A DNA stretch of 64,000 nt, taken from positions 20,467 through 84,466 of the forward strand of contig NZ_AEIZ01000013.1 in assembly GCF_000165675.1 (NCBI RefSeq). The letters run 5' to 3'. Made by a program: the position numbers and the translations under genes. The DNA is from Leuconostoc fallax KCTC 3537. GTDB lineage: Bacteria > Bacillota > Bacilli > Lactobacillales > Lactobacillaceae. Of the stretch, positions 1-64,000 are shown piece by piece. Each line of letters begins with the position of its first letter. The stretch's first letter is position 1. Below the pieces are notes generated by a model. It worked only from the letters and a program-made list of their open reading frames with translations. It had not been told where the DNA came from and searched no databases.

Positions 1-292
1 GATACATAAGATAAACGGAGCCGATACCTGCCAAAACACTCGGCAATACAACAGACCATCCATGTAAGCCAAATATCTTGGCAGATATGGCCATCAACCA
101 TAATGCTACTGGTGGTTTATCAACGGTAATAAATCCCGCTGAATCAAACGCACCATACCAAAAATTGTGCCAGCTTTCCAGCATCGATCTGATTGCAGCG
201 GTATAGTAGCTGTTGGCACTACCAGCATCCCAAATACCCCAGCCATATAGAATGGCACTTATCAATATAATAATGACAAAATACCAATCCAT
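1..292 (-). CDS. PMT-type (GT39-like) membrane glycosyltransferase, N-terminal part only
   Basis: Only the first ~97 residues are in the window; the gene runs off the left edge. The visible part has an N-terminal membrane helix, then the signature YYTAAIRSM, the acidic DAGSANSYY loop and FITVDKPPVALWL, which is the pattern of bacterial ArnT/PMT_2 family lipid-linked sugar transferases (YycA/YkcB type). Such enzymes glycosylate cell-envelope polymers at the outer face of the membrane. The ATG at 292 has no good ribosome site. A strong GGAGG lies at 323-327, but the ATG it serves (315-317) reads Met-stop; dropping one base at 314 would give an N-terminus MDIKKLKNMDWYF. The start is therefore uncertain. 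Confidence 0.7.
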   Translation of the reverse strand, partial: MDWYFVIIILISAILYGWGIWDAGSANSYYTAAIRSMLESWHNFWYGAFDSAGFITVDKPPVALWLMAISAKIFGLHGWSVVLPSVLAGIGSVYLMY

Positions 293-403
293 ATTCTTTA
301 ATTTTTTAATATCACATGCCTACCTCCACTAATGCTAATATCAATTATCATAATGGCGTAGATTAAAATAAACTTTAAGCCTGATTTAAATGAAAATAAA
401 AAA

Positions 404-422
404 CTGAAGTCGATGACTTCAG
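404..422. terminator. Bidirectional intrinsic terminator
   Basis: An 8-bp perfect stem, CTGAAGTC (404-411) with GACTTCAG (415-422), is flanked by A-runs on the left and T-runs on the right, so it can stop transcription from either side. It follows the LysM gene on the minus strand. Confidence 0.8.
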
Positions 423-446
423 TTTTTTGATTCATTATATTTAAAA

Positions 447-1136
447 TTAATACCAACCATTAGCTAACCAGAAGCTCTTGGCATTTGACCATGAACCATA
501 ACGATCGCTAACGTAGCTGTCCGCAACCTTTTCTTGGTTGGCTGCAGAATAATCACCGTTTAAGTATGATGCGCTTAATTGGTATTTACCAATATATTGG
601 CCATTACGGGCGCTATAAGAATTTGTTGATTCCTTGTTAGCAATCCATGATTTGGCTGAGGCATCACTACCTGAAACAGAACTTGAGCTTGTTGCTGTTT
701 CTTCTGTAGATGCTGCTTGCTGTGTTGATGCAGCCTGTTGCGTTGAAGCTGCTTGCTGTGTTGATGCAGCCTGTTGCGTTGAAGCTGCTTGTTGTGTTGA
801 AGCGACTTGCTGTGTTGAGGCTGCTTGTTGTGTTGAAGCGGCTTGCTGAACAGCAGGTGCTTGTGTTTGTGTTGTCGTTGTATTACCTGAAAGGCTAGGG
901 ATAACTAGTGTTTCACCAACGAAGATTGAGTTAATATTAGAAATGCTGTTAGCTTGTGCAATTGCTGATACACCAGCTGAAGCTTGTGCGTCACCGTAAG
1001 TTGCAGCGGCAATCTTGTTTAATGTGTCGCCAGATTTGATTGTATAGTTTGAGTCAGCAGATGCTGCGCTACCGCCTGCGATAAGTAATCCTGCAGCTGC
1101 GGCTGTTCCTAAAATAGCTTTAGTAATAATAGTCAA
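447..1136 (-). CDS. Secreted LysM-domain cell-wall protein with hexapeptide repeats
   Basis: Exported peptidoglycan-binding protein of 229 residues. Residues 1-27 form a signal peptide ending near SAASA. A LysM module follows (about 29-81, YTIKSGDTLNKIA to FVGETLVIP). A low-complexity linker (about 90-150) contains about eight copies of AASTQQ with one VAS variant. The C-terminal ~75 residues (SWIANKESTNSYSARNGQYIGKYQL) resemble the Apf/transglycosylase-like domain common in Leuconostoc and Lactobacillus LysM proteins. The start is TTG at 1136, chosen because GGAGG sits seven bases upstream and no ATG fits. It is transcribed alone and ends at the bidirectional terminator. The role in wall turnover or aggregation is inferred from the family. 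Confidence 0.85.
   Translation of the reverse strand: MTIITKAILGTAAAAGLLIAGGSAASADSNYTIKSGDTLNKIAAATYGDAQASAGVSAIAQANSISNINSIFVGETLVIPSLSGNTTTTQTQAPAVQQAASTQQAASTQQVASTQQAASTQQAASTQQAASTQQAASTQQAASTEETATSSSSVSGSDASAKSWIANKESTNSYSARNGQYIGKYQLSASYLNGDYSAANQEKVADSYVSDRYGSWSNAKSFWLANGWY
707..850. repeat. 18-bp tandem repeat inside the LysM gene
   Basis: About eight in-frame 18-bp units encode AASTQQ/VASTQQ. Units alternate between two slightly different DNA versions, which suggests duplication of a 36-bp pair. This is a length-variable surface linker, not a CRISPR array. Confidence 0.75.
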
Positions 1137-1336
1137 TTTGTTTCCTCCATGTGCATATCAATAACAATGTAATGATTAATATTTTGCACGATAACTATTA
1201 CAGTGACATTACCCTCATTTTTTCAAATCAAGACAAAAAGTGTATTTTTTAAACGTTTGACATATTCTTAAACTAAATAGCTCAATTAAGTCGTCTAGAT
1301 GACAGCCATAATAAGAGAACTCCTGTTCGTAATATT

Positions 1337-1912
1337 TTATGCGATAAACAAAATATCTTCAAACGCATTTTGTAGCTTAACAATGACATCTGTCTGCATT
1401 TTCATTGCTTGTTCTTTATCCTTTGAATTACTTATGCCAATTTTAATTGAAAATAGCGCCATTTCAGCATAACCTTTGGCAATAAATAAAATCGGATATT
1501 TCGTCTTTACGTTGCGACCAGTTAAGTATTGATATGCCTCACCATATAAAATTTGTCGTATATTTTCTTCCAAATCCATATTCAAAATATGAATCTGAAA
1601 AAGCAATTGTAACGCATAACTATTGTCCTCTAAATCATTCATTATATTCAGTATGACGACATGCGCATTGTTATCATCAATGGCTTTAAACCTGTCTTTT
1701 ATCATTTTTTCGAATTTTTTTGTGTAATCATGGACCACTTGTTCTAGTAAAGCAAACTTATCTTCAAAATAAGTATAAAAAGTTGATTTACTAATTAATG
1801 CTGTTTCACATATCTCAACAACAGTAATACGCGCAAAATCTTTTTTCGCAAGCAGTTCAAGAAAAGTACGGTAAATATTATCTTTAGTTTTTATAATACG
1901 TCTATCAATCAT
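1337..1912 (-). CDS. TetR family transcriptional regulator
   Basis: A TetR-type DNA-binding protein. The helix-turn-helix runs from KDNIYRTFLELLAKKDFARI through VVEICETALISKSTFYTYFEDK, followed by a divergent all-helical ligand domain. The frame is open up to an ATG at 1978, but the conserved region begins only at the ATG at 1912 (MIDRRIIKTKDN), and the interval between the two is filled by a large nested palindrome that is better read as operator DNA. GGAG lies about 12 bases before 1912. The gene is divergent from the hydrolase at 2054, which is the likely target. The ligand is unknown. Confidence 0.75.
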   Translation of the reverse strand: MIDRRIIKTKDNIYRTFLELLAKKDFARITVVEICETALISKSTFYTYFEDKFALLEQVVHDYTKKFEKMIKDRFKAIDDNNAHVVILNIMNDLEDNSYALQLLFQIHILNMDLEENIRQILYGEAYQYLTGRNVKTKYPILFIAKGYAEMALFSIKIGISNSKDKEQAMKMQTDVIVKLQNAFEDILFIA

Positions 1913-1946
1913 CCTATCAAAATACTCCAATCTGTTGTTTATCATA

Positions 1947-1992
1947 CTTTTTAACGCATACCGTTTGATAACGGACATTATGCGTTAAAAAG
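1947..1992. promoter_or_regulatory. Nested inverted repeat, probable TetR operator
   Basis: A perfect 14-bp inverted repeat (CTTTTTAACGCATA at 1947-1960 with TATGCGTTAAAAAG at 1979-1992) encloses a second one (CCGTT 1961-1965, AACGG 1970-1974). Outer arm centres are 32 bp apart, about three helical turns. It lies between the divergent TetR and hydrolase genes. Confidence 0.65.
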
Positions 1993-2053
1993 ATGATTGT
2001 TCTATCCTCTACTTTTGCCTATTCTATAGGTATTAAAAAAGAGGTACTATATT

Positions 2054-3169
2054 ATGTTCAAACATTATGTTGATAATGAGCAATTCAATTTACAAATTAA
2101 CCGTTTTATAAATGATGAGTATGAAAATAATCCATCTGTTCAGCAGGACTTAAAAATGATTATACCAAACTTAACAGATACTGAAAGTTGGTACCAACTG
2201 TGGTTAGAACGTGCGCAATACCGTGAAAAATTAAATGATGACGCAATCGCCGCCACTTATTATCAAGCAGCTGAATTTTACTTGGATCAACAAGATCCTA
2301 GATCAGAAGCAGCATATCAAAAATATCGTGATTTATTCTATCGTTCATACAAAGATTTTAAATATGAAAGTTATCAAGTGCCATATGAGGACCATTATCT
2401 TCCGGTAACAAAATTAATTAATCCTAACGCTACCAAAAATTTAATTATGTTTGCAGGTTATGATTCCTACATGGAAGAAATGATTAAATCTGCTAAATAT
2501 CTAAAAGGCATTGATTATAATATTTATGTTCTGGACGGTCCAGGACAAGGTACGGCATTACGTAATGGTCTTCATCTCATTCACAACTGGGAAAAACCTA
2601 TATCGACAATCATTGACTATTTTGATTTTAATAAGGTTAGTGTCATTGGTGTGTCATTAGGTGGCTACCTCGTCATGCGGGCCGCAGCATTTGATAAACG
2701 TATCGATAAAATTGTTGCTTTTGACATATTCTATAGTATTATGGATACCTTAACAATGCGTATGCCCCAAGACTTAACTGCCAAAATTAACATGTTACTT
2801 GACTCACACCAGGCAATTGAAGTTAATGAACTTTTTCAAAATCTAATGGATCAAAATATTGATTTAAAATGGAAAATAAACAAAGGTATGGAAAATACAG
2901 GTACGTCGTCACCTTATGATTTACTGATTTCTTTTAAAAAATATACTGTAAAAAACATACTATCACTTGTAAATCAAGAAGTTCTATTATTAGCAGGAGA
3001 AAATGATCAATATGTGCCTAGTTCACGCCTAGTCGATATTGAAAAAGGACTCATAAATGCCGGTAAAGTATCATCCATTCTATTCTCTAAAGAAAGTGGC
3101 GGTGACCAGCATTGTCAGGCTGGGCATCGTGAGTTAGGATTTAATGCCATCAAATCATTCTTAGCCTAA
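2054..3169 (+). CDS. Alpha/beta hydrolase with helical N-terminal region
   Basis: A 371-residue cytoplasmic hydrolase. The first ~110 residues are helical and TPR-like (YQLWLERAQYREKL, AAEFYLDQQDP). The hydrolase core follows, with the nucleophile elbow GVSLGG (about 200-205), an acid in AGENDQYVP (about 315) and a late His in GGDQHCQAGH (about 352). GAGG about ten bases upstream supports the ATG at 2054. The gene is divergent from a TetR regulator and shares its operator region, so it is probably induced by a small molecule that it also processes. The substrate cannot be read from the sequence. Confidence 0.75.
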   Translation: MFKHYVDNEQFNLQINRFINDEYENNPSVQQDLKMIIPNLTDTESWYQLWLERAQYREKLNDDAIAATYYQAAEFYLDQQDPRSEAAYQKYRDLFYRSYKDFKYESYQVPYEDHYLPVTKLINPNATKNLIMFAGYDSYMEEMIKSAKYLKGIDYNIYVLDGPGQGTALRNGLHLIHNWEKPISTIIDYFDFNKVSVIGVSLGGYLVMRAAAFDKRIDKIVAFDIFYSIMDTLTMRMPQDLTAKINMLLDSHQAIEVNELFQNLMDQNIDLKWKINKGMENTGTSSPYDLLISFKKYTVKNILSLVNQEVLLLAGENDQYVPSSRLVDIEKGLINAGKVSSILFSKESGGDQHCQAGHRELGFNAIKSFLA

Positions 3170-3178
3170 AAGTAATTA

Positions 3179-3218
3179 AAAAAGTATTCCTCATCAAAAA
3201 TAATGAGGAATACTTTTT
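3179..3218. terminator. Bidirectional terminator between convergent genes
   Basis: A 16-bp perfect stem (3179-3194 with 3203-3218) with A-run and T-run ends separates the hydrolase and the NhaC-type gene, which converge here. Confidence 0.85.
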
Positions 3219-3220
3219 AA

Positions 3221-4596
3221 TTACTTCTTTTCTTGATAATGAATACCGATGCCTGTAAATCCACTCAACGCAGAAAACAACGGTGATAATAGGCTAAAGA
3301 ATACAAACGGCAAGTAATCCATTGTCGCAACATGGAATGTCCCTGCCACAAAACTACCAGCAACCCCCCAAGGTATGAGGTAATTAATAACTGTTCCACC
3401 ATCCTCTAGCACACGGCCCAAGACAACTGGTTTCAAACGGTGCAAATCATAAACTGGTTTAAAGGCATTCCCTGGTAAAATAACCGACAAGAATTGTTCA
3501 CCAACGAAAATATTAACACCAATAGCCGAGAATAGTGTTACCAATACTAATGAACCTGTTCGCTCTAGCTTTTGAGCTAAAACTGTCATTAATGGTGAAA
3601 TTAATTCTAACTTCATTAATATGCCACCCAATGATAAGGTTACAATAATTAGTGCGACTGTTGGCATCATACTTTCAATACCACCACGTGATAATAGAAT
3701 ATTGACTTCTTCATTACCTGTGTGCGCTACATATCCATGCTCAAGCACTTTAGCAATTTCAATGATATTAAAGTGATCATTCTGAATAGCCATAATCACA
3801 ATTGTTAATAAAATATTGAGTAAAATAGTGAAAATAGCTGGAATTTTTCGCCAAGCACAAAGGAACATGAAGAGAATTGGAATCACAGCTAACCATGAAA
3901 TGTTGAAATTTGTCATCAAAATAGATTTAACATGTTCAATTTGATCGATTGTGGCATTACTATTCGTTAGTCCAAAGAACGTAAACAATATCAAAGAAAT
4001 AATAAATGCTGGTACAGTTGACCACATCAAATTTTTAATATGTTCAAACAAATCAGCACCAACTACTGCTGATGCTAAATTAGTAGATTCTGACAATGGC
4101 GACATTTTATCACCAAATACCGCTCCTGATACGATTGCACCAACAATTAAAGGTTGGCTCAATCCTAATGATGTCCCAATACCAAAAAATGCAATCCCAA
4201 TCGTTGACATAACAGTGAACGCACTACCAATCGCACTACCAACAACAGCACAGACAATGAAGACCGACGGCACAAAGAACTTAACACTCAAAATATCAAA
4301 ACCAAAAACCATTAATGAAGGAATAATACCAGCTTTAATCCAGACAGCAATCAAGGCACCGACTAAAATAAAGATAAAAATTGGAATAATACCCGGCTTC
4401 ACACCCGCCATAATCCCTTCATTCAGCATTGATAACGGGTAGCGTTTTACAAAAGCGTAAATCATGGTAATGACCACGGCAAAGAGTACCGCGATAACTG
4501 GTGACAAATGCAATCCAATAACCGACACAGCAATACATGTAATAATAATGCCCAGTATTATAGTAGATTCAATTAAATTATGTTTTTTTGCATCAT
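3221..4596 (-). CDS. NhaC family Na+/H+ antiporter-like transporter under a Tyr T-box (5' frameshift in this record)
   Basis: A polytopic membrane protein with the NhaC pattern, including GAIVSGAVFGDKMSPLSESTNLAS and GGTVINYLIPWGV. The uninterrupted frame starts only at a GTG at 4528, but a well-placed AGGA and ATG-ATG pair lies at 4591-4596. The first codons run out of frame at a T7 tract (4583-4589); one added base gives MMQKKHNLIESTIILGIII joined to the rest, which restores a missing first helix. Transcription comes from a promoter at 4940-4967 through a tyrosine-type T-box. T-box regulated NhaC homologues have been predicted to carry tyrosine (comparative genomics of T-boxes), so tyrosine uptake is more likely than sodium export. 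Confidence 0.75.
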
Positions 4597-4623
4597 ATTA
4601 TTTTCCTATCGTTTTAAAATGAC

Positions 4624-4719
4624 TCAATATAGCCTAACTATTACTACAATGAATAATAATATCGGCAAATACCGCCACAACCATGGTAAAATTCTTGAAT
4701 TGTCATGCGTACTACTCAT
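4624..4719 (-). CDS. Possible 31-residue membrane peptide between the T-box and the transporter
   Basis: A short frame begins with ATG at 4719 just after AAAGGA and encodes MSSTHDNSRILPWLWRYLP followed by a hydrophobic run (ILLFIVVIV) and RLY. It sits between the T-box terminator and the NhaC-type gene in the same transcript. The spacing from the Shine-Dalgarno to the ATG is short. It could be a small membrane partner of the transporter or a chance frame. Confidence 0.35.
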   Translation of the reverse strand: MSSTHDNSRILPWLWRYLPILLFIVVIVRLY

Positions 4720-4732
4720 TTCCTTTCAAAAT

Positions 4733-4935
4733 AAAAAGCCCTTAGCATTAAGTAAGCTAAGGGCGAATTGATCCACGGTACCACCTTATTTTAAAGACAA
4801 ATGTCTTTCTCAAAAATATTGAATTGTTAAAGTTTATTTTAGTGTAATTCGATGATTAAATCTGATCGGTTCGCAGTGCCCACCGATTTCCTGATACTCA
4901 AAATATTAATCTCTACTAATCCAAAACGTTCGTAT
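4733..4935 (-). promoter_or_regulatory. T-box riboswitch, tyrosine specifier
   Basis: The T-box core AAGGTGGTACCGTGG is at 4773-4787. The terminator stem is GCCCTTAGC (4756-4764) with GCTAAGGGC (4738-4746) and a T-run at 4733-4737. Stem I starts near 4930: TTTTGG pairs with CTAAAA, the AGTAGAGA motif is at 4910-4917, and the specifier position carries TAC (4844-4846) followed by A, next to the closing stem. TAC is a tyrosine codon. Uncharged tRNA-Tyr should therefore promote readthrough into the NhaC-type transporter. Confidence 0.85.
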
Positions 4936-4939
4936 GCTT

Positions 4940-4967
4940 ATTCTAACATCAAACGCAACAATTGCAA
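4940..4967 (-). promoter_or_regulatory. Promoter of the T-box transcript
   Basis: TTGCAA (4962-4967), a 16-bp spacer and TAGAAT (4940-4945) lie just upstream of T-box stem I, giving a start near 4932. Confidence 0.65.
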
Positions 4968-5029
4968 ACTCTTAATTTACTAGACAATGCGACTAGCGCA
5001 TATTAAATAATGGATACAACATGACAATG

Positions 5030-5058
5030 ATATGTAAAATATAGTATATTTTACATAT
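5030..5058. promoter_or_regulatory. 29-bp perfect palindrome, probable repressor operator
   Basis: ATATGTAAAATATA, a central G, and its exact reverse complement occupy 5030-5058, ending 20 bp before the ATG of the EamA transporter. A TATATT -10-like element lies inside the right arm with ATGACA 18 bp upstream, so a bound protein would block the promoter. The cognate regulator is not evident nearby. Confidence 0.6.
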
Positions 5059-5078
5059 TAATTCTTGGGAGTAAAGGT

Positions 5079-5980
5079 ATGGAAAAAAGAAAATTAGGTT
5101 TGGGTCTAGCAGCAGCTGGCCCCGTTTTATGGGGAAGTTCTGGTACAGTTGCACAAAATCTTTTTGATCATCATGATATTTCACCAACTTGGTTAGTCGC
5201 TATTAGAATGATTTTCGCGGGATTTTTATTGCTTGTTTATGGGGCAACACAACATCAAGATATATTAGCCGTTTTCAAAAACAAGCACGATAGTTTTAAA
5301 CTACTCCTATTTACATTATTTGGTATGACCGCTGTACAGTTAACCTACTTTATGGCAATTAGTACAGGAAACGCTGCAACGGCAACCATCTTACAGTATC
5401 TTTCACCAATCATGATCATTCTTTATCTGGCCATTAAAGATTGGGTATTGCCAAGTCGTATCGATGCTTTATCAGTGATCATTGCTATCATCGGTACTGC
5501 CCTCATTGTTACGCAAGGTAATTTCCAATCACTGGCACTTCCATTGCCTGCCATTATTTGGGGAATTTTAGCTGCCGTAGGTGCGGCTGTTTACACTTTA
5601 ATGCCACAGCAATTGTTACGACGCTACGGTGCTATCGCAGTTGTTGGGTGGTCCATGTTTTTGGGCGGTATTATAACCGGTATTTATTATCGCGTCTGGG
5701 AAGCAACACCATCAATGAATTTGAGTGCCTTTATTCAAATTCTCTTTGTCATTATTTTTGGTACAATGTTAGCTTATCTCTTTTTTTACAGAGTCTCGAA
5801 TATATATTACCAACAACCGCTAGTGTTCTCGGGGCAATTGAACCAATGTCTGCTGCCATTTTAAGCTTTTTATTTCTCCATGTTTCGTTTAACCTTTATG
5901 GCATTATTGGTATTCTGTTTGTCATCAGTGTGACCTTTTTACAATTCATTTACGCACAAAAAATGACACAAACAAATTAA
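5079..5980 (+). CDS. EamA/DMT family transporter (frameshifted in this record)
   Basis: Drug/metabolite transporter with about ten membrane helices arranged as two EamA repeats (GPVLWGSSGTVAQ in the first, PAIIWGILAAVGAAVY in the second). The frame is lost at a T7 run (5781-5787) within AYLFF; adding one T continues as LQSLEYILPTTASVLGAIEP and ends at 5980, giving about 301 residues, the normal family length. The substrate is unknown. A long palindrome directly upstream suggests single-gene control by a dedicated repressor. Confidence 0.8.
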
Positions 5981-6001
5981 ACGAACATTCATTAAACTGG
6001 C

Positions 6002-6706
6002 TTAATCTTTTGATGTGTGTTGCTCTAAGTAAAACACATCACCCGTAACACCCAACATTTGTTCAATATGCTCTTTTAATTGGTCCATTGCCGGTGCCAA
6101 TCGTTGTTGCTGTTCATCGTTAATGGCTTCCATTACTAAGATGGCATCCGTTGTTGCTTCGGTAAGCATTGTCCTTTGGGCATCACGCCAATTTAGGCAA
6201 CGGCAAATCGCACCGGTTTGATCATAATAAATCACTTCACCATTTAATGCAGGTTGATCTTCATCCTCACCTAATGGTCTAAACGATTCACCGCCTTCAG
6301 CAATACCTAAGCGCATCGTACCATCTATTTTGTTTAAGTCTTCACCACCACATGGCATGGCAAAAGATAAAGAAACACTATTATAGATATCCACTAAAGG
6401 ATTAATTGATTGTAACGCATTTCCTTGATCAATCCGCTTTAAAAGTGCCTCAATCGAAGAACGCGCACCCTTCTTCTTTTTAAATTGTGTAAATGCTGTT
6501 CGCCATTGACTAATCACTGCATTATCACGGAAAACATCTTCTACCAAAAATTGGCGTGACTTCTCTGCTGATGCATCTAATAGTTCCTGAAAATGATTTG
6601 TCTGCTCTGCTTTGACATGATTATCAATACCGTGAACAGTCAGTACACCAATTTTGGCATCTGGAAATAGTTGCCAAAAACCTTCATCTACATTAATTGT
6701 TGTCAT
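6002..6706 (-). CDS. B3/4 (PheRS beta editing-like) domain protein
   Basis: A 234-residue cytoplasmic protein made almost entirely of a B3/4 domain, the fold that edits misacylated tRNA in the phenylalanyl-tRNA synthetase beta subunit. The family hallmarks are visible: a helical start (FWQLFPDAKIGVL), NPLVDIYNSVSL and MRLGIAEGGESFRPLG. Stand-alone B3/4 proteins are common in Firmicutes and are thought to deacylate mischarged tRNAs or free amino acids, but their substrates are poorly defined. It is a single gene, convergent with the EamA gene, with ATG at 6706 preceded by GAAGGA. Confidence 0.8.
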   Translation of the reverse strand: MTTINVDEGFWQLFPDAKIGVLTVHGIDNHVKAEQTNHFQELLDASAEKSRQFLVEDVFRDNAVISQWRTAFTQFKKKKGARSSIEALLKRIDQGNALQSINPLVDIYNSVSLSFAMPCGGEDLNKIDGTMRLGIAEGGESFRPLGEDEDQPALNGEVIYYDQTGAICRCLNWRDAQRTMLTEATTDAILVMEAINDEQQQRLAPAMDQLKEHIEQMLGVTGDVFYLEQHTSKD

Positions 6707-6865
6707 ATTGTCATCCTTCTTATATGTATCTTGGTTGTCAACAAGTTATAATCACAAAATTATGACCAGTTGTTTATGATTATAGGCTATAATCGTTCAT
6801 TCTATCAATACTTGATATAATGCTTACCTATTTCATTACTACTTAATCATAAATCACTTAACACC

Positions 6866-6894
6866 TTGACTCATGTACGTTAATTTGTAACAAT
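6866..6894 (+). promoter_or_regulatory. Promoter of the sugE leader
   Basis: TTGACT (6866-6871), a 17-bp spacer and AACAAT (6889-6894) with an upstream TG form an extended -10 promoter. The transcript would carry a leader of about 100 bases before sugE. Confidence 0.55.
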
Positions 6895-6908
6895 GGATTT
6901 AATATTTA

Positions 6909-6980
6909 ACACCACCGGGTGTCATAGCATTTGTATAGCTCATTAGGTCAATGAAGAGCTGTATAGGTGCTTTTTATTTT
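6909..6980 (+). promoter_or_regulatory. sugE leader with hairpin and intrinsic terminator, candidate riboswitch
   Basis: A small hairpin (ACACC 6909-6913, loop ACCG, GGTGT 6918-6922) precedes a 15-bp stem with wobble pairs (6927-6941 with 6956-6970) followed by TTTTTATTTT, directly before the sugE ribosome site. This is the layout of a transcriptional attenuator. SugE/Gdx genes are frequent targets of guanidine riboswitches, but I do not recognise the conserved core of class I, II or III here. The ligand is therefore unassigned. Confidence 0.55.
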
Positions 6981-6998
6981 ATTTAAGGAGATTATACA

Positions 6999-7319
6999 AT
7001 GACTTGGATATATTTAATCATTGCAGGTATTTTTGAAGTTGTCTGGGCAACTACTATGAAATTGAGCCATGGTTTTACTAATACTATGTTTACCCTTGCA
7101 ACACTGGTTGGCATGATTTTAAGTTTTGGTTTTTTGGCATTAGCAATCAAACATTTACCATTAGGTATTGCTTATCCTATTTGGACTGGTATTGGTGCCG
7201 TTGGTTCAATTATAGTTGGCATCATCTTTTTTAAGGACCAAATTCCATCTATCACTTGGCTTTTCATTACGCTACTCATTATTGGTATCATTGGGATTAA
7301 AGTCACAACCGGTCATTAA
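6999..7319 (+). CDS. sugE: SugE/Gdx small multidrug resistance family guanidinium exporter
   Basis: A 106-residue protein with four membrane helices, the normal SMR length. The proton-coupling Glu is in GIFEVVWATTMKLSHGF (residue 13), and the motif WATxxKLSxGFT separates the SugE/Gdx branch from EmrE-like drug pumps. The family exchanges guanidinium for protons as an antiparallel dimer. AAGGAG seven bases upstream fixes the ATG at 6999. It is a single gene expressed through a leader with its own terminator and ended by the hairpin at 7329-7360. Confidence 0.88.
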   Translation: MTWIYLIIAGIFEVVWATTMKLSHGFTNTMFTLATLVGMILSFGFLALAIKHLPLGIAYPIWTGIGAVGSIIVGIIFFKDQIPSITWLFITLLIIGIIGIKVTTGH

Positions 7320-7328
7320 TCGACATGC

Positions 7329-7360
7329 AAAAAGAGCTGTTCCGAAGAACAGCTCTTTTT
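7329..7360. terminator. Intrinsic terminator after sugE
   Basis: A 14-bp perfect stem (7329-7342 with 7347-7360), CGAA loop and T-run; the A-run on the other side makes it work for tRNA-Lys on the minus strand as well. Confidence 0.85.
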
Positions 7361-7395
7361 ATGGAATATCCCAAAGGTCGCCAACTTTACGTCAG

Positions 7396-7469
7396 TGCTC
7401 CCACTAGGACTCGAACCTAGGACCTTGGGATTAAAAATCCCCTACTCTAACCAACTGAGTTATGGGAGC
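7396..7469 (-). tRNA. tRNA-Lys (TTT)
   Basis: A full cloverleaf on the minus strand: acceptor GCTCCCA with TGGGAGC, D stem ACTC/GAGT with AGTTGGTTA loop, anticodon loop TTTTTAA (anticodon TTT), and T arm CTAGG-TTCGAGT-CCTAG. The discriminator is A and CCA is not encoded. The outermost anticodon-stem pair appears to be G-A. Confidence 0.9.
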
Positions 7470-7540
7470 AATCTCTTGTGCCTTAGCACATTTATATATA
7501 ATACGCCTTTTATAAAAAATGCAAGCAGTTTTTATACTTT

Positions 7541-8440
7541 TTATGAATTAATTGTTGTTGTACGAACTAAATCTTGCCAATCATGTTCCCAAACAACGGC
7601 AATTGCGCCAGCACCAGTATGAACCGCGATTGAAGGTGCCATAGCACTACGTTCAAATTGGATGGTTGGGTACTCTTTTTGTAGTTCTGCTTGCCATTTA
7701 TCACCAAGTTTTTGGTTATTCGCATCAATTACTGTAATACGAACCGGATAGGCTACGGTACTCAACGCTTCGGTAAGTGCTAGTTTAATTTCTTTCAGCG
7801 CCCCGCTCATTTTACGTGACTTCCCTACTGCCGCAATTTTACCATCTAGCACCAAATTAATAGATAGAATTGGTTTAATATTGAGCAAACCACCAATTAA
7901 GGCCTGTCCCGTACTAATTCTACCAGTACGTTGTAAATGGGAAATATCATTTACTGCAAAACGCACACCCATGGTTTGTCTCAATTGGTTTAATGCAGCC
8001 ATAATGCGTTCTGCATCAACACCTTGATCAGCCAATGTTGCTGCTAATAAGGCTTGGTGTCCAGCAGCAATAACTGTGATGCGCGAATCCCATGTATAAA
8101 CAGCCATCCCCTCATAACTGGCAGCAACATTCGTCACTGTTTGGTAACTACCAGATATACCTGACGATAGCGTCATCAAAATAGCAGTATCATAGCCTAT
8201 TGCTTTGGCTTGATTTAAAGCTTCAATCCACTCACCTGGTGATGGTTGAGAAGTGGCCGGTAGATCTTTCTTTTCATCGATAAGTTTAATTAAAGCAGCA
8301 ACATCTTGAATATCGCTTTCTTCGCGATAAGCTTCATCACCAAAAATAATAGGCAAGCTCACTTGCATAATATGATAACGATTGCGTTTTTCTAACGGAA
8401 TAGCAAATGAGCTATCAACGATAATGGCGATTTTTGACAT
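7541..8440 (-). CDS. DegV family fatty-acid-binding protein
   Basis: A 299-residue two-domain DegV protein. The N-terminal IAIIVDSSFAIP, the PATSQPSPGEW motif (residues about 60-70), the LSSGISGSYQT ligand loop and FAVNDISHLQRTGRIS match the family. In Gram-positives several paralogues (FakB) present fatty acids to the kinase FakA; others have no known partner. No fakA lies nearby, so kinase partnership is inference. ATG at 8440 follows AGGAGAAATATAAT. The gene is separated from the crcB pair by about 30 bases on the same strand and may share their transcript. Confidence 0.85.
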   Translation of the reverse strand: MSKIAIIVDSSFAIPLEKRNRYHIMQVSLPIIFGDEAYREESDIQDVAALIKLIDEKKDLPATSQPSPGEWIEALNQAKAIGYDTAILMTLSSGISGSYQTVTNVAASYEGMAVYTWDSRITVIAAGHQALLAATLADQGVDAERIMAALNQLRQTMGVRFAVNDISHLQRTGRISTGQALIGGLLNIKPILSINLVLDGKIAAVGKSRKMSGALKEIKLALTEALSTVAYPVRITVIDANNQKLGDKWQAELQKEYPTIQFERSAMAPSIAVHTGAGAIAVVWEHDWQDLVRTTTINS

Positions 8441-8474
8441 ATTATTATATTTCTCCTAAATTAACATATTTCTT

Positions 8475-8822
8475 TTATCGCAAAATAAAATGGCTGAATA
8501 ACAATCCTAAAGCTAAGCTGAAACATCCGCAAATTGTTTGCAATAGTAAGTAGCCAATTTGCCGTCGTAGACGCTTTTGAGCACTCTGCGTCATCATGGT
8601 ACTAAATGTTGTAAAGCCACCTAAAAAGCCGGTAATCAGGATTTCGCGCCAAAAAGAGGCATGCACCTGTGTTAGGACTATTCCCAAAATAAAAGCACCG
8701 ATAATATTAACCACGAAAACTGCCGTAAAATATTGAAAATGCGGTGGCCACCAGGTCATCACGGCAAATCTTAGCATCGAGGCAATGCCCGCACCTAATG
8801 CAATCCAAAGTAATGTCATCAT
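8475..8822 (-). CDS. crcB: CrcB/FluC fluoride channel subunit 2
   Basis: A 115-residue four-helix channel subunit. Family signatures include ALGAGIASMLRFAV at the N-terminus, VVNIIGAFILGI, and the sodium/fluoride motif GFLGGFTTFSTM. Its start overlaps the stop of the upstream crcB by one base (TAATG). Paired crcB genes encode two chains that assemble as an antiparallel heterodimer exporting fluoride. Confidence 0.9.
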   Translation of the reverse strand: MMTLLWIALGAGIASMLRFAVMTWWPPHFQYFTAVFVVNIIGAFILGIVLTQVHASFWREILITGFLGGFTTFSTMMTQSAQKRLRRQIGYLLLQTICGCFSLALGLLFSHFILR

Positions 8823-9217
8823 TATGTCCTATTCACAATTCTTCTCGCAAACAAACGTCCCCAAACAACCATTAACATACCGCCGACTATTGTCATCACT
8901 AAATATAGTACGGCTTCCTCTGGTTCATCCATTAACAACTCATAGCTCTGTAAAATAAGCGCACTGAATGTCGTAAAGCCACCAATAACGCCTGTTCCAA
9001 TAAATGATTGCCAATGGCTTAATCGACTATCCGTCAATAATAAGTATTCACCCAACATTGCCAAACAAAAAGTGCCGAGTAAATTAATAAAAGTAATCAT
9101 GATTGGCCAATGACCAATATGCGGTATTAATTGTAGTAAATAACGTAAACTACCACCAATGGCTCCACCCAAACCAATAATTAATAATTTAATTATAAAA
9201 TCACTTTGTTTTTGCAT
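8822..9217 (-). CDS. crcB: CrcB/FluC fluoride channel subunit 1
   Basis: A 131-residue partner of the downstream crcB, with GLGGAIGGSLRYLLQL, TFINLLGTFCLAML and GVIGGFTTFSAL at the expected positions. The first codons follow the -10 element almost immediately and no Shine-Dalgarno is visible, so the mRNA looks leaderless. There is no room for a fluoride riboswitch between the promoter and the start. Confidence 0.9.
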   Translation of the reverse strand: MQKQSDFIIKLLIIGLGGAIGGSLRYLLQLIPHIGHWPIMITFINLLGTFCLAMLGEYLLLTDSRLSHWQSFIGTGVIGGFTTFSALILQSYELLMDEPEEAVLYLVMTIVGGMLMVVWGRLFARRIVNRT

Positions 9218-9224
9218 ACTTTAT

Positions 9225-9253
9225 ATTCTAACAATTTTAAAGTTATTTGCCAA
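9225..9253 (-). promoter_or_regulatory. Promoter of the crcB pair, likely leaderless transcript
   Basis: TTGGCA (9248-9253), a 17-bp spacer and TAGAAT (9225-9230). The ATG begins at 9217, about seven bases after the -10, so transcription should start at or next to the A of ATG. It is back to back with the trp promoter. Confidence 0.6.
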
Positions 9254-9261
9254 AAATAGTC

Positions 9262-9290
9262 TTGACATTTAACATATTTCTTAGTATTCT
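9262..9290 (+). promoter_or_regulatory. Promoter of the trp leader and trpXYZ
   Basis: Perfect TTGACA (9262-9267), 17-bp spacer and TATTCT (9285-9290). Expected start near 9297, giving a ~250-base leader before trpX. Confidence 0.75.
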
Positions 9291-9320
9291 TAACCTATTC
9301 AGAAAACTTGGAGTAATATA

Positions 9321-9368
9321 ATGCACAATTTATTATTAATTTCTAATAAAGCCTGGTGGCGTCGGTAA
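9321..9368 (+). CDS. Tryptophan leader peptide MHNLLLISNKAWWRR
   Basis: A 15-codon frame with GGAG (9310-9313) seven bases before its ATG, starting about 24 bases into the transcript. It carries two consecutive Trp codons (9354-9359) followed by two Arg codons and TAA. The end of the frame contains GTCGGTA (9361-9367), which can pair with the downstream segment TACCGAC (9418-9424). A ribosome stalled on the Trp codons would cover GTCGGTA. This is the design of a classical amino-acid attenuator leader. Confidence 0.85.
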   Translation: MHNLLLISNKAWWRR

Positions 9369-9519
9369 AACAGCTTGTTCTTAAAAGGATAAAGCTGGCG
9401 GATTTCAGTTTTATCCATACCGACTATTTTGTGTATAACTCAAAGTCTGTATGGTAATGACCATACAGACTTTTCTTTTGACCTTGAATTGTCCTGTATG
9501 GCAAATCAAGGTCATTTTT
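9361..9519 (+). promoter_or_regulatory. Trp attenuator with alternative hairpins and two terminators
   Basis: Segment 1 is GTCGGTA (9361-9367). A local hairpin spans 9387-9397 with 9406-9416. Segment 2 is CCATACCGAC (9415-9424); it can pair with segment 1 or with segment 3 GTCTGTATGG (9445-9454). Segment 3 with segment 4 (9460-9472) forms a 13-bp terminator followed by TTTTCTTTT. A second terminator stem (9479-9491 with 9502-9514, one mismatch, T5) has the loop TCCTGTATGG, nearly a copy of segment 3, which could pair with a freed segment 4. Stalling at Trp codons favours 2:3 and readthrough. Confidence 0.75.
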
Positions 9520-9548
9520 AATTGAAATAATATTCTAGGAGAAACATT

Positions 9549-10546
9549 ATGAATAAACGACTAATGAGTGTAATAAGCATTATTGTAATCTTCTTGGCAA
9601 TTGCTTTTGTCACAACTAATCGTACACAAAAAATAAACAACAAGTACCAACGGTTGGTATTTTACAACTGGTCACCCACCCCGCACTCGATCAAATTAAC
9701 AAAGGCGTAGTTGCTGGTTTGAAATCAGAAGGTTTTGTTAATGGTAAAACCGTTAAGATTGATTATCAAAATGCGCAGGCTGATCAAAGTAACTTAAAAA
9801 CCATGGCCGAGAAATTTGCTAATGAGAACGCTGATATCACGGTCGGTATCGCGACGCCTGCTGCTCAGTCACTTGCTAAATCTGCTAATGGCCAAAATCC
9901 TGTCATTCTAGCTGGTATCACTGATCCAGTAGGTGGCGGACTCGTCAAATCTAATAACCGTCCCGGCGGTAATATTACAGGTACTTCTGGTGAATCACCC
10001 CTTGCCTCTCACCTTAACTTAATTAAGCGTGTTGTACCGAATGCTAAAAAACTGGGCATTATCTATACCTCCTCAGATCATGGTGGTGAATATAATGCTA
10101 AAAAAATGCAAGCTCTTGCCCAAAAAGCTGGCTACGATGTGCATATGTACACTATTTCAACCACCAATGACATGCAGCAAATTGCCGAAACAATGGCTAA
10201 TCAAGTAGATGCTGTCTATGCACCACAAGATAATGGTGTGGCGTCAGCAATGAAGACATTAGTTGGCGTAACAAATAAGGAAAAGGTACCCGTCTTCCCT
10301 GCTGTTAACACAATGGTCAAAGATGGTGGTCTTGCAACTGTCTCAGTTAATCAATTTGAACTGGGTAAAGCTTCTGGTATTATGGCCGGACGCGTTCTTA
10401 AAGGTAAGAACCCAGCCACCTATCCCATTAAGTTTATTACCAAAGGGGATATGACAATTAATACTTCAACTGCTAAAACACTAGGCATCACCTTACCCGA
10501 CGACATTGTGCGTGAAGCTGAAAATAAAGGAGAAATTTACAAATGA
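9549..10546 (+). CDS. trpX: TrpX-type ABC transporter substrate-binding protein (frameshifted near start)
   Basis: ABC_sub_bind family solute-binding protein, the first gene of a predicted tryptophan importer. AGGAG and ATG at 9549 give a signal-anchor (MNKRLMSVISIIVIFLAIAF). The frame is then lost at an A6 run (9628-9633); one added A gives KNKQQVPTVGILQLVTHPALDQ and joins the rest. The mature part has the family features GIATPAAQSLAKS, LAGITDPVGGG and YAPQDNGVASAM. No lipobox Cys is present, so it is probably held by an uncleaved helix. The stop overlaps trpY (ATGA). Tryptophan specificity is supported by the Trp leader peptide and by comparative T-box predictions for trpXYZ in other Firmicutes. 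Confidence 0.8.
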
Positions 10547-11442
10547 GTATGATTGTTTCCAGTATTGGTCAAGGCCTCTTATGGGCTGTCTTAGGTGTCG
10601 CTCTCTTCTTGACTTTCCGTATATTAAATTTTCCAGATATGACAGTTGAAGGTTCTTTTCCACTTGGTGCCGCAACAGCCGTCACTTTAATTAGTCATAA
10701 TGTTTCACCAATTTTAGCCACGATCATTGCCTTTGGTGTTGGTGCCTTGGCTGGTTTAGCGACAGGGTTACTTTATACAAAAGGTAAAATCCCAATTTTA
10801 CTAGCCGGAATTCTTGTTATGACTGCTTCTTTGTCTATTAACTTACGTATTATGGGATCAGCCAACATTTCCTTGTTGGGTAAAGATACTCTCTTTTCTG
10901 CCCATTTCTTGTCAACACTACCTAAATATTTTGACTCTGTCTTGGTTGGCTTTATTATTATCAGTGTTATTACTGCATTACTTGTCATTTTTCTACAAAC
11001 AGAAATTGGTCAAGCGTTCATCGCAACTGGTGATAATCCAACAATGGCACAATCTATTGGTATTCGTACAGATCGCATGACTATCATGGGCTTAATGATA
11101 TCTAATGGTTTGATTGCCTTTGGTGGCGCTGTCATTGCCCAAAATAATGGATACGCTGATATTAACATGGGTATTGGTATTATTGTCATTGCCCTTGCTT
11201 CAATTATTATCGGCGAAGTCGTTTTCGGCGAATTGACGCTAACAGAACGTCTCATCGCTGTTGTTGTTGGTTCCATTTTATACCGCCTTGTATTATTAGC
11301 TGTCTTAAGACTTGGTTTTTCAACCAACGATCTCAATTTATTGTCAGCCATCGTCTTAGCGATTGCCATGATGTTACCGCAAATCAGCAAAGCACTAAAG
11401 TTGGATAAAGTAATTAAGAAAGGATTGGCTAACCATGACTGA
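10543..11442 (+). CDS. trpY: TrpY-type ABC transporter permease
   Basis: A 299-residue polytopic permease of the family paired with ABC_sub_bind proteins. Recognisable segments are LFLTFRILNFPDMTVEGSF near the N-terminus, GLLYTKGKIPILLAGILVMT and TGDNPTMAQSIGI. It starts four bases inside the trpX stop and overlaps trpZ by eight bases, so the three subunits are translationally coupled. It forms the membrane channel of the importer. Confidence 0.85.
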   Translation: MSMIVSSIGQGLLWAVLGVALFLTFRILNFPDMTVEGSFPLGAATAVTLISHNVSPILATIIAFGVGALAGLATGLLYTKGKIPILLAGILVMTASLSINLRIMGSANISLLGKDTLFSAHFLSTLPKYFDSVLVGFIIISVITALLVIFLQTEIGQAFIATGDNPTMAQSIGIRTDRMTIMGLMISNGLIAFGGAVIAQNNGYADINMGIGIIVIALASIIIGEVVFGELTLTERLIAVVVGSILYRLVLLAVLRLGFSTNDLNLLSAIVLAIAMMLPQISKALKLDKVIKKGLANHD

Positions 11443-12202
11443 ACCCGTATTTAGACTTCAAGATGTTGATGTTACTGTAAAGCAAGGTACATTAGCTGCA
11501 ACTAAAATATTAAAAGGTATTAATTTTGATATATATGAAGGTGATTTTATCACTGTATTGGGAACAAACGGTGCTGGTAAATCCACTTTATTCAATGCTA
11601 TCGCTGGCAATCTCCAATTGAGTCACGGCCACATCTTGCACCACGGTACTGACATCACACAAAAAAGTCCAGTTGAACGAACAGATTACATTGCGCGCGT
11701 TTTTCAAGACCCTAAGATGGGTACTGCCCCTCGTATGACTGTTGCAGAAAACCTGTTGCTTGCCGAAAAGCGAGGCGCAAAACGACGCTTACGCGGACGT
11801 AATCTATCTAAAGAAAAATTAGCGCAATATCGTGAATTAACGCAAACAATGGGGAATAACCTCGATACCCGTTTACAAACAGCCACTGGCAATCTATCCG
11901 GTGGACAAAGACAAGCCCTAAGCTTCTTAATGGCAACGCTTGTTAAACCAGAATTATTGTTATTAGATGAACATACTGCTGCTTTAGATCCTAAAACTTC
12001 CGAACAACTGATGACAACAACTAATCAGCAAGTCACACAAAATCAGTTAACCGCCCTTATGATTACGCACAATTTAGCTGATGCGCTAAAATACGGTAAC
12101 CGTTTAATTGTTTTGAATGCTGGAGACATCGTGCTGGATGTTCGTAATGAAGAAAAAGCAAAATTATCCGAAGAACAATTACTCAAATATTTTATTGCAT
12201 AA
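11435..12202 (+). CDS. trpZ: TrpZ-type ABC transporter ATPase
   Basis: A 255-residue ATPase with Walker A GTNGAGKST (about 45-53), Q-loop ARVFQDPKMGT, signature LSGGQRQAL and Walker B LLLLDEHTAALD, then the switch His in MITHNL. It closes the trpXYZ operon and powers uptake. Confidence 0.88.
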   Translation: MTEPVFRLQDVDVTVKQGTLAATKILKGINFDIYEGDFITVLGTNGAGKSTLFNAIAGNLQLSHGHILHHGTDITQKSPVERTDYIARVFQDPKMGTAPRMTVAENLLLAEKRGAKRRLRGRNLSKEKLAQYRELTQTMGNNLDTRLQTATGNLSGGQRQALSFLMATLVKPELLLLDEHTAALDPKTSEQLMTTTNQQVTQNQLTALMITHNLADALKYGNRLIVLNAGDIVLDVRNEEKAKLSEEQLLKYFIA

Positions 12203-12213
12203 CAACAAATAAG

Positions 12214-12303
12214 ATGGTATTGTTTCCCATCTTCAAAGACCACTTTTTAGATCAAACAGGTAATATTTCTTTTGAAAAAGCTTTTGAAAAAGCTGTCACG
12301 TAA
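12214..12303 (+). other. Short unexplained open frame after trpZ
   Basis: A 29-residue frame (MVLFPIFKDHFLDQTGNISF...) follows trpZ. It has no clear ribosome site and starts within a hairpin AAGATGG/CCATCTT (12211-12233). It may be a remnant or chance; no function is claimed. Confidence 0.2.
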
Positions 12304-12327
12304 AATTTAGTTTGTTCGTTTTTTAAT

Positions 12328-12353
12328 AAAAAGCATACTTAGGTATGCTTTTT
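12328..12353. terminator. Bidirectional terminator, trpXYZ and MFS gene
   Basis: An 11-bp stem AAAAAGCATAC (12328-12338) with GTATGCTTTTT (12343-12353), loop TTAG. The end of the convergent MFS gene lies inside it. Confidence 0.85.
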
Positions 12354-13532
12354 ATTTTGCTTAAAGGTCATCATAAACAAACCACCACTAATCAGAATCA
12401 TCATGATAAACACTGACAAAAAAGAGCCCTCATCCAACCTCGGTCCATCATAAATCCTGAATATAGCGGACCAACCACGCGTCCTGAACTAATCATCATT
12501 GTCACAAAACCTTGTGCCTGCCCAGCAACCGACTGTGGCGTCATTTGAGCAACCCACGCTGGAACTTGTGGACTTTGCAACATTTCACCCACAGTTAATA
12601 GTTCAAATACAATCACAATTTGCCAAAAATCTCGAACAAAATTAAAAGAAAAACTAGAAGCAAAAATGACGCTCCCAATCAAAATGGATACTTCATAGCG
12701 ATGTTTATTAGCCCAATTAGAAATAACTCTTTGGAACAAAATAATCGTAATGCCGTTAATCATCCATAAATCCGCATAATTTCTTGTCGGCATCCCCAAT
12801 GTCTTCATATGTGGTGCCATCACTGTCTCCCATAAGATATACGACAAGTAAGTAATAAATAGTAAGGCACCAATGGCAATTAATAACGGTGTGAGTTGCA
12901 ATTTCTTTGGTGTGAGATTTGTATGACGATCAGTACGTACAACAGGAACTGTTGGTATATCAACGCTCACATTGAACTTAAAAAGACAACCAACCACAAT
13001 AGTAAATAAATAAAGCTCGAAATGATCATTAGTAGATAAAAACCATAGTCAAAAAGGTAACCCACAACTAATGTACCTAAAACCATCCCTACATTTAATA
13101 CGATATACAGATTATTAAAAACAACACGCGTCTTTTCAGATCGAATCGTTGTTGCATAAGCATTAACTAAAGTTAATTCGATTCCCATACCAAAATTCGC
13201 AACCCATATTAAAATCGCAAACATTGGCCAGCCATTCCAAAAAATCAGGCTTGCGACAGCCAAAAAATAATAGCAATCGTTACTAGTAACGCCTTATAAG
13301 GTTGCCAGTGATCAAATAATTGCCCACCAATGAAAGAACCAAAGACGCTTATCATTGATCCTATCATCAAAACAAGACCTGCAGTCATAAAACTTTGATG
13401 TAGCTGGCCTGTCATATATAGGGTAGATACCGGCCATATCATTGAATTACCGATATTAGATAGCAATGTTCCAATAAGTAACCATTTTTCATCTAATGTG
13501 TGATTGACCATCTGCTTTTGTTCAATATGCAT
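12339..13532 (-). pseudogene. MFS transporter broken by three frameshifts in this record
   Basis: A major facilitator protein of about 395 residues, split over three frames. Part 1 (13532 to about 13265) has the start and MFS motif GGQLFDHWQPYK. Part 2 continues as VASLIFWNGWPMFAIL. Part 3 carries the C-terminal half (GEMLQSPQVPAWVAQM, GQAQGFVTMMISSGRVVGPLYSGFMMDR). The shifts are at an A6 run 13262-13267, an A5 run 12980-12984 and near 12434-12439; each is cured by one added base, and the C-terminus then ends with MTFKQNKKHT at 12339. Substrate unknown. It is either a real pseudogene or three miscalls. Confidence 0.75.
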
Positions 13533-13694
13533 AAATCCTCCAAAACTTTAATTAGTATAGCATGAAAAAGGATTCGCTCAGCCTAGCACCATAAAAGTAT
13601 GGTTTGACGTCCAAATGTACCCCTAACCCTTCTGATTTATACAAGCTTTGACATAAATTACGCCTTACAATGATGTAACCGTTTTATTCTCGTT

Positions 13695-13722
13695 GTTCAA
13701 CAGTGAACATTTGCGTTATACT
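13695..13722 (+). promoter_or_regulatory. zwf promoter region with small inverted repeat
   Basis: TATACT (13717-13722) is preceded by TTGTTC at 18-bp spacing. The -35 lies in an inverted repeat GTTCA (13695-13699) ACAG TGAAC (13704-13708), a possible regulator site. Confidence 0.45.
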
Positions 13723-13758
13723 AGTACATGAAAACGATAAACTTTTAAGGGGAACATC

Positions 13759-15222
13759 ATGGTTTCAGAAATTAAAACTTTGGTAACTTTCTTTGGTGGT
13801 ACTGGTGATTTAGCAAAGCGTAAGCTTTACCCATCAGTCTTTAACCTTTATAAAAAAGGCTACCTACAAGAACACTTTGCCATTGTCGGTACAGCACGTC
13901 AGGATTTAAGCGATGCTGAATTTAAGCAATTAGTTCGTGAATCTATCGCAGACTTTACTGAAGATCAGGCACAAGCAGAAGCCTTCATCGAGCATTTTTC
14001 ATATCGTGCACACGATGTAACCGATGCCGCATCATATAATGTCTTAAAGCTCGCGATTGAAGAAGCAGCACAAAAGTTTGACATTGAAGGCAATCGTATT
14101 TTCTATATGTCTGTTGCACCACGTTTCTTTGGTACAATTGCACAATATCTGAAATCAGAAGGATTGTTAGCCACAACTGGTTATAACCGTTTGATGATTG
14201 AAAAGCCATTTGGTACATCATACGCAACCGCCGAAGCACTACAAAACGATTTGGAAGATGCTTTCGATGATAACCAACTATTCCGTATCGATCACTACTT
14301 AGGTAAGGAAATGGTTCAAAATATTGCGGCGCTACGTTTTGGAAACCCAATTTTTGATGCTGCTTGGAACAAAGATTACATCAAAAACGTACAAGTAACC
14401 CTTTCAGAAGTACTTGGTGTTGAAGAACGTGCTGGTTATTATGATACTGCTGGTGCCCTACTTGATATGATTCAAAACCATACAATGCAAATTGTTGGTT
14501 GGCTAGCAATGGAAAAGCCAGAATCATTTAATGACACAGATATCCGTGCTGCAAAAAATGCTGCCTTTAATGCTTTGAAAATCTATGACGAAGCAGAAGT
14601 TAACAAGTACTTTGTGCGTGCACAATATGGTGCTGGTGATTCTGCTGACTTTTTGCCTTACTTAGAAGAAAAAGATGTCCCTGCTGATTCAAAGAATAAC
14701 ACCTTTATCGCCGGTGAATTACAGTTTGATCTACCGCGTTGGGAAGGTGTGCCTTTCTACGTCCGTTCAGGAAAGCGTTTAGCTGCCAAGCAAACACGTG
14801 TTGATATCGTCTTCAAGGCTGGTAAATTCAACTTTGGTTCAGCCACACCTGCACAAGAATCTGTTTTGTCTATTTTGATTGATCCAAAGGGTGGCGTTCA
14901 ATTCACAGTTAATGCCAAGCGTGTATCAGACGCCTTTGATACACGAACAATTGACTTAGGTTGGCAAGCATCTGCCGAAGATAAGCAAAACACACCAGAA
15001 CCTTACGAACGTATGATTCATGATGCTATGGACGGTAATGGTTCTAACTTCGCAGATTGGAACGGTGTTGCAACTGCATGGCGTTTCGTTGATGCTATCT
15101 CAGCCGTTTATACAGCTGATAAGGCACCACTTGAAACTTACAAGTCAGGTTCAATGGGACCAGATGCATCTGACCAACTACTTGCTGCTAACGGCGATAA
15201 GTGGTTCTACACTGGTCAATAA
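13759..15222 (+). CDS. zwf: Glucose-6-phosphate 1-dehydrogenase
   Basis: A 487-residue enzyme that oxidises glucose 6-phosphate to 6-phosphogluconolactone, the entry step of the phosphoketolase pathway in heterofermenters. The nucleotide-binding GGTGDLAKRKLYPS is at residues 13-26, GTARQ at about 43-47 (the Arg-Gln pair linked with dual NAD/NADP use), substrate-binding RIDHYLGKE (about 175-183) and the catalytic His in QNHTMQ (about 240). The whole sequence closely resembles the L. mesenteroides enzyme recalled from memory. AAGGGG upstream supports the ATG. It is monocistronic, with its own promoter and terminator. Confidence 0.97.
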   Translation: MVSEIKTLVTFFGGTGDLAKRKLYPSVFNLYKKGYLQEHFAIVGTARQDLSDAEFKQLVRESIADFTEDQAQAEAFIEHFSYRAHDVTDAASYNVLKLAIEEAAQKFDIEGNRIFYMSVAPRFFGTIAQYLKSEGLLATTGYNRLMIEKPFGTSYATAEALQNDLEDAFDDNQLFRIDHYLGKEMVQNIAALRFGNPIFDAAWNKDYIKNVQVTLSEVLGVEERAGYYDTAGALLDMIQNHTMQIVGWLAMEKPESFNDTDIRAAKNAAFNALKIYDEAEVNKYFVRAQYGAGDSADFLPYLEEKDVPADSKNNTFIAGELQFDLPRWEGVPFYVRSGKRLAAKQTRVDIVFKAGKFNFGSATPAQESVLSILIDPKGGVQFTVNAKRVSDAFDTRTIDLGWQASAEDKQNTPEPYERMIHDAMDGNGSNFADWNGVATAWRFVDAISAVYTADKAPLETYKSGSMGPDASDQLLAANGDKWFYTGQ

Positions 15223-15237
15223 TTTATTACCTACTAC

Positions 15238-15271
15238 AAAAACGTTGATTCTCAATTGAATCAACGTTTTT
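15238..15271. terminator. zwf terminator
   Basis: A 14-bp stem, AAAAACGTTGATTC (15238-15251) with GAATCAACGTTTTT (15258-15271), ending in T-rich sequence. Confidence 0.85.
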
Positions 15272-15288
15272 TATTGACTTTATATCAT

Positions 15289-15322
15289 AAAAAACGGTAG
15301 CATCAAATGATGCCACCGTTTA
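15289..15322 (-). terminator. clpL terminator
   Basis: Stem 15293-15305 with 15308-15320, one G-U pair, followed on the minus strand by a T6 run (15294 to 15289). Confidence 0.75.
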
Positions 15323-15330
15323 TTTTGTCA

Positions 15331-17456
15331 TTAATCCATTACTGCACTAATCATAATCTTGCCGTCCACAAGGTCCGCTTGTAGCTGCTTCTCGCCAGGA
15401 TTATCCAAGTAGAAATCCGTCACCTGATCACGAATTTGTTGCTCGATCACACGACGTAACGGCCGTGCACCAAGCGCTTCATCGTAGCCAAGTTCAATCA
15501 ATTCATTTTTGGCTGCATCGCTGACGGTTAACGTTAGCGATTTTTTGGCTAAGGTCTTATTGACATCGTCTAACATCAAATCAACAATCTGCTTCAAATC
15601 ATCCTTTGATAAGGCGCTAAATTCAATCACGCCATTAAATCGGTTCAAAAACTCTGGACGGAAGTAAGGAGCTAATCGGTCCATCAATGCCATATCATCA
15701 TTGTCATGACCAAATCCTGCGTTAGATGTTGCAATCACAACAGTGTTCTTAAAGTTAACCACATTACCCTGACCATCTGTTAAACGACCATCATCCATTA
15801 CTTGTAGTAATAAGGTCAACACTTGTGGATTAGCTTTTTCAATCTCATCCAACAAAACAATGGAGTATGGATTACGGCGAACACGCTCAGTTAACGTATT
15901 ACTGTTATCGTCATAGCCCACATAGCCAGCCGTCGTACCAATCAGCTTCGATACCGCCGTCAAATCGGAATACTCACTCATATCTAAACGAATGATATTA
16001 TCTTTTGACCCAAACATATCCAAAGCTAACTGCTTAGCTAACTCAGTCTTACCAACACCTGTTGGTCCTACAAATAAGAATGAACCAATTGGTCGGTTTC
16101 CTTCATCAAATCCTGCACGATTACGACGGATAGCTCGCGCAACCATTTTGACTGCTTCTTCTTGACCAATTACCTTACCTGACAACCGATCACCGATTGT
16201 CTTTAAGCGTTCAATATCAGAAGCACCCATTTGTGATACCGGAATACCCGTTAAGCGTTCCACTGCTTCAGCAACATCATTTGGCGTTGCTTTCACATTG
16301 ACATCCTTGTCTGAATGCTCAAGCTTTTTTGAATTGCTTCAATATCTTGCTTTGCTTTTAATGCTGTTTCGAAGTCCTCTTCTTGTACGGCTTGATCTTG
16401 CTTTACTTTGGCTTCATCTAATTGCTTTTGTAGTGAAACAGCATCTGAGGCTGGATACTTTGCGCTTAGATGTGCAGCAGTGACATCCAACAAATCAATT
16501 GCCTTATCAGGTAATGAACGTTGTGGAATATACTGTACGGCGTAGTCTACTGCTGCCTTCAAGACATCGTCTGGTAGTTCCACATGATGATGCTTCTCAT
16601 ACAACTTGGCAATCCCCTTCAAGATAAGTAATGTATCTTGTGGACTTGGGGCATTAACTTGCACTTCGTTAAATCGCCGTGCCAAAGCCGCATTCTTCAT
16701 AATCGTATTACGATATTCATCCTGGGTTGTAGCACCAATCAATGAAATTTCACCACGACTTAATGCTGGCTTAATAATATCAGCCAAACCCTTACCACCA
16801 TCTTCGCCGCCAGTAGAACCTGCACCTAATATTTGATGAATTTCATCAAAGAATAAGATAATGTTACCAGCAGTCTTAACTTCTTTTAATAAGTTTTGAA
16901 TATTTTCTTCAAAAGCACCTCGGAATTGGGTTCCTGCCTCCAATGAAGAAATATCAATTGAATAAATCACCTTGTCTTTAATTGCAGCTGGGACATCGCC
17001 ATTCACAATGGCTTGTGCTAAGCCTTCGACAACAGCTGTTTTACCAACACCGGCATCACCAACGAGCACCGGATTATTCTTAGTACGACGGCTCAAAATT
17101 TCTGCTGTTTCCTGAATCTCTTTATTACGGCCGATTACGGGATCCAATAAACCATCACGTGCTTCTTGTGTCAAGTTACGACCCAATTTAGCTAACATAC
17201 CTTCTTGTGCCGGTCCTTGTGGTTGTTGGGCAATCGGACGCCCATTACCTGCTACTGGTCTTGGTTGACCAGTTACACCAGAATTACCGGGTAACTGACC
17301 GTTTTGTCGATAAGCCATAAATTCTTCAGGTGTCACTTCACGACCATTAATTAAGTAACGACGCTCAGAATTCATCCCATTCATGTTGCCCATCATATTG
17401 TTAAAAATATCATTCATGTCTGATCCAAATGGATCGTTAAAAAAGTTATTTGCCAT
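15331..17456 (-). CDS. clpL: ClpL ATP-dependent unfoldase/chaperone (frameshifted in this record)
   Basis: AAA+ Hsp100 protein of about 708 residues. The N-terminal [15 protein letters not shown] region replaces the usual Clp N-domain and zinc finger and marks ClpL. First ATPase domain: Walker A GDAGVGKT, Walker [11 protein letters not shown] short coiled middle region ([21 protein letters not shown]) follows, then a second ATPase domain with GPTGVGKTE and VLLDEIEKA. The frame shifts at a T6 run (16325-16330); one added base gives [20 protein letters not shown]. ClpL lacks a ClpP-docking role in known cases and acts in heat and acid tolerance. A small HTH gene lies 17 bases upstream on the same strand, so the two are probably cotranscribed. 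Confidence 0.88.
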
Positions 17457-17473
17457 AAATTGAACTCTCCTTT

Positions 17474-17698
17474 TTAATCATCTATATATAATCGTTCAAG
17501 TTCCCTCAATACCTCCCACATTGCTTTATGTTGTACTTTGGCTAATGCATCAAGGTCTCTTAAATTTAAGGGTGTCGCATCAGATTGTGCTTTATTAAAC
17601 GATTTGTGAATTGTTGTATAGCCATACCCAGACTCCTTCGCTACACGATATATCGTTAATGAATTGTCGTCCAGATAAGCCTTAATATCAAATCTCAT
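17474..17698 (-). CDS. Small HTH DNA-binding protein upstream of clpL
   Basis: A 74-residue protein with an XRE-like helix-turn-helix ([21 protein letters not shown]) and a short helical tail. It sits directly upstream of clpL with a 17-base gap, so it is probably the first gene of the operon. Two palindromes overlap the presumed promoter at 17811-17843, which makes autoregulation of an HTH-clpL operon a reasonable guess. No known family name can be given. Confidence 0.7.
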
Positions 17699-17810
17699 GT
17701 CATATTCGACCTCTTTTCTTTAATATATGCAGTAGCTGCATGGGTGCTTATTTATCAGTTCATCTGTCAGTGATGCACACCACTTCTGAACTTCTCTACA
17801 TCATTATTAT

Positions 17811-17843
17811 ACCACATATGTGATATAACACAAACGTGTTATA
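17811..17843. promoter_or_regulatory. Two adjacent palindromes at the HTH-clpL promoter
   Basis: TATAACAC (17824-17831) AAAC GTGTTATA (17836-17843) is a perfect inverted repeat. Next to it, CACATATGTG (17813-17822) is a perfect palindrome within a longer imperfect one. On the minus strand TTGTGT and TATAAT (16-bp spacer) overlap both. The rlmD gene reads away on the other side, so both directions could be affected. Confidence 0.5.
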
Positions 17844-17921
17844 CTTTTTCAAAAAGATTATCTCATGTTATGATAGAATGATTGTTTACATTGACTGCCT
17901 TTGTAGAAAGAAAGAGAAATA

Positions 17922-19348
17922 ATGGAAAATAAAAAGAAGAAATCTTACCGTCCTTATTCACATAAACGCTCTACTCCAAAAGATGTACTGGTTAAAGTCG
18001 GCCAGAAGTTCCCGCTCACCATTAAAAGATTGGGTATTAACGGTGAAGGTATTGGTTATTATAAAAAGAAAATTGTTTTCGTGCCCGGCGTATTACCTAA
18101 TGAAGTTGCTGTGGTTAAAGTAACCGAAGTTTCGCCAAAGTTTTTGAGTGCAAAAGTGATGAGTATCCGTGAAAAATCACCTGATCGTGTAACGCCCTTG
18201 GATGAACATGCGAATATTGTTGGTGGCTTTGAACTAGAACATATGACATACGCAGCGCAATTGGCATTCAAAAAAGACGTCATTGCACAAGCATTAGAAA
18301 AATTCCAACCGCGTGATTGGCAATCCATTAACTTGCGCGACACAATTGGTATGCAACACCCCTATGAATATCGTAATAAAGCCCAATTCCCCGTTCGTAA
18401 AATACAAGGTGAACTTAAAATGGGTATGTATGCTCGTGGTAGCCATGAACTCATTGATTTGCCAGTCGTACATACACAAGATCCGTTGACAATGACAGTA
18501 ATGCGTAAAGTCCGCGATTTATTAGAAAAGCAATCCATCAGTATTTATAATGAAGAAAAGAATAAAGGGACCGTTAAAACTGTGGTTGCCCGTGCCTCAC
18601 AAACCAGTGGACAAGTCCAACTGACATTTGTAACAAATACTGATGGTTTCCCCGGTGATAGTGAATTAATCCAAGCAATACAAAAAGAACTACCACAAGT
18701 CGTTGGTATTTTCCAAAATTATAATCCAGGTCGTACTAGCCTCGTTTGGGGTGATGAAACCATTAAGCTATGGGGACAGGATTATATTGAAGAAACAATA
18801 CTCGGTAAAACATTCCAACTCTCTCCTAGAGCATTTATGCAGCTCAATCATACACAGATGACTGTTGCATATGAAACAGCTATTGCAGCACTTGATCTCA
18901 AGCACGCTGATAGATTGGTGGATGCCTATGCCGGTGTCGGTACAATTGGTATCACCTTAGCAGATAAAACCGGTGAAGTCCGTGGTATGGAAGTCATTCC
19001 GGAGGCCGTTGACGATGCCATGATTAACGCTCAAATTAATGGCATTGACAATGCTACTTATGAAGTGGGTACTGCCGAACAACTATTACCACAATGGCAA
19101 AAAGAAGGATGGATTGCTGATGCATTAGTCGTTGATCCACCACGTCCTGGCCTAGAACCCGCCCTTAAAAAAGAAATTTTACGTACTAAGCCAGAAAAAT
19201 TCGTCTATATGTCTTGTAATCCTTCAACACTAGCACGTGATCTCGTTGAATTATCTAAAGTATATCGTGTCGATTACATTCAATCGATTGATATGTTTCC
19301 ACAGACACCGCGTTGGGAGGGAATTGCCAAATTAACGAGAAAAAATAA
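17922..19348 (+). CDS. rlmD: 23S rRNA (uracil-5-)-methyltransferase, RlmCD type
   Basis: A SAM-dependent RNA methyltransferase of about 475 residues. A TRAM RNA-binding domain (FPLTIKRLGINGEGIGYY) is followed by the methyltransferase core with DAYAGVGTIG (SAM loop), the DPPRPGLEP motif and the catalytic SCNPSTLARD cysteine. In Gram-positives this family makes m5U in 23S rRNA. The frame as written continues to 19412 through the terminator hairpin because of an A6 run at 19340-19345; one added A gives TRKK and a stop at 19346-19348, the natural end. AAAGAGAAATA precedes the ATG. Confidence 0.88.
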
Positions 19349-19358
19349 TACAAGCAAC

Positions 19359-19388
19359 AAAAAAGCTCACCGGACGGTGAGCTTTTTT
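19359..19388. terminator. Bidirectional terminator, rlmD and symporter
   Basis: A 13-bp stem AAAAAAGCTCACC (19359-19371) with its complement (19376-19388), loop GGAC, with A and T runs at either end. Confidence 0.85.
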
Positions 19389-19389
19389 A

Positions 19390-20697
19390 TTATTCAGCTT
19401 TTGCTTTTTTAGTAAATGTTGCGAGATACTGTTGGTTCTTTTCCATATCGAATTCTTTTTCAGATTTACCAATAATCATGGCAGCCAAAGAGTTACCAAC
19501 AACGTTGACCACTGTACGACCCATGTCTACTAGTCGATCAATACCAGCAATAAAGGTAAGCCCCTGAACAGGAACCCCAATAGATGAAACAGTTGCTAGC
19601 AATACGACGAATGATGCGCCTGGTACACCAGCCATACCCTTGGATGTAATCATTAATATCACAACTAAGGTAATTTGTTGACTAATCGACAAATGAATAT
19701 TGTAAGCTTGCGCCAAGAACAGTGCAGCTAAGGATTGATAAATCGCTGAACCATCTAAATTAAACGTATATCCAGTAGGAATTACAAAGGAGACAATGCC
19801 CTTGCTAACACCAAACTTGTCCATTTTATCAATGATACGTGGTAATACTGCTTCCGAACTAGCAGTAGAAAATGCCAAAATCATTTCATCTTTAATCACT
19901 TTAAAGAGATCCCAAATATTTAAGTGATAAATTCTGGCAACTAAGCCCATCACAACAATAATGAAGAAAGCCATCGAAGCGTAAGCCAATAAAATAAAGT
20001 AACCCAAAGGCGCTAAGGATTGAAGCCCCATTTGTGCAACAGTTGCACCAATTAAGGCACAAACACCGATTGGCGCTGTATGCATCACCCAACTGGTCAC
20101 TTTGAACATGACTTCAGAAACAGCACGTAAGAAATCAGTTAATATTTCGCCACGTTTACCAACTGCAGCAATACCTAAGCCGAAGAAGACTGAAAAGAAA
20201 ATGACTGGAATCATATCACCTGCTGACAAAGCCTTGAAAATATTAGTTGGTATGATTTCCATAATTGTTGACCATATTCCAGTATGTGATGCCGTTTTGG
20301 CTGTTGCCATATACTGACTAATATTTTGGCTATGTAATTGATGAATATCAATATAGTGTCCCGGTTGGAAAATATTTCCCACCAGCAACCCTAATATAAT
20401 CGCCACAGTCGTCATTAACTCAAAATATATGAGTGTCTTACCACCAACACGACCCAGTTGATGCATATCTCCCATATTGGCAATACCAACCGTTAAGCAG
20501 GATACCACAATTGGCAAAACAATCATTTGTATCAAGCTAATAAACATTGTCCCAATGTTTTGCATCGCAGTAATGGCCATCTGATTTTCATAGAAAACAA
20601 CGCCCAATATCACGCCCAAAAATAAGCCAACTAAAATCTGCCATCCTAAACTTATCCGCCAAACGCGTCTTGGTTTCATTTGTGCTTTTTCAGCCAT
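19390..20697 (-). CDS. Dicarboxylate/amino acid:cation symporter (DAACS)
   Basis: About 435 residues with eight helices and the DAACS re-entrant loops. Family motifs are STASSEAVLPRIIDKM (HP1), GYTFNLDGSAIYQ (helix 7, NxDG) and SKGMAGVPGASFVVL (HP2). It takes up glutamate/aspartate or C4-dicarboxylates with cations; the exact substrate is not decided by sequence. The ATG at 20697 is preferred because GAGG lies nine bases upstream; a GTG at 20712 is in frame. Convergent with rlmD and monocistronic. Confidence 0.85.
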   Translation of the reverse strand: MAEKAQMKPRRVWRISLGWQILVGLFLGVILGVVFYENQMAITAMQNIGTMFISLIQMIVLPIVVSCLTVGIANMGDMHQLGRVGGKTLIYFELMTTVAIILGLLVGNIFQPGHYIDIHQLHSQNISQYMATAKTASHTGIWSTIMEIIPTNIFKALSAGDMIPVIFFSVFFGLGIAAVGKRGEILTDFLRAVSEVMFKVTSWVMHTAPIGVCALIGATVAQMGLQSLAPLGYFILLAYASMAFFIIVVMGLVARIYHLNIWDLFKVIKDEMILAFSTASSEAVLPRIIDKMDKFGVSKGIVSFVIPTGYTFNLDGSAIYQSLAALFLAQAYNIHLSISQQITLVVILMITSKGMAGVPGASFVVLLATVSSIGVPVQGLTFIAGIDRLVDMGRTVVNVVGNSLAAMIIGKSEKEFDMEKNQQYLATFTKKAKAE

Positions 20698-20918
20698 CCC
20701 AACCGTCCTCACATTGTCCGTTGATTTTCACATACGTTTATAATATTACCACACTTAATCGTTAAAATTAACTCTAATTCCGATAGATTAATTAAAAAAC
20801 GCAGTAAACATTCTTTTAATCATGCTGAATTAAGTGTTATTCCTATATTTTTATGCTAAATGTTAACGTTTTGTTGTGTCATCTAAATGCCAATAGCACT
20901 AAAACAACGCAGAAAAAA

Positions 20919-20941
20919 AGGACAATAGCATGTATTGTCCT
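20919..20941 (-). terminator. Terminator after the GNAT gene
   Basis: A 9-bp stem AGGACAATA (20919-20927) with TATTGTCCT (20933-20941), flanked by A7 on one side, which reads as a T-run on the minus strand. Confidence 0.7.
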
Positions 20942-20955
20942 AAAAAATATGTCAA

Positions 20956-21488
20956 TTACCGATTAATATCAACCTCAAGCTCGCTAAAAATTGGTCGGGC
21001 CATACTCAAATAATCTGCAATTGTAATATGCTCACTGCTGCGCAATACGTAAAAACACCTGCTGGAATCGTAGCAGTATAGCCACTTTCCAAAATGCCAT
21101 TCTTTTGATAAAATCTATAACGCTTTTGTCGTTGCTCATAATTATCTGCTGTTTCATCTAGATATTCACACTCTAATACAAAGCCATCTGGAAACATCGA
21201 TTTAAAACATGATAACGCTTGTGCACCCAAACCCTCGCCACGTAAATTTGGATCAACTGCAAAAAACAGAATAAAGGCTTGATGCACATTCTGCGTATTG
21301 AGTTGATAAACGACTAATCCCACTGGTCGTGCGCCATCCAAAATAATCCCCAGATTAAGACCCTCGTGTTGTCGGGCCAATTGCTGTAGCGTTTCAAACT
21401 CAAAACGTTCAATTGCAGGGAACGCTTCTTCATATAATTGTTGCCAATACGCATTATATTGGGGCGTTAACGTTGCCACTTCTAACAT
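20956..21488 (-). CDS. GNAT family N-acetyltransferase (C-terminal frameshift in this record)
   Basis: A GCN5-related acetyltransferase of about 177 residues. Acetyl-CoA-binding region: FFAVDPNLRGEGLGAQAL (residues about 77-94, the R/QxxGxG/A loop). The written frame ends at 21006 with an unlikely tail; adding one base in the A5 run at 21051-21055 gives VFYVLRSSEHITIADYLSM and a proper end ELEVDINR at 20956. The substrate is unknown. The next gene (quinone oxidoreductase) lies 17 bases upstream on the same strand, so they form a two-gene operon. Confidence 0.78.
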
Positions 21489-21504
21489 ACATACCTCTTA
21501 ACGT

Positions 21505-22401
21505 TTATCTAAAATTCAATACTAATTTACCCACAGTATGCTTACGATCGTGGAATTCTCTTAAGTTATCTACATTAAATGGTTTAACTTCTGCTATTTT
21601 AACGATTAAATTATCATGAGCAATCGCTGATAATACAGCAGATAAACTCTTCCCACTAGATTTCAAGAAAAAACTAGATACACGAGGGTCATCATTACTG
21701 CCTAAAGTAGACACTAATTGACCTGTTGGCGATAGGATTGTCAAAGAATCCGTTAACGTCTGCCCACCAACTGTATCCAATATCTTATCAACAGTATCAA
21801 TGACCTGATTAAACCGTACTGCTTTATAATCAATCACTTTCAAACTATGATCAAACTGCTTCAGAAAGTCCGCACCTTTACCACTGGCCGTAGTATAGAT
21901 AGGTGTAGCACCAATCTTCTTAGCAAATTGAATTGCTGTAAATCCTACACTACCTGCACCACCATGAATCAAAATGCTTTCATTTGGCTTTAATTGCAAC
22001 GCATCATAGATCGCTTGGTAGGCTGCTTGCGCACCCAATGCTGAAGCTGCCGCTTGCTCATAAGTCACATTATCAGGAATTTTAGCCAATAAAGATTGTC
22101 CTACTGGCACATATTCCGCATAACTTTTATGATGTGGATTAGCTGCCACACGATCACCAATATGAAAACCAGTGACTTCATGACCAACAGCAACAATATC
22201 TCCAGCAACAGAAGACCCACCAATCAGTGGCATCTCACTATCAGTACCCATTAACCCTGCTCTAAACTTAACATCATAAGGATCAATGGCCGTTGCATGT
22301 TGCATCACCAAGACCTGTTTGGGTTTAATCTCTGGAGTCGCTACATCCGCTTCAGTCAATACACGCACATCACCATAACCTGTCATTTGAATTGCTCGCA
22401 T
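21505..22401 (-). CDS. Zinc-independent MDR oxidoreductase (quinone reductase-like)
   Basis: A 298-residue medium-chain dehydrogenase/reductase without zinc-binding cysteines. The catalytic GroES-like fold starts MRAIQMTGYGDVRVL; ATAIDPYDVKFRAG matches the quinone oxidoreductase branch, and the nucleotide loop is HGGAGSVGFTAIQFAK (about 140-155). It probably reduces quinones or enones with NADPH. The ATG at 22401 is chosen because AAAGGAGA lies directly upstream; the open frame extends further to 22446. Confidence 0.85.
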   Translation of the reverse strand: MRAIQMTGYGDVRVLTEADVATPEIKPKQVLVMQHATAIDPYDVKFRAGLMGTDSEMPLIGGSSVAGDIVAVGHEVTGFHIGDRVAANPHHKSYAEYVPVGQSLLAKIPDNVTYEQAAASALGAQAAYQAIYDALQLKPNESILIHGGAGSVGFTAIQFAKKIGATPIYTTASGKGADFLKQFDHSLKVIDYKAVRFNQVIDTVDKILDTVGGQTLTDSLTILSPTGQLVSTLGSNDDPRVSSFFLKSSGKSLSAVLSAIAHDNLIVKIAEVKPFNVDNLREFHDRKHTVGKLVLNFR

Positions 22402-22461
22402 TATGTCGTCTCCTTTACTTTCTATTTTAAAGTAAAGTACTCCCAATTGCTTACGATACGT

Positions 22462-22959
22462 TTAATTCCCTTTGATTCGCTGCCAGAAGGATTTTTTATC
22501 TTCCTTTACTTTTGATTCATCATGACTTTCTTCTACCGATTCATGATCAATCACTGCATCACCATCTTTATCTTCACTCTTTTCATCGTCCATCGTCAAT
22601 CTCAATTGCAGTTGCTGCGACTGATCGACCAATCGCGTTTGATTCGTTAATAGTTGTTTGAGGTATTCATTAGTGCTGCGCAGTTCGGCAATCAATTCTT
22701 CTTGTTGCTCAATCGTATTTTGCAAAACATCTGCAGATAAATCCTGTGTTTCTTCTGTTGCTACTTCTGTAATTTCATATTGTTCAGCCAAGGCAGCATA
22801 AGTTTTTTGACCATATTCGTTAACCTGCCGCTTATTTCTAACCGTTCGTGAAGAGTCATCTGACAAATCATGGTCTTTAATAAAACGATTGAGTGTTGAT
22901 GAACTAATATTAAAAATTTTCATTAACTCATCTTTTGTATATTTTTCTTGTTTAGACAT
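22462..22959 (-). CDS. HTH protein with coiled-coil and acidic tail (DUF536-like)
   Basis: A 165-residue protein with an N-terminal helix-turn-helix (YTKDELMKIFNISSSTLNRF), a central coiled coil (about 85-120, EEQQEELIAELRSTNEYLKQLL), a highly acidic segment and the C-terminal tag KKSFWQRIKGN. The order resembles DUF536 proteins that accompany plasmid rep genes in lactic acid bacteria, and also some chromosomal homologues. No plasmid genes are nearby. Its function is unknown. Confidence 0.65.
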   Translation of the reverse strand: MSKQEKYTKDELMKIFNISSSTLNRFIKDHDLSDDSSRTVRNKRQVNEYGQKTYAALAEQYEITEVATEETQDLSADVLQNTIEQQEELIAELRSTNEYLKQLLTNQTRLVDQSQQLQLRLTMDDEKSEDKDGDAVIDHESVEESHDESKVKEDKKSFWQRIKGN

Positions 22960-23158
22960 ATTATCACCTTTATCATTGCTTTATCTCGATTATACAATGA
23001 ACCACCTATCATATACCAGCGATAAATCATGAATATGACACAAAAATTCAAAATAAAATAATTAAACTAATATATGACAAGCTGATCATTTGTGAAAAGA
23101 TTAGCAATAGGCATATAATGGTGGTGTTATTACAATATAAGTCATGGAGGAAAGAAAG

Positions 23159-23932
23159 ATGACGCAGAAAGTTGCAATTATTACTGGTGGTGGACAGGGT
23201 ATTGGTGAAGGTATTGCGCTCCGCCTTGCTGATGATGGTTATGCCATTATTATTAATGGTCGAACACAATCCAAGCTTGATAAGGTTGCCAAAAAGATTA
23301 CGGATAAGGGTGGCAAGGCTGTTACCTTTACCGGTGATGTTTCTCAACGTCAAACCAACGAAGATTTAATTGCTCTGGCAGATAAAGAATTTGGTCGCCT
23401 AGATATATTTGTTGCTAATGCGGGTATTGATTGGGTTGATAGTATTGAAGAGACCCCTGCTGAAGAAATCGATACAATTCTGAATATCAACCTCAAATCA
23501 CAAATTTGGGCTCTTCAAACTGCGCCATCTCTCATGCGTAAAAGTGGTGATGGTGGGTCAATTATTTTAGCTTCCTCAATAGCTGGTATGGAAGGTATGG
23601 AATTATTGGGTATCTATTCAGCCACAAAGTTTGCGACACGCGGTCTAGTGCAAGCCGCAGCTAAGGAACTCGCTACTGATAAAATTCGTGTCAACGCCTA
23701 CAACCCTGGTATTGTATTGACGCCAATGTGGGATGACATCGATCAACGTTTTGCTGAACGTAAAAATGTACCAATCGGCGCAACACGTCAAGCCTTTATC
23801 GATGGTATTCTGTTAGGTCGTGGTGAAGAACCAGAGGACGTTGCTAAATTAGTTAGCTTCCTAGCCGGTGATCAAGCCGATTACATTACTGGCCAATCTA
23901 TTGCTGTTGATGGTGGTATTAAGTTTTCATAA
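23159..23932 (+). CDS. Short-chain dehydrogenase, acetoin/diacetyl reductase type
   Basis: A 257-residue SDR. The cofactor motif TGGGQGIG is at residues 9-16, NAGI at about 87, the active-site Ser in ILASSIAGM, and YSATK (about 152-156) followed by NPGIVLTPMWDDID. This C-terminal loop is typical of (S)-acetoin-forming diacetyl reductase/2,3-butanediol dehydrogenase (BudC) in lactic acid bacteria. It would interconvert diacetyl, acetoin and butanediol, a redox outlet in citrate metabolism. GGAGG precedes the ATG at 23159. Monocistronic with its own terminator. Confidence 0.85.
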   Translation: MTQKVAIITGGGQGIGEGIALRLADDGYAIIINGRTQSKLDKVAKKITDKGGKAVTFTGDVSQRQTNEDLIALADKEFGRLDIFVANAGIDWVDSIEETPAEEIDTILNINLKSQIWALQTAPSLMRKSGDGGSIILASSIAGMEGMELLGIYSATKFATRGLVQAAAKELATDKIRVNAYNPGIVLTPMWDDIDQRFAERKNVPIGATRQAFIDGILLGRGEEPEDVAKLVSFLAGDQADYITGQSIAVDGGIKFS

Positions 23933-23941
23933 ACCTGAAAT

Positions 23942-23971
23942 AAAAAAGCAATCCTGTGTGATTGCTTTTTT
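23942..23971. terminator. Terminator after the SDR gene
   Basis: A 12-bp stem AAAAAAGCAATC (23942-23953) with GATTGCTTTTTT (23960-23971), loop CTGTGT. Confidence 0.85.
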
Positions 23972-24037
23972 ATTTGACCCTCTTGTCCTCATTAAAATAA
24001 CAAAGCATGTCATATCAAAATATTGAATGTAATGCCT

Positions 24038-24053
24038 TGTTTCACGTGAAACA
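24038..24053. promoter_or_regulatory. parS site (ParB/Spo0J binding)
   Basis: The 16-bp perfect palindrome TGTTTCACGTGAAACA matches the bacterial chromosomal parS consensus. It lies in the gene-free stretch between the SDR and copY. Such sites cluster around oriC and load ParB for segregation. Confidence 0.85.
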
Positions 24054-24108
24054 CTTGTAATCACTAATCCCATCTTCTGTAGCATCTAATGGTTGCATGA
24101 CGATTTAT

Positions 24109-24153
24109 AACAGATGTAAACAATCTAGTTGCAATAAATAGACTACAAATGTA
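24109..24153. promoter_or_regulatory. Two cop boxes upstream of copY
   Basis: TACAAATGTA (24144-24153) fits the CopY operator TACAnnTGTA exactly; AACAGATGTA (24109-24118) fits with one mismatch. They lie 26-35 bp apart before copY, the usual double-box arrangement. Confidence 0.8.
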
Positions 24154-24180
24154 GACTAACAATATGAACAATACAGAAAA

Positions 24181-24587
24181 ATGACGACAAGTGAATGGGA
24201 AGTTATGCGCATTGTCTGGACTCTAGGGCAAGCAACTAGCCGAGAAATTACTGATATTTTACAAAAAAGCATTCTTGGCAGCCCTCAACAATCAAAACCT
24301 TGATTGCGCGTTTAGAACATAAAGGCTATCTCCAGCACAATGGCGCGGTTCGTGACCGTCACTATCAATCTACTATAACTGAAAACGTAGCGATGAAAAG
24401 TATCTTGATGGATACGCTTAATGCTATGTGCGCCATGCATATTGGTGCCACTTTGGCAGACATTATAAAAGATATCCCTTTATCACAAACAGATATTACC
24501 CATTTAGAGGTGCTCTTAGCAGACAAAAAACAGACAGCACCTCAAACCGTTGCCTGTAACTGTTTATCAATAGAAAGGAAGTGTTGA
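24181..24587 (+). CDS. copY: CopY/BlaI family copper-responsive repressor (frameshifted in this record)
   Basis: A winged-helix repressor of about 135 residues that releases the cop promoter when copper is high. The N-terminus reads MTTSEWEVMRIVWTLGQATSREITDIL, then the frame is lost in an A6 run (24263-24268); one added A continues HSWQPSTIKTLIARLEHKGYL. The C-terminus ends CNCLSIERKC, so only part of the usual CxC...CxC metal hook is present. An upstream ATG at 24164 could add six residues if one more A is missing before 24181. Two cop boxes lie upstream and copB follows after one base. Confidence 0.8.
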
Positions 24588-24588
24588 A

Positions 24589-26618
24589 ATGGATCATCAC
24601 AATATGGACCATCATAACCATATGTCCATGCAAGAGCAGCAACATACACCGTCTTCGCACAATAATCATCACCATAATAGTATGGATATGGATATGGATG
24701 ACTTAACCAAACGTTTTTGGTGGTCTCTAATCTTAATGGTGCCAATTATTATTATGGCGCCATTTATGGGTCTAAGTCTCCCATTCACATGGACTTTTAC
24801 AGGGAGCATATGGCTGGTTACAGTTTTAGCTACTATTTTATTTATCGTGGGTACACCGCCTTTTTTCAAAGGCGCTAAAATGGAACTTAGTCATCGCAAA
24901 CCCGCAATGCTGAGCTTAATTAGTATGGCCTTAATTGTGACTTATTTTTATTCCATATACACCGTTATTGCTAATGAAATGTTCCATATGCATCCACATA
25001 TGATGGATTTTTTCTGGGAATTTGCCACACTAACTGTCATCATGTTATTGGGTCATCGTATTGAAATGAGTGTCACTATGCAAGCTGGTGACGCCACGTC
25101 TAAACTACAAGCATTGTTGCCACGCATCGCGCATGTTAAACACGATGATATGGTTCATGACATGCCTTTGGCCGAAATTAAGCAAGATATGATACTGCAA
25201 GTGTTAGCTGGCGAAAGCTTTCCCACAGATGGCATTGTTTTGGAAGGACATAGTCAAGTTGATGAGTCATTAATGACTGGGGAAAGTCGTTTAATTGATA
25301 AGCAAAAAGATAGCGCCGTAGTAGGTGGTACGATTAACGGCAATGGTACCTTATTAGTCAAAGTAACGTTTATCGGTGATTATTCATTCATTGGTCGCTT
25401 GCAACAGGCACTTACTACTTCCCAAGATAACAAATCTCAAATTGAAACAGTAGCTGATCGTGTGGCTTCATGGTTATTCTGGGTAGCATTAGTTGTCGCT
25501 GTGTTGGCCGTTGTGGTCTGGTTACCAATTACTGGCCTCAGCAATGCAATTAATATTGCAGTTACCATACTCGTTATTGCTTGTCCCCATGCTTTAGGCT
25601 TGGCTGTTCCCATGGTTATTGCCCGAACTAAGTCATTAGCTGCAGCACGTGGCATTTTGATTAAAAACCGCAAAGCTTTACAAAATACTGACATGCTGCG
25701 CTATGCCTTAATGGATAAAACAGGTACCCTAACAACTGGTCAATTTACGGTAACTGCAGTGACAACTTACGACTTTGATGCGCAAAGGGCATTAGCTATT
25801 ATGGCAGCTCTCGATCAACAATCAACGCATCCTCTAGCGGCATCCATCGTGGCACATGCAAAAGCAAAAAAGCACCACAACTAATCGCCCATGATGTGAA
25901 TAATATTGCTGGTATCGGTGTTAGTGGCATCATTGATCAGCAACGTTATATCCTAGCCTCATCTCGATATCTTGATGAACACCATATTGACTACTCACCA
26001 GTAGATACGACAGTTGGTAACAGCGTTTCTTACTTACTTGCTGATACAAAAGTTATTGGTGCTGTGAGTCAAGGCGACGCCATTAAAGAATCGGCTAAGG
26101 CCTTCATTGATCATTTGAAAGCACAACATCTGATACCAGTCCTTGTAACCGGTGATAATCTCAGTAGCGCGCAAAAAGTTGCGCAAGCATTAGATATTGA
26201 TGACGTGCACGCCCTTGTTTCACCACAAGATAAAATCCAGTTGGTCACACAATATCAGCAAGATGGTCCTGTCATGATGATTGGCGATGGTATTAATGAT
26301 GCACCTGCACTAGCTCAGGCAGATTTGAGTATCGCTATTGGTGCTGGTGCAGACGTCGCACAAGCTTCTGCTGATACTGTCTTAGTTTCCGACCATTTAC
26401 CACAAATTATGAGTTTCTTAACACTTTGCCAACGCTCACATCGTAAACAAATTCAAAATCTCTGGTGGGGCGCTGGTTACAATATCTTTGCTATTCCACT
26501 AGCTGCTGGTGTTCTCGCACCAATTGGTTTTTTGTTAAATCCAATGATTGGTGCTATTTTGATGTCGGCCTCAACTATCTTGGTTGCATTAAATGCCTTA
26601 AGTTTCACAGAAAAATAG
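24589..26618 (+). CDS. copB: CopB-type copper-exporting P-type ATPase (frameshifted in this record)
   Basis: A P1B ATPase of about 677 residues. The His/Met-rich N-terminus (MDHHNMDHHNHMSMQEQQ and HNNHHHNSMDMDMD) replaces CxxC domains, and helix 6 carries CPH rather than CPC, the hallmark of the CopB class. The phosphorylation loop DKTGTLT, the TGES actuator and GDGINDAPAL hinge are present. The frame breaks at an A6 run (25866-25871); one added A gives KAPQLIAHDVNNIAGIG. It exports copper and is controlled by CopY just upstream. Confidence 0.88.
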
Positions 26619-26671
26619 CATAAAATGTAAGAAGTGAGTGTATTATTTAACAACCGTTTAATCTACTATTG

Positions 26672-26677
26672 TATAAT
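26672..26677 (+). promoter_or_regulatory. -10 element of the aquaporin gene
   Basis: A perfect TATAAT about 54 bases before the ATG; no convincing -35 is seen. Confidence 0.4.
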
Positions 26678-26730
26678 GGATTGTGTTATTAAATTTGTGC
26701 TTTGCACATTCATATAAGGAGAGTTAATTC

Positions 26731-27465
26731 ATGCGTAAATATATCGCAGAGTTTATAGGAACTTTCATCTTGGTAGCAATTGGAACAGGAAGCGTTGTTT
26801 ATTCAGCCGCTACTGCACAATCTCCTATCACTATTGGATTGTCATTCGCCGTTGCATTAGCTGTTGCTATCTATGCTTTCGGCCCAATTTCAGGTGGTCA
26901 CTTTAACCCAGCCGTGTCATTATCAATGGCTATTCAAAAGCGCTTGAGTTGGATTGACTTCATCGGTTACATCTTCGCACAGTTCTTAGGTGCTATTCTT
27001 GCATCTGCTGCTATTTACGGTGGTGTTGCCCCTTACTTAAAGTCATCAACTGTGACTTCTGCACTTTCAGGTCAAAGTATGACTGTTTCACAGTTCGTTA
27101 ACTTAGCTGGTTTGGGACAAACAAACTTCTCAAATGGTCAAGAATGGTATGCATTAGCCATTGAATTTGTGATTACTTTCTTGTTCGTATTGGTTGTTTC
27201 TATCTTAACTTTGCAACGCCATACACCAGCACCAATTATCATTGGTCTTTGGCTCGGTATCTTAATTATTGTTGTTATGCCAATCACTGGTGGCTCACTT
27301 AACCCTGCTCGTGCATTAGCTCCTGCATTGTTCGTACAAGGGAAGGCATTAGCTCACATTTGGGTTTACTTGATTGCTAACTTTGCTGGTGGCGCATTGG
27401 CTGCCGTTGTAACAAAGTTCTTCTTGACAAAGGAAGAAGAAACAGAAGTACAAGCTGAAGCTTAA
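26731..27465 (+). CDS. MIP family aquaporin
   Basis: A 244-residue channel with six helices and two half-helices bearing the NPA boxes GGHFNPAVS (about 57) and GGSLNPARA (about 187). The short length and the loop after the second NPA fit a water channel rather than a long glycerol facilitator, although lactic acid bacterial MIPs may also carry small solutes such as lactic acid or glycerol. AAGGAGAG precedes the ATG. Monocistronic with a terminator. Confidence 0.85.
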   Translation: MRKYIAEFIGTFILVAIGTGSVVYSAATAQSPITIGLSFAVALAVAIYAFGPISGGHFNPAVSLSMAIQKRLSWIDFIGYIFAQFLGAILASAAIYGGVAPYLKSSTVTSALSGQSMTVSQFVNLAGLGQTNFSNGQEWYALAIEFVITFLFVLVVSILTLQRHTPAPIIIGLWLGILIIVVMPITGGSLNPARALAPALFVQGKALAHIWVYLIANFAGGALAAVVTKFFLTKEEETEVQAEA

Positions 27466-27474
27466 TCTGTTAAT

Positions 27475-27499
27475 AAAAATCGTCTATGGACGATTTTTT
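27475..27499 (+). terminator. Aquaporin terminator
   Basis: A 10-bp stem AAAAATCGTC (27475-27484) with GACGATTTTT (27489-27498), followed by more T. Confidence 0.8.
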
Positions 27500-27555
27500 T
27501 GTTGCTCTAAATCAGTGATTTGTCATGATCAATCATCGTGCATTTATTTTAATAT

Positions 27556-27587
27556 AAAAAAGAGGACGCATATGCATCCTCTTTTTT
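27556..27587. terminator. Terminator after the 27612-27974 gene
   Basis: An 11-bp stem AAAAAAGAGGA (27556-27566) with TCCTCTTTTTT (27577-27587); the loop also contains the palindrome GCATATGC. Confidence 0.8.
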
Positions 27588-27611
27588 ACTCGAACTGTTT
27601 ATTTTAATCAA

Positions 27612-27974
27612 TTAATACGGTATTTTATAGCGGTCATCTAGTTCATACGTTAGTTTTTTAGAGACCATGTATAGTTCTTCTATATATTCCTGTGCCAAAG
27701 CATTTACAATTTTAACGATATACAAGTCCTTAATATCAGCAAATAGAGGGTCTACTTTAGCAAAAGATTTCCTAAAGTCATCTATTGAATATTCACTCAC
27801 ATCTTCAGTATTAACTAGTAAATTAGTTGAACTCAGTATCTTACTAAAAGTTTCCCAAGTGCCTCCCATATCACCTAAAGCTAAAGCCAAAGATACTGGG
27901 CGCCTAAAAGAGTCCCCTAGTTGGTCTGCCATCTCACTGACCGCCTGAGATAGTAACCTTACATCTTCTATCAT
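27612..27974 (-). CDS. Hypothetical 120-residue helical protein
   Basis: I do not recognise this protein. It has no signal or membrane segment and reads as mostly helical (MIEDVRLLSQAVSEMADQLG, FRKSFAKVDPLFADIKDLY, ALAQEYIEELYMVSKKLTYEL). AGGGGGAAC precedes the ATG. It is on the same strand as the two XRE-membrane regulators and is followed by its own terminator. Confidence 0.6.
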   Translation of the reverse strand: MIEDVRLLSQAVSEMADQLGDSFRRPVSLALALGDMGGTWETFSKILSSTNLLVNTEDVSEYSIDDFRKSFAKVDPLFADIKDLYIVKIVNALAQEYIEELYMVSKKLTYELDDRYKIPY

Positions 27975-28024
27975 TGTTCCCCCTAATAATATTATTCTAA
28001 TTGCTTAATAATTATACAACATCA

Positions 28025-28774
28025 TCAATGCCTAGTTATAATGCGCTTTCTCTGTAACATGCCATTATGAATCATTTGTTTATAATCGTTTTGATAATAC
28101 AATAAATACTTTTTAATTTGTGCTTTTTTACGACCAGATATCTTGTCTTCCGAACTCAAAAAATGACCTTCTTGATCTACGATAACTTTAGCACTAAAGG
28201 TTATATCAGAGTCATTACTTTCCGATAGAATCACTTCAAAAGTGTCCCGTCCATGAACATCAACGGTTAACTTTCCTTTTTTAACAATAACATCAATCTT
28301 TTGCTCAGATAATGGAAAACCAATGAACCCCGCTGGTAAAATATAAGTCCAATACTTTGTCCCATTTTGATATAATTCATAGGCATTACCGCCTGAAGCA
28401 GGATTCGTATCTAATTTCCAACCATTGGATTGGAGATTCGCACGATAGATCGTTTCATCATGCTTTAACTTCTGATTATACCCAATATACGATACAACAA
28501 TTATACTTAATATAACGAATGCAATTTTATATAATTTAAAATGTTTCGCTTTTTTACTTGTTTCCCTGACCATTATACTATCCTCTCTCAATAACTTATC
28601 AAGAGATATTTCAAAAAGATCACTAATAGCTACAATAGTCTCTAAGTCTGGATAATTGCGTCCAACTTCCCAACTTGAAACAGTGGAGCGTGATACATTT
28701 AAAAAATGAGCTAACTGTTCTTGGGTCCAAGATTTATATAAACGCTGTTCTTTAATTCTATCACCAATGTTCAA
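28025..28774 (-). CDS. Membrane-anchored XRE regulator A
   Basis: A protein of about 249 residues with an N-terminal XRE helix-turn-helix (IGDRIKEQRLYKSWTQEQLAH, SRSTVSSWEVGRNYPD), one membrane helix (IAFVILSIIVVSYIGY, about 85-100) and an extracytoplasmic domain. The start chosen is TTG at 28774 because GAGGT lies seven bases upstream and it gives the standard MNIGDRIKEQR opening; an ATG at 28792 is also in frame. It resembles the next gene in architecture. The design suggests sensing outside and DNA binding inside. Confidence 0.75.
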   Translation of the reverse strand: MNIGDRIKEQRLYKSWTQEQLAHFLNVSRSTVSSWEVGRNYPDLETIVAISDLFEISLDKLLREDSIMVRETSKKAKHFKLYKIAFVILSIIVVSYIGYNQKLKHDETIYRANLQSNGWKLDTNPASGGNAYELYQNGTKYWTYILPAGFIGFPLSEQKIDVIVKKGKLTVDVHGRDTFEVILSESNDSDITFSAKVIVDQEGHFLSSEDKISGRKKAQIKKYLLYYQNDYKQMIHNGMLQRKRIITRH

Positions 28775-28853
28775 CTGAAATACCTCTACCATCTATTATG
28801 AAGACAATTATCTAGTAAAACGAGCTATCAATTATACCATGGCTATAAAATCG

Positions 28854-28870
28854 TGATACGTAGCGTATCA
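28854..28870. promoter_or_regulatory. Operator-like palindrome before XRE regulator A
   Basis: TGATACG (28854-28860) TAG CGTATCA (28864-28870) overlaps the -35 position relative to a TATAAT on the minus strand (28833-28838), so it could mediate autoregulation. Confidence 0.5.
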
Positions 28871-28934
28871 TGTCTCCAAAAATCATGTCAAATCAACGAA
28901 CTAATAGTCATTTAAAGCATATATCTTATCTTTA

Positions 28935-29717
28935 TCATTCAACTACCATTTCTTGGATCGCCTGGGAAAAATGTACGGTATTTTTTAGTGTTTGTTTTAA
29001 TGCTTCTTCTGATGAGGTATTTACACTCAGATTATCATGTTTTTTAGAATAAGTGAGTTGATTAATCGCTGCAACATTACTTTTCGACACCGTATTGACC
29101 GCTTCTCCCGGCACAATTCTAGCTATTTTAACGTAACTCCCCTTGTGATATGCCATAACATATGGTTCCTTTAATCCTGGATTCAAACCGGTTGTCACTG
29201 TTAATTTCGACCATGATGTACCCATCTCATTATCAGAAAACCATCGTGTCCAATAACCTCTATTGATACGATTACGAGGATTAATAACATCATCATTTGG
29301 TAACTTCGTATAGCCGACTTGGTACTGCAAAAACGGATTAAAGCGATCAATTTGACTAATACCATTATGATAGCCTATCGCTAGTGTTATAGCCCAAATG
29401 GCTACTAAGCTTAATATGACACCCAAGAAAAGCGATATTCGCTTATATTTATGCTTTAATAAAATATCTGTGTCAATAGTGGTTGCAATGTTAACTTCTT
29501 TGTTGTCTGCCATAGTTGGTTTCTCTCCAAAAATAATTTGTTCGAAAGATACGTTGAATAAAAGACTTAAACTCCGCAAAACTTCTAAACTAGGATAGTT
29601 CTTTCCTGTCTCCCAAGTAGAAACTGTTTGACGGCTAACATGAATACTCTCTGCTAGCTCTTGTTGTGTTAGCCCCTTTTCTAGTCGCATACGTTTAATA
29701 TCTTGTTCAAAGCCCAT
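28935..29717 (-). CDS. Membrane-anchored XRE regulator B
   Basis: A 260-residue relative of regulator A with XRE helix-turn-helix (IKRMRLEKGLTQQELAESIH, SRQTVSTWETGKNYPSLE), one membrane helix (ISLFLGVILSLVAIWAITLAI, about 95-115) and an extracytoplasmic part. AGGGTGGAAAGAT precedes its ATG. The two genes look like an old tandem duplication, with diverged outer domains. Confidence 0.75.
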   Translation of the reverse strand: MGFEQDIKRMRLEKGLTQQELAESIHVSRQTVSTWETGKNYPSLEVLRSLSLLFNVSFEQIIFGEKPTMADNKEVNIATTIDTDILLKHKYKRISLFLGVILSLVAIWAITLAIGYHNGISQIDRFNPFLQYQVGYTKLPNDDVINPRNRINRGYWTRWFSDNEMGTSWSKLTVTTGLNPGLKEPYVMAYHKGSYVKIARIVPGEAVNTVSKSNVAAINQLTYSKKHDNLSVNTSSEEALKQTLKNTVHFSQAIQEMVVE

Positions 29718-30034
29718 ATCTTTCCACCCTACTTTATCTGAAGTCCCTCATCCATACTAGCAATCAGTAATAGCGTTTGTCACGCAAATAAAACTAGCGT
29801 ATTTTTCATTATGGTGTTGCTTTCTTGATAGTAAGCGCATTATCTAATGACGTTTTGTGTTTTTACACTACATCGTGATGATTTATCATGATTAATCAAT
29901 AATCAATACATGCGCAATCTTAATTGCTCAAAAAAAGTGGTGAATGTCATTCACCACTTCACCATTAGGCTATTAGTTTTATATTACTGTCTTTTAAACT
30001 CGTACATATAAATAAAAACACCACATTATTTACT
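29718..30034. other. Gene-free stretch between regulator B and rluA
   Basis: It holds the presumed minus-strand promoter region of regulator B, with a GCGT-GACA-AACGC inverted repeat near 29776-29788, and the rluA terminator at 29930-29959. I see no RNA gene or frame worth calling. Confidence 0.5.
29930..29959 (-). terminator. rluA terminator
   Basis: An 11-bp stem AAGTGGTGAAT (29935-29945) with ATTCACCACTT (29949-29959); on the minus strand it is followed by T7. Confidence 0.8.
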
Positions 30035-30948
30035 TCATAATTTCAGTTGATTAGGAAAGTCTTTAGGTAAAGTCCCCGTTACAAAATGAGTTTGCCGGCT
30101 AAATGGCATAATCATACCAATGCTCATAGCGTGTAATAACATCCGAGGATAGACATTTTCGTCACCATATAAGCTATCCCCAACAATTGGATGTCCATGG
30201 AACGCGAGATGAACTCGAATTTGATGCATACGACCTGTATCTAGTTTCAACCGCAATAGTGTATTTTGATAAACGGCGTGCACACGATACCAGTTCGTAA
30301 TCGCTGGTTGCGCTGCCAGCCCATTGACAGCCCGTTTACGCTCATCTCTTTCATCTATACCAATTGGTTCATTCATCATACCTGATCGAGCTGGTACACT
30401 TCCCGTCACCCAAGCTAAATATGTTCGTTGAATTTTTTGTCGGCTAATAAGCGGTTCATAATAGGTACAACAACTGGATTTTTCGCCACGATAACTAGCC
30501 CGGATGTTTCACGATCCAAACGATGAATCATATAAGGTCTAGCTACCGTACCCGCGCTTGTTGTTTGCTGCACTTTAAAATATCCTGCAAGATAATGCAA
30601 TAATGTATCTTGTTCAGTAGGTGAATGCGGATGCATCTTCATTCCAGCAGGTTTATCCACAATGACTAAATCATCATTCTCAAAAATAATGGGCACGGTA
30701 CATGCTGTATTGGGCTGATACTGTGAATCTGATGTTCGAAAAAAGTCCGCCAAAAAATCAATTTTCAAGTCGTCGTCCTGCTTTAATAAGTAATTAGTTG
30801 GAACATACTGGCCGTTAACTTGATAAGTCCGATGAATACGTAAAGCACCCCGAATGCGTTGTGGTAGATACCATGCTTCCCACAATTCTTTAATTGTTTT
30901 ACCGGCTTCCACCGCATCGATTTTAAAGTGATATGTCCACATTGTCAT
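30035..30948 (-). CDS. RluA family pseudouridine synthase (frameshifted in this record)
   Basis: An RNA pseudouridine synthase of about 304 residues. It has an S4-like N-terminus (IRGALRIHRTYQVNGQYV), the cofactor-free active-site motif HRLDRETSG with the catalytic Asp, and a C-terminal GRMHQIRVHLAFHGHPIVGD. The frame breaks in a T6 run (30433-30438); one added base gives DKKIQRTYLAWVTGS. Target RNA position cannot be read (RluD-like or YjbO-like). GGAG precedes the ATG at 30948. It follows prfC on the same strand after a terminator. Confidence 0.82.
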
Positions 30949-30960
30949 ACATCTCCACAT

Positions 30961-30991
30961 AAAAAAAGCCCGTAACTGATACGTGCTTTTT
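30961..30991 (-). terminator. prfC terminator
   Basis: Stem GCCCGTA (30968-30974) with TACGTGC (30980-30986), one mismatch, extended by A/T pairs; T7 on the minus strand at 30967-30961. It abuts the prfC stop codon. Confidence 0.7.
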
Positions 30992-32507
30992 ACATCTTTT
31001 CTTCTAATTCAACATCAGGATATTTATCCATAAACCAATTCATCGCAAACTTATTTTCAAAGAGGAAGACTGGATTATCAAAGCGGTCCTTTACCAATAA
31101 ATTACGTGTTGAACTCATTTTCTCATCTAATTGATTTGGATCAATCCAACGTGCTACCTTACTACCCATTGGTTCAAACTGAATCTCGGTATTATATTCG
31201 TTTTCCATTCTGAATTGGAAGACTTCAAACTGCAATTGCCCTACAGCACCAATAATATAGTCACTACCCAACCAAGACTTATACAATTGAATCGTTCCTT
31301 CTTGCACAAGCTGGTCAATCCCTTTATGATATGATTTTTGTTTCATCACATCCTTGGCAATGACCCGATTAAATAATTCAGGCGTAAAAGTAGGTAATTC
31401 AGGGAATTGAACTGCTTTTTTACCTGAGAAAATTGTATCCCCAATTTGGAAATTACCAGTATCGTAAAGGCCAATAATATCACCAGGTACGGCTGTTTGC
31501 ACGTTTTCACGTTCCTCGGCCATGAACTGTGTCACATTAGACAAGCGCATTTTTTTACCATTGCGTTGCAACGTCACATCCATGCCACGATTAAACTCAC
31601 CACTGACAATACGAACAAAAGCAATACGATCACGGTGCCTTGGATCCATGTTGGCTTGAATTTTGAAGACAAAGCCAGTAAACTGTTCATCCTCTGGCTG
31701 CACTTCACGGTCATCTACTGTCTTAGCAGCAGCCGGTGAAGGGGCATAATTCAAATATTCACGCAAAAATTCGGTAACCCCAAAGTTCACCAATGCTGAT
31801 CCGAAGAATACGGGTGTTAACTTGCCCTTCGCAATAGCTTCTTGGTCAAAGTCATTCCCCGCATCTTGCAATAATTCCACTTCGTCCATCGTCTCATCAA
31901 CAACTTCTGGATGAGGCGTTGCATTCGGAAAATCGATTAGTTCTTGGCGACGCAAATCATAAATGCCTTGTAATATATGACCTGAACCTACTGGCCAATT
32001 CATTGGATAAGCTTGAATACCCAAGGTACTCTCTAGCTCGTCAACCAAGTCCAATGGATGACGTGCATCACGATCAATCTTGTTAAAGAATGTGAAAACT
32101 GGGATACCACGCTGTGAAACAATTTCAAATAGCTTTTTTGTCTGTGGCTCAATACCCTTTGCGGCATCGACAACCATAACAACTGAATCAACTGCCATCA
32201 ATGTTCGATAAGTATCTTCAGAGAAATCTTCGTGTCCAGGTGTATCCAAAATATTAATGCGCTTACCTTCATAATCGAACTGTAAGACAGAGGAAGTTAC
32301 TGAAATACCACGCTGTTGTTCAATGGCCATCCAGTCAGAAGAAGCTAACTTGTTTGAGCCACGGCCCTTAACTGTTCCAGCTTCGCGAATCACACCACCA
32401 TGCAAAAGTAATTGTTCTGTTAATGTTGTTTTACCGGCATCAGGATGAGAAATAATCGCAAAAGTACGCCGATCTTTTAGTTGTTCTTGAAAGTTTTCCA
32501 TAATCAA
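30990..32507 (-). CDS. prfC: Peptide chain release factor 3
   Basis: A translational GTPase of about 505 residues that recycles RF1/RF2. G1 [13 protein letters not shown]2 [25 protein letters not shown]3 DTPGHEDF and G4 NKIDRD are all visible, followed by domains II and III. The TTG at 32507 has AAGGT six bases upstream; the ATG at 32501 is the alternative and changes only two residues. Confidence 0.92.
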
Positions 32508-32552
32508 TAGTTTACCTTAAAAACGTTGGTAACACTAGCCCTCGTGCCATAA

Positions 32553-33527
32553 TTATTCATCAACATCGACCGTCATGGCCGCTGGTTCTGGTGAGACAAC
32601 TTGATGTCCAGTTTGTTGTTGAATGGTTTCAAATAAAATACCTTCACGCAAGCCACTTTGTGAGAAGATAACCTGTTGACTTACCAGTCGTAACGATAGC
32701 TCAATCAATGGTAAAAGACCGCCAACAATGATATCTGCACGTTCTTTAGCTAATCCCGGTACTTGTTTACGCGCTTCCAACCCTTTACTGAGAATGCTGT
32801 GATAAATCTTTGTCGCGTCTTGACTACTCAAATGATAACCATGAATTGGCAAGTCGATATCTTGACCTTGCCGCCGAGATATCTTGGCAAGGGTTCGATT
32901 ACTACCGCCCAATGCAATGATGGGCAGTCGTTTAGCATCGGCTAGCCATGACACATCGTTGAATAGTTGGCGCAATGCCAATGATGCTTGAAACAATCCA
33001 GCAGCAGAGATTATGTCCTTTTCTAAGTAGGCCTCACTAATAGATACAGCGCCCACTGGTAAGCTGATGACATGGGCTGCTTGGTTCTGACGAACTAATA
33101 CTAATTCAGCTGATGCACCACCCGTATCTAGAATCAATGCATTCGGCACCTGCAACGTATTCACAATACCCACATAATCATAATAAGCTTCTTCCTCGCC
33201 TGTCAGTACCCGCAAGTCCATTTCAAGTTCTTCTTTAAAGCATGATAAGAACTCAGCCTGATTACTAGCTTGCCTTACTGCAGCTGTCGCAACTGCTACG
33301 ACCTGTGCCTTTGGGTAATCCTTTAATGTCATTTTAAAGGATTTTAAAGCTTTCATCGTTCGAGCTATTGCTTCGGGCTGTAAGATCTTATGCGTTCCCA
33401 TTTTTTTGGATAAGCGTACCATTTCTTGACGACGTGCCAAAACACGATACGAACCATCTTGATGATATTCGCTAACTGTCATTCTAACAGAGTTGGAGCC
33501 TAAATCAATTATTGCTATTATTGCCAT
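32553..33527 (-). CDS. ppx: Exopolyphosphatase, Ppx/GppA family (catalytic type)
   Basis: A 324-residue ASKHA-fold phosphatase with intact active-site loops: IIDLGSNSVRM (residues 6-16), TGEEEAYYDY and LDTGGASAEL (about 138-147). It hydrolyses polyphosphate from the chain end or pppGpp. It lacks the HD extension of its upstream paralogue. Third gene of the polyphosphate operon, about 44 bases after ppk; GAAAGGTATAAT precedes the ATG. Confidence 0.88.
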   Translation of the reverse strand: MAIIAIIDLGSNSVRMTVSEYHQDGSYRVLARRQEMVRLSKKMGTHKILQPEAIARTMKALKSFKMTLKDYPKAQVVAVATAAVRQASNQAEFLSCFKEELEMDLRVLTGEEEAYYDYVGIVNTLQVPNALILDTGGASAELVLVRQNQAAHVISLPVGAVSISEAYLEKDIISAAGLFQASLALRQLFNDVSWLADAKRLPIIALGGSNRTLAKISRRQGQDIDLPIHGYHLSSQDATKIYHSILSKGLEARKQVPGLAKERADIIVGGLLPLIELSLRLVSQQVIFSQSGLREGILFETIQQQTGHQVVSPEPAAMTVDVDE

Positions 33528-33571
33528 ATTATACCTTTCAGATGACTAAATTTATTGCGTAAATGGATTAT

Positions 33572-35677
33572 TTAGTGGTTCAAATTTGGGTATTGTTTTT
33601 GTTTTTGCTCATGGCGCACACGTTCTACCTGCACTTCGGCTTGTTGAATAAAGGCCTGTTGTGCATTAACAGTTGCAACGCCACGACGGTCTCTTTTGGC
33701 ATAAGTGCCATCCGTTTGTGCAACGCGGGTTTTGACATTATCTTCCCACATCGTATTAAAAATATTGAGTGCTTCGTCACGTAAAGTTGCCTGTTTAATG
33801 GGAAATAACAACTCTACACGGCGATCAAGATTACGCGTCATCAGATCAGCACTGGATAGATAGATTTGTGGATTACCATTATTATGAAAACCATAAATAC
33901 GACTATGTTCCAAGAATCTGCCAACAATAGAATGTACTTCGATATTTTCGCTAATACCTGGAATGCCAACTTTTAACATGTTAATACCGCGAATAATAAG
34001 ACGAATTTTAACACCAGCTTGGCTAGCACGATATAGATGACGAATCATGCGCTCATCAGACAAAGAATTAAATTTCATAAAGATTTCAGCTGGGTTACCT
34101 GCTTGCGCATTTTTAATTTCATCATCGATTTTACGATAAATATACTCACGAATACCATCTGGTGACATATGCAATTGATGGAAATATTCAAGATCTGAAT
34201 AGCCAGTCAAAATATTAAAAATGGCGGCCACGTCAGCTCCTATTTCACTATCAGATGTCAAAATTCCCATGTCCGTATAGAAATTGGCCGTGACATCATT
34301 ATAATTCCCTGTTCCCAAATGAACGTAGCGACGAATAGTATCGTCTTCACGACGTACAACCAAGGCAGCTTTGGCATGTGTTTTGAGACCACGAAGACCA
34401 TAAATCACATGAACGCCACGCTTTTCAAGTTCACGGGCCCAATGCACATTATTTTCTTCATCAAAACGCGCTTTAATCTCTACTAACACCGTCACTTGCT
34501 TGCCTTGCTCGGCAGCATAGCCCAACGCCTTAATAATAGGTGAGTTTCCTGAAACACGATACAATGTCATTTTAATCGCTAAAACCTGCGTGTCTAATGA
34601 CGCCTGTCGGATGAAATCAACAACTGACTTAAATGTATCATATGGGTGATGTAATAGATAATCATGCACATGTAGATTTTCAAATATATGTTCCGCATCT
34701 AATCCAGGATTTTCATAAGCTTGAAACGGCTTATATTCTAATTCTGGTTCATCTATTAACTTAAGCCAGCTCTTAATGAATGATAAATCAATCGGACCGT
34801 TAACATCATAAACGCGTGATTCATCAATGCTTAATGGATTCAAAATTTGTTTTCTGAGATGTTTACTAGCCCGCGAACTAAACATCACACGAATCACTTG
34901 ACCGCGTTCACGTTCTTGGAGCTTAGTTTGTACCTCTTGCAAGATATTTGGTGTATCTTCGTCATCGGCGACGTCTAACTCCATATCACGCAAAACATGA
35001 AAAACAGCCGTTTCTTTTACGATAAAGCCAGGGAATAATGAGGCAATGAAATGTTGAATAATATCTTCAACTAAAATACTTTGTCCCGCTTGCGGTAATT
35101 TAATAACACGCCCGGACGTATTAGGCACTTGTAACACGGCAAATTTTTTATCATCATTATTATCATTTTGCTGTTTTAAACGTACCGCAATATTCAATGT
35201 GTCGTTAGCCAAAAAGGGAAATGGTCGCGTGCCATCAATTGCCATCGGCGTTAGAACCGGTAATAATTCTTTTTCAAAAAAGCGTTGTGCAAAGGCAATT
35301 TGATCCGGCGCTAACGCTTCTGGCTTTACCAAAGTATACCCTGCTCGTTCCATTGCCGGTAGAATGCTACGTGCCAGCGTTTGATATTGATTTTTTACTT
35401 GTTTCCCAGCTAAGGCACTAATTTGTGTTAGTTGTTCGAGCGGTGTCATCCCCGCTGCATCTAACTTAGTATGTCCCAACTTCACTTGTTGACGCAAACT
35501 GGCAACACGTACCATGTACCACTCGTCTAGGTTACTTTGCGTAATAGCCAAAAACTTGGCACGTTCGAGCAATGGATTCTGTAAATCACGGGCTTCTTCC
35601 AAAACACGATCATTGAATTTTAGCCAGCTTACCTCACGATTAACGTAATATTGTGGATTTTTTAGTTCATTTGTCAT
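33572..35677 (-). CDS. ppk: Polyphosphate kinase 1
   Basis: A 701-residue PPK1 that polymerises the gamma phosphate of ATP into polyphosphate. Start MTNELKNPQYYVNREVSWLKFNDRVLEEA is typical; the phosphorylated His is in RGLKTHAKAALVVRRE (about 430) and the second in YVHLGTGNYND (about 455). GGAGG is ten bases upstream. The start overlaps the upstream HD-Ppx gene by four bases (ATGA), so synthesis and the putative regulator are coupled. Confidence 0.93.
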   Translation of the reverse strand: MTNELKNPQYYVNREVSWLKFNDRVLEEARDLQNPLLERAKFLAITQSNLDEWYMVRVASLRQQVKLGHTKLDAAGMTPLEQLTQISALAGKQVKNQYQTLARSILPAMERAGYTLVKPEALAPDQIAFAQRFFEKELLPVLTPMAIDGTRPFPFLANDTLNIAVRLKQQNDNNDDKKFAVLQVPNTSGRVIKLPQAGQSILVEDIIQHFIASLFPGFIVKETAVFHVLRDMELDVADDEDTPNILQEVQTKLQERERGQVIRVMFSSRASKHLRKQILNPLSIDESRVYDVNGPIDLSFIKSWLKLIDEPELEYKPFQAYENPGLDAEHIFENLHVHDYLLHHPYDTFKSVVDFIRQASLDTQVLAIKMTLYRVSGNSPIIKALGYAAEQGKQVTVLVEIKARFDEENNVHWARELEKRGVHVIYGLRGLKTHAKAALVVRREDDTIRRYVHLGTGNYNDVTANFYTDMGILTSDSEIGADVAAIFNILTGYSDLEYFHQLHMSPDGIREYIYRKIDDEIKNAQAGNPAEIFMKFNSLSDERMIRHLYRASQAGVKIRLIIRGINMLKVGIPGISENIEVHSIVGRFLEHSRIYGFHNNGNPQIYLSSADLMTRNLDRRVELLFPIKQATLRDEALNIFNTMWEDNVKTRVAQTDGTYAKRDRRGVATVNAQQAFIQQAEVQVERVRHEQKQKQYPNLNH

Positions 35678-37182
35678 GAGAAATGTTGCCTCCGTTGCTT
35701 CAATTTAACCGCACGACCAAACACAGACTCAAAAAAGCGCGCTTTTTGATTAAACACTAGGATTTCTAACTGCAAATCTTGTTCACTACTAGCCACAACG
35801 ACAATATTTTGATCTTTTAATGAGATACTTAATTTCGTTATTTTTTGCCGACGACTATCATCTAATGCATCAGCTAATCTGAGTAATGCTGATAATTTAG
35901 CAATGCGAATACGCTGAACCGGTGAAAATTCTTGTACCTCTTGTAAATTACTATCTGGCACTTCTGCACTATGATAACGCGCAATGGCAGCAATCATGCG
36001 TTGTTCAGTGGTTGATAAGCCATAAAAATCAATGCCCTTCAAAATTTCTTCTGAATATTGATAGTGGCGCTGAGAATTGATAAAGCTCCCCACATCATGG
36101 ACGAGCGCGGCAACACCCAACAATAAACGGTCTCTATTTTCTAAACGATGCACTCTTTTTAACCGATCAAATAGTTGCCATGCAAAATCCAAAACAACAT
36201 CACGATGTTGTCGTTCCACCAAATAACGATCTGAAATACCACGAGCAGCTGTCATGATATCTTTTTCACCATTTTGATGGCGGGATAAGTTTGCTACGAT
36301 ACCGTCTAATACATTAAGGCGCACGATATAAATTTGCTTGGCACCAATTGCCTGACGCACATGTTCGACTAAAAGCATCTCTGTTAGTGCAAAGGGTACT
36401 TGGCTCACTTCAATATGATAGCTATCACTCACAGCTTGATCAGACATGAGATTAAAATCATGCAATAACGTATCAAGATGTTGCTGATTCAAAAATGTAC
36501 TGCTGGCTTGATCCGACAGCAATATTTTCTGTAACATTTCGCTACCTTGAATAATCAGCGTTTCACTTTTCTGATGCTCAGGCAACATATGCCAGAAATC
36601 AGCCATTTTACTACTAATGTATTCATTTGTGAACGCCATTTGATCAACTGTCTCTACAGCTAATTGGTTAATCGTTTGAGCTAAACGAATTGGCCCTATC
36701 GCTGAATGTTGATTAAAGCGAAATTGTTGTGCTTCATAATAACCCAAGTCTAGTCTGTCGGATGTCATCCCCATAACAAACACATTTTGTGCCAACATAT
36801 CATTGATATTATCACCGTTAGCGCGCATTGCAATTTGTCGGTAATAACTCTCTTGATTCGCATTTAACCATTTTAACCGTAAGCCTGTCTCACTTTCGAT
36901 CTGATCCACTAGATAAACAGCATTGACAATACGACTCAAACGCTCAGTACCAAACAAATAAACCTCGATTACGCCATAATCACGTAAAAGTTGGTTAAAA
37001 CGTTGCAGCTGTTCTAATGTACGTTGTACCAAATCAGGCGAAAATTTCTGTTTACTTTTCCTCAGGTCAACTTCTGTAAGGTTACGTTTCACAGCTTCAA
37101 TTATTTTGCCACTTTGATTAGAGATTTGTAACTCCGCCATGTTACTACTTAATAAGATATTGCCAATAAAATGTTTTACCAT
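35674..37182 (-). CDS. Ppx/GppA-like protein with degenerate active site and C-terminal HD domain
   Basis: About 502 residues. The N-terminal half follows the Ppx/GppA fold but lacks the DLGSNS and TGGAS phosphate loops (it reads HFIGNILLSSNMAEL and NVFVMGMTSDRLDL). The C-terminal HD domain has LVHDVG (about 372) and RYHSAEVPD, then LLRLADALDDSR. First gene of the operon and translationally coupled to ppk. The start at 37182 is chosen from GGGAG five bases upstream. It is likely a regulator of Ppk or a nucleotide-binding subunit rather than an exopolyphosphatase; this is inference. Confidence 0.78.
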   Translation of the reverse strand: MVKHFIGNILLSSNMAELQISNQSGKIIEAVKRNLTEVDLRKSKQKFSPDLVQRTLEQLQRFNQLLRDYGVIEVYLFGTERLSRIVNAVYLVDQIESETGLRLKWLNANQESYYRQIAMRANGDNINDMLAQNVFVMGMTSDRLDLGYYEAQQFRFNQHSAIGPIRLAQTINQLAVETVDQMAFTNEYISSKMADFWHMLPEHQKSETLIIQGSEMLQKILLSDQASSTFLNQQHLDTLLHDFNLMSDQAVSDSYHIEVSQVPFALTEMLLVEHVRQAIGAKQIYIVRLNVLDGIVANLSRHQNGEKDIMTAARGISDRYLVERQHRDVVLDFAWQLFDRLKRVHRLENRDRLLLGVAALVHDVGSFINSQRHYQYSEEILKGIDFYGLSTTEQRMIAAIARYHSAEVPDSNLQEVQEFSPVQRIRIAKLSALLRLADALDDSRRQKITKLSISLKDQNIVVVASSEQDLQLEILVFNQKARFFESVFGRAVKLKQRRQHFS

Positions 37183-37265
37183 TGCCGCTCCCTCTGACAC
37201 TAGTATGCAATAAACGTGTATTTTAAATTAATCTTACCATATCCTAAAGGGCTTTATAACAACAT

Positions 37266-37841
37266 TTATGCATTATCTGGATTGAAGTCGCACCCCACTT
37301 CATGATCATTAATAATACCAATACTCTGTAAAAACGCATATATCGTAACCGGTCCCGTAAATTTAAAGCCACGTTTTTTCATATCTTTAGCAACACGTTC
37401 TGAGAGTGCATCTTTAGCCGCTATTGCGTTATAATCGGTAACCTGATGGTTTACCACTGATCCTTGCGTAAAATGCCAAATATAGTTCGAGAAGCTACCA
37501 AATGTCTCTTGAATGCTTTGAATACATGTGGCATTGTGAACTGTTGCTTCGATTTTCATACGATTACGGATAATACCAGTATCTTGTAACAAAAGTTCAA
37601 CTTCATCTGCTGTCATGTCCGCAACACGACCAATGTCGAATTGATGAAAGGCCTGTCGCAAGTTTAGACGTTTATGTAAGACAATCCGCCAATTTAAACC
37701 AGCCTGAAAAATTTCTAAACTCAACATTTCAAATAAGTCTTGATCTGTTTCATCTTGAGGATTCCCCCATTCTTCATCATGATATTGCGTCATTAATGCA
37801 TCAACTGGATAATGTGACAGCCATGAACACCTTTGTACCAT
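37266..37841 (-). CDS. tag: DNA-3-methyladenine glycosylase I
   Basis: A 191-residue base-excision enzyme that removes 3-methyladenine. Signature residues: N-terminal RCSWLS with zinc-binding Cys, YHDEEWGNP, FEMLSLEIFQAGLNW and a late His-Cys pair (DHEVGCDF). The ATG at 37841 follows AAGGAG by 11 bases; an in-frame GTG at 37853 is less well placed. Confidence 0.92.
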   Translation of the reverse strand: MVQRCSWLSHYPVDALMTQYHDEEWGNPQDETDQDLFEMLSLEIFQAGLNWRIVLHKRLNLRQAFHQFDIGRVADMTADEVELLLQDTGIIRNRMKIEATVHNATCIQSIQETFGSFSNYIWHFTQGSVVNHQVTDYNAIAAKDALSERVAKDMKKRGFKFTGPVTIYAFLQSIGIINDHEVGCDFNPDNA

Positions 37842-37866
37842 TTTTACGCTCACTCCTTATCATATG

Positions 37867-37893
37867 TACTAAAAATCGCCCCGAAGGACGATT
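37867..37893 (-). terminator. Enolase terminator
   Basis: Minus-strand stem ATCGTCC, loop TTCG, GGGCGAT with one G-U pair, then T5. Confidence 0.75.
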
Positions 37894-37907
37894 CTTTATT
37901 GTCATGA

Positions 37908-40528
<2,621 letters not shown>

Positions 40529-40616
40529 ACTTTTGTCCTTCTTGATATTTAGTTCCAATAACAAAGACTTTACGCTTACAGTTCCAAAAATTCAATATGA
40601 TTTTGCATATCCATGT

Positions 40617-40643
40617 AAAAAAGCAACACCTAAACGGTGTTGC
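40617..40643 (-). terminator. tpiA terminator
   Basis: An 8-bp stem, GCAACACC (40623-40630) with GGTGTTGC (40636-40643), and T6 on the minus strand. Confidence 0.85.
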
Positions 40644-40661
40644 AATATATTAAATCACGAC

Positions 40662-41468
40662 CTAAACTTCATCAGTATCAAATTGACCAGGCATGCTTGG
40701 TTGCTTGGCAATGTTAATTAATTCCAAAAATTTAACTGGATCTAAAGCAGCTGTTCCTACCAAGACACCATCAATATCAGGTTGTTGCAACAATGCACTA
40801 GCATTATCTGGCGTAACCGAACCGCCATACAGAATTCTTACTTGTTCAGCAATCACTGGCGAATAAAGCTTAGCCAATGTTTGTCGAATAAGGTGCGCAG
40901 CCTTTTGCGCCTGTTCAGACGTTGCCGCCTCTCCAGAACCGATTGCCCATGTTGGTTCATAAGCAATCGTGATGTTACGGATTTGATCAACAGATACACC
41001 AGCCAATGCTGAAGCAACCTGAGCAACAGACGGCTCAGCATCCATAAACTGAGCATATTTACTCATGTCTTCATCCACATCAATAATGGGGCGTAAGCCA
41101 TTACGTAAAGCAGCCATAACCTTTAAGTTGACGGTTGAATCATTTTCATTGAAAAATTTACGACGTTCAAAATGACCGATTAAAACATACGTTGCACCGA
41201 TATCTTTTAAAGCACGTGGTGATGTTTCACCTGTATACGCTCCCGCGTCTTCCCAGTGCACATTTTCAGCAACAATATGAATCGGTGAGTCTTGCGTTGC
41301 TCTCACCATATCAGCCAAAAATAGATCTTGGGCTGCAATACCAGTTTCAACAACTGTTTGACTTGGCACTTTACTGTTCACATTATCCAAAAATTCAGCG
41401 ATTTCTGATTGTAGCTTATTAATTTTCCAGTTAGCAACGACAAAGGGAATGCGTCGTGTTTTTGTCAT
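40662..41468 (-). CDS. tpiA: Triose-phosphate isomerase, with unusual active-site neighbours
   Basis: A 268-residue TIM barrel. The catalytic Lys (ANWKINK), His (IGHFERR) and Glu (AYEPTWAIGSG) are present, as is the phosphate loop YGGSVTPDNA. The otherwise near-invariant Ser after the catalytic His (GHSERR) is Phe here, and the usual CVGE-like strand reads IDVDED. The start overlaps the upstream membrane protein by four bases (ATGA). Confidence 0.9.
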   Translation of the reverse strand: MTKTRRIPFVVANWKINKLQSEIAEFLDNVNSKVPSQTVVETGIAAQDLFLADMVRATQDSPIHIVAENVHWEDAGAYTGETSPRALKDIGATYVLIGHFERRKFFNENDSTVNLKVMAALRNGLRPIIDVDEDMSKYAQFMDAEPSVAQVASALAGVSVDQIRNITIAYEPTWAIGSGEAATSEQAQKAAHLIRQTLAKLYSPVIAEQVRILYGGSVTPDNASALLQQPDIDGVLVGTAALDPVKFLELINIAKQPSMPGQFDTDEV

Positions 41469-41812
41469 TTTTCTTCACCTCGTAACATCATAAACATGAA
41501 TATTGCCTCAATTAGTAAAATAAGGACAATGCCATTAGCTGACTCGTTTAACCAATTAAAAAGAACATAACTTGCTAATAATACCGCTAATCCAATACTC
41601 GTTTTCACCAAAGCTCGGTGGTATTGACTATGATTCAATTGATCTGATAAGCGCTGATTTTCTGTTTTCAGTTCACTCACATCAAGCTTCAAAGCTTCAA
41701 TTTCATCTAATAGTTGATCATTTTCACTTTGTAGTTGTTCTGTTTGTGTCAACATATCATCATGAACTTTTGTTGATGATTTACGATGCCACATATCATA
41801 AATTAATCCCAT
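41465..41812 (-). CDS. Small coiled-coil membrane protein
   Basis: A 115-residue protein of unknown family. Residues about 20-60 form a heptad-rich coiled coil (TEQLQSENDQLLDEIEALKL), followed by two membrane helices (SIGLAVLLASYVLFNWL and GIVLILLIEAIFMFMML). AGGAG precedes the ATG. It overlaps tpiA by four bases, so the two are coupled. A scaffold or envelope role is a guess only. Confidence 0.65.
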   Translation of the reverse strand: MGLIYDMWHRKSSTKVHDDMLTQTEQLQSENDQLLDEIEALKLDVSELKTENQRLSDQLNHSQYHRALVKTSIGLAVLLASYVLFNWLNESANGIVLILLIEAIFMFMMLRGEEK

Positions 41813-41832
41813 AGTGTCTCCTGCCTGCTACA

Positions 41833-42780
41833 TTAAGATACTGTTTGCGCTAACAGGTCCAACGTTTCTTGATGTTGTTTACCGTCAAAGTACTGCTCTA
41901 AAGCACGCTGATACAATGATTTATCATGTGCAACATATGCAAATAAGGTTAAGCTAGCCTGTAACTTTTTAGCATCTACTTGACCAAATACTGCAACTGG
42001 ATCCGTCGTTTCAAGTGACAATAGTACATTGAGAACCTTCTCTAAACGTTGCCTTAATAAGTCATCGACTAAATAAAATTTGGCTTCAGTGGCGTCCGCT
42101 ATGCCATAGTAGCGTGCCCGTTCACTGCTACCTAAGCCACGTAACTGAGGCAAAACAAACCACATCCAATGGGTTTGCTTTTGTCCAGCTGATAATTCTG
42201 CCACAGCTGATACATAGTCACTGACGGCTGTCACTTTACCATCTTGAGCATCGACAAATCGTTGTAATTGACTAGATGTCGTTAATATTTGTGCCTGCTG
42301 CGTTATTTTATAATGGCGATAAATTTGATAAACTGCGCGACCCGAAAAAGTAAGGTGCATCGCTTCAATGTCTTGTGGTGATACCCACTTTTTACCGTCA
42401 ATTTCACTTTCGTCAATCATGTCAGATTCAAAGGACCAGTTCTGCAATAAGAAAATATTTGAAAAGAGCTGTGTCACATCCCCATTTGGATAATGCCCCT
42501 GATAATCGGGACCTGATACCATACCAATAGCGATTAAATCGTCAGCTGCTGCATTAATGCCAGATTCTTCAAGTACTTCACGCGCTGCATTTTCCGGCCA
42601 TGACAATTCAGGCTCAACATAACCACCAGGGAATGCCCAGCCATCAAAATCACGATTATAAATCATCATTAACTGACCCGCGTCATTTTCAATCACAACG
42701 TCAGATGTTGGCATAATTAATTTGAAATCATGACCAATTTTTTCACGAATTTTAGCAACATATGAATCTTTATAAGGCAT
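41833..42780 (-). CDS. Nudix hydrolase fused to a DUF1810 domain
   Basis: A 315-residue two-domain protein. The N-terminal Nudix domain has the box GGYVEPELSWPENAAREVLE ending EESGI (about 55-80), preceded by VVIENDAGQLMMIYN. The C-terminal half (about 170-315) matches DUF1810: YVSAVAELSAGQKQTHWMW, FVLPQLRGLG and ARYYGI. Nudix enzymes cleave nucleoside diphosphates linked to another group; DUF1810 is poorly characterised. AGGAGG places the ATG at 42780. It lies downstream of a GT2 gene and upstream of the coiled-coil/tpiA pair. Confidence 0.8.
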   Translation of the reverse strand: MPYKDSYVAKIREKIGHDFKLIMPTSDVVIENDAGQLMMIYNRDFDGWAFPGGYVEPELSWPENAAREVLEESGINAAADDLIAIGMVSGPDYQGHYPNGDVTQLFSNIFLLQNWSFESDMIDESEIDGKKWVSPQDIEAMHLTFSGRAVYQIYRHYKITQQAQILTTSSQLQRFVDAQDGKVTAVSDYVSAVAELSAGQKQTHWMWFVLPQLRGLGSSERARYYGIADATEAKFYLVDDLLRQRLEKVLNVLLSLETTDPVAVFGQVDAKKLQASLTLFAYVAHDKSLYQRALEQYFDGKQHQETLDLLAQTVS

Positions 42781-42814
42781 TAAACTCCTCCTAGCTGATG
42801 AAGTACCTACTTCA

Positions 42815-43747
42815 TTACTTACTTTCCTTAGCAATATAAATCGGTCTATTTTTGATTTCAAGATAAATCTTGCTAATGTATTCACCGACAATACCAAGTG
42901 ATGTTAACTGTATACCACTCATAAACAAAATAACGGAAACAAGTGAGGCCCACCCATCGACACTGCCACCATACAATACTTTTCTAAGGATAATAAAGGC
43001 GATAGCAATTGCGGACAAAAGCGCAATAGCAATGCCTAATACAGAAACAATGGCTAATGGTACAACAGAAAACGATACAATACCTTCAATCGAGTAGGCA
43101 AATAATTTACCAAATGACCATGATGAACTGCCTGCAGTCCGATCAATATTTTTATATTCTAAATATTTTGTATTAAAACCAACCCAGCTAAACAGTCCCT
43201 TAGAGAATCGGTTGCGCTCTGCCAATGACAAGATTGCATCGACGACTTGTCGTGTCATCAGACGATAATCACGGACGCCAGATGGCATTGGTGTCGAAGA
43301 AATACGATTGATTAACTTATAAAACAATTCCGCAAAGAAAGAACGAATTGGCGGTTCACCTTCACGAGTTGTTCGAATCGTCCCAACAACATCATAGCCA
43401 TCATTTTCAATACCATTTAGCATTTCTGGTAGCATCTCTGGTGGATCTTGCAAATCTGCATCCATCACCGCTACATAATCACCCTGTGCTGACTGTAAAC
43501 CAGCATATAAAGCGGCTTCTTTTCCAAAATTACGCGAAAAGAGCACATAATGTACTCGGTCAGGATATTGCGCATTGAGACGGCGTACGACATCGGCCGT
43601 TTTATCTTTGGAGCCATCATCAATAAACCAATATTCTATGCTGTATCCTGCCGGTAACTTGACGACTTTTTCAACTGTATCAAAAAAAGTCGTAATTGTT
43701 GTCTCTTCGTTATAGGCTGGCACAACGATCGACAATACCTTATTCAT
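42815..43747 (-). CDS. GT2 family undecaprenyl-phosphate glycosyltransferase (GtrB-like)
   Basis: A 310-residue enzyme with an N-terminal GT-A domain (IVVPAYNEETTI, the DADLQDPPE metal site, SRNFGKEAALYAGL) and two C-terminal membrane helices (about 230-290). This is the bactoprenol/dolichol-phosphate glucosyl- or mannosyltransferase type, which loads a sugar onto the lipid carrier for wall polymer or protein glycosylation. It could feed a PMT-like enzyme such as the partial gene at the left edge, but this is inference. GGGGAGA precedes the ATG. Confidence 0.88.
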   Translation of the reverse strand: MNKVLSIVVPAYNEETTITTFFDTVEKVVKLPAGYSIEYWFIDDGSKDKTADVVRRLNAQYPDRVHYVLFSRNFGKEAALYAGLQSAQGDYVAVMDADLQDPPEMLPEMLNGIENDGYDVVGTIRTTREGEPPIRSFFAELFYKLINRISSTPMPSGVRDYRLMTRQVVDAILSLAERNRFSKGLFSWVGFNTKYLEYKNIDRTAGSSSWSFGKLFAYSIEGIVSFSVVPLAIVSVLGIAIALLSAIAIAFIILRKVLYGGSVDGWASLVSVILFMSGIQLTSLGIVGEYISKIYLEIKNRPIYIAKESK

Positions 43748-43837
43748 TAATGTCTCCCCACGTTCTTTTAATTAATAATCTCCTTTATTATACCAGACTT
43801 CCTATGACAAATTGCGCTTGTGCATACGCGTGCGTGC

Positions 43838-43862
43838 AAAAAAGCAGCCAACTGGCTGCTTT
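43838..43862 (-). terminator. Terminator after the MFS gene
   Basis: A 10-bp stem AAAGCAGCCA (43841-43850) with TGGCTGCTTT (43853-43862), T6 on the minus strand. Confidence 0.8.
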
Positions 43863-43866
43863 TAAA

Positions 43867-45132
43867 TTAATAATCTTGTTGTGCTAATGTTTTAAATCCA
43901 GGAATGGATAACATCACAACTAAACTAATGATATACATTGCTGCTAAACTCATTAATACTGCAGAAACGCTGAAATTATCCATAATCCAGCCGATTACAA
44001 CAGATGAGAAAGCGCCAAGTGCACGACCTGAGCCCATCAATGTATTAGCAGCTGTTGCACGAATCTCTGGTGGATATAATGCACTAATCACCGCACCATA
44101 ACCGCCGTACATACCGTTAGAAAAGAAACCAACAATTGCCCCTAAAATGGTCAATGTCCACATGTTATAGGCAAATGTAAAGGCATAAATCATTAATGCC
44201 GATGCAATCAAGAAAATAGCAAAGACCCGGCGAGGGCCAATTCGATCTAGGATTGTACCAAATGTCATCATACCTGCAGCCATACCCAAAATAATTGGAA
44301 TCATACCAAGATTGACATATCCAGCAGTCACTGTTGCTGTAATACCTAACTGCTTACGCATAATCGTAGGCAACCAGTTCATCAAACCATAATAGCCAGC
44401 AGTTTGTATCGTTAACATGATAATCAAGGCAAATGATGTATACGCCTTTTTAGGTGTGTTAGCAATGATAGCCAAATTGAATTTCTTTTTGCCATCTTTA
44501 TATTCTTTTTGTAACGTCTTAAATTCTTGTGTCTCTTTCAAGTGTCGTCGCACAATGTAAACAACGATTAGCGGTAGAAAACCAACCAAGAATAACGCGC
44601 GCCAACCAAAGGCTGGCATAATTAATGTTGCCAATATGGCAGCTAGAATCGCACCAACTTGTCCACCGATTGCTGTAATTGAGCTCATTTTACCAACGCG
44701 ACTTGCGCGAAAACTCTCAGCAATCAATGCCATACTAACGCCATACTCACCACCGGTTCCCATACCAAGTAAGAAACGTGATGCATATATTGTGTGTGCG
44801 TTATCTAAAAACGCTAGGAGGACGGTTGCAAAAGTAACCAAAAGAATTGTATAAGATAAGACCTTAACGCGACCAATACGATCAGCTAAAATACCAAATA
44901 ATATACTACCAAGTAATGCACCCCAGTTAGACATTGCAGCAATTACACCTGCTTGTGTCCCTGTGATATTTAAATCAACGATCATTGGTGCTAATGCAAA
45001 TGATAAGAAAGTTGCATCCATGTGATCAAGGGTGAAACCTAGTGTTGTAGAGCCCAAAACGACCTTTTGTTCTGACGTCATTTTGTTTGTATTTGTTGTC
45101 TGTTCAACATCAATGGACTGACTAATTGTCAT
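43867..45132 (-). CDS. MFS transporter, AAHS/sugar-porter-like
   Basis: A 421-residue protein with twelve predicted helices. Motif A reads GILADRIGRVKVL, LLGMGTGGEYGVSMALIAE matches the sugar/aromatic-acid porter branch, and the second half has FGTILDRIGPRRV. The helix-1 DHMDAT segment is seen in aromatic-acid and organic-acid carriers. The substrate is not decided. GGAGGAAAATAGAAC precedes the ATG. Monocistronic. Confidence 0.8.
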   Translation of the reverse strand: MTISQSIDVEQTTNTNKMTSEQKVVLGSTTLGFTLDHMDATFLSFALAPMIVDLNITGTQAGVIAAMSNWGALLGSILFGILADRIGRVKVLSYTILLVTFATVLLAFLDNAHTIYASRFLLGMGTGGEYGVSMALIAESFRASRVGKMSSITAIGGQVGAILAAILATLIMPAFGWRALFLVGFLPLIVVYIVRRHLKETQEFKTLQKEYKDGKKKFNLAIIANTPKKAYTSFALIIMLTIQTAGYYGLMNWLPTIMRKQLGITATVTAGYVNLGMIPIILGMAAGMMTFGTILDRIGPRRVFAIFLIASALMIYAFTFAYNMWTLTILGAIVGFFSNGMYGGYGAVISALYPPEIRATAANTLMGSGRALGAFSSVVIGWIMDNFSVSAVLMSLAAMYIISLVVMLSIPGFKTLAQQDY

Positions 45133-45265
45133 GTTCTATTTTCCTCCAAAATGTGTGCTCGCTGACACCCGTTATTTTGTCCGTTAAATATTAAACCATA
45201 ATTGACTGCAATACACAATTAAACGTTTAACATTTTAAAAAAGCATTTCTCATTGAAGACACATA

Positions 45266-45299
45266 AAAAAGGCTTAATGTTATTTCATTAAGCCTTTTT
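45266..45299 (-). terminator. pgk terminator
   Basis: A 14-bp stem (45266-45279 with 45286-45299) with T-rich ends on both strands. Confidence 0.85.
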
Positions 45300-45317
45300 A
45301 TTAGAATCATATCATGA

Positions 45318-46535
45318 TTATTTTTCAGAAATAGAAGCAATACCTGGTAATGTCTTACCTTCAAGGTATTCCAATGAAGCACCACCACCAGTTGAGATAT
45401 GAGATAACTTGTCTGCAACACCCAATTGTTGTACTGCGGCTGTTGAGTCACCACCACCAACGATAGTTGTGCCACCATTTTCAGTAACTTTAACAAGGTC
45501 TTCACCAATAGCCAAAGTTCCCTTAGCAAAGTTAGACATTTCAAACACGCCCATAGGACCGTTCCAAACAACTGTCTTAGCATCTGCCAATGTGTCTTGC
45601 AACAATTGAACTGACTTAGGACCGATATCAAGACCCATGTAACCGTCAGGGATACCTGCTGCTGCATCAACAACTTCAGTCTTTGCATCGTTTGAGAAAG
45701 CATCAGCAGTAATTGAATCAACTGGCAAAACAAGCTTGTCACCGGCTTCAGCCATTAATTCTTTTGCCAATTCAACCTTATCAGCTTCAAACAATGAGTT
45801 ACCAATCTGATGTCCCTTAGCAGCATCAAATGTGTAAGCCATACCACCACCAACAATCACCTTGTCAGCTTTGTTTAACAATGACTTAACAATTTCAATC
45901 TTGTCAGAAACTTTTGCACCACCAATAATGGCAACAAAAGGACGAACTGGGTTAGCAACAGCATCACCCAAGAACTTGATTTCCTTTTCCATCAAGAAGC
46001 CAGCAGCTGCTTGTGAAACATTTGAAGCAATACCAACGTTTGAAGCGTGGGCACGATGTGCTGTACCAAAGGCATCGTTGATGAACAAGTCATCACCCAA
46101 TGATGCCCAATACTTACCCAATTCAGGGTTATTCTTTGATTCGTTCTTGACAACTTCGCCGTCAACAACATCTTCAAAACGTGTGTTTTCAACCATCAAA
46201 ACTTCGCCATCTTGCAAAGCATTGATTGCTGATTCTAGTTCTTCACCGCGAGTTTGTGGCACGAACTTAACGTCCTTACCCAATAATTCACCCAAGCGTG
46301 CAGCAACGGGTGCCAATGATAATTCTTTCTTATCATCTTCAGACTTGATACGTCCCAAGTGAGAGAAAAGAATTGCACGGCCATTGTTTTCCAAAACATA
46401 CTTGATGGTTGGCAAAGCGGCCACAATACGGTTATCGTTACCAATAACACCGTCTTTAATTGGCACGTTAAAGTCAACGCGCATTAATACTTTCTTACCT
46501 GAAAGTTCCAAATCTGAAACAGTCAATTTAGCCAT
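45318..46535 (-). CDS. pgk: Phosphoglycerate kinase
   Basis: A 405-residue glycolytic enzyme making ATP from 1,3-bisphosphoglycerate. [12 protein letters not shown] (about 18-29), [22 protein letters not shown] and the nucleotide loop GGGDSTAA are all in order. TTGGAGGC fixes ATG at 46535. Monocistronic; the end carries [17 protein letters not shown] as expected. Confidence 0.96.
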
Positions 46536-46636
46536 GATAGCCTCCAATTTTTTAGTTACAACAACATTATAAGTCATTTCTTACTATTTGTGTTGCAAAC
46601 TGTGAACTTTTGAGCAGGTAAAATAACGCAACAAAA

Positions 46637-46659
46637 AACGTGCTACATCGTAGCACGTT
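46637..46659 (-). terminator. tRNA-Tyr/Gln transcript terminator
   Basis: A 10-bp stem AACGTGCTAC (46637-46646 as read on plus) with GTAGCACGTT (46650-46659), T6 on the minus strand. Confidence 0.85.
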
Positions 46660-46673
46660 ACTTCTCTCTATCA

Positions 46674-46745
46674 TTGCCCCTGCTGGATTCGAACCAGCGC
46701 ATAGCGGTACCAAAAACCACTGCCTTACCACTTGGCCAAGGGGCA
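46674..46745 (-). tRNA. tRNA-Gln (TTG)
   Basis: Cloverleaf on the minus strand: acceptor TGCCCCT with AGGGGCA, anticodon arm GTGGT-TTTTGGT-ACCGC with anticodon TTG, T arm GCTGG-TTCGAAT-CCAGC. CCA is not encoded. Confidence 0.9.
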
Positions 46746-46772
46746 ATAATGATATTTTACAATATCATTATA

Positions 46773-46855
46773 TGGGAGCGGTAGGATTCGAACCTACGAA
46801 CCCGAAGGAACGGATTTACAGTCCGTCGCGTTTAGCCAGACTTCGCTACACTCCC
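46773..46855 (-). tRNA. tRNA-Tyr (GTA)
   Basis: Acceptor GGGAGTG with CGCTCCC, anticodon arm ACGGA-CTGTAAA-TCCGT with anticodon GTA, and a long class II variable arm (CCTTCGGG). This is the tRNA expected to control the T-box at 4733-4935. Confidence 0.92.
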
Positions 46856-46909
46856 ATGTCGTCTCAAACAACTATATTATAATAACAAATATTTGCATGG
46901 TTGACAACC

Positions 46910-47805
46910 CTATACATCGATTTTTTTATATTATTTTTATATGAGTTTCTAAATAGCATAAATGCCGTCCACAGTGACACAACAATAATGAGTATTTGTA
47001 ATAAAGTAACGTTCAAACTCGTAAAAAATTTTGCGGCCATGAAGACACCCAAAACACCACCGACCACCATGCCTGCTAGTCCTTGCCAGGATACTCGCTT
47101 CATCTTCACAACATTCCACGCCGTCGTTGGCATAATCAATGCAGCGTCCAACATCATCACAGGAAACGCAATACTTGGATTAACACCCATCAGTGAAAAG
47201 AAAATTAATTCTGGTGCATAATTACCAAGCCCCATCGTCATTAATATACCAATGCCAAAATTGAAAGCAATACCTAACACTAACCACCACCCATGTAAGC
47301 CATGAACGCTCAAAGCATTGTTAGCACCTGGCGTTGTTACCATTCTAACGACCATAATCACGATAGCAATTAATAACGCAAACGCCATTACACGTTGCAC
47401 AGTTGGTGCATGCCAGTTTTTGGTAATATGGGTGCCAAAATAAGCCCCAAGTACAGCTGCTGTCGTCATCGGAATCAAAGTCATGAGCTCAACTTTTACG
47501 GCGGTAATAAAGAATAGCGCTTCTACCATGACGGGAATAGCGTGCATCGTATTAAGCGTCCCTGGTAATTTCCGACCATCATCAATAAAGTGAGTTGCTT
47601 GAAAGGCTGCCGTTGTGGTTGCAAAAGAGCCAATACCTAAAGTATCACCAAAATCAGTAAAAAAGCCAATCAATGCCCCCAAACCAAATTTCTTAAATAT
47701 GGGTGCCTTTGCTTTAAAATATTGCCAAATAAATAAGCTTAATGTTGCTAATAAAGTTATAACCAAGAGCAACTGAATCACTCTCAAGACAATGGTTTCT
47801 GTCAT
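46910..47805 (-). CDS. TauE/SafE family membrane transporter (C-terminal frameshift in this record)
   Basis: A protein of about 298 residues with eight helices and the duplicated TauE/SafE pattern (ALIGFFTDFGDTLGIGSFATT, NFGIGILMTMGLGNYAPE). The family exports sulfite or organosulfonates or has unknown anion substrates. The written frame runs to 46864 with an odd Cys/Tyr tail; one added base in the T7 run 46921-46927 ends it as NNIKKIDV at 46910, well clear of tRNA-Tyr. Monocistronic. Confidence 0.8.
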
Positions 47806-47861
47806 TTCCGTCTCCTAATCACATCTTTATATTCTATCCTGTTCTACTTTCTGCGGTCAAT

Positions 47862-47885
47862 AAAAAAGAACCAATCGGTTCTTTT
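47862..47885 (-). terminator. pepO terminator
   Basis: A 9-bp stem AAAAGAACC (47864-47872) with GGTTCTTTT (47877-47885), T6 on the minus strand. Confidence 0.8.
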
Positions 47886-47891
47886 AAGCAC

Positions 47892-49781
47892 TTACCAAAT
47901 TTGTACCCGATCCTTCGGTGATCGCCACATGCCATCTTTTTCAGTAACATGAAAGATATCAAAGAAAGTATCAAAGTTTTTCACTTGAACATTCACACGT
48001 AAGCGTGCCGGCGCATGTACATCCATTGCTGCTAACATCGCCGTATACTCTGGCTTTGCTTTTTGACGCCAAATTTTAGCATAATTCATAAAGAATTGTG
48101 TTGCATCAAATCCGACATCTTGCTTAGCGGCAGCCAAAGCAGCACTAAGTCCGCCCAAATCAGCGACATTTTCCGAAAGCGTGAGATGGCCATTAATCTT
48201 AGTTTCCCCAATCATTAAACCATCAAATTGCTGTTCAACTTTTTTCGTTCGTTCCTCAAAGTTCTCAAAATCACTGGCAACCCACCACTCATTCAAATTG
48301 CCCTTTTCATCAAACCGCGCCCCATTAGTATCGAATGCATGGGTCACTTCATGTGCAATAACCGTACCAATACCGCCAAAGTTCTGAGATGGCGTTTGCT
48401 CTAGACTGTAAAACGGTGCCTGTAAAATGGCGGCTGGGAAAACAATTTCATTATGCATCGGATCATAATAAGCATTCACTAAATCTGCAGGCATTTGCCA
48501 AATATTACGATCTGGTGCTTTGTGCCATTGACCTAAACTGTAAGCAACAGCTGCTTTAGCAAATTGCATAATGTTCCCCATAATATCTTGTGTACTATCA
48601 ACCTGCCGTTGTGCCAAATATTCGGGTAATTTATCAGGATAACCAACGTGAATTGTCAAAGCACTCAACTTCTGTGCTGCTTTACGCAAAGTCTCTTGGG
48701 TTAACCATGTGTTGGTCGTAAAGCGCTGTTGATAGACACCAATCATTGTTTCAACCATTTTGATAACATCGTTTTTTGCCTTTTCACCAAAGTATGTTTT
48801 ACCATACCAAAGCCCCACTTGATCTGCAAAGAATAAATGCGCCTGTCGATAAGCTGCCTTATTTTGATCAGGTGCTTGCGCTGTACCCGTCAATGTCCGA
48901 CGATAAGTGCCAGCTAAGATACGGAGCTCGTTCGTCAAAAATGGTGCCGTTTCATAAGCGGCTTGTGCAATCATCCAAGCCTTAATCATATCAAAATGTT
49001 GTGCACGATAAACTTCGTTTGCATGTTCCCAAAATGGTTGATCAGACACGATAATTTTTTCTGGCGTTTGTCCCAATAATGACGTCAAAATGGTTTTCAG
49101 ATCAACATCTACTACTGACTGTGACAATTCACGCAGCTGCTTTGGGTGATAAAGTTGCCAATAATCAGAAGCTGCCTCATTGCTCATTTTGTATTGTGCA
49201 ATTAAGCGATCAAATGCCAGTGCTTGATCTACGATGTGTTGTGCCCACTCTTGATCACAACCTGTTGCTAAGAGCAATTGTCGTATCATATCACGCCAAA
49301 CATTTAATAAAATATCTCTTTGCGGATTATCGTCAGCATACGATGTTGTATCCGGCAAAATTAATTGTGGCGCTGAGAGCCATAATTCATTAAAATCAGC
49401 CTGCTTAAAATCAGGTGCTACACCATAACTCAATGGTGTTGTATAAGCATTCTGAATTAAATCAGACCAATGTTGCTGTAAATCAGACCAGCTTTTTAGC
49501 GCTTTTAGTGGCTTTAATACGTCGACTAAAGGTTGCACACTATCTGCTTCACGTTGTTGCCAATTAGCCGTCATTTTATGAAATTGTACAAATTCTTTTA
49601 ATAAATCAGGTGCTACTTGTTTACCATCATGAATAGCTTGTAAGACCCGTCGTTCTTCATCTTCAATGTCTTGATTCAAATCTATAAAGCCACCTGTAAC
49701 GGGGCGATCTGCGGGAATTGTCGCATTTTGAACCCAATCACCATTAATTGTGTCATAAAAATCATCTTTTATTGCAGTCAT
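47892..49781 (-). CDS. pepO: M13 family endopeptidase O
   Basis: A 629-residue neprilysin-like zinc endopeptidase without a signal peptide. Zinc site VIAHEVTHAFD (HExxH, about 475) and third ligand ENVADLGG (about 535), plus NAYYDPMHNEIVFPA just before it. In lactic acid bacteria PepO is cytoplasmic and cuts peptides of 5-30 residues imported by Opp. An opp operon lies 5 kb away in the same window. Start MTAIKDDFYDTINGDWV is typical. Confidence 0.93.
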   Translation of the reverse strand: MTAIKDDFYDTINGDWVQNATIPADRPVTGGFIDLNQDIEDEERRVLQAIHDGKQVAPDLLKEFVQFHKMTANWQQREADSVQPLVDVLKPLKALKSWSDLQQHWSDLIQNAYTTPLSYGVAPDFKQADFNELWLSAPQLILPDTTSYADDNPQRDILLNVWRDMIRQLLLATGCDQEWAQHIVDQALAFDRLIAQYKMSNEAASDYWQLYHPKQLRELSQSVVDVDLKTILTSLLGQTPEKIIVSDQPFWEHANEVYRAQHFDMIKAWMIAQAAYETAPFLTNELRILAGTYRRTLTGTAQAPDQNKAAYRQAHLFFADQVGLWYGKTYFGEKAKNDVIKMVETMIGVYQQRFTTNTWLTQETLRKAAQKLSALTIHVGYPDKLPEYLAQRQVDSTQDIMGNIMQFAKAAVAYSLGQWHKAPDRNIWQMPADLVNAYYDPMHNEIVFPAAILQAPFYSLEQTPSQNFGGIGTVIAHEVTHAFDTNGARFDEKGNLNEWWVASDFENFEERTKKVEQQFDGLMIGETKINGHLTLSENVADLGGLSAALAAAKQDVGFDATQFFMNYAKIWRQKAKPEYTAMLAAMDVHAPARLRVNVQVKNFDTFFDIFHVTEKDGMWRSPKDRVQIW

Positions 49782-49857
49782 TTATTTCACACCATTTCAT
49801 ATTATTTATAATTTTATTATAACGATTTTGTCATTTAGATAACATTCACTTTTATTA

Positions 49858-50859
49858 CTATATCTTAGCCACTGTTTGCCCCATTAGCAGATGATTCGCA
49901 ATACGAGTGGTATAAAGCGGTTGATTTGCCATTATATTTTGAATAATCATCCTAGTTGCCACTTCACCCATCTGATGAAAATCCTGCTGAATGGCTGTGA
50001 TTCGCGGCCGTGTTAATTGCGTTAAATTAGTACCATCAATTGAGATTAAAGATAGCTGTTCTGGAATGCTAATCCCCTGATCTTTAGCGGCATTCATCAC
50101 ACCAAGCGCAACCATATCAGAAGCCGCAATAACGGCTGTAAAACGTTCTAATATCGTCTCACGCTGTAATAAGCGTTCTCCACTTTCATAATCAAAGGCA
50201 CCAGGAAAAACAAGTGCCTCATCAAAAGAAATCTGATGTTCAGCTAATGCCTGTTGATAGCCTTTTAACCGCTGAGTTCCAACTGTTTGATCATTAACTT
50301 GGGGACCAACTAGAGCAATGCGCCGATGTCCCTGTGCAATTAAAAATTGACAAGCTTGATAGCCCAAATCAAAATCATCCGAAGTCACTGTTGCAATATC
50401 ATACGGTAATGTAACGGATACTGAGATGAATGGTAATTTTGAATGTTGCAGTCGCTTAACATGTTCAACTTTTAGTTGAATCGACAGTAGTAAGATCCCT
50501 GCAATATTACGACTGACTAAGTTTTCAATGGCGGCTGATTGTGCTTTATCATCATCCCCACCCATATACGAAATGATGATATCAAAGCCATCTGCTTTTG
50601 AAGCATCATAAATCCCCTGCATTAAAGAATCAGCAAAATTTGTGTGTGATTGTGGCATAACAACGCCAATCACACGTGGGGCATTCGAGGATAAATCTGA
50701 GGCTGCTTTATTTTTAAAATAACCCAATTCAGCAGCAACTTTTCGAACACGTTGTGCCGTTGCTTCACTAAACCGACCTTTATTCGATAATATTCTAGAT
50801 ACTGAAGCATAAGATACCCCTGCTTCGCGGGCAACATCTTTAATTGTGACAGACATCAT
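49858..50859 (-). CDS. LacI family repressor of the alpha-glucoside operon
   Basis: A 333-residue regulator with the LacI headpiece (TIKDVAREAGVSYASVSRIL) and a periplasmic-binding-like ligand domain (IGVVMPQSHTNFADSLMQGI, GHRRIALVGP, SIDGTNLT). It is divergent from the sugar transporter and glucosidase genes, with two palindromes in between that fit LacI-family operators. Start at either of two adjacent ATGs after TAGGAG. The inducer is probably an alpha-glucoside such as maltose or isomaltose. Confidence 0.85.
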   Translation of the reverse strand: MMSVTIKDVAREAGVSYASVSRILSNKGRFSEATAQRVRKVAAELGYFKNKAASDLSSNAPRVIGVVMPQSHTNFADSLMQGIYDASKADGFDIIISYMGGDDDKAQSAAIENLVSRNIAGILLLSIQLKVEHVKRLQHSKLPFISVSVTLPYDIATVTSDDFDLGYQACQFLIAQGHRRIALVGPQVNDQTVGTQRLKGYQQALAEHQISFDEALVFPGAFDYESGERLLQRETILERFTAVIAASDMVALGVMNAAKDQGISIPEQLSLISIDGTNLTQLTRPRITAIQQDFHQMGEVATRMIIQNIMANQPLYTTRIANHLLMGQTVAKI

Positions 50860-50885
50860 TAACTCCTAGTGGTTGACTTCTTAAA

Positions 50886-50899
50886 TGTAAACGCTTACA
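50886..50899. promoter_or_regulatory. cre-like site
   Basis: TGTAAACGCTTACA is a perfect 14-bp palindrome that fits the catabolite-responsive element pattern TGNAANCGNTNNCA. It could bind CcpA or the local LacI protein. Confidence 0.65.
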
Positions 50900-50906
50900 A
50901 TACTAC

Positions 50907-50926
50907 TTGAGTAAACGTTTACTCAA
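50907..50926. promoter_or_regulatory. 20-bp LacI-type operator
   Basis: A perfect palindrome, TTGAGTAAAC followed by its reverse complement, centred on CG as in LacI/GalR operators. Its centre is 24 bp from that of the cre-like site, and it precedes the transporter gene. Confidence 0.7.
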
Positions 50927-50968
50927 TTTTATTGCACAAGCACTGGAAAGGATTTGAATGGCAACATT

Positions 50969-52326
50969 ATGACTAACACAAGTAAAAAACCGCCGGATTA
51001 CCGAATCTATCAGCACTCCAATTGTTTCTGATCACATTCGGTTATGCCGGTGTTCAAGTCGCTTTTTCACTACAAACCGGCAGTATGGGCCGTATATTCC
51101 AAACCATTGGTGCAGACCCTAATAAGCTAGGATTCTTCTTTATTCTACCACCTTTGGCCGGTATGATTGTTCAACCACTCATTGGTTATTTTTCGGATAA
51201 AACATGGCTCCCTCGTATCGGTCGACGTATGCCTTATTTAATCGGTGGGACTCTCGTCGCCGTTATCGTCATGCTCTTGCTACCCAATACCGGTTCCTTT
51301 GGTTTCGGTTATGGTTCCATGACCGCATTATGGTTTGGCGCAGTCACGGTTTTATTTATGGATTTATCTTCTAATGCTGCGATGCAGCCATATAAAATGA
51401 TTATTCCTGATATGGTCAATGAATCTCAAAAAGACAAGGCTTGGACTTGGCAAAACATTTGGGGTAGCGTTGGTTCCATTGTAGCCTATATGTTTCCTTA
51501 TATTTTGACACTTGTGGGTGTCGCTAACGTGGCTAAGCGTGGTTCTTTACCACCTTCAGTTATTATTTCATTCTATATTGGCGCAGCAATCTTAGTTGTT
51601 GCCAGTATCTTTACAATCGTTAACGTTAAAGAATATAACCCTAAAGACTTCGCTGCTTATCACGGCTTGAAAGAAGGTCAGCACAACAATGACCCAATTT
51701 CCGTTATTTTGAAGAAAGCACCTACTGTTTTTTGGACATTAGGATTAGTGGAATTCTTTGCTTGGATTGCTATTCAATACATGTGGACATATTCTACTGG
51801 AACACTTGCACAAAACATCTGGCACGTGAGTGATCCTGCGACACACGGTTATCAAGAAGCTGGTAACTGGTTTGGTGTTTTGCAAGCGTTATACGCCTTT
51901 GTTGCGATTCTCTGGGGATTAGTCATTCAGCGTATTAATAAGAAGACACGCAAGCCCGCCTTTTCATTTGGTATGCTTTGTGGTGGTGTTGGCTTCATTG
52001 TTCTAGCATTGGGCCATACCCAACTGATGTCATTACTTGCGTTTGCACTGATTGGAATTGCTTGGATTAGCTTAATTACCATTCCCTTTACTATTTTAAC
52101 GAATGCATTAGACGGTCAACACGATGGGATGTATTTGGGACTCTTCAACTGCTTTATCTGTATTCCACAGATTTTTGCCTCTGTTGTGAGCTTCTCTCTC
52201 TTCCCTGCTTTGGGTGAATCAATGCCACATATGATTATGATTTCAGGTATCTGCTTCTTTATTTGTTCAATCTTAATCTGGGTGGTTAAAGAAACATCCG
52301 CCGAAAATCAATTATCTCAACTTTAA
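50969..52326 (+). CDS. MFS sugar (alpha-glucoside/maltose type) transporter (frameshifted near start)
   Basis: A glycoside carrier of about 452 residues with twelve helices, of the sucrose/maltose symporter type: YAGVQVAFSLQTGSMGRIFQ, LAGMIVQPLIGYFSDKTW and GRRMPYLIGG. The continuous frame starts at TTG 51022, but ATG 50969 with upstream sequence reads MTNTSKKTAGLPNLSALQLF once one A is added to the A6 run at 50984-50989. An ATG at 50958 fits the AAGGA better and could be the true start if another base is missing. First gene of a two-gene operon with the glucosidase. Confidence 0.83.
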
Positions 52327-52349
52327 TTAAAACAAAAGGAGTTTTCATC

Positions 52350-54044
52350 ATGTCAGTAAACACTATCAAATGGTGGCAAAAATCTGTTGTCTATCAAGTT
52401 TATCCACGTTCATTTCAAGATACTAATGCTGATGGTATTGGCGATATCGCTGGTATTACACAACGATTAGACTACATCAAGACATTAGGCGCCAACGTTA
52501 TCTGGTTGAATCCAATATACGCTTCACCCAACAAAGATAATGGTTATGATATTTCGGATTACGATAGTATCAATCCTGAGTTTGGTACAATGACTGAATT
52601 CAAAACATTGTTAGATAAGGCCCATCAGCTTGGTATCAAAATCATCATGGACTTAGTCGTTAATCATACATCCGATCAGCACGATTGGTTTATTGAAAGT
52701 CGACAATCCAAAAATAGTGACAAACGTGATTTCTATATTTGGCGTGACCCAGTAGACGGTCACGAACCCAACAACTGGGGCTCTTATTTTTCCGGTTCAG
52801 CCTGGAAATTTGATGAAGCAACTGGGCAATACTATCTACACCTTTTTGTCGATGAGCAACCAGATTTGAACTGGGAAAGTCAGCGTGTTCGTGACACTAT
52901 TTTTGATATGATGAACCGCTGGGTGGATCGTGGCATTGATGGCTTCCGTATGGATGTGATTTCATTAATTTCTAAACCAGATGGTCTACCAGATGGTCAT
53001 ATTGCAGACGGCGCGGAATATAGTAATTCTGACAAGATCGTACCGAATGGTCCACATGTCCACGACTATATTCAAGAGATGCGACAAAAGGTGCTCAATC
53101 GTGCTGATTTAATTACCGTTGGTGAGACAACAGGTGTTAACGTTGAAAATGCATTAAAATATGCTAACCTTGACGGCTCTGAACTGAACATGGTTTTTGA
53201 AATGGAACATGTGAGTTTGGATCACAATCCTAATCCCGCATTACAAAGATGGTATGATCAAAAAGTTGATTTAAGAAAACTAAAAGCCAACATGTCAAAG
53301 TGGCAAAATAAGCTATATGGTGTTGCTTGGAACTCGCTATTTTGGGGTAATCACGATCAGCCCCGTGCAGTTAGTCGTTTTGGGGACGATCGCCCTGAAT
53401 ACCGTGAACGATCAGCTAAGATGTTGGCTACGTTATTGCATATGCAACAGGGAACGCCTTATATTTATCAAGGTGAAGAGCTTGGCATGACCAATGCACA
53501 TTTTGATCAATTAGATGATTACGATGATGTCGAAACTAAAAACGCCTATCACTATTTGGTAGAACGTGACCATCTTATTGACGGCGAAACGATGATGCGC
53601 TATATTCAAGCACAGTCTCGTGATAATTCCCGTACACCCATGCAATGGGATAATACTAACAATGCAGGCTTTACAACCGGAAAGCCTTGGTTAAAACTCA
53701 ACGCTAATTATCCGAAAATCAATGTCACAGAATCACTGAAAAATCCGGATTCCATTTTCTACTATTATCAAAAGTTAATTCAGTTGCGCTATAATGAACC
53801 ACTTGTCACGACAGGAAAATACCAACTTATCGATGAAGACGATGCTGCTGTTTATGCATATCTTCGCCAAGGTAAAGATGACGCTTTGTTGGTTATCAAT
53901 AATTTCACCGATCAGACCTTAACCCGTCATTATACGCAATATACGGATCAAAAACATGTTGACCTATTACTTGCCAATTATGCAGATGATACAGGCGAAA
54001 CGTTACGCCCTTATGAAGCTAGAATTTATAAATTAAGTATCTAA
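52350..54044 (+). CDS. GH13 alpha-glucosidase, oligo-1,6-glucosidase type
   Basis: A 564-residue cytoplasmic glycoside hydrolase. Conserved regions: I DLVVNHTSDQH, II DGFRMDVIS with nucleophile Asp (about 200), III VGETTG with acid/base Glu (about 255), IV FWGNHDQPR. The residue after the nucleophile is Val, which in this family is linked with alpha-1,6 specificity (isomaltase, dextran glucosidase) rather than Thr as in maltases. It would hydrolyse disaccharides imported by the MFS carrier just upstream. AAAGGAG precedes the ATG. Confidence 0.92.
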   Translation: MSVNTIKWWQKSVVYQVYPRSFQDTNADGIGDIAGITQRLDYIKTLGANVIWLNPIYASPNKDNGYDISDYDSINPEFGTMTEFKTLLDKAHQLGIKIIMDLVVNHTSDQHDWFIESRQSKNSDKRDFYIWRDPVDGHEPNNWGSYFSGSAWKFDEATGQYYLHLFVDEQPDLNWESQRVRDTIFDMMNRWVDRGIDGFRMDVISLISKPDGLPDGHIADGAEYSNSDKIVPNGPHVHDYIQEMRQKVLNRADLITVGETTGVNVENALKYANLDGSELNMVFEMEHVSLDHNPNPALQRWYDQKVDLRKLKANMSKWQNKLYGVAWNSLFWGNHDQPRAVSRFGDDRPEYRERSAKMLATLLHMQQGTPYIYQGEELGMTNAHFDQLDDYDDVETKNAYHYLVERDHLIDGETMMRYIQAQSRDNSRTPMQWDNTNNAGFTTGKPWLKLNANYPKINVTESLKNPDSIFYYYQKLIQLRYNEPLVTTGKYQLIDEDDAAVYAYLRQGKDDALLVINNFTDQTLTRHYTQYTDQKHVDLLLANYADDTGETLRPYEARIYKLSI

Positions 54045-54055
54045 AAAATCAATAT

Positions 54056-54083
54056 AAAAAGCACTGTAAATACAGTGCTTTTT
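54056..54083. terminator. Bidirectional terminator, glucosidase and oppF
   Basis: A 13-bp stem AAAAAGCACTGTA (54056-54068) with its complement (54071-54083), extended by further A/T pairs, between convergent genes. Confidence 0.85.
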
Positions 54084-54091
54084 TATATTGA

Positions 54092-55033
54092 TTACTTTTG
54101 GTCATTGGCGTATTGCTTTGCCTCTTGTGGCGTTGCTAGAACAAAATGCCCAGGATTCACTTCAATCATTTCACGTGCTTGACCATCTGTTTCAATGCTT
54201 GCGTCATATTCAATATGCTGGCGTTGCATTTCTACTTCAGGATCTGGCACCGGTATTGCGGATAATAAGCTCTTAGTATAAGGATGCAGCGGATGATTAT
54301 AAACAGCATCTGCTGTGCCAATTTCTAATAACTTTCCCCAATGCATAACCCCAATCCGATCAGAAATATACTTTACCATACTTAAATCATGCGCAATAAA
54401 TAAATAAGTTAGGCTGTGTCTATGTTGCAATTCTTTCATGAGATTAACAACTTGCGCTTGAATTGATACATCTAAAGCTGAAATGGGTTCATCCGCAATA
54501 ATAAATTTAGGATCGACAGCTAAAGCTCTAGCAATCCCGATACGTTGCCGTTGCCCACCAGAAAATTCATGTGGATAACGCGTAACATGATCTTCGTTCA
54601 AGCCAACAAGTTTCAAGAGTTCTTGTACTTTGTCATGACGCTCTTTTTTGCTTTTAACAAGGTGATTAATATCTAATCCCTCCGCAATAATGTCGCGCAC
54701 TTTCATACGCCCATTCAAACTCGCTTGCGGGTCTTGGAAAATCATTTGTGCATCTTTTCTAAATTCAGATAGTGCTTTGCCTTTTAGATTCGTAACATCT
54801 TCATGATTAAACTTAATTTCACCACCAGTTGGCTCATAAAGTTTTAGAATTGTCCGTCCGATGGTCGTTTTCCCCGATCCAGATTCACCAACCAAGCCAA
54901 AAACTTCACCTTCATAAATATCAAAGCTCACATGATCAATCGCTTTAACTTCGTTACTTTTCCCTGGATTAAAACTCAACTGTAAATCATTTAACTCAAC
55001 TAATTTCTTAGGTCTTGCTTGTGTTTCAGACAT
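54092..55033 (-). CDS. oppF: Oligopeptide ABC transporter ATPase OppF
   Basis: A 313-residue ATPase with Walker A GESGSGKTT, signature FSGGQRQRIGIARAL, Walker B FIIADEPISALD and the C-terminal oligopeptide/dipeptide extension (NHPLHPYTKSLLSAIPVPDP). Last gene of oppABCDF, three bases after oppD. Confidence 0.92.
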   Translation of the reverse strand: MSETQARPKKLVELNDLQLSFNPGKSNEVKAIDHVSFDIYEGEVFGLVGESGSGKTTIGRTILKLYEPTGGEIKFNHEDVTNLKGKALSEFRKDAQMIFQDPQASLNGRMKVRDIIAEGLDINHLVKSKKERHDKVQELLKLVGLNEDHVTRYPHEFSGGQRQRIGIARALAVDPKFIIADEPISALDVSIQAQVVNLMKELQHRHSLTYLFIAHDLSMVKYISDRIGVMHWGKLLEIGTADAVYNHPLHPYTKSLLSAIPVPDPEVEMQRQHIEYDASIETDGQAREMIEVNPGHFVLATPQEAKQYANDQK

Positions 55034-55036
55034 TAA

Positions 55037-56083
55037 TTAAGCCTCATTTCCTTTTAGTTGTGCCCAATGGGCCCAGCGATTCTGAATTGGAATGGGTGGC
55101 GTCACTTTCGGCGCACGTTCATCTAACAACCATGTCGCTGCATAATGTGTCTCACTCACTTTAAAGAAAGGGGGCTCCTCTTGGCGATCAATTGCTAGAG
55201 CATATTGATTCCTTGCTGCAAAGGCATCCCCTTTAGGTGGCTCTAGCAAGTCCGGTGGCGTCCCTGGAATTGCCTGTAAGCCACCACTTTGCGTATCTGT
55301 TGTTGGCATGGAATTCAGCAATCCCCATGTGTACGGATGTTGTGGATTAAAGAAAATTTCATCTACTGTTCCGTATTCAACAATCTTTCCTGCGTACATC
55401 ACGGCGACACGGTCCGCCATTCCGGCAACAACACCTAAATCATGAGTAATGAAAATAATGGCGTTATCAGTTTGTTGTTGAATATCCTTCATTAATTTCA
55501 AAATTTGTGCTTGGATTGTCACATCTAATGCCGTTGTTGGTTCATCCGCAATCAAAATCTCCGGATCAGCGGCCAGTGCAATCGCAATAACTGCACGCTG
55601 ACGCATACCACCAGACCATTGGTGTGGATAATCATCAATATGTTCCGCCGCAGCTGGAATACCAACCCCTTCCATCAATGCCAAAGCACGCTTTAATGCT
55701 GCTTCCTTTGACAATTTCTGATGTTTCATTAAAGGTTCCGCGATCTGCATACCGATTTTCATGGTCGGATCTAAACTGGTCATGGGGTCTTGGAAAATCA
55801 TCGCAATTTCGTTACCACGAATCTTTTGCCATTCTGATTCTTTAAGATCAAGTAAGTTTTGACCTTTAAATAATAATTGACTGCCTTCTGATATTTCAGC
55901 ATTTTTGGCATTTAGCCCCATTAACGTTTTGGTAGTCACTGATTTACCAGAACCAGACTCACCAACAATTGCTAACGTCTCACCTTTTTCTAGTGAAAAA
56001 GAAACATCCCGGATGGCTTTTACTTTTCCTGCGTACGTATTGAAATCAACATGTAAATTTTCTACTTTTAAAACTTCACTCAT
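55037..56083 (-). CDS. oppD: Oligopeptide ABC transporter ATPase OppD
   Basis: A 348-residue ATPase with GESGSGKSVT, WSGGMRQRAVIAIAL and ILIADEPTTALD, then the Opp-specific tail NPQHPYTWGLLNSMP (the tail cysteines of iron-sulfur-type OppD are absent). It pairs with OppF on the cytoplasmic face. Confidence 0.92.
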   Translation of the reverse strand: MSEVLKVENLHVDFNTYAGKVKAIRDVSFSLEKGETLAIVGESGSGKSVTTKTLMGLNAKNAEISEGSQLLFKGQNLLDLKESEWQKIRGNEIAMIFQDPMTSLDPTMKIGMQIAEPLMKHQKLSKEAALKRALALMEGVGIPAAAEHIDDYPHQWSGGMRQRAVIAIALAADPEILIADEPTTALDVTIQAQILKLMKDIQQQTDNAIIFITHDLGVVAGMADRVAVMYAGKIVEYGTVDEIFFNPQHPYTWGLLNSMPTTDTQSGGLQAIPGTPPDLLEPPKGDAFAARNQYALAIDRQEEPPFFKVSETHYAATWLLDERAPKVTPPIPIQNRWAHWAQLKGNEA

Positions 56084-56093
56084 GCTCTACTCC

Positions 56094-57125
56094 TTAATCC
56101 TCACTCGCACGTGGATCAAATGCATCGCGTAAACCATCACCCAATAAGATAAAGGCTAACGAAATTAGCACCAATACAAATGATGGCAATAAAATCTGAT
56201 AAGGATAGAATTGCAGCATATTTTGGGCATCAGAAATCAAAGATCCCAATGATGATGTTGGTGGCTTAACCCCCAAGTTAATCGCTGACAAAACCGCTTC
56301 AAACATAATAGCAGTTGGAATTGTCATCATCACTTGCACAATGATTGTACCAGCCATATTTGGAATTAAATGCTTGAGTGCAACCTTTGTAGAACTCTCA
56401 CCTAACGACTTAGCAGCTAATACATAGTCTCTTTCTTTGAGTGACAACGTCATATTTCGAACTTGACGTGCCATATTAATCCACCCAGTCATGGCAATCG
56501 CTAAGATAATTGAGAAAATACCGTTGCCTAACAATAACCCTAACATCGTCACGATAATTAAGTTTGGAATTGAGGAAACCACTTCAATAATACGTTGTAG
56601 CACTGTATCAATCCAGCCACCTTTCCAACCCGAAAAGACGCCGTATGACACACCAATAATCAAATCAATAAATGTTGCGGCAACCGCAACTAACAAAGAA
56701 ATACGCAAGCCAACCACGATACGTAATCCCAAGGAACGCCCAATGGTGTCCGTTCCTAATAGGAATTTATCCTTACTGGGAACATTTTGCGTAGTATAAA
56801 CATCGGTTTTTTCTGTTGCTCCTGGCTCTTTAATTTGACCATCCCATCCAGGAATGGGTAAGCCAGATTTAGGTGGTAAATTCTTATATGTCCCCACTTG
56901 ATTAGAGTCAAAGGCGTTAGCTTTGCTCTGTGGAACAAAAATCGTTGACAATATGGCAAACCCTAGAATCAAAACTAAGAACCATAATGAAATCACCGCC
57001 AATTTATTGAGTTTTAATCGTCGCCAAGCATCCTGCCAGAAAGATAGTGCTGGTTTAGAGATATGTTCGTTGGCCTCTGAATTTTGGGCACCAACAATCA
57101 CAAAATCATTTGTATTTGCAGCCAT
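56094..57125 (-). CDS. oppC: Oligopeptide ABC transporter permease OppC
   Basis: A 343-residue permease with an N-terminal helix, a long extracytoplasmic insert (about 70-130), then KDKFLLGTDTIGRS and the EAA loop AAKSLGESSTKVALKHLIPN, with six core helices. GGAGG is upstream of 57125. Confidence 0.92.
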   Translation of the reverse strand: MAANTNDFVIVGAQNSEANEHISKPALSFWQDAWRRLKLNKLAVISLWFLVLILGFAILSTIFVPQSKANAFDSNQVGTYKNLPPKSGLPIPGWDGQIKEPGATEKTDVYTTQNVPSKDKFLLGTDTIGRSLGLRIVVGLRISLLVAVAATFIDLIIGVSYGVFSGWKGGWIDTVLQRIIEVVSSIPNLIIVTMLGLLLGNGIFSIILAIAMTGWINMARQVRNMTLSLKERDYVLAAKSLGESSTKVALKHLIPNMAGTIIVQVMMTIPTAIMFEAVLSAINLGVKPPTSSLGSLISDAQNMLQFYPYQILLPSFVLVLISLAFILLGDGLRDAFDPRASED

Positions 57126-57137
57126 TTTTCAGACCTC

Positions 57138-58055
57138 CTATCGCAAACGAACACGTGGATCAACCACTGCCGTCAAAATATCTGTAATCAAAATCATCAC
57201 CATTAACATCATGGCATATACAATTGTTGTACCCATAATAACTGGGAAGTCCTTAGATGGAATAGACGTCACAAATTGTTGACCGATTCCTGGAATGGAG
57301 AAGATATTTTCAATCAATACAGACCCCGTTAATAAATTAGCCGCCATCGGGCCAATTAACGTTAACACTGGAATCATTGAATTACGATAAGCATGCTTGT
57401 TAACAATTTCTTTGTCGCTTAAACCCTTGGCTTTAGCAAGCTGTACATAATCAGATGATAACACTTCGATCATTTCCGAACGAACGAATCGCGTTGTTAC
57501 CGCTGCAGGACTAACAGCTAAGGCTAAAGTCGGTAGAATTGTTTCAGAAAAGGAATCGCCCCAGCCTGACACAGGGAACAACGCCCACTTAAAGCCAAAC
57601 AAATAAACTAAAATAATACCTAATATAAAGCTAGGTACTGAGATACCCAATGTTGAAATAATCCCTAATGTACCATCAATTTTGTTGTTCTTATTTCGTG
57701 CCGAAGCAGCCCCCATAAAGAGGCCGGCGATGACACCAACAACTAGGGCTTGGGCGCCCAGTTGTGCTGATACAGGGAGACGTTGACCAATTAACATCCC
57801 CACACTTTGGTTTTGATATTGAAATGACGTTCCAAAATCACCAGTAAAAGCATTAGCAAGATAGTGCAAATACTGTTGCCACACTGGCAAGTCAAGTCCA
57901 TACGCTTTATTCAATTGTGCTAACATGTCTGGCGTTAATTTAGGGTTATTAAATGGCGTTCCTGGCATAACTTGCATCAAGAAAAATGTTGCCGTAACCA
58001 CTAAAAATAACGTGAAGACTAAAAGTAGTAATCGTTTCGAAATATATTTAACCAT
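57138..58055 (-). CDS. oppB: Oligopeptide ABC transporter permease OppB
   Basis: A 305-residue permease starting MVKYISKRLLLLVFTLFLVV, with PGTPFNNPKLTPD, and EAA loop AKAKGLSDKEIVNKHAYRNS. The ATG at 58055 has AGGAAG upstream; the open frame extends to 58094 but into a hairpin. Confidence 0.9.
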   Translation of the reverse strand: MVKYISKRLLLLVFTLFLVVTATFFLMQVMPGTPFNNPKLTPDMLAQLNKAYGLDLPVWQQYLHYLANAFTGDFGTSFQYQNQSVGMLIGQRLPVSAQLGAQALVVGVIAGLFMGAASARNKNNKIDGTLGIISTLGISVPSFILGIILVYLFGFKWALFPVSGWGDSFSETILPTLALAVSPAAVTTRFVRSEMIEVLSSDYVQLAKAKGLSDKEIVNKHAYRNSMIPVLTLIGPMAANLLTGSVLIENIFSIPGIGQQFVTSIPSKDFPVIMGTTIVYAMMLMVMILITDILTAVVDPRVRLR

Positions 58056-58072
58056 GAGTCGTCTTCCTAATA

Positions 58073-58110
58073 AATAAGAATTGACCATAACCATATGATC
58101 AATTCTTATT
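58073..58110 (-). promoter_or_regulatory. Hairpin between oppA and oppB
   Basis: A 12-bp perfect inverted repeat (58073-58084 with 58099-58110), with only a weak T-tract after it. Likely a partial terminator or mRNA stabiliser that lets oppA be expressed above oppBCDF. Confidence 0.5.
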
Positions 58111-58146
58111 ACTAATTAATGATAAGTTAATAATAGCAAAATTTTG

Positions 58147-59787
58147 TTATTGACGATATGCTTTTGTGACATCCATTTGTAAGCCAGTTGTGTTAATCAA
58201 TACACCCTTTACATTTGAACGTTGTAATGCATATTGTGAACGGAAGTAAAGTGGGTTAATATTTCCTTCATCAAACAAAGCTTTTTCAGCTGTCTTATAA
58301 TTGCTATCTCGCGCTGCATCATTCAAAGCATTCTTTGTTTCAGCTTCTTCGAGTGCTTTATCATAAGTCGTATTCTTGAATTTACCGTTGTTATATGAAG
58401 AATCACTCTTGAACAAGTCATAGTATGTTGACCCTTCAGGATAATCACCACCCCAAAGAGTAACAACTGCATCAAAGTTTTGTGTCTGTGAGTCTTTTAG
58501 ACGTTGGGCAAATGGTACAAACTTTTCTTCAACCTTTAGATTAGGCAAAGCTTTTTGCAAAGAACCTTGGAGGTAGTCCAATGTCGACTTTGCAGCTGGT
58601 CTGTCTGCATCAGAAGTGATAGTGAGCGTCATTTTTGATTCACCAACTTCTTTTAATCCTTCTTTAAATAGTTCTTGAGCCTTCTTAGTGTCATAGCTAT
58701 ATCCTGGGTTAACATAAGCAGCCAAATCTTTGCCATTAGCTGTCTTTGCCAAAGCTTCTGGTGCTAGTCCAGTAGCGGCTGTTGAAATACCTGACGTAAC
58801 CTGATCCGTCAATTCTTTACGATTTGTCGCATAGTTTAATGCTTGGCGAATCTTTTGATTAGCTAAGAACTTATTTTTACCTGTTTGATTATATTCAATA
58901 AATGATGTTGTAGCCTCCGGTTGCTTAACGGCATCCTTATTATTTTTATTGGCCTTATAAAGTTCGGGTGTATCAGAAATAGTTGTTCGATCAAGCTTAC
59001 CTTGTTTATACAGTTGAACAGCTGTTTCGGGCTTTTTTACAACTTGCCAAGTAATTTCATCAGTTTTGGTATTCTTGGCGTTCCAATAATTATCATTTTT
59101 TACCATCTTGAAGCTATTATTAGTCCCATTCCAACCTTCAAACTTATATGGTCCGGAATATAACTGCGTCTTAGCCGTTGTCGCATATTTCTTACCTTGC
59201 TTATCCACAAAGCTTTCTTTTTGCGGCATAAAGTTAGCAAATGTCAGCAGATACTTAAACTGTGGCAATGGTCGTTCCAAAGTGAACGTCAATTTATTAC
59301 CATCCGCCTTAACACCTAAAGTATCAACAGGTGCTTTTTTGGCTGTAATTTTATCTGCATTCTTAACACCAGAGGCGAGATAAGCATATTGTGATGCTGT
59401 TTTTGGATCAACTATGCGTTGCCAAGAATAGACAAAGTCTTGAGCCGTCAATTTTGAACCATCTGACCACTTCAACCCATCACGTAGTTCAGCTGTATAG
59501 GTTAAGCCATCTTTCGAAGCGGTAACTGACTTGGCCAAATCCATCGCTGGCTTACCGTCTTTATCAATTCTCATTAAATTAGAACCAGTGTTACCAATTA
59601 TGTTACCAGAATAAGTATCTGTATTTTTTGAAATATCTAGTGTTTGAATTTCAGTAGGTAAAGTGAAATGTAGTGACTTTGAATTCGCACCGTCTTTACT
59701 ATTGCCCCACAAACCAGCGGCACGTGTACCACCAGCTACGACAACAACGGCCGCAGCGCCTAGGGCTACTTTTTTCCATGTATCCAT
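58147..59787 (-). CDS. oppA: Oligopeptide-binding protein OppA, without lipobox
   Basis: A 546-residue SBP_bac_5 family peptide-binding protein, first gene of oppABCDF. Family signatures: LPTEIQTLDISKNTDTYSGN, DGLKWSDGSKLTAQDFVYSW, IRQALNYATNRKEL and VVTLWGGDYPEGSTYYDLF. The N-terminus (MDTWKKVALGAAAVVVVAGG then TRAAGLWG) is hydrophobic but has no Cys at the lipobox position, so it is either cleaved and secreted or kept as a membrane anchor. It captures peptides that PepO and others degrade. Confidence 0.9.
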   Translation of the reverse strand: MDTWKKVALGAAAVVVVAGGTRAAGLWGNSKDGANSKSLHFTLPTEIQTLDISKNTDTYSGNIIGNTGSNLMRIDKDGKPAMDLAKSVTASKDGLTYTAELRDGLKWSDGSKLTAQDFVYSWQRIVDPKTASQYAYLASGVKNADKITAKKAPVDTLGVKADGNKLTFTLERPLPQFKYLLTFANFMPQKESFVDKQGKKYATTAKTQLYSGPYKFEGWNGTNNSFKMVKNDNYWNAKNTKTDEITWQVVKKPETAVQLYKQGKLDRTTISDTPELYKANKNNKDAVKQPEATTSFIEYNQTGKNKFLANQKIRQALNYATNRKELTDQVTSGISTAATGLAPEALAKTANGKDLAAYVNPGYSYDTKKAQELFKEGLKEVGESKMTLTITSDADRPAAKSTLDYLQGSLQKALPNLKVEEKFVPFAQRLKDSQTQNFDAVVTLWGGDYPEGSTYYDLFKSDSSYNNGKFKNTTYDKALEEAETKNALNDAARDSNYKTAEKALFDEGNINPLYFRSQYALQRSNVKGVLINTTGLQMDVTKAYRQ

Positions 59788-59890
59788 ATAAAATATCCTC
59801 CCGAGACATTTCTTAACAATGAGAATATTTTATCACATCAATATCTCATATACAACTCATTATATGACACAATGAAAACGCATACAAATA

Positions 59891-59921
59891 AAAAACACTA
59901 TATCTACTGTATAGTGTTTTT
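59891..59921 (-). terminator. Terminator of the glutamine-type ABC operon
   Basis: An 11-bp stem AAAACACTATA (59892-59902) with TATAGTGTTTT (59910-59920), T-run on the minus strand. Confidence 0.8.
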
Positions 59922-59945
59922 TAATAATCATTCATTTTTCTTATC

Positions 59946-60608
59946 TTAAGCTAATTTTGAATCAAACCATTTAGCTAATAATGATAGGCCATAGTTGACA
60001 ACAAAGTACATCGCCGCAATCAATAGCAAAATCGGTACCATGTACGTATTATCTTGTCCGTAGACAATTTGTGCACGATACATTAACTCAGGTAAGACAA
60101 TGGCCGTTGCCAATGATGTATCCTTAACCAAAGAAATAAATTGTGAAATCAATGGCGGAATCATCGTCTTATATGCTTGTGGCAAAATGATATGCCACAT
60201 TGTTTGCGCGTTGGACATACCGGTTGAACGTGCGCCTTCTGTTTGACCAAAATCAATTGACTTTAAGCCACCACGGATAATTTCGGCAACCATCATCGAT
60301 TCAAATGCTGTCATCGCAATAATTGCTGATGTCAGGATGGAAAGATGGACGCCAAAACGTGGTAAGGCGAAGTACGTAAAGAAGATAATTAACAAAAGTG
60401 GTAAGTTTCGAACAATATCAATAATCAAACCCACAAACCGTGAAAAATATGGTATTTTTTCATATCGGATAACACCTAAAATGGATCCGATAACGAAAGA
60501 CAAAACAATTGATACGACTGAAACTAAAATCGTGATCCCTAGACCGCCTAGCAAATACTTTAAATTATCAGCACTGAAGGCAGAAAACATTGAAGATAAA
60601 ATTATCAT
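59946..60608 (-). CDS. Polar amino acid ABC transporter permease 2
   Basis: A 220-residue His/Glu/Gln-type permease (RNLPLLLIIFFTYFALP, EAA loop EGARSTGMSNAQTMWHIILP, QFISLVKDTSLA). Last gene of a four-gene operon; AGGAGG upstream. With the next permease it forms the heterodimeric channel. Confidence 0.9.
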   Translation of the reverse strand: MIILSSMFSAFSADNLKYLLGGLGITILVSVVSIVLSFVIGSILGVIRYEKIPYFSRFVGLIIDIVRNLPLLLIIFFTYFALPRFGVHLSILTSAIIAMTAFESMMVAEIIRGGLKSIDFGQTEGARSTGMSNAQTMWHIILPQAYKTMIPPLISQFISLVKDTSLATAIVLPELMYRAQIVYGQDNTYMVPILLLIAAMYFVVNYGLSLLAKWFDSKLA

Positions 60609-60622
60609 AATTCCTAAGCCTC

Positions 60623-61258
60623 CTATGCGCTTTTCTTTTCAAGATGTTGCATGTAATAAGATAGCGGCAACGTGATAATCAAGTACAAAATACCTGCAAC
60701 GATATATGTGTTAAACGGATCAAAATTCAAGCCCGCAATGACGTTCGCCTGGTACATAATATCAAATCCCGCAACAAAGGCAAGAATCGAAGAGTTTTTA
60801 ACTAAGTTAATAAACTGGTTCGCTAGAGATGGTAAGGCAACCACAAATGCTTGTGGCAGGATAATTCGTGACATCGCTTGTCCGTATGACAATCCGTTAG
60901 CACGCGCCCCTTCCATTTGACCACTATCAATCGATTGAATACCGGCTCTCACTGTCTCTGCAATAAATGCAGAAGTATATAGTGTCAAACCTAACGTTCC
61001 CGACCAAAATCCGGAGATTTTAATGGCGTTTGAAATCACAATATAGAAGAACATTGTAATAACCAACAGCGGTATATTTCGGAAAATTTCCACATAAGTG
61101 TGACCAAAAATGGACAACGCCTTATTTGGTAAAATTTCTAGAATGGCAAACAGCGTACCTAAAATCATCGATCCGACAAGGGCAATTAACGATGCAAGGA
61201 GTGTATAACCGAATCCTGATAAAAATGTTGAGAGATTATCTGTAAATATCGTCGTCAT
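60623..61258 (-). CDS. Polar amino acid ABC transporter permease 1
   Basis: A 211-residue paralogue of the downstream permease (FRNIPLLVITMFFYIVI, EGARANGLSYGQAMSRIILP, FINLVKNSSI). Its ATG at 61258 overlaps the stop of the binding protein (ATGA). Confidence 0.9.
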   Translation of the reverse strand: MTTIFTDNLSTFLSGFGYTLLASLIALVGSMILGTLFAILEILPNKALSIFGHTYVEIFRNIPLLVITMFFYIVISNAIKISGFWSGTLGLTLYTSAFIAETVRAGIQSIDSGQMEGARANGLSYGQAMSRIILPQAFVVALPSLANQFINLVKNSSILAFVAGFDIMYQANVIAGLNFDPFNTYIVAGILYLIITLPLSYYMQHLEKKSA

Positions 61259-62117
61259 TTTTGCAAAGTCCTCCAATCCAATCCGGGTACATTTGAGAAC
61301 CATTTCTTGATCAAACGATTATATGTGCCGTTTTTTTCTAGTTCATCTAGGGCCTTATTCATCGCCGCAATCATCCGAGGTTGGTCATTATCTGTAGCCA
61401 ATCCATAAGGTTGGTTCGTAAAGTTACCACCGACAATCTTATAGCCCGGATTTTGTTGCGCTAGTCCATATAATATCGCATTATCAGTTGTTAACGCATC
61501 ACCTTGCCCAGCCTTTAAAGCTGTCATGCTCTGTGCATAATCAGCTAATGAAAGCACTCTGACTTTTGGCGCAAATTCCTTCATGGTTGGTATCGCTGTA
61601 GTACCAACTGCTCCGATAACTGTTCGACCCGGCTGATTCAAATCTTTAACCGAACGAATGTCCGAATTTTCCTTAACTAACAAAGACTGTCCGGCTGGGA
61701 AATAAGGTTGCGTAAAATCAACTTGATTTTCTCGTTCCTTGGTAATTGTCATAACCGAGGCCGTTGCATCAATGTTGGCATTTTTAAGCAACTGAATTTT
61801 CGAGCTAGAAGAAACTTGAACCAGTTCTGCCTTAAGTTTAATGTTTTGGTCTTTAGCGATTTGTTTCGTCACTGCGCGAGCAATATCAACATCGAAACCT
61901 TCATATTCACCAGTTTTAGTATTCATTAAACCAAACAGGCGCGTATCAGCTTTAACACCCCATACAATACGATGCTGTTCCTTAATACGATCAAATGTAT
62001 CCACATGTTTTGCTTCAGAAGCACCTTTGGCTAAACCGCCCCATACACCCAAGACAATCAATAACGCTAAAACAATCGCAGCGATTAAACCAAATCGCTT
62101 TTTTTAGCCTTTTCCAT
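61255..62117 (-). CDS. Glutamine-type substrate-binding protein, without lipobox (frameshifted near start)
   Basis: A family-3 solute-binding protein of about 287 residues. The ATG at 62115-62117 follows GGAGGGATAAT; the frame is lost in a T7 run (62099-62105), and one added base gives MEKAKKKRFGLIAAIVLALL, a membrane helix, then the mature domain (GLMNTKTGEYEGFDVDIARAV, VDFTQPYFPAGQSLLV, GQGDALTTDNAILYG). No Cys lipobox. It probably binds glutamine or glutamate. Coupled to the permease downstream; the ATPase gene is 12 bases upstream. Confidence 0.85.
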
Positions 62118-62129
62118 ATTATCCCTCCA

Positions 62130-62867
62130 TTAATGACGTTCTACTTGACTCAAGAACTGCTTGGCTCGAGGGTCGTCTGGATTCGTAAAGAATTTCTCAG
62201 TTGTACTATCTTCCAAAATTTCGCCGGCATCCATAAAGATAACACGATCTGCAACCTGCTTGGCAAAGTTCATTTCGTGCGTCACGACTAGCATTGTCAT
62301 ATCAGAATCCGAAGCAATATCCTTCATAACATCCAATACATCACCAATCATTTCTGGATCCAAAGCAGATGTTGGTTCATCAAACAACAACGCTTTTGGC
62401 TTCATAGCTAATGAACGAGCGATGGCTACACGTTGCTTTTGCCCACCAGACAAAGCAGAAGGCATACTATCAGCTTTATCAGCTAAACCAACCTTATCAA
62501 GCAACTCCATAGCAACTTTTTTGTTCTCTGCCTCATCACGCTTCAAAACTAAGCGTGGTGCCAACATGATGTTCTCTAGCGTTGACTTATTATTGTAGAG
62601 ATTGAAATGCTGGAAAACCATTCCAACATTTTTACGAATACGATTGATATCCGTTTTCGGATCATGCAAATCATACCCATTAACGATTAGCTGTCCTTCT
62701 TGAATTTCCTCTAGCCCATTAATTGTTCTAATTAACGTTGATTTACCTGAACCTGACGGTCCAATAAGCACAACGGTTTCACCAGCATCAATGGATAGAT
62801 TTACATTTTTTAAAGCATGGAAGTCACCATAGTACTTCTCAACATTTTTGAATTCAATCATTGACAT
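62130..62867 (-). CDS. glnQ: Polar amino acid ABC transporter ATPase (GlnQ-like)
   Basis: A 245-residue ATPase: Walker [11 protein letters not shown]-loop MVFQHFNLY, signature [17 protein letters not shown], Walker [14 protein letters not shown], switch VVTHEM. AGAGGAG precedes the ATG. First gene of the four-gene operon; a promoter-like TTGACT-18-TACAAT lies at about 62955-62984 on the minus strand. Confidence 0.92.
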
Positions 62868-63148
62868 GATTAATCTCCTCTCTAGTACAAGGTTCTAGTA
62901 TAAATTAAGAATATAAGATATTTTTCCCATATTGTATTATCAATTAAACCTTAACTATTATTGTACTAGTAAAACCTGTAAACAGTCAAAGTTAAACCAC
63001 TATAAATTACAGAAAACACATAAAAAATTAACATTTCATCTCATTTTGTTTGGAATAAATGCATAAATTAAAAAAGCAAGGTTAATTTGTTAGTATTTCA
63101 CCAATTAAACCTCTTCATTATCGTACATCAACAGCTCTAAAATTATTT

Positions 63149-63975
63149 TCATTTGTATAAATATACATTGCTTATATAATATATTGTGAATGTGATCACT
63201 AATGCCGCGTATATAAAATTTACTTTTTGCCAGATTTTAATCATACCCGAAAATTCACGTAACAGCGCAAACATTTTATATGTATATTTCGTATGTGCTC
63301 CTCTGACCGAAACATTAAGTCCCTGCTGCTTAGCCAACATTAGCGCCCTATATAAATGATAATTGCTTGTATATAGCGTAAAATTTTCCCGAATGATGCG
63401 ATAAGTTAACGCTATATTTTGAAAGGTATTACGTGAATGTTCTTCTAGAATTGTTTTTCTAACGGTATTTTATATTTTAAAACTGCATAATCCCGCATTG
63501 CCCGCGCTTCACTTAGTATTTCATCCGGTCCTTGTCCACCCGAAAACACCATTATGGGCCACTCACCAGTTGTTTTATAAATACTATGTGCATCCTGCGC
63601 CATGAGATCCACTCGTGCACCTACAATTTTGCCAACATACTGTCCTTGAACTAAACCACCACCTAGCACAACTAATGGCCCAGTCTGCGGTTGCCTAGTT
63701 AAATTCATCATTATATTACGTACTATAAAATATCCAAATTCTACAACGATTAGAAAAGAAATTGCATTAACAAGATAAATAATATTTTTATCTACTTGTT
63801 GGTAGAAAGACCAGGCATTAACAGAAATATTAGTACCTATATACATTACTAGTAAGGCTACATATCCCAATACGAGGCGTTTCATCGGATTTTTTCGCCA
63901 ATATTTAAATGTATAGTAAATAATGAACGTTGTTAACACTAAACCAATAATATTTAAAACACTCAATAGCAACAT
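63149..63975 (-). CDS. DUF218/YdcF-like membrane protein (frameshifted in this record)
   Basis: About 277 residues: three or four N-terminal helices, then a DUF218 domain beginning LVVLGGGLVQGQYVGKIVGARV with the FSGGQGPDEILSEARAM motif, and a final membrane helix. The frame breaks at a T5 run (63454-63458); one added base gives LEKTILEEHSRNTFQNIALT and rejoins MLAKQQGLNVSVRG. DUF218 proteins are linked with cell-envelope carbohydrate metabolism in other bacteria; the reaction is unknown. The ATG at 63975 follows GAGGT; a GTG at 63984 is in frame. Confidence 0.78.
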
Positions 63976-64000
63976 TATACGCACCTCTATTCTAGAGTTA

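Follow-up and report, generated by a model that had tools for sequence, protein, structure and literature searches.

The question that this locus raises is what controls transcription of trpXYZ, a candidate tryptophan uptake operon, in a stretch of 64,000 nucleotides from Leuconostoc fallax (hereafter the window, meaning the whole of the DNA analysed). The original prediction saw a ribosome-mediated attenuator here, and we find the promoter, the GGAG and the 15-codon ORF with tandem Trp codons all present in the sequence as it had claimed, together with its alternative pairings, GTCGGTA with TACCGAC and an antiterminator of 9415-9424 with 9445-9454 (Table 1). The terminator and T-run that it had described are there as well, the stem counting 14 pairs (9442-9473) instead of the 13 bp it had given. 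T1 and the antiterminator (CCATACCGAC with GTCTGTATGG, which has a single C.U mismatch) are mutually exclusive pairings 5' of trpX. The T1 stem has a predicted stability of -19.3 kcal/mol (z -6.95), T2 of -18.3 kcal/mol (z -6.23) and the leader from 9297 to 9474 of -57.5 kcal/mol (z -6.81), with 0 of 200 shuffles equally stable. As far as sequence can tell, the original prediction was right about the kind of system and its amino acid; absent from it were the competition between b:b' and P1, the second hairpin T2 and an alignment to the Rfam family RF04312 that lies below the cut-off. Our own reading, to which we give a probability of about 90%, is that a leader-peptide transcription attenuator precedes trpXYZ and would let RNA polymerase pass only while a ribosome is stalled at the tandem Trp codons.

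Table 1. Features of the trpXYZ leader and operon, in positions of the window.
Feature	Position	Strand	Basis or detail
Promoter-like site TTGACA-17-TATTCT, sigma-70-like	9262-9290	+	10/12 consensus matches
Shine-Dalgarno GGAG of leader ORF	9310-9313	+	read from sequence
Leader peptide ORF, 15 codons, MHNLLLISNKAWWRR and stop	9321-9368	+	translation
Tandem Trp codons inside leader ORF	9354-9359	+	translation
Segment a, GTCGGTA, within ORF end; partner a'	9361-9367	+	pairing, sequence
Segment b, CAGCTT; partner b' (9392-9397)	9371-9376	+	pairing
P1 5' arm GGATAAA, overlapping b' AAGCTG (9392-9397)	9387-9393	+	competing pairings
P1 3' arm, TTTATCC; partner P1 5' arm	9410-9416	+	pairing
Antiterminator 5' strand CCATACCGAC, including most of a'	9415-9424	+	pairs with 9445-9454
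Segment a', TACCGAC; partner a	9418-9424	+	pairing, sequence
Segment d, GTCTGTATGG, antiterminator 3' strand and terminator 5' arm	9445-9454	+	pairing
Terminator T1 with U-rich tail (stem 9442-9473; d' 9461-9470)	9442-9479	+	14 pairs
T2, second terminator-like hairpin	9480-9519	+	GACCTTG 9480-9486 with CAAGGTC 9507-9513; T-run 9515-9519
Segment d'', CTGTATGG, within T2, complementary to d'	9494-9501	+	pairing
Shine-Dalgarno AGGAG of trpX	9537-9541	+	read from sequence
trpX, tryptophan ABC transporter substrate-binding protein	9549-10546	+	NCBIfam NF041285, 384.5 bits
trpY, ABC permease	10543-11442	+	named by operon order; NCBIfam gives weak sugar/urea permease matches alone
trpZ, ABC ATPase	11435-12202	+	named by operon order

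That the transporter probably carries tryptophan, which had been deduced before from the leader, is also backed by the NCBIfam TrpX match, which reaches 384.5 bits against a cut-off of 390 with a query that lacks the N-terminus. The trpX frame from 9549 stops after 53 codons and the TrpX match continues in an ORF of another frame (9719-10546). Split genes occur elsewhere in this draft, with MFS-like ORFs at 12401-13532 lying in three pieces (by eye) and trpB of the same genome in two overlapping ones; sequencing errors are therefore likelier than a real lesion in trpX. Upstream of the leader and divergent from it are two adjoining CrcB-like (fluoride exporter) genes on the minus strand (8475-9217).

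What we observed are the sequence, its possible pairings and their conservation, and from these we infer where the ribosome may stall, in what order the RNA may fold, when transcription may terminate and how all this may respond to tryptophan. With no ribosome on the leader, or after its release, segment a would pair with a', d would stay free and T1 would form, which would leave the operon off. A ribosome stalled at the Trp codons, when charged tRNA-Trp is short, would cover a and leave b free, and because P1 shares its 5' arm in part with b' and its 3' arm in part with the antiterminator strand, b:b' would block P1 and free a'; the latter could then capture d so that T1 could not form, and the operon would be on. 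With tryptophan plentiful, a ribosome at the stop codon would cover a and b alike, P1 would form and hold the side of a', T1 would form and the operon would again be off. Masked folding of the window leader, for which transcripts were cut before d' and the ribosome footprint was masked, gave an antiterminator probability of 0.00 with no ribosome (a:a' 0.99), of 0.81 and 0.82 with the ribosome at the first and the second Trp codon, respectively, and of 0.09 with the ribosome at the stop codon (P1 0.99); folded alone, the stretch 9368-9456 adopts b:b' plus the antiterminator. The earlier idea that a ribosome paused at the Trp codons masks the first segment and frees the antiterminator is therefore consistent with masked folding in the window (0.00 to 0.81), but the masking of segment a does not make up the whole logic, as it would be the contest of b:b' with P1 that tells a ribosome stalled at Trp apart from one that has reached the stop codon.

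Conservation among relatives was followed through a TrpX search of 397 genomes from the window's family (Lactobacillaceae), 362 of which had a match, and through the upstream regions retrieved for 89 trpX loci from 21 genera. All 39 trpX loci retrieved from six genera carry an in-frame WW or WWW leader (g1, 1/1; g16, which is Leuconostoc, 19/19; g2, 10/10; g29, 5/5; g39, 2/2; g7, 2/2), it being understood that these genera were grouped by that very outcome, that loci agree within each and that some are near-copies. Three of the 39 also occur in named records, those of Leuconostoc falkenbergense, L. pseudomesenteroides and L. litchii. Tandem Trp codons are thus conserved in relatives, so that this check, proposed along with the original prediction, did not refute it. 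The peptides end in ..AWWRR, ..QWWRR, ..PWWRR or ..QWWRQ (..WWWL in g29), and it is this end that is constant while the N-terminal part varies. A Shine-Dalgarno sequence precedes 34 of the 39 ORFs and none of the five from g29 (L015-L017, L022, L023); in upstream sequences from g16 and g2, inspection by eye shows TTGACA and a -10-like hexamer again.

No SD-led WW ORF was found in the trpX loci of the other 15 genera, and a filter for WW or at least three Trp codons had made these genera seem leaderless. This was wrong, since their usual leader has one Trp, as in ..WQSR..; among 50 loci from the 15 genera, 46 have an SD-led short ORF with W-Q, W-N, W-L, W-G, W-H or WW, compared with 5.85 of 50 in the shuffle control for such single-Trp leader ORFs. 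The possibility of a chance ORF was rejected on the strength of conservation and shuffles together. Upstream of trpX in Lactobacillaceae, a Trp leader ORF rather than a T-box is the usual element. The g29 leaders are a second architecture, with the classic arrangement: the segment right 3' of the stop codon forms the antiterminator stem, with the 5' side of the terminator as its partner, when the ribosome is masked at the Trp codons, and this segment is covered when the ribosome sits at the stop codon (5/5 loci, two pairs of them near-copies). About 15-20 bases before their ATG we noted, by eye, a -10-like TATGAT or TATAGT, and the g29 leader mRNA may start very close to its own start codon.

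Pairings were counted segment by segment in 28 unique leaders of g1, g16 and g2, with the window included (30/30 sequences matched); the four loci of g7 and g39 and the five of g29 stand outside this count, and the MAFFT alignment (A1) misplaces a' in g7. All cells of a:a' (168/168), b:b' (140/140), P1 (c:c', 140/140) and T1 (d:d', 280/280) are paired, with changes on both sides in two pairs, none, one and one, respectively; in the antiterminator 242 of 280 cells are paired and one pair has changed on both sides, a second weak position of this helix pairing in 18 of the 28 leaders. Pairing falls when partners are swapped across genera, i.e. to 92% for a:a', 91% for P1, 90% for T1 and 75% for the antiterminator, with b:b' at 100%. 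Compensatory changes, the other hallmark by which the original prediction could be judged, therefore occur at least once in each of a:a', P1, antiterminator and terminator, while b:b' has none, so that its covariation support is absent within the WW clade and comes from the wider class (see below).

Masked folding of the same 28 leaders gave mean antiterminator probabilities of 0.04 with the leader free, 0.15 and 0.21 at the first and second Trp codon and 0.03 at the stop codon. Mean a:a' in the free state is low (0.31) because most g16 leaders prefer P1; the role of segment a as a brake is therefore not borne out in these, and their switch would have to depend on the order of folding. Equilibrium folding supports switching clearly in the window alone and weakly elsewhere, and we dropped it as a proof of switching given the weak trend outside the window.

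Past T1 lies the second terminator-like hairpin, T2, part of which (d'') is complementary to the 3' arm of T1 (d'). This complementarity beats shuffles (p<=0.05) in 26 of the 28 leaders, the exceptions being L057 and L058, and its mean score of 21.1 falls to 12.2 with a d' borrowed from the other genus; g2 leaders keep d'', and there a T2 hairpin is not evident by eye. With T1 kept from forming, its 3' arm would be free and would, though this is less certain than the switch itself, pair with d'' within T2 and might so delay T2 in the manner of a relay. Before the 3' arm of T2 is made, d':d'' folds with -15.8 kcal/mol, and once that arm is present, T2 wins (-18.3), which makes a relay from T1 to T2 in the WW clade plausible. 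As a general feature of the class the relay was rejected (16/113 loci compared with 13/113 in a 5'-arm control and 6/113 in swaps) and is kept for the WW clade alone. The Tyr and Phe leaders L160, L163 and L166 (see below) have 10-12 d':d'' pairs.

Of the Rfam families, RF04312, the 'trpB motif', matches the window region best (9382-9482, plus strand), aligned in register over the full length of the model (1-107) with 29.7 bits and an E of 0.041 in 601 bases, so that the gathering cut-off of 59 is not reached; the seven other Rfam matches listed for the region have E values of at least 1.9, and whole-genome searches do not report RF04312 at this locus. Judged by its anatomy - P1, an antiterminator in its right shoulder, a terminator and an amino-acid transporter gene next to it - the window element is best taken as a diverged relative of RF04312. 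In the account of its discoverers, this class (SRC-39-1) is a strong riboswitch candidate of more than 900 members, with covarying hairpins, antiterminator and terminator before amino-acid genes, and a classic attenuator could not be excluded (PMC11109978). Genomes with an RF04312 match number 130 of 397 in the family (11 over the cut-off), 184 of 345 in the order Lactobacillales (55 over the cut-off) and four of 398 in a phylum sample, one of these four from Lactobacillales.

We examined 139 RF04312 matches from Lactobacillales (39 returned as loci, 80 hand-picked down the lists and 20 more chosen so as to favour one genus and low scores) for SD-led ORFs of 8-32 codons that end near the motif, a rule blind to Trp albeit drawn up after Trp leaders had been seen. 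Such an ORF precedes 130 of the 139 matches (115/119 plus 15/20) and contains Trp in 117 (108/119 plus 9/20), compared with 3.7% of 2,380 shuffles for an ORF with Trp; at least two Trp codons are found in 67 of the first 119, common ends are ..WQSR and ..WQNWRR, and an SD-led ORF with Trp near its end occurs in each of the seven families sampled. On inspection, four loci (L135, L157, L167, L185) have a ..W(Q/N).. leader that the ORF picker missed or misread, L133 has kept ..NNSWQSR and the stop codon without a start signal, the matches L170 and L171 look spurious, and no leader was seen in front of the low-scoring matches L222, L226, L228, L229 and L233. Outside Lactobacillales, the ORF in front of L212 (52.1 bits) is SD-led, has several Phe codons and lacks Trp; L213 and L214 look spurious.

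The pairings extend into this wider class. Among 113 leaders, one of them with a misread ORF (L135), complementarity beyond shuffles is seen between b and the P1 arm in 96 and between a and the right shoulder in 75; a leader's own segment beats the mean of other lineages' segments in 109 cases for b and in 100 for a. Alignment A2, made of 21 hand-chosen members out of 34 listed, all from the window's family, has 94.1% of cells paired in the off state (a:a', P1, T1) with changes on both sides in 17 of 27 pairs, compared with a mean of 7.5 in shuffled and 2-4 in slid registers. For the antiterminator, 89.7% of cells are paired and four of 12 pairs have changed on both sides (shuffled mean 1.6; slid registers 0-3), and for b:b', which aligns poorly in A2, the best register pairs 65% of cells compared with 25-58% in others. 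One antiterminator position is mismatched throughout - a C.U in 28 of 28 WW leaders, and in 21 of 21 class members at A2 columns 79 and 114 - perhaps because each of the two strands has other partners to pair with. In masked folding of the 113 leaders, antiterminator probability is higher at the stall than at the stop codon by more than 0.05 in 44, lower in 17 and level in 52.

Codon content changes with the gene downstream. Six leaders have a run of Tyr codons (L160, L163, L215, L216, L217, L221) and three a run of Phe codons (L166, L218, L219); six of these nine come from the 20 further RF04312 matches, and all nine precede TrpX-like proteins, three of which match NF041285 well below its cut-off while the rest were assigned by eye. 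Both leader types are present in three genomes, namely G106 (L064 Trp, L166 Phe), G386 (L091 Trp, L221 Tyr) and G231 (L220 Trp, L163 Tyr). Other Trp leaders stand in front of tryptophan biosynthesis genes, with L231 preceding an anthranilate synthase N-terminus (a trpE-like gene) and L100 preceding trpB, further trpB assignments having been made by eye. There are, moreover, single cases of a leader with a mixture of aromatic codons (..RYYWFS) before a transketolase gene (L162), of one rich in Ser codons (..SFSWSTVTSV, L164) before serC and of one with a His run (..LHHHLHR, L098) before a member of the Arg/Orn antiporter family; these are possibly further re-aimed copies. L161 (..TSWQVWYIS) and L232 (..TSWQAWYIL) precede a membrane protein that has no Pfam match and, in the case of L161, no NCBIfam match either, and the codons of both hint at an aromatic amino-acid transporter. 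In L094, a group II intron reverse transcriptase-like ORF (by eye) lies just 3' of the terminator where relatives have trpX, which suggests that an intron inserted at the terminator of the attenuator.

RF04312 is very probably the 3' half of a codon-programmed leader-peptide attenuator in many Lactobacillales. A larger proposal, towards which we lean at somewhat better than even odds, has RF04312 not as a riboswitch but as the 3' half of an order-wide, codon-programmable attenuator of Lactobacillales, in which one scaffold would have been re-aimed from Trp to Tyr or Phe through the codons of its mini-ORF, would open only with a ribosome on these codons and close both without a ribosome and with one at the stop codon, and in the Leuconostoc-like clade would also hand on its decision to a second terminator through a strand relay. 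If, on the other hand, RF04312 and with it the window locus were a metabolite-binding riboswitch, the short ORF would be incidental. The discoverers filed the class as a strong candidate of this kind in their account (PMC11109978), and P1 is indeed conserved, but an incidental ORF hardly squares with its presence, SD-led and with Trp near its end, in front of the motif in all families sampled, nor with the exchange of its codons for Tyr or Phe ones before paralogous genes; furthermore, the overlapping pairings a:a', b:b', P1, a':d and d:d' account for much of the conservation. To our minds, a riboswitch is thus very improbable. We think just as little of the chances that the leader ORF senses an antibiotic or the general speed of translation rather than tryptophan, even if antibiotic-responsive leader peptides are known in Firmicutes: the residues near the end of the ORF correspond to the operon that follows (Trp for trpX, trpB and the trpE-like gene; Tyr and Phe for TrpX paralogues) and the N-terminal part of the peptides varies.

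Control of trpXYZ by a tRNA-sensing T-box would have a precedent in Streptococcus suis, whose trpX T-box is experimentally supported (PMC9382623). Here, however, there is no Rfam T-box (RF00230) near the window leader, nor did a scan at gathering score, which covered 70 out of the 89 loci and the three named copies, find one on the strand of trpX; the T-box is thereby contradicted as a candidate, and we attach next to no probability to it. T-boxes near trpX lie on the opposite strand in five loci (L021, L027, L029, L034, L042), three of them below the cut-off; this arrangement, seen in g38 and g33, makes it likely that T-box control applies to a divergent neighbour beside a leader-controlled trpX. 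The original prediction was hence borne out in stating that a T-box core is absent here (no Rfam match), but the norm that it gave for such genes in Firmicutes, the T-box, does not apply to this family, the leader ORF being usual before trpX in Lactobacillaceae. The reading we prefer is the leader-peptide attenuator that would read Trp codons.

The mechanism is known in principle; what sets this variant apart is its scaffold, the three states predicted for it, its spread and the exchange of its codons. A search of open-licence literature turned up no description of Trp leader peptides from Lactobacillales. Our proposal offers a testable answer to what an orphan RNA class of more than 900 reported members does, and it suggests that in Lactobacillales, whose better-known amino-acid switch is the T-box, translated leaders are in wide use as well, for aromatic amino acids. 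Since the codons vary with the gene that follows, the leader can serve to predict the substrate of the transporter, so that Trp, Tyr or Phe may be assigned to ABC_sub_bind paralogues that are otherwise hard to distinguish. A switch with these predicted states, closed when no ribosome is present, open while one sits at the codon and closed again once it has reached the stop, would be a compact design that could be dissected in food-grade bacteria.

Among known systems, the trp attenuator of E. coli (trpL) has a short ORF with tandem Trp codons, a stalled ribosome that favours an antiterminator and an intrinsic terminator before the first gene. The window leader resembles it in its tandem-Trp short ORF, its putative stall-favoured antiterminator and its terminator 5' of the first gene, and yet differs in several ways: a terminator-favouring segment (a) lies inside the end of the ORF, b:b' versus P1 comes on top, only a Trp stall is predicted to switch the operon on, this operon serves uptake, and T1 is followed by another terminator-like hairpin with complementarity to it. 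The Rfam Trp leader of enterobacteria has no match in the window, neither at gathering score nor up to an E of 10. The g29 trpX leader, from a related genus and with WWW before trpX, is alike in kind and simpler than that of the window, as the segment after its stop codon would form the antiterminator stem and no Shine-Dalgarno sequence precedes its ORF. With RF04312 the window shares P1 (the class's first hairpin), the antiterminator in the right shoulder, the terminator and a position before an amino-acid ABC transporter or trpB; in contrast, the class has no leader ORF in the description consulted (PMC11109978), the window scores below its cut-off, and the window leader has WW where RF04312 leaders have W-Q-S-R or W-Q-N-W-R-R. 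The trpXYZ T-box of S. suis serves the same operon, presumably the same signal (tRNA-Trp charging) and the same outcome of antitermination, but on the evidence given for it the T-box there reads the tRNA directly and involves no translated leader (PMC9382623). For histidine, in other lineages of Firmicutes, predicted leader-peptide attenuation likewise replaces a T-box (PMC9413887; PMC2965389).
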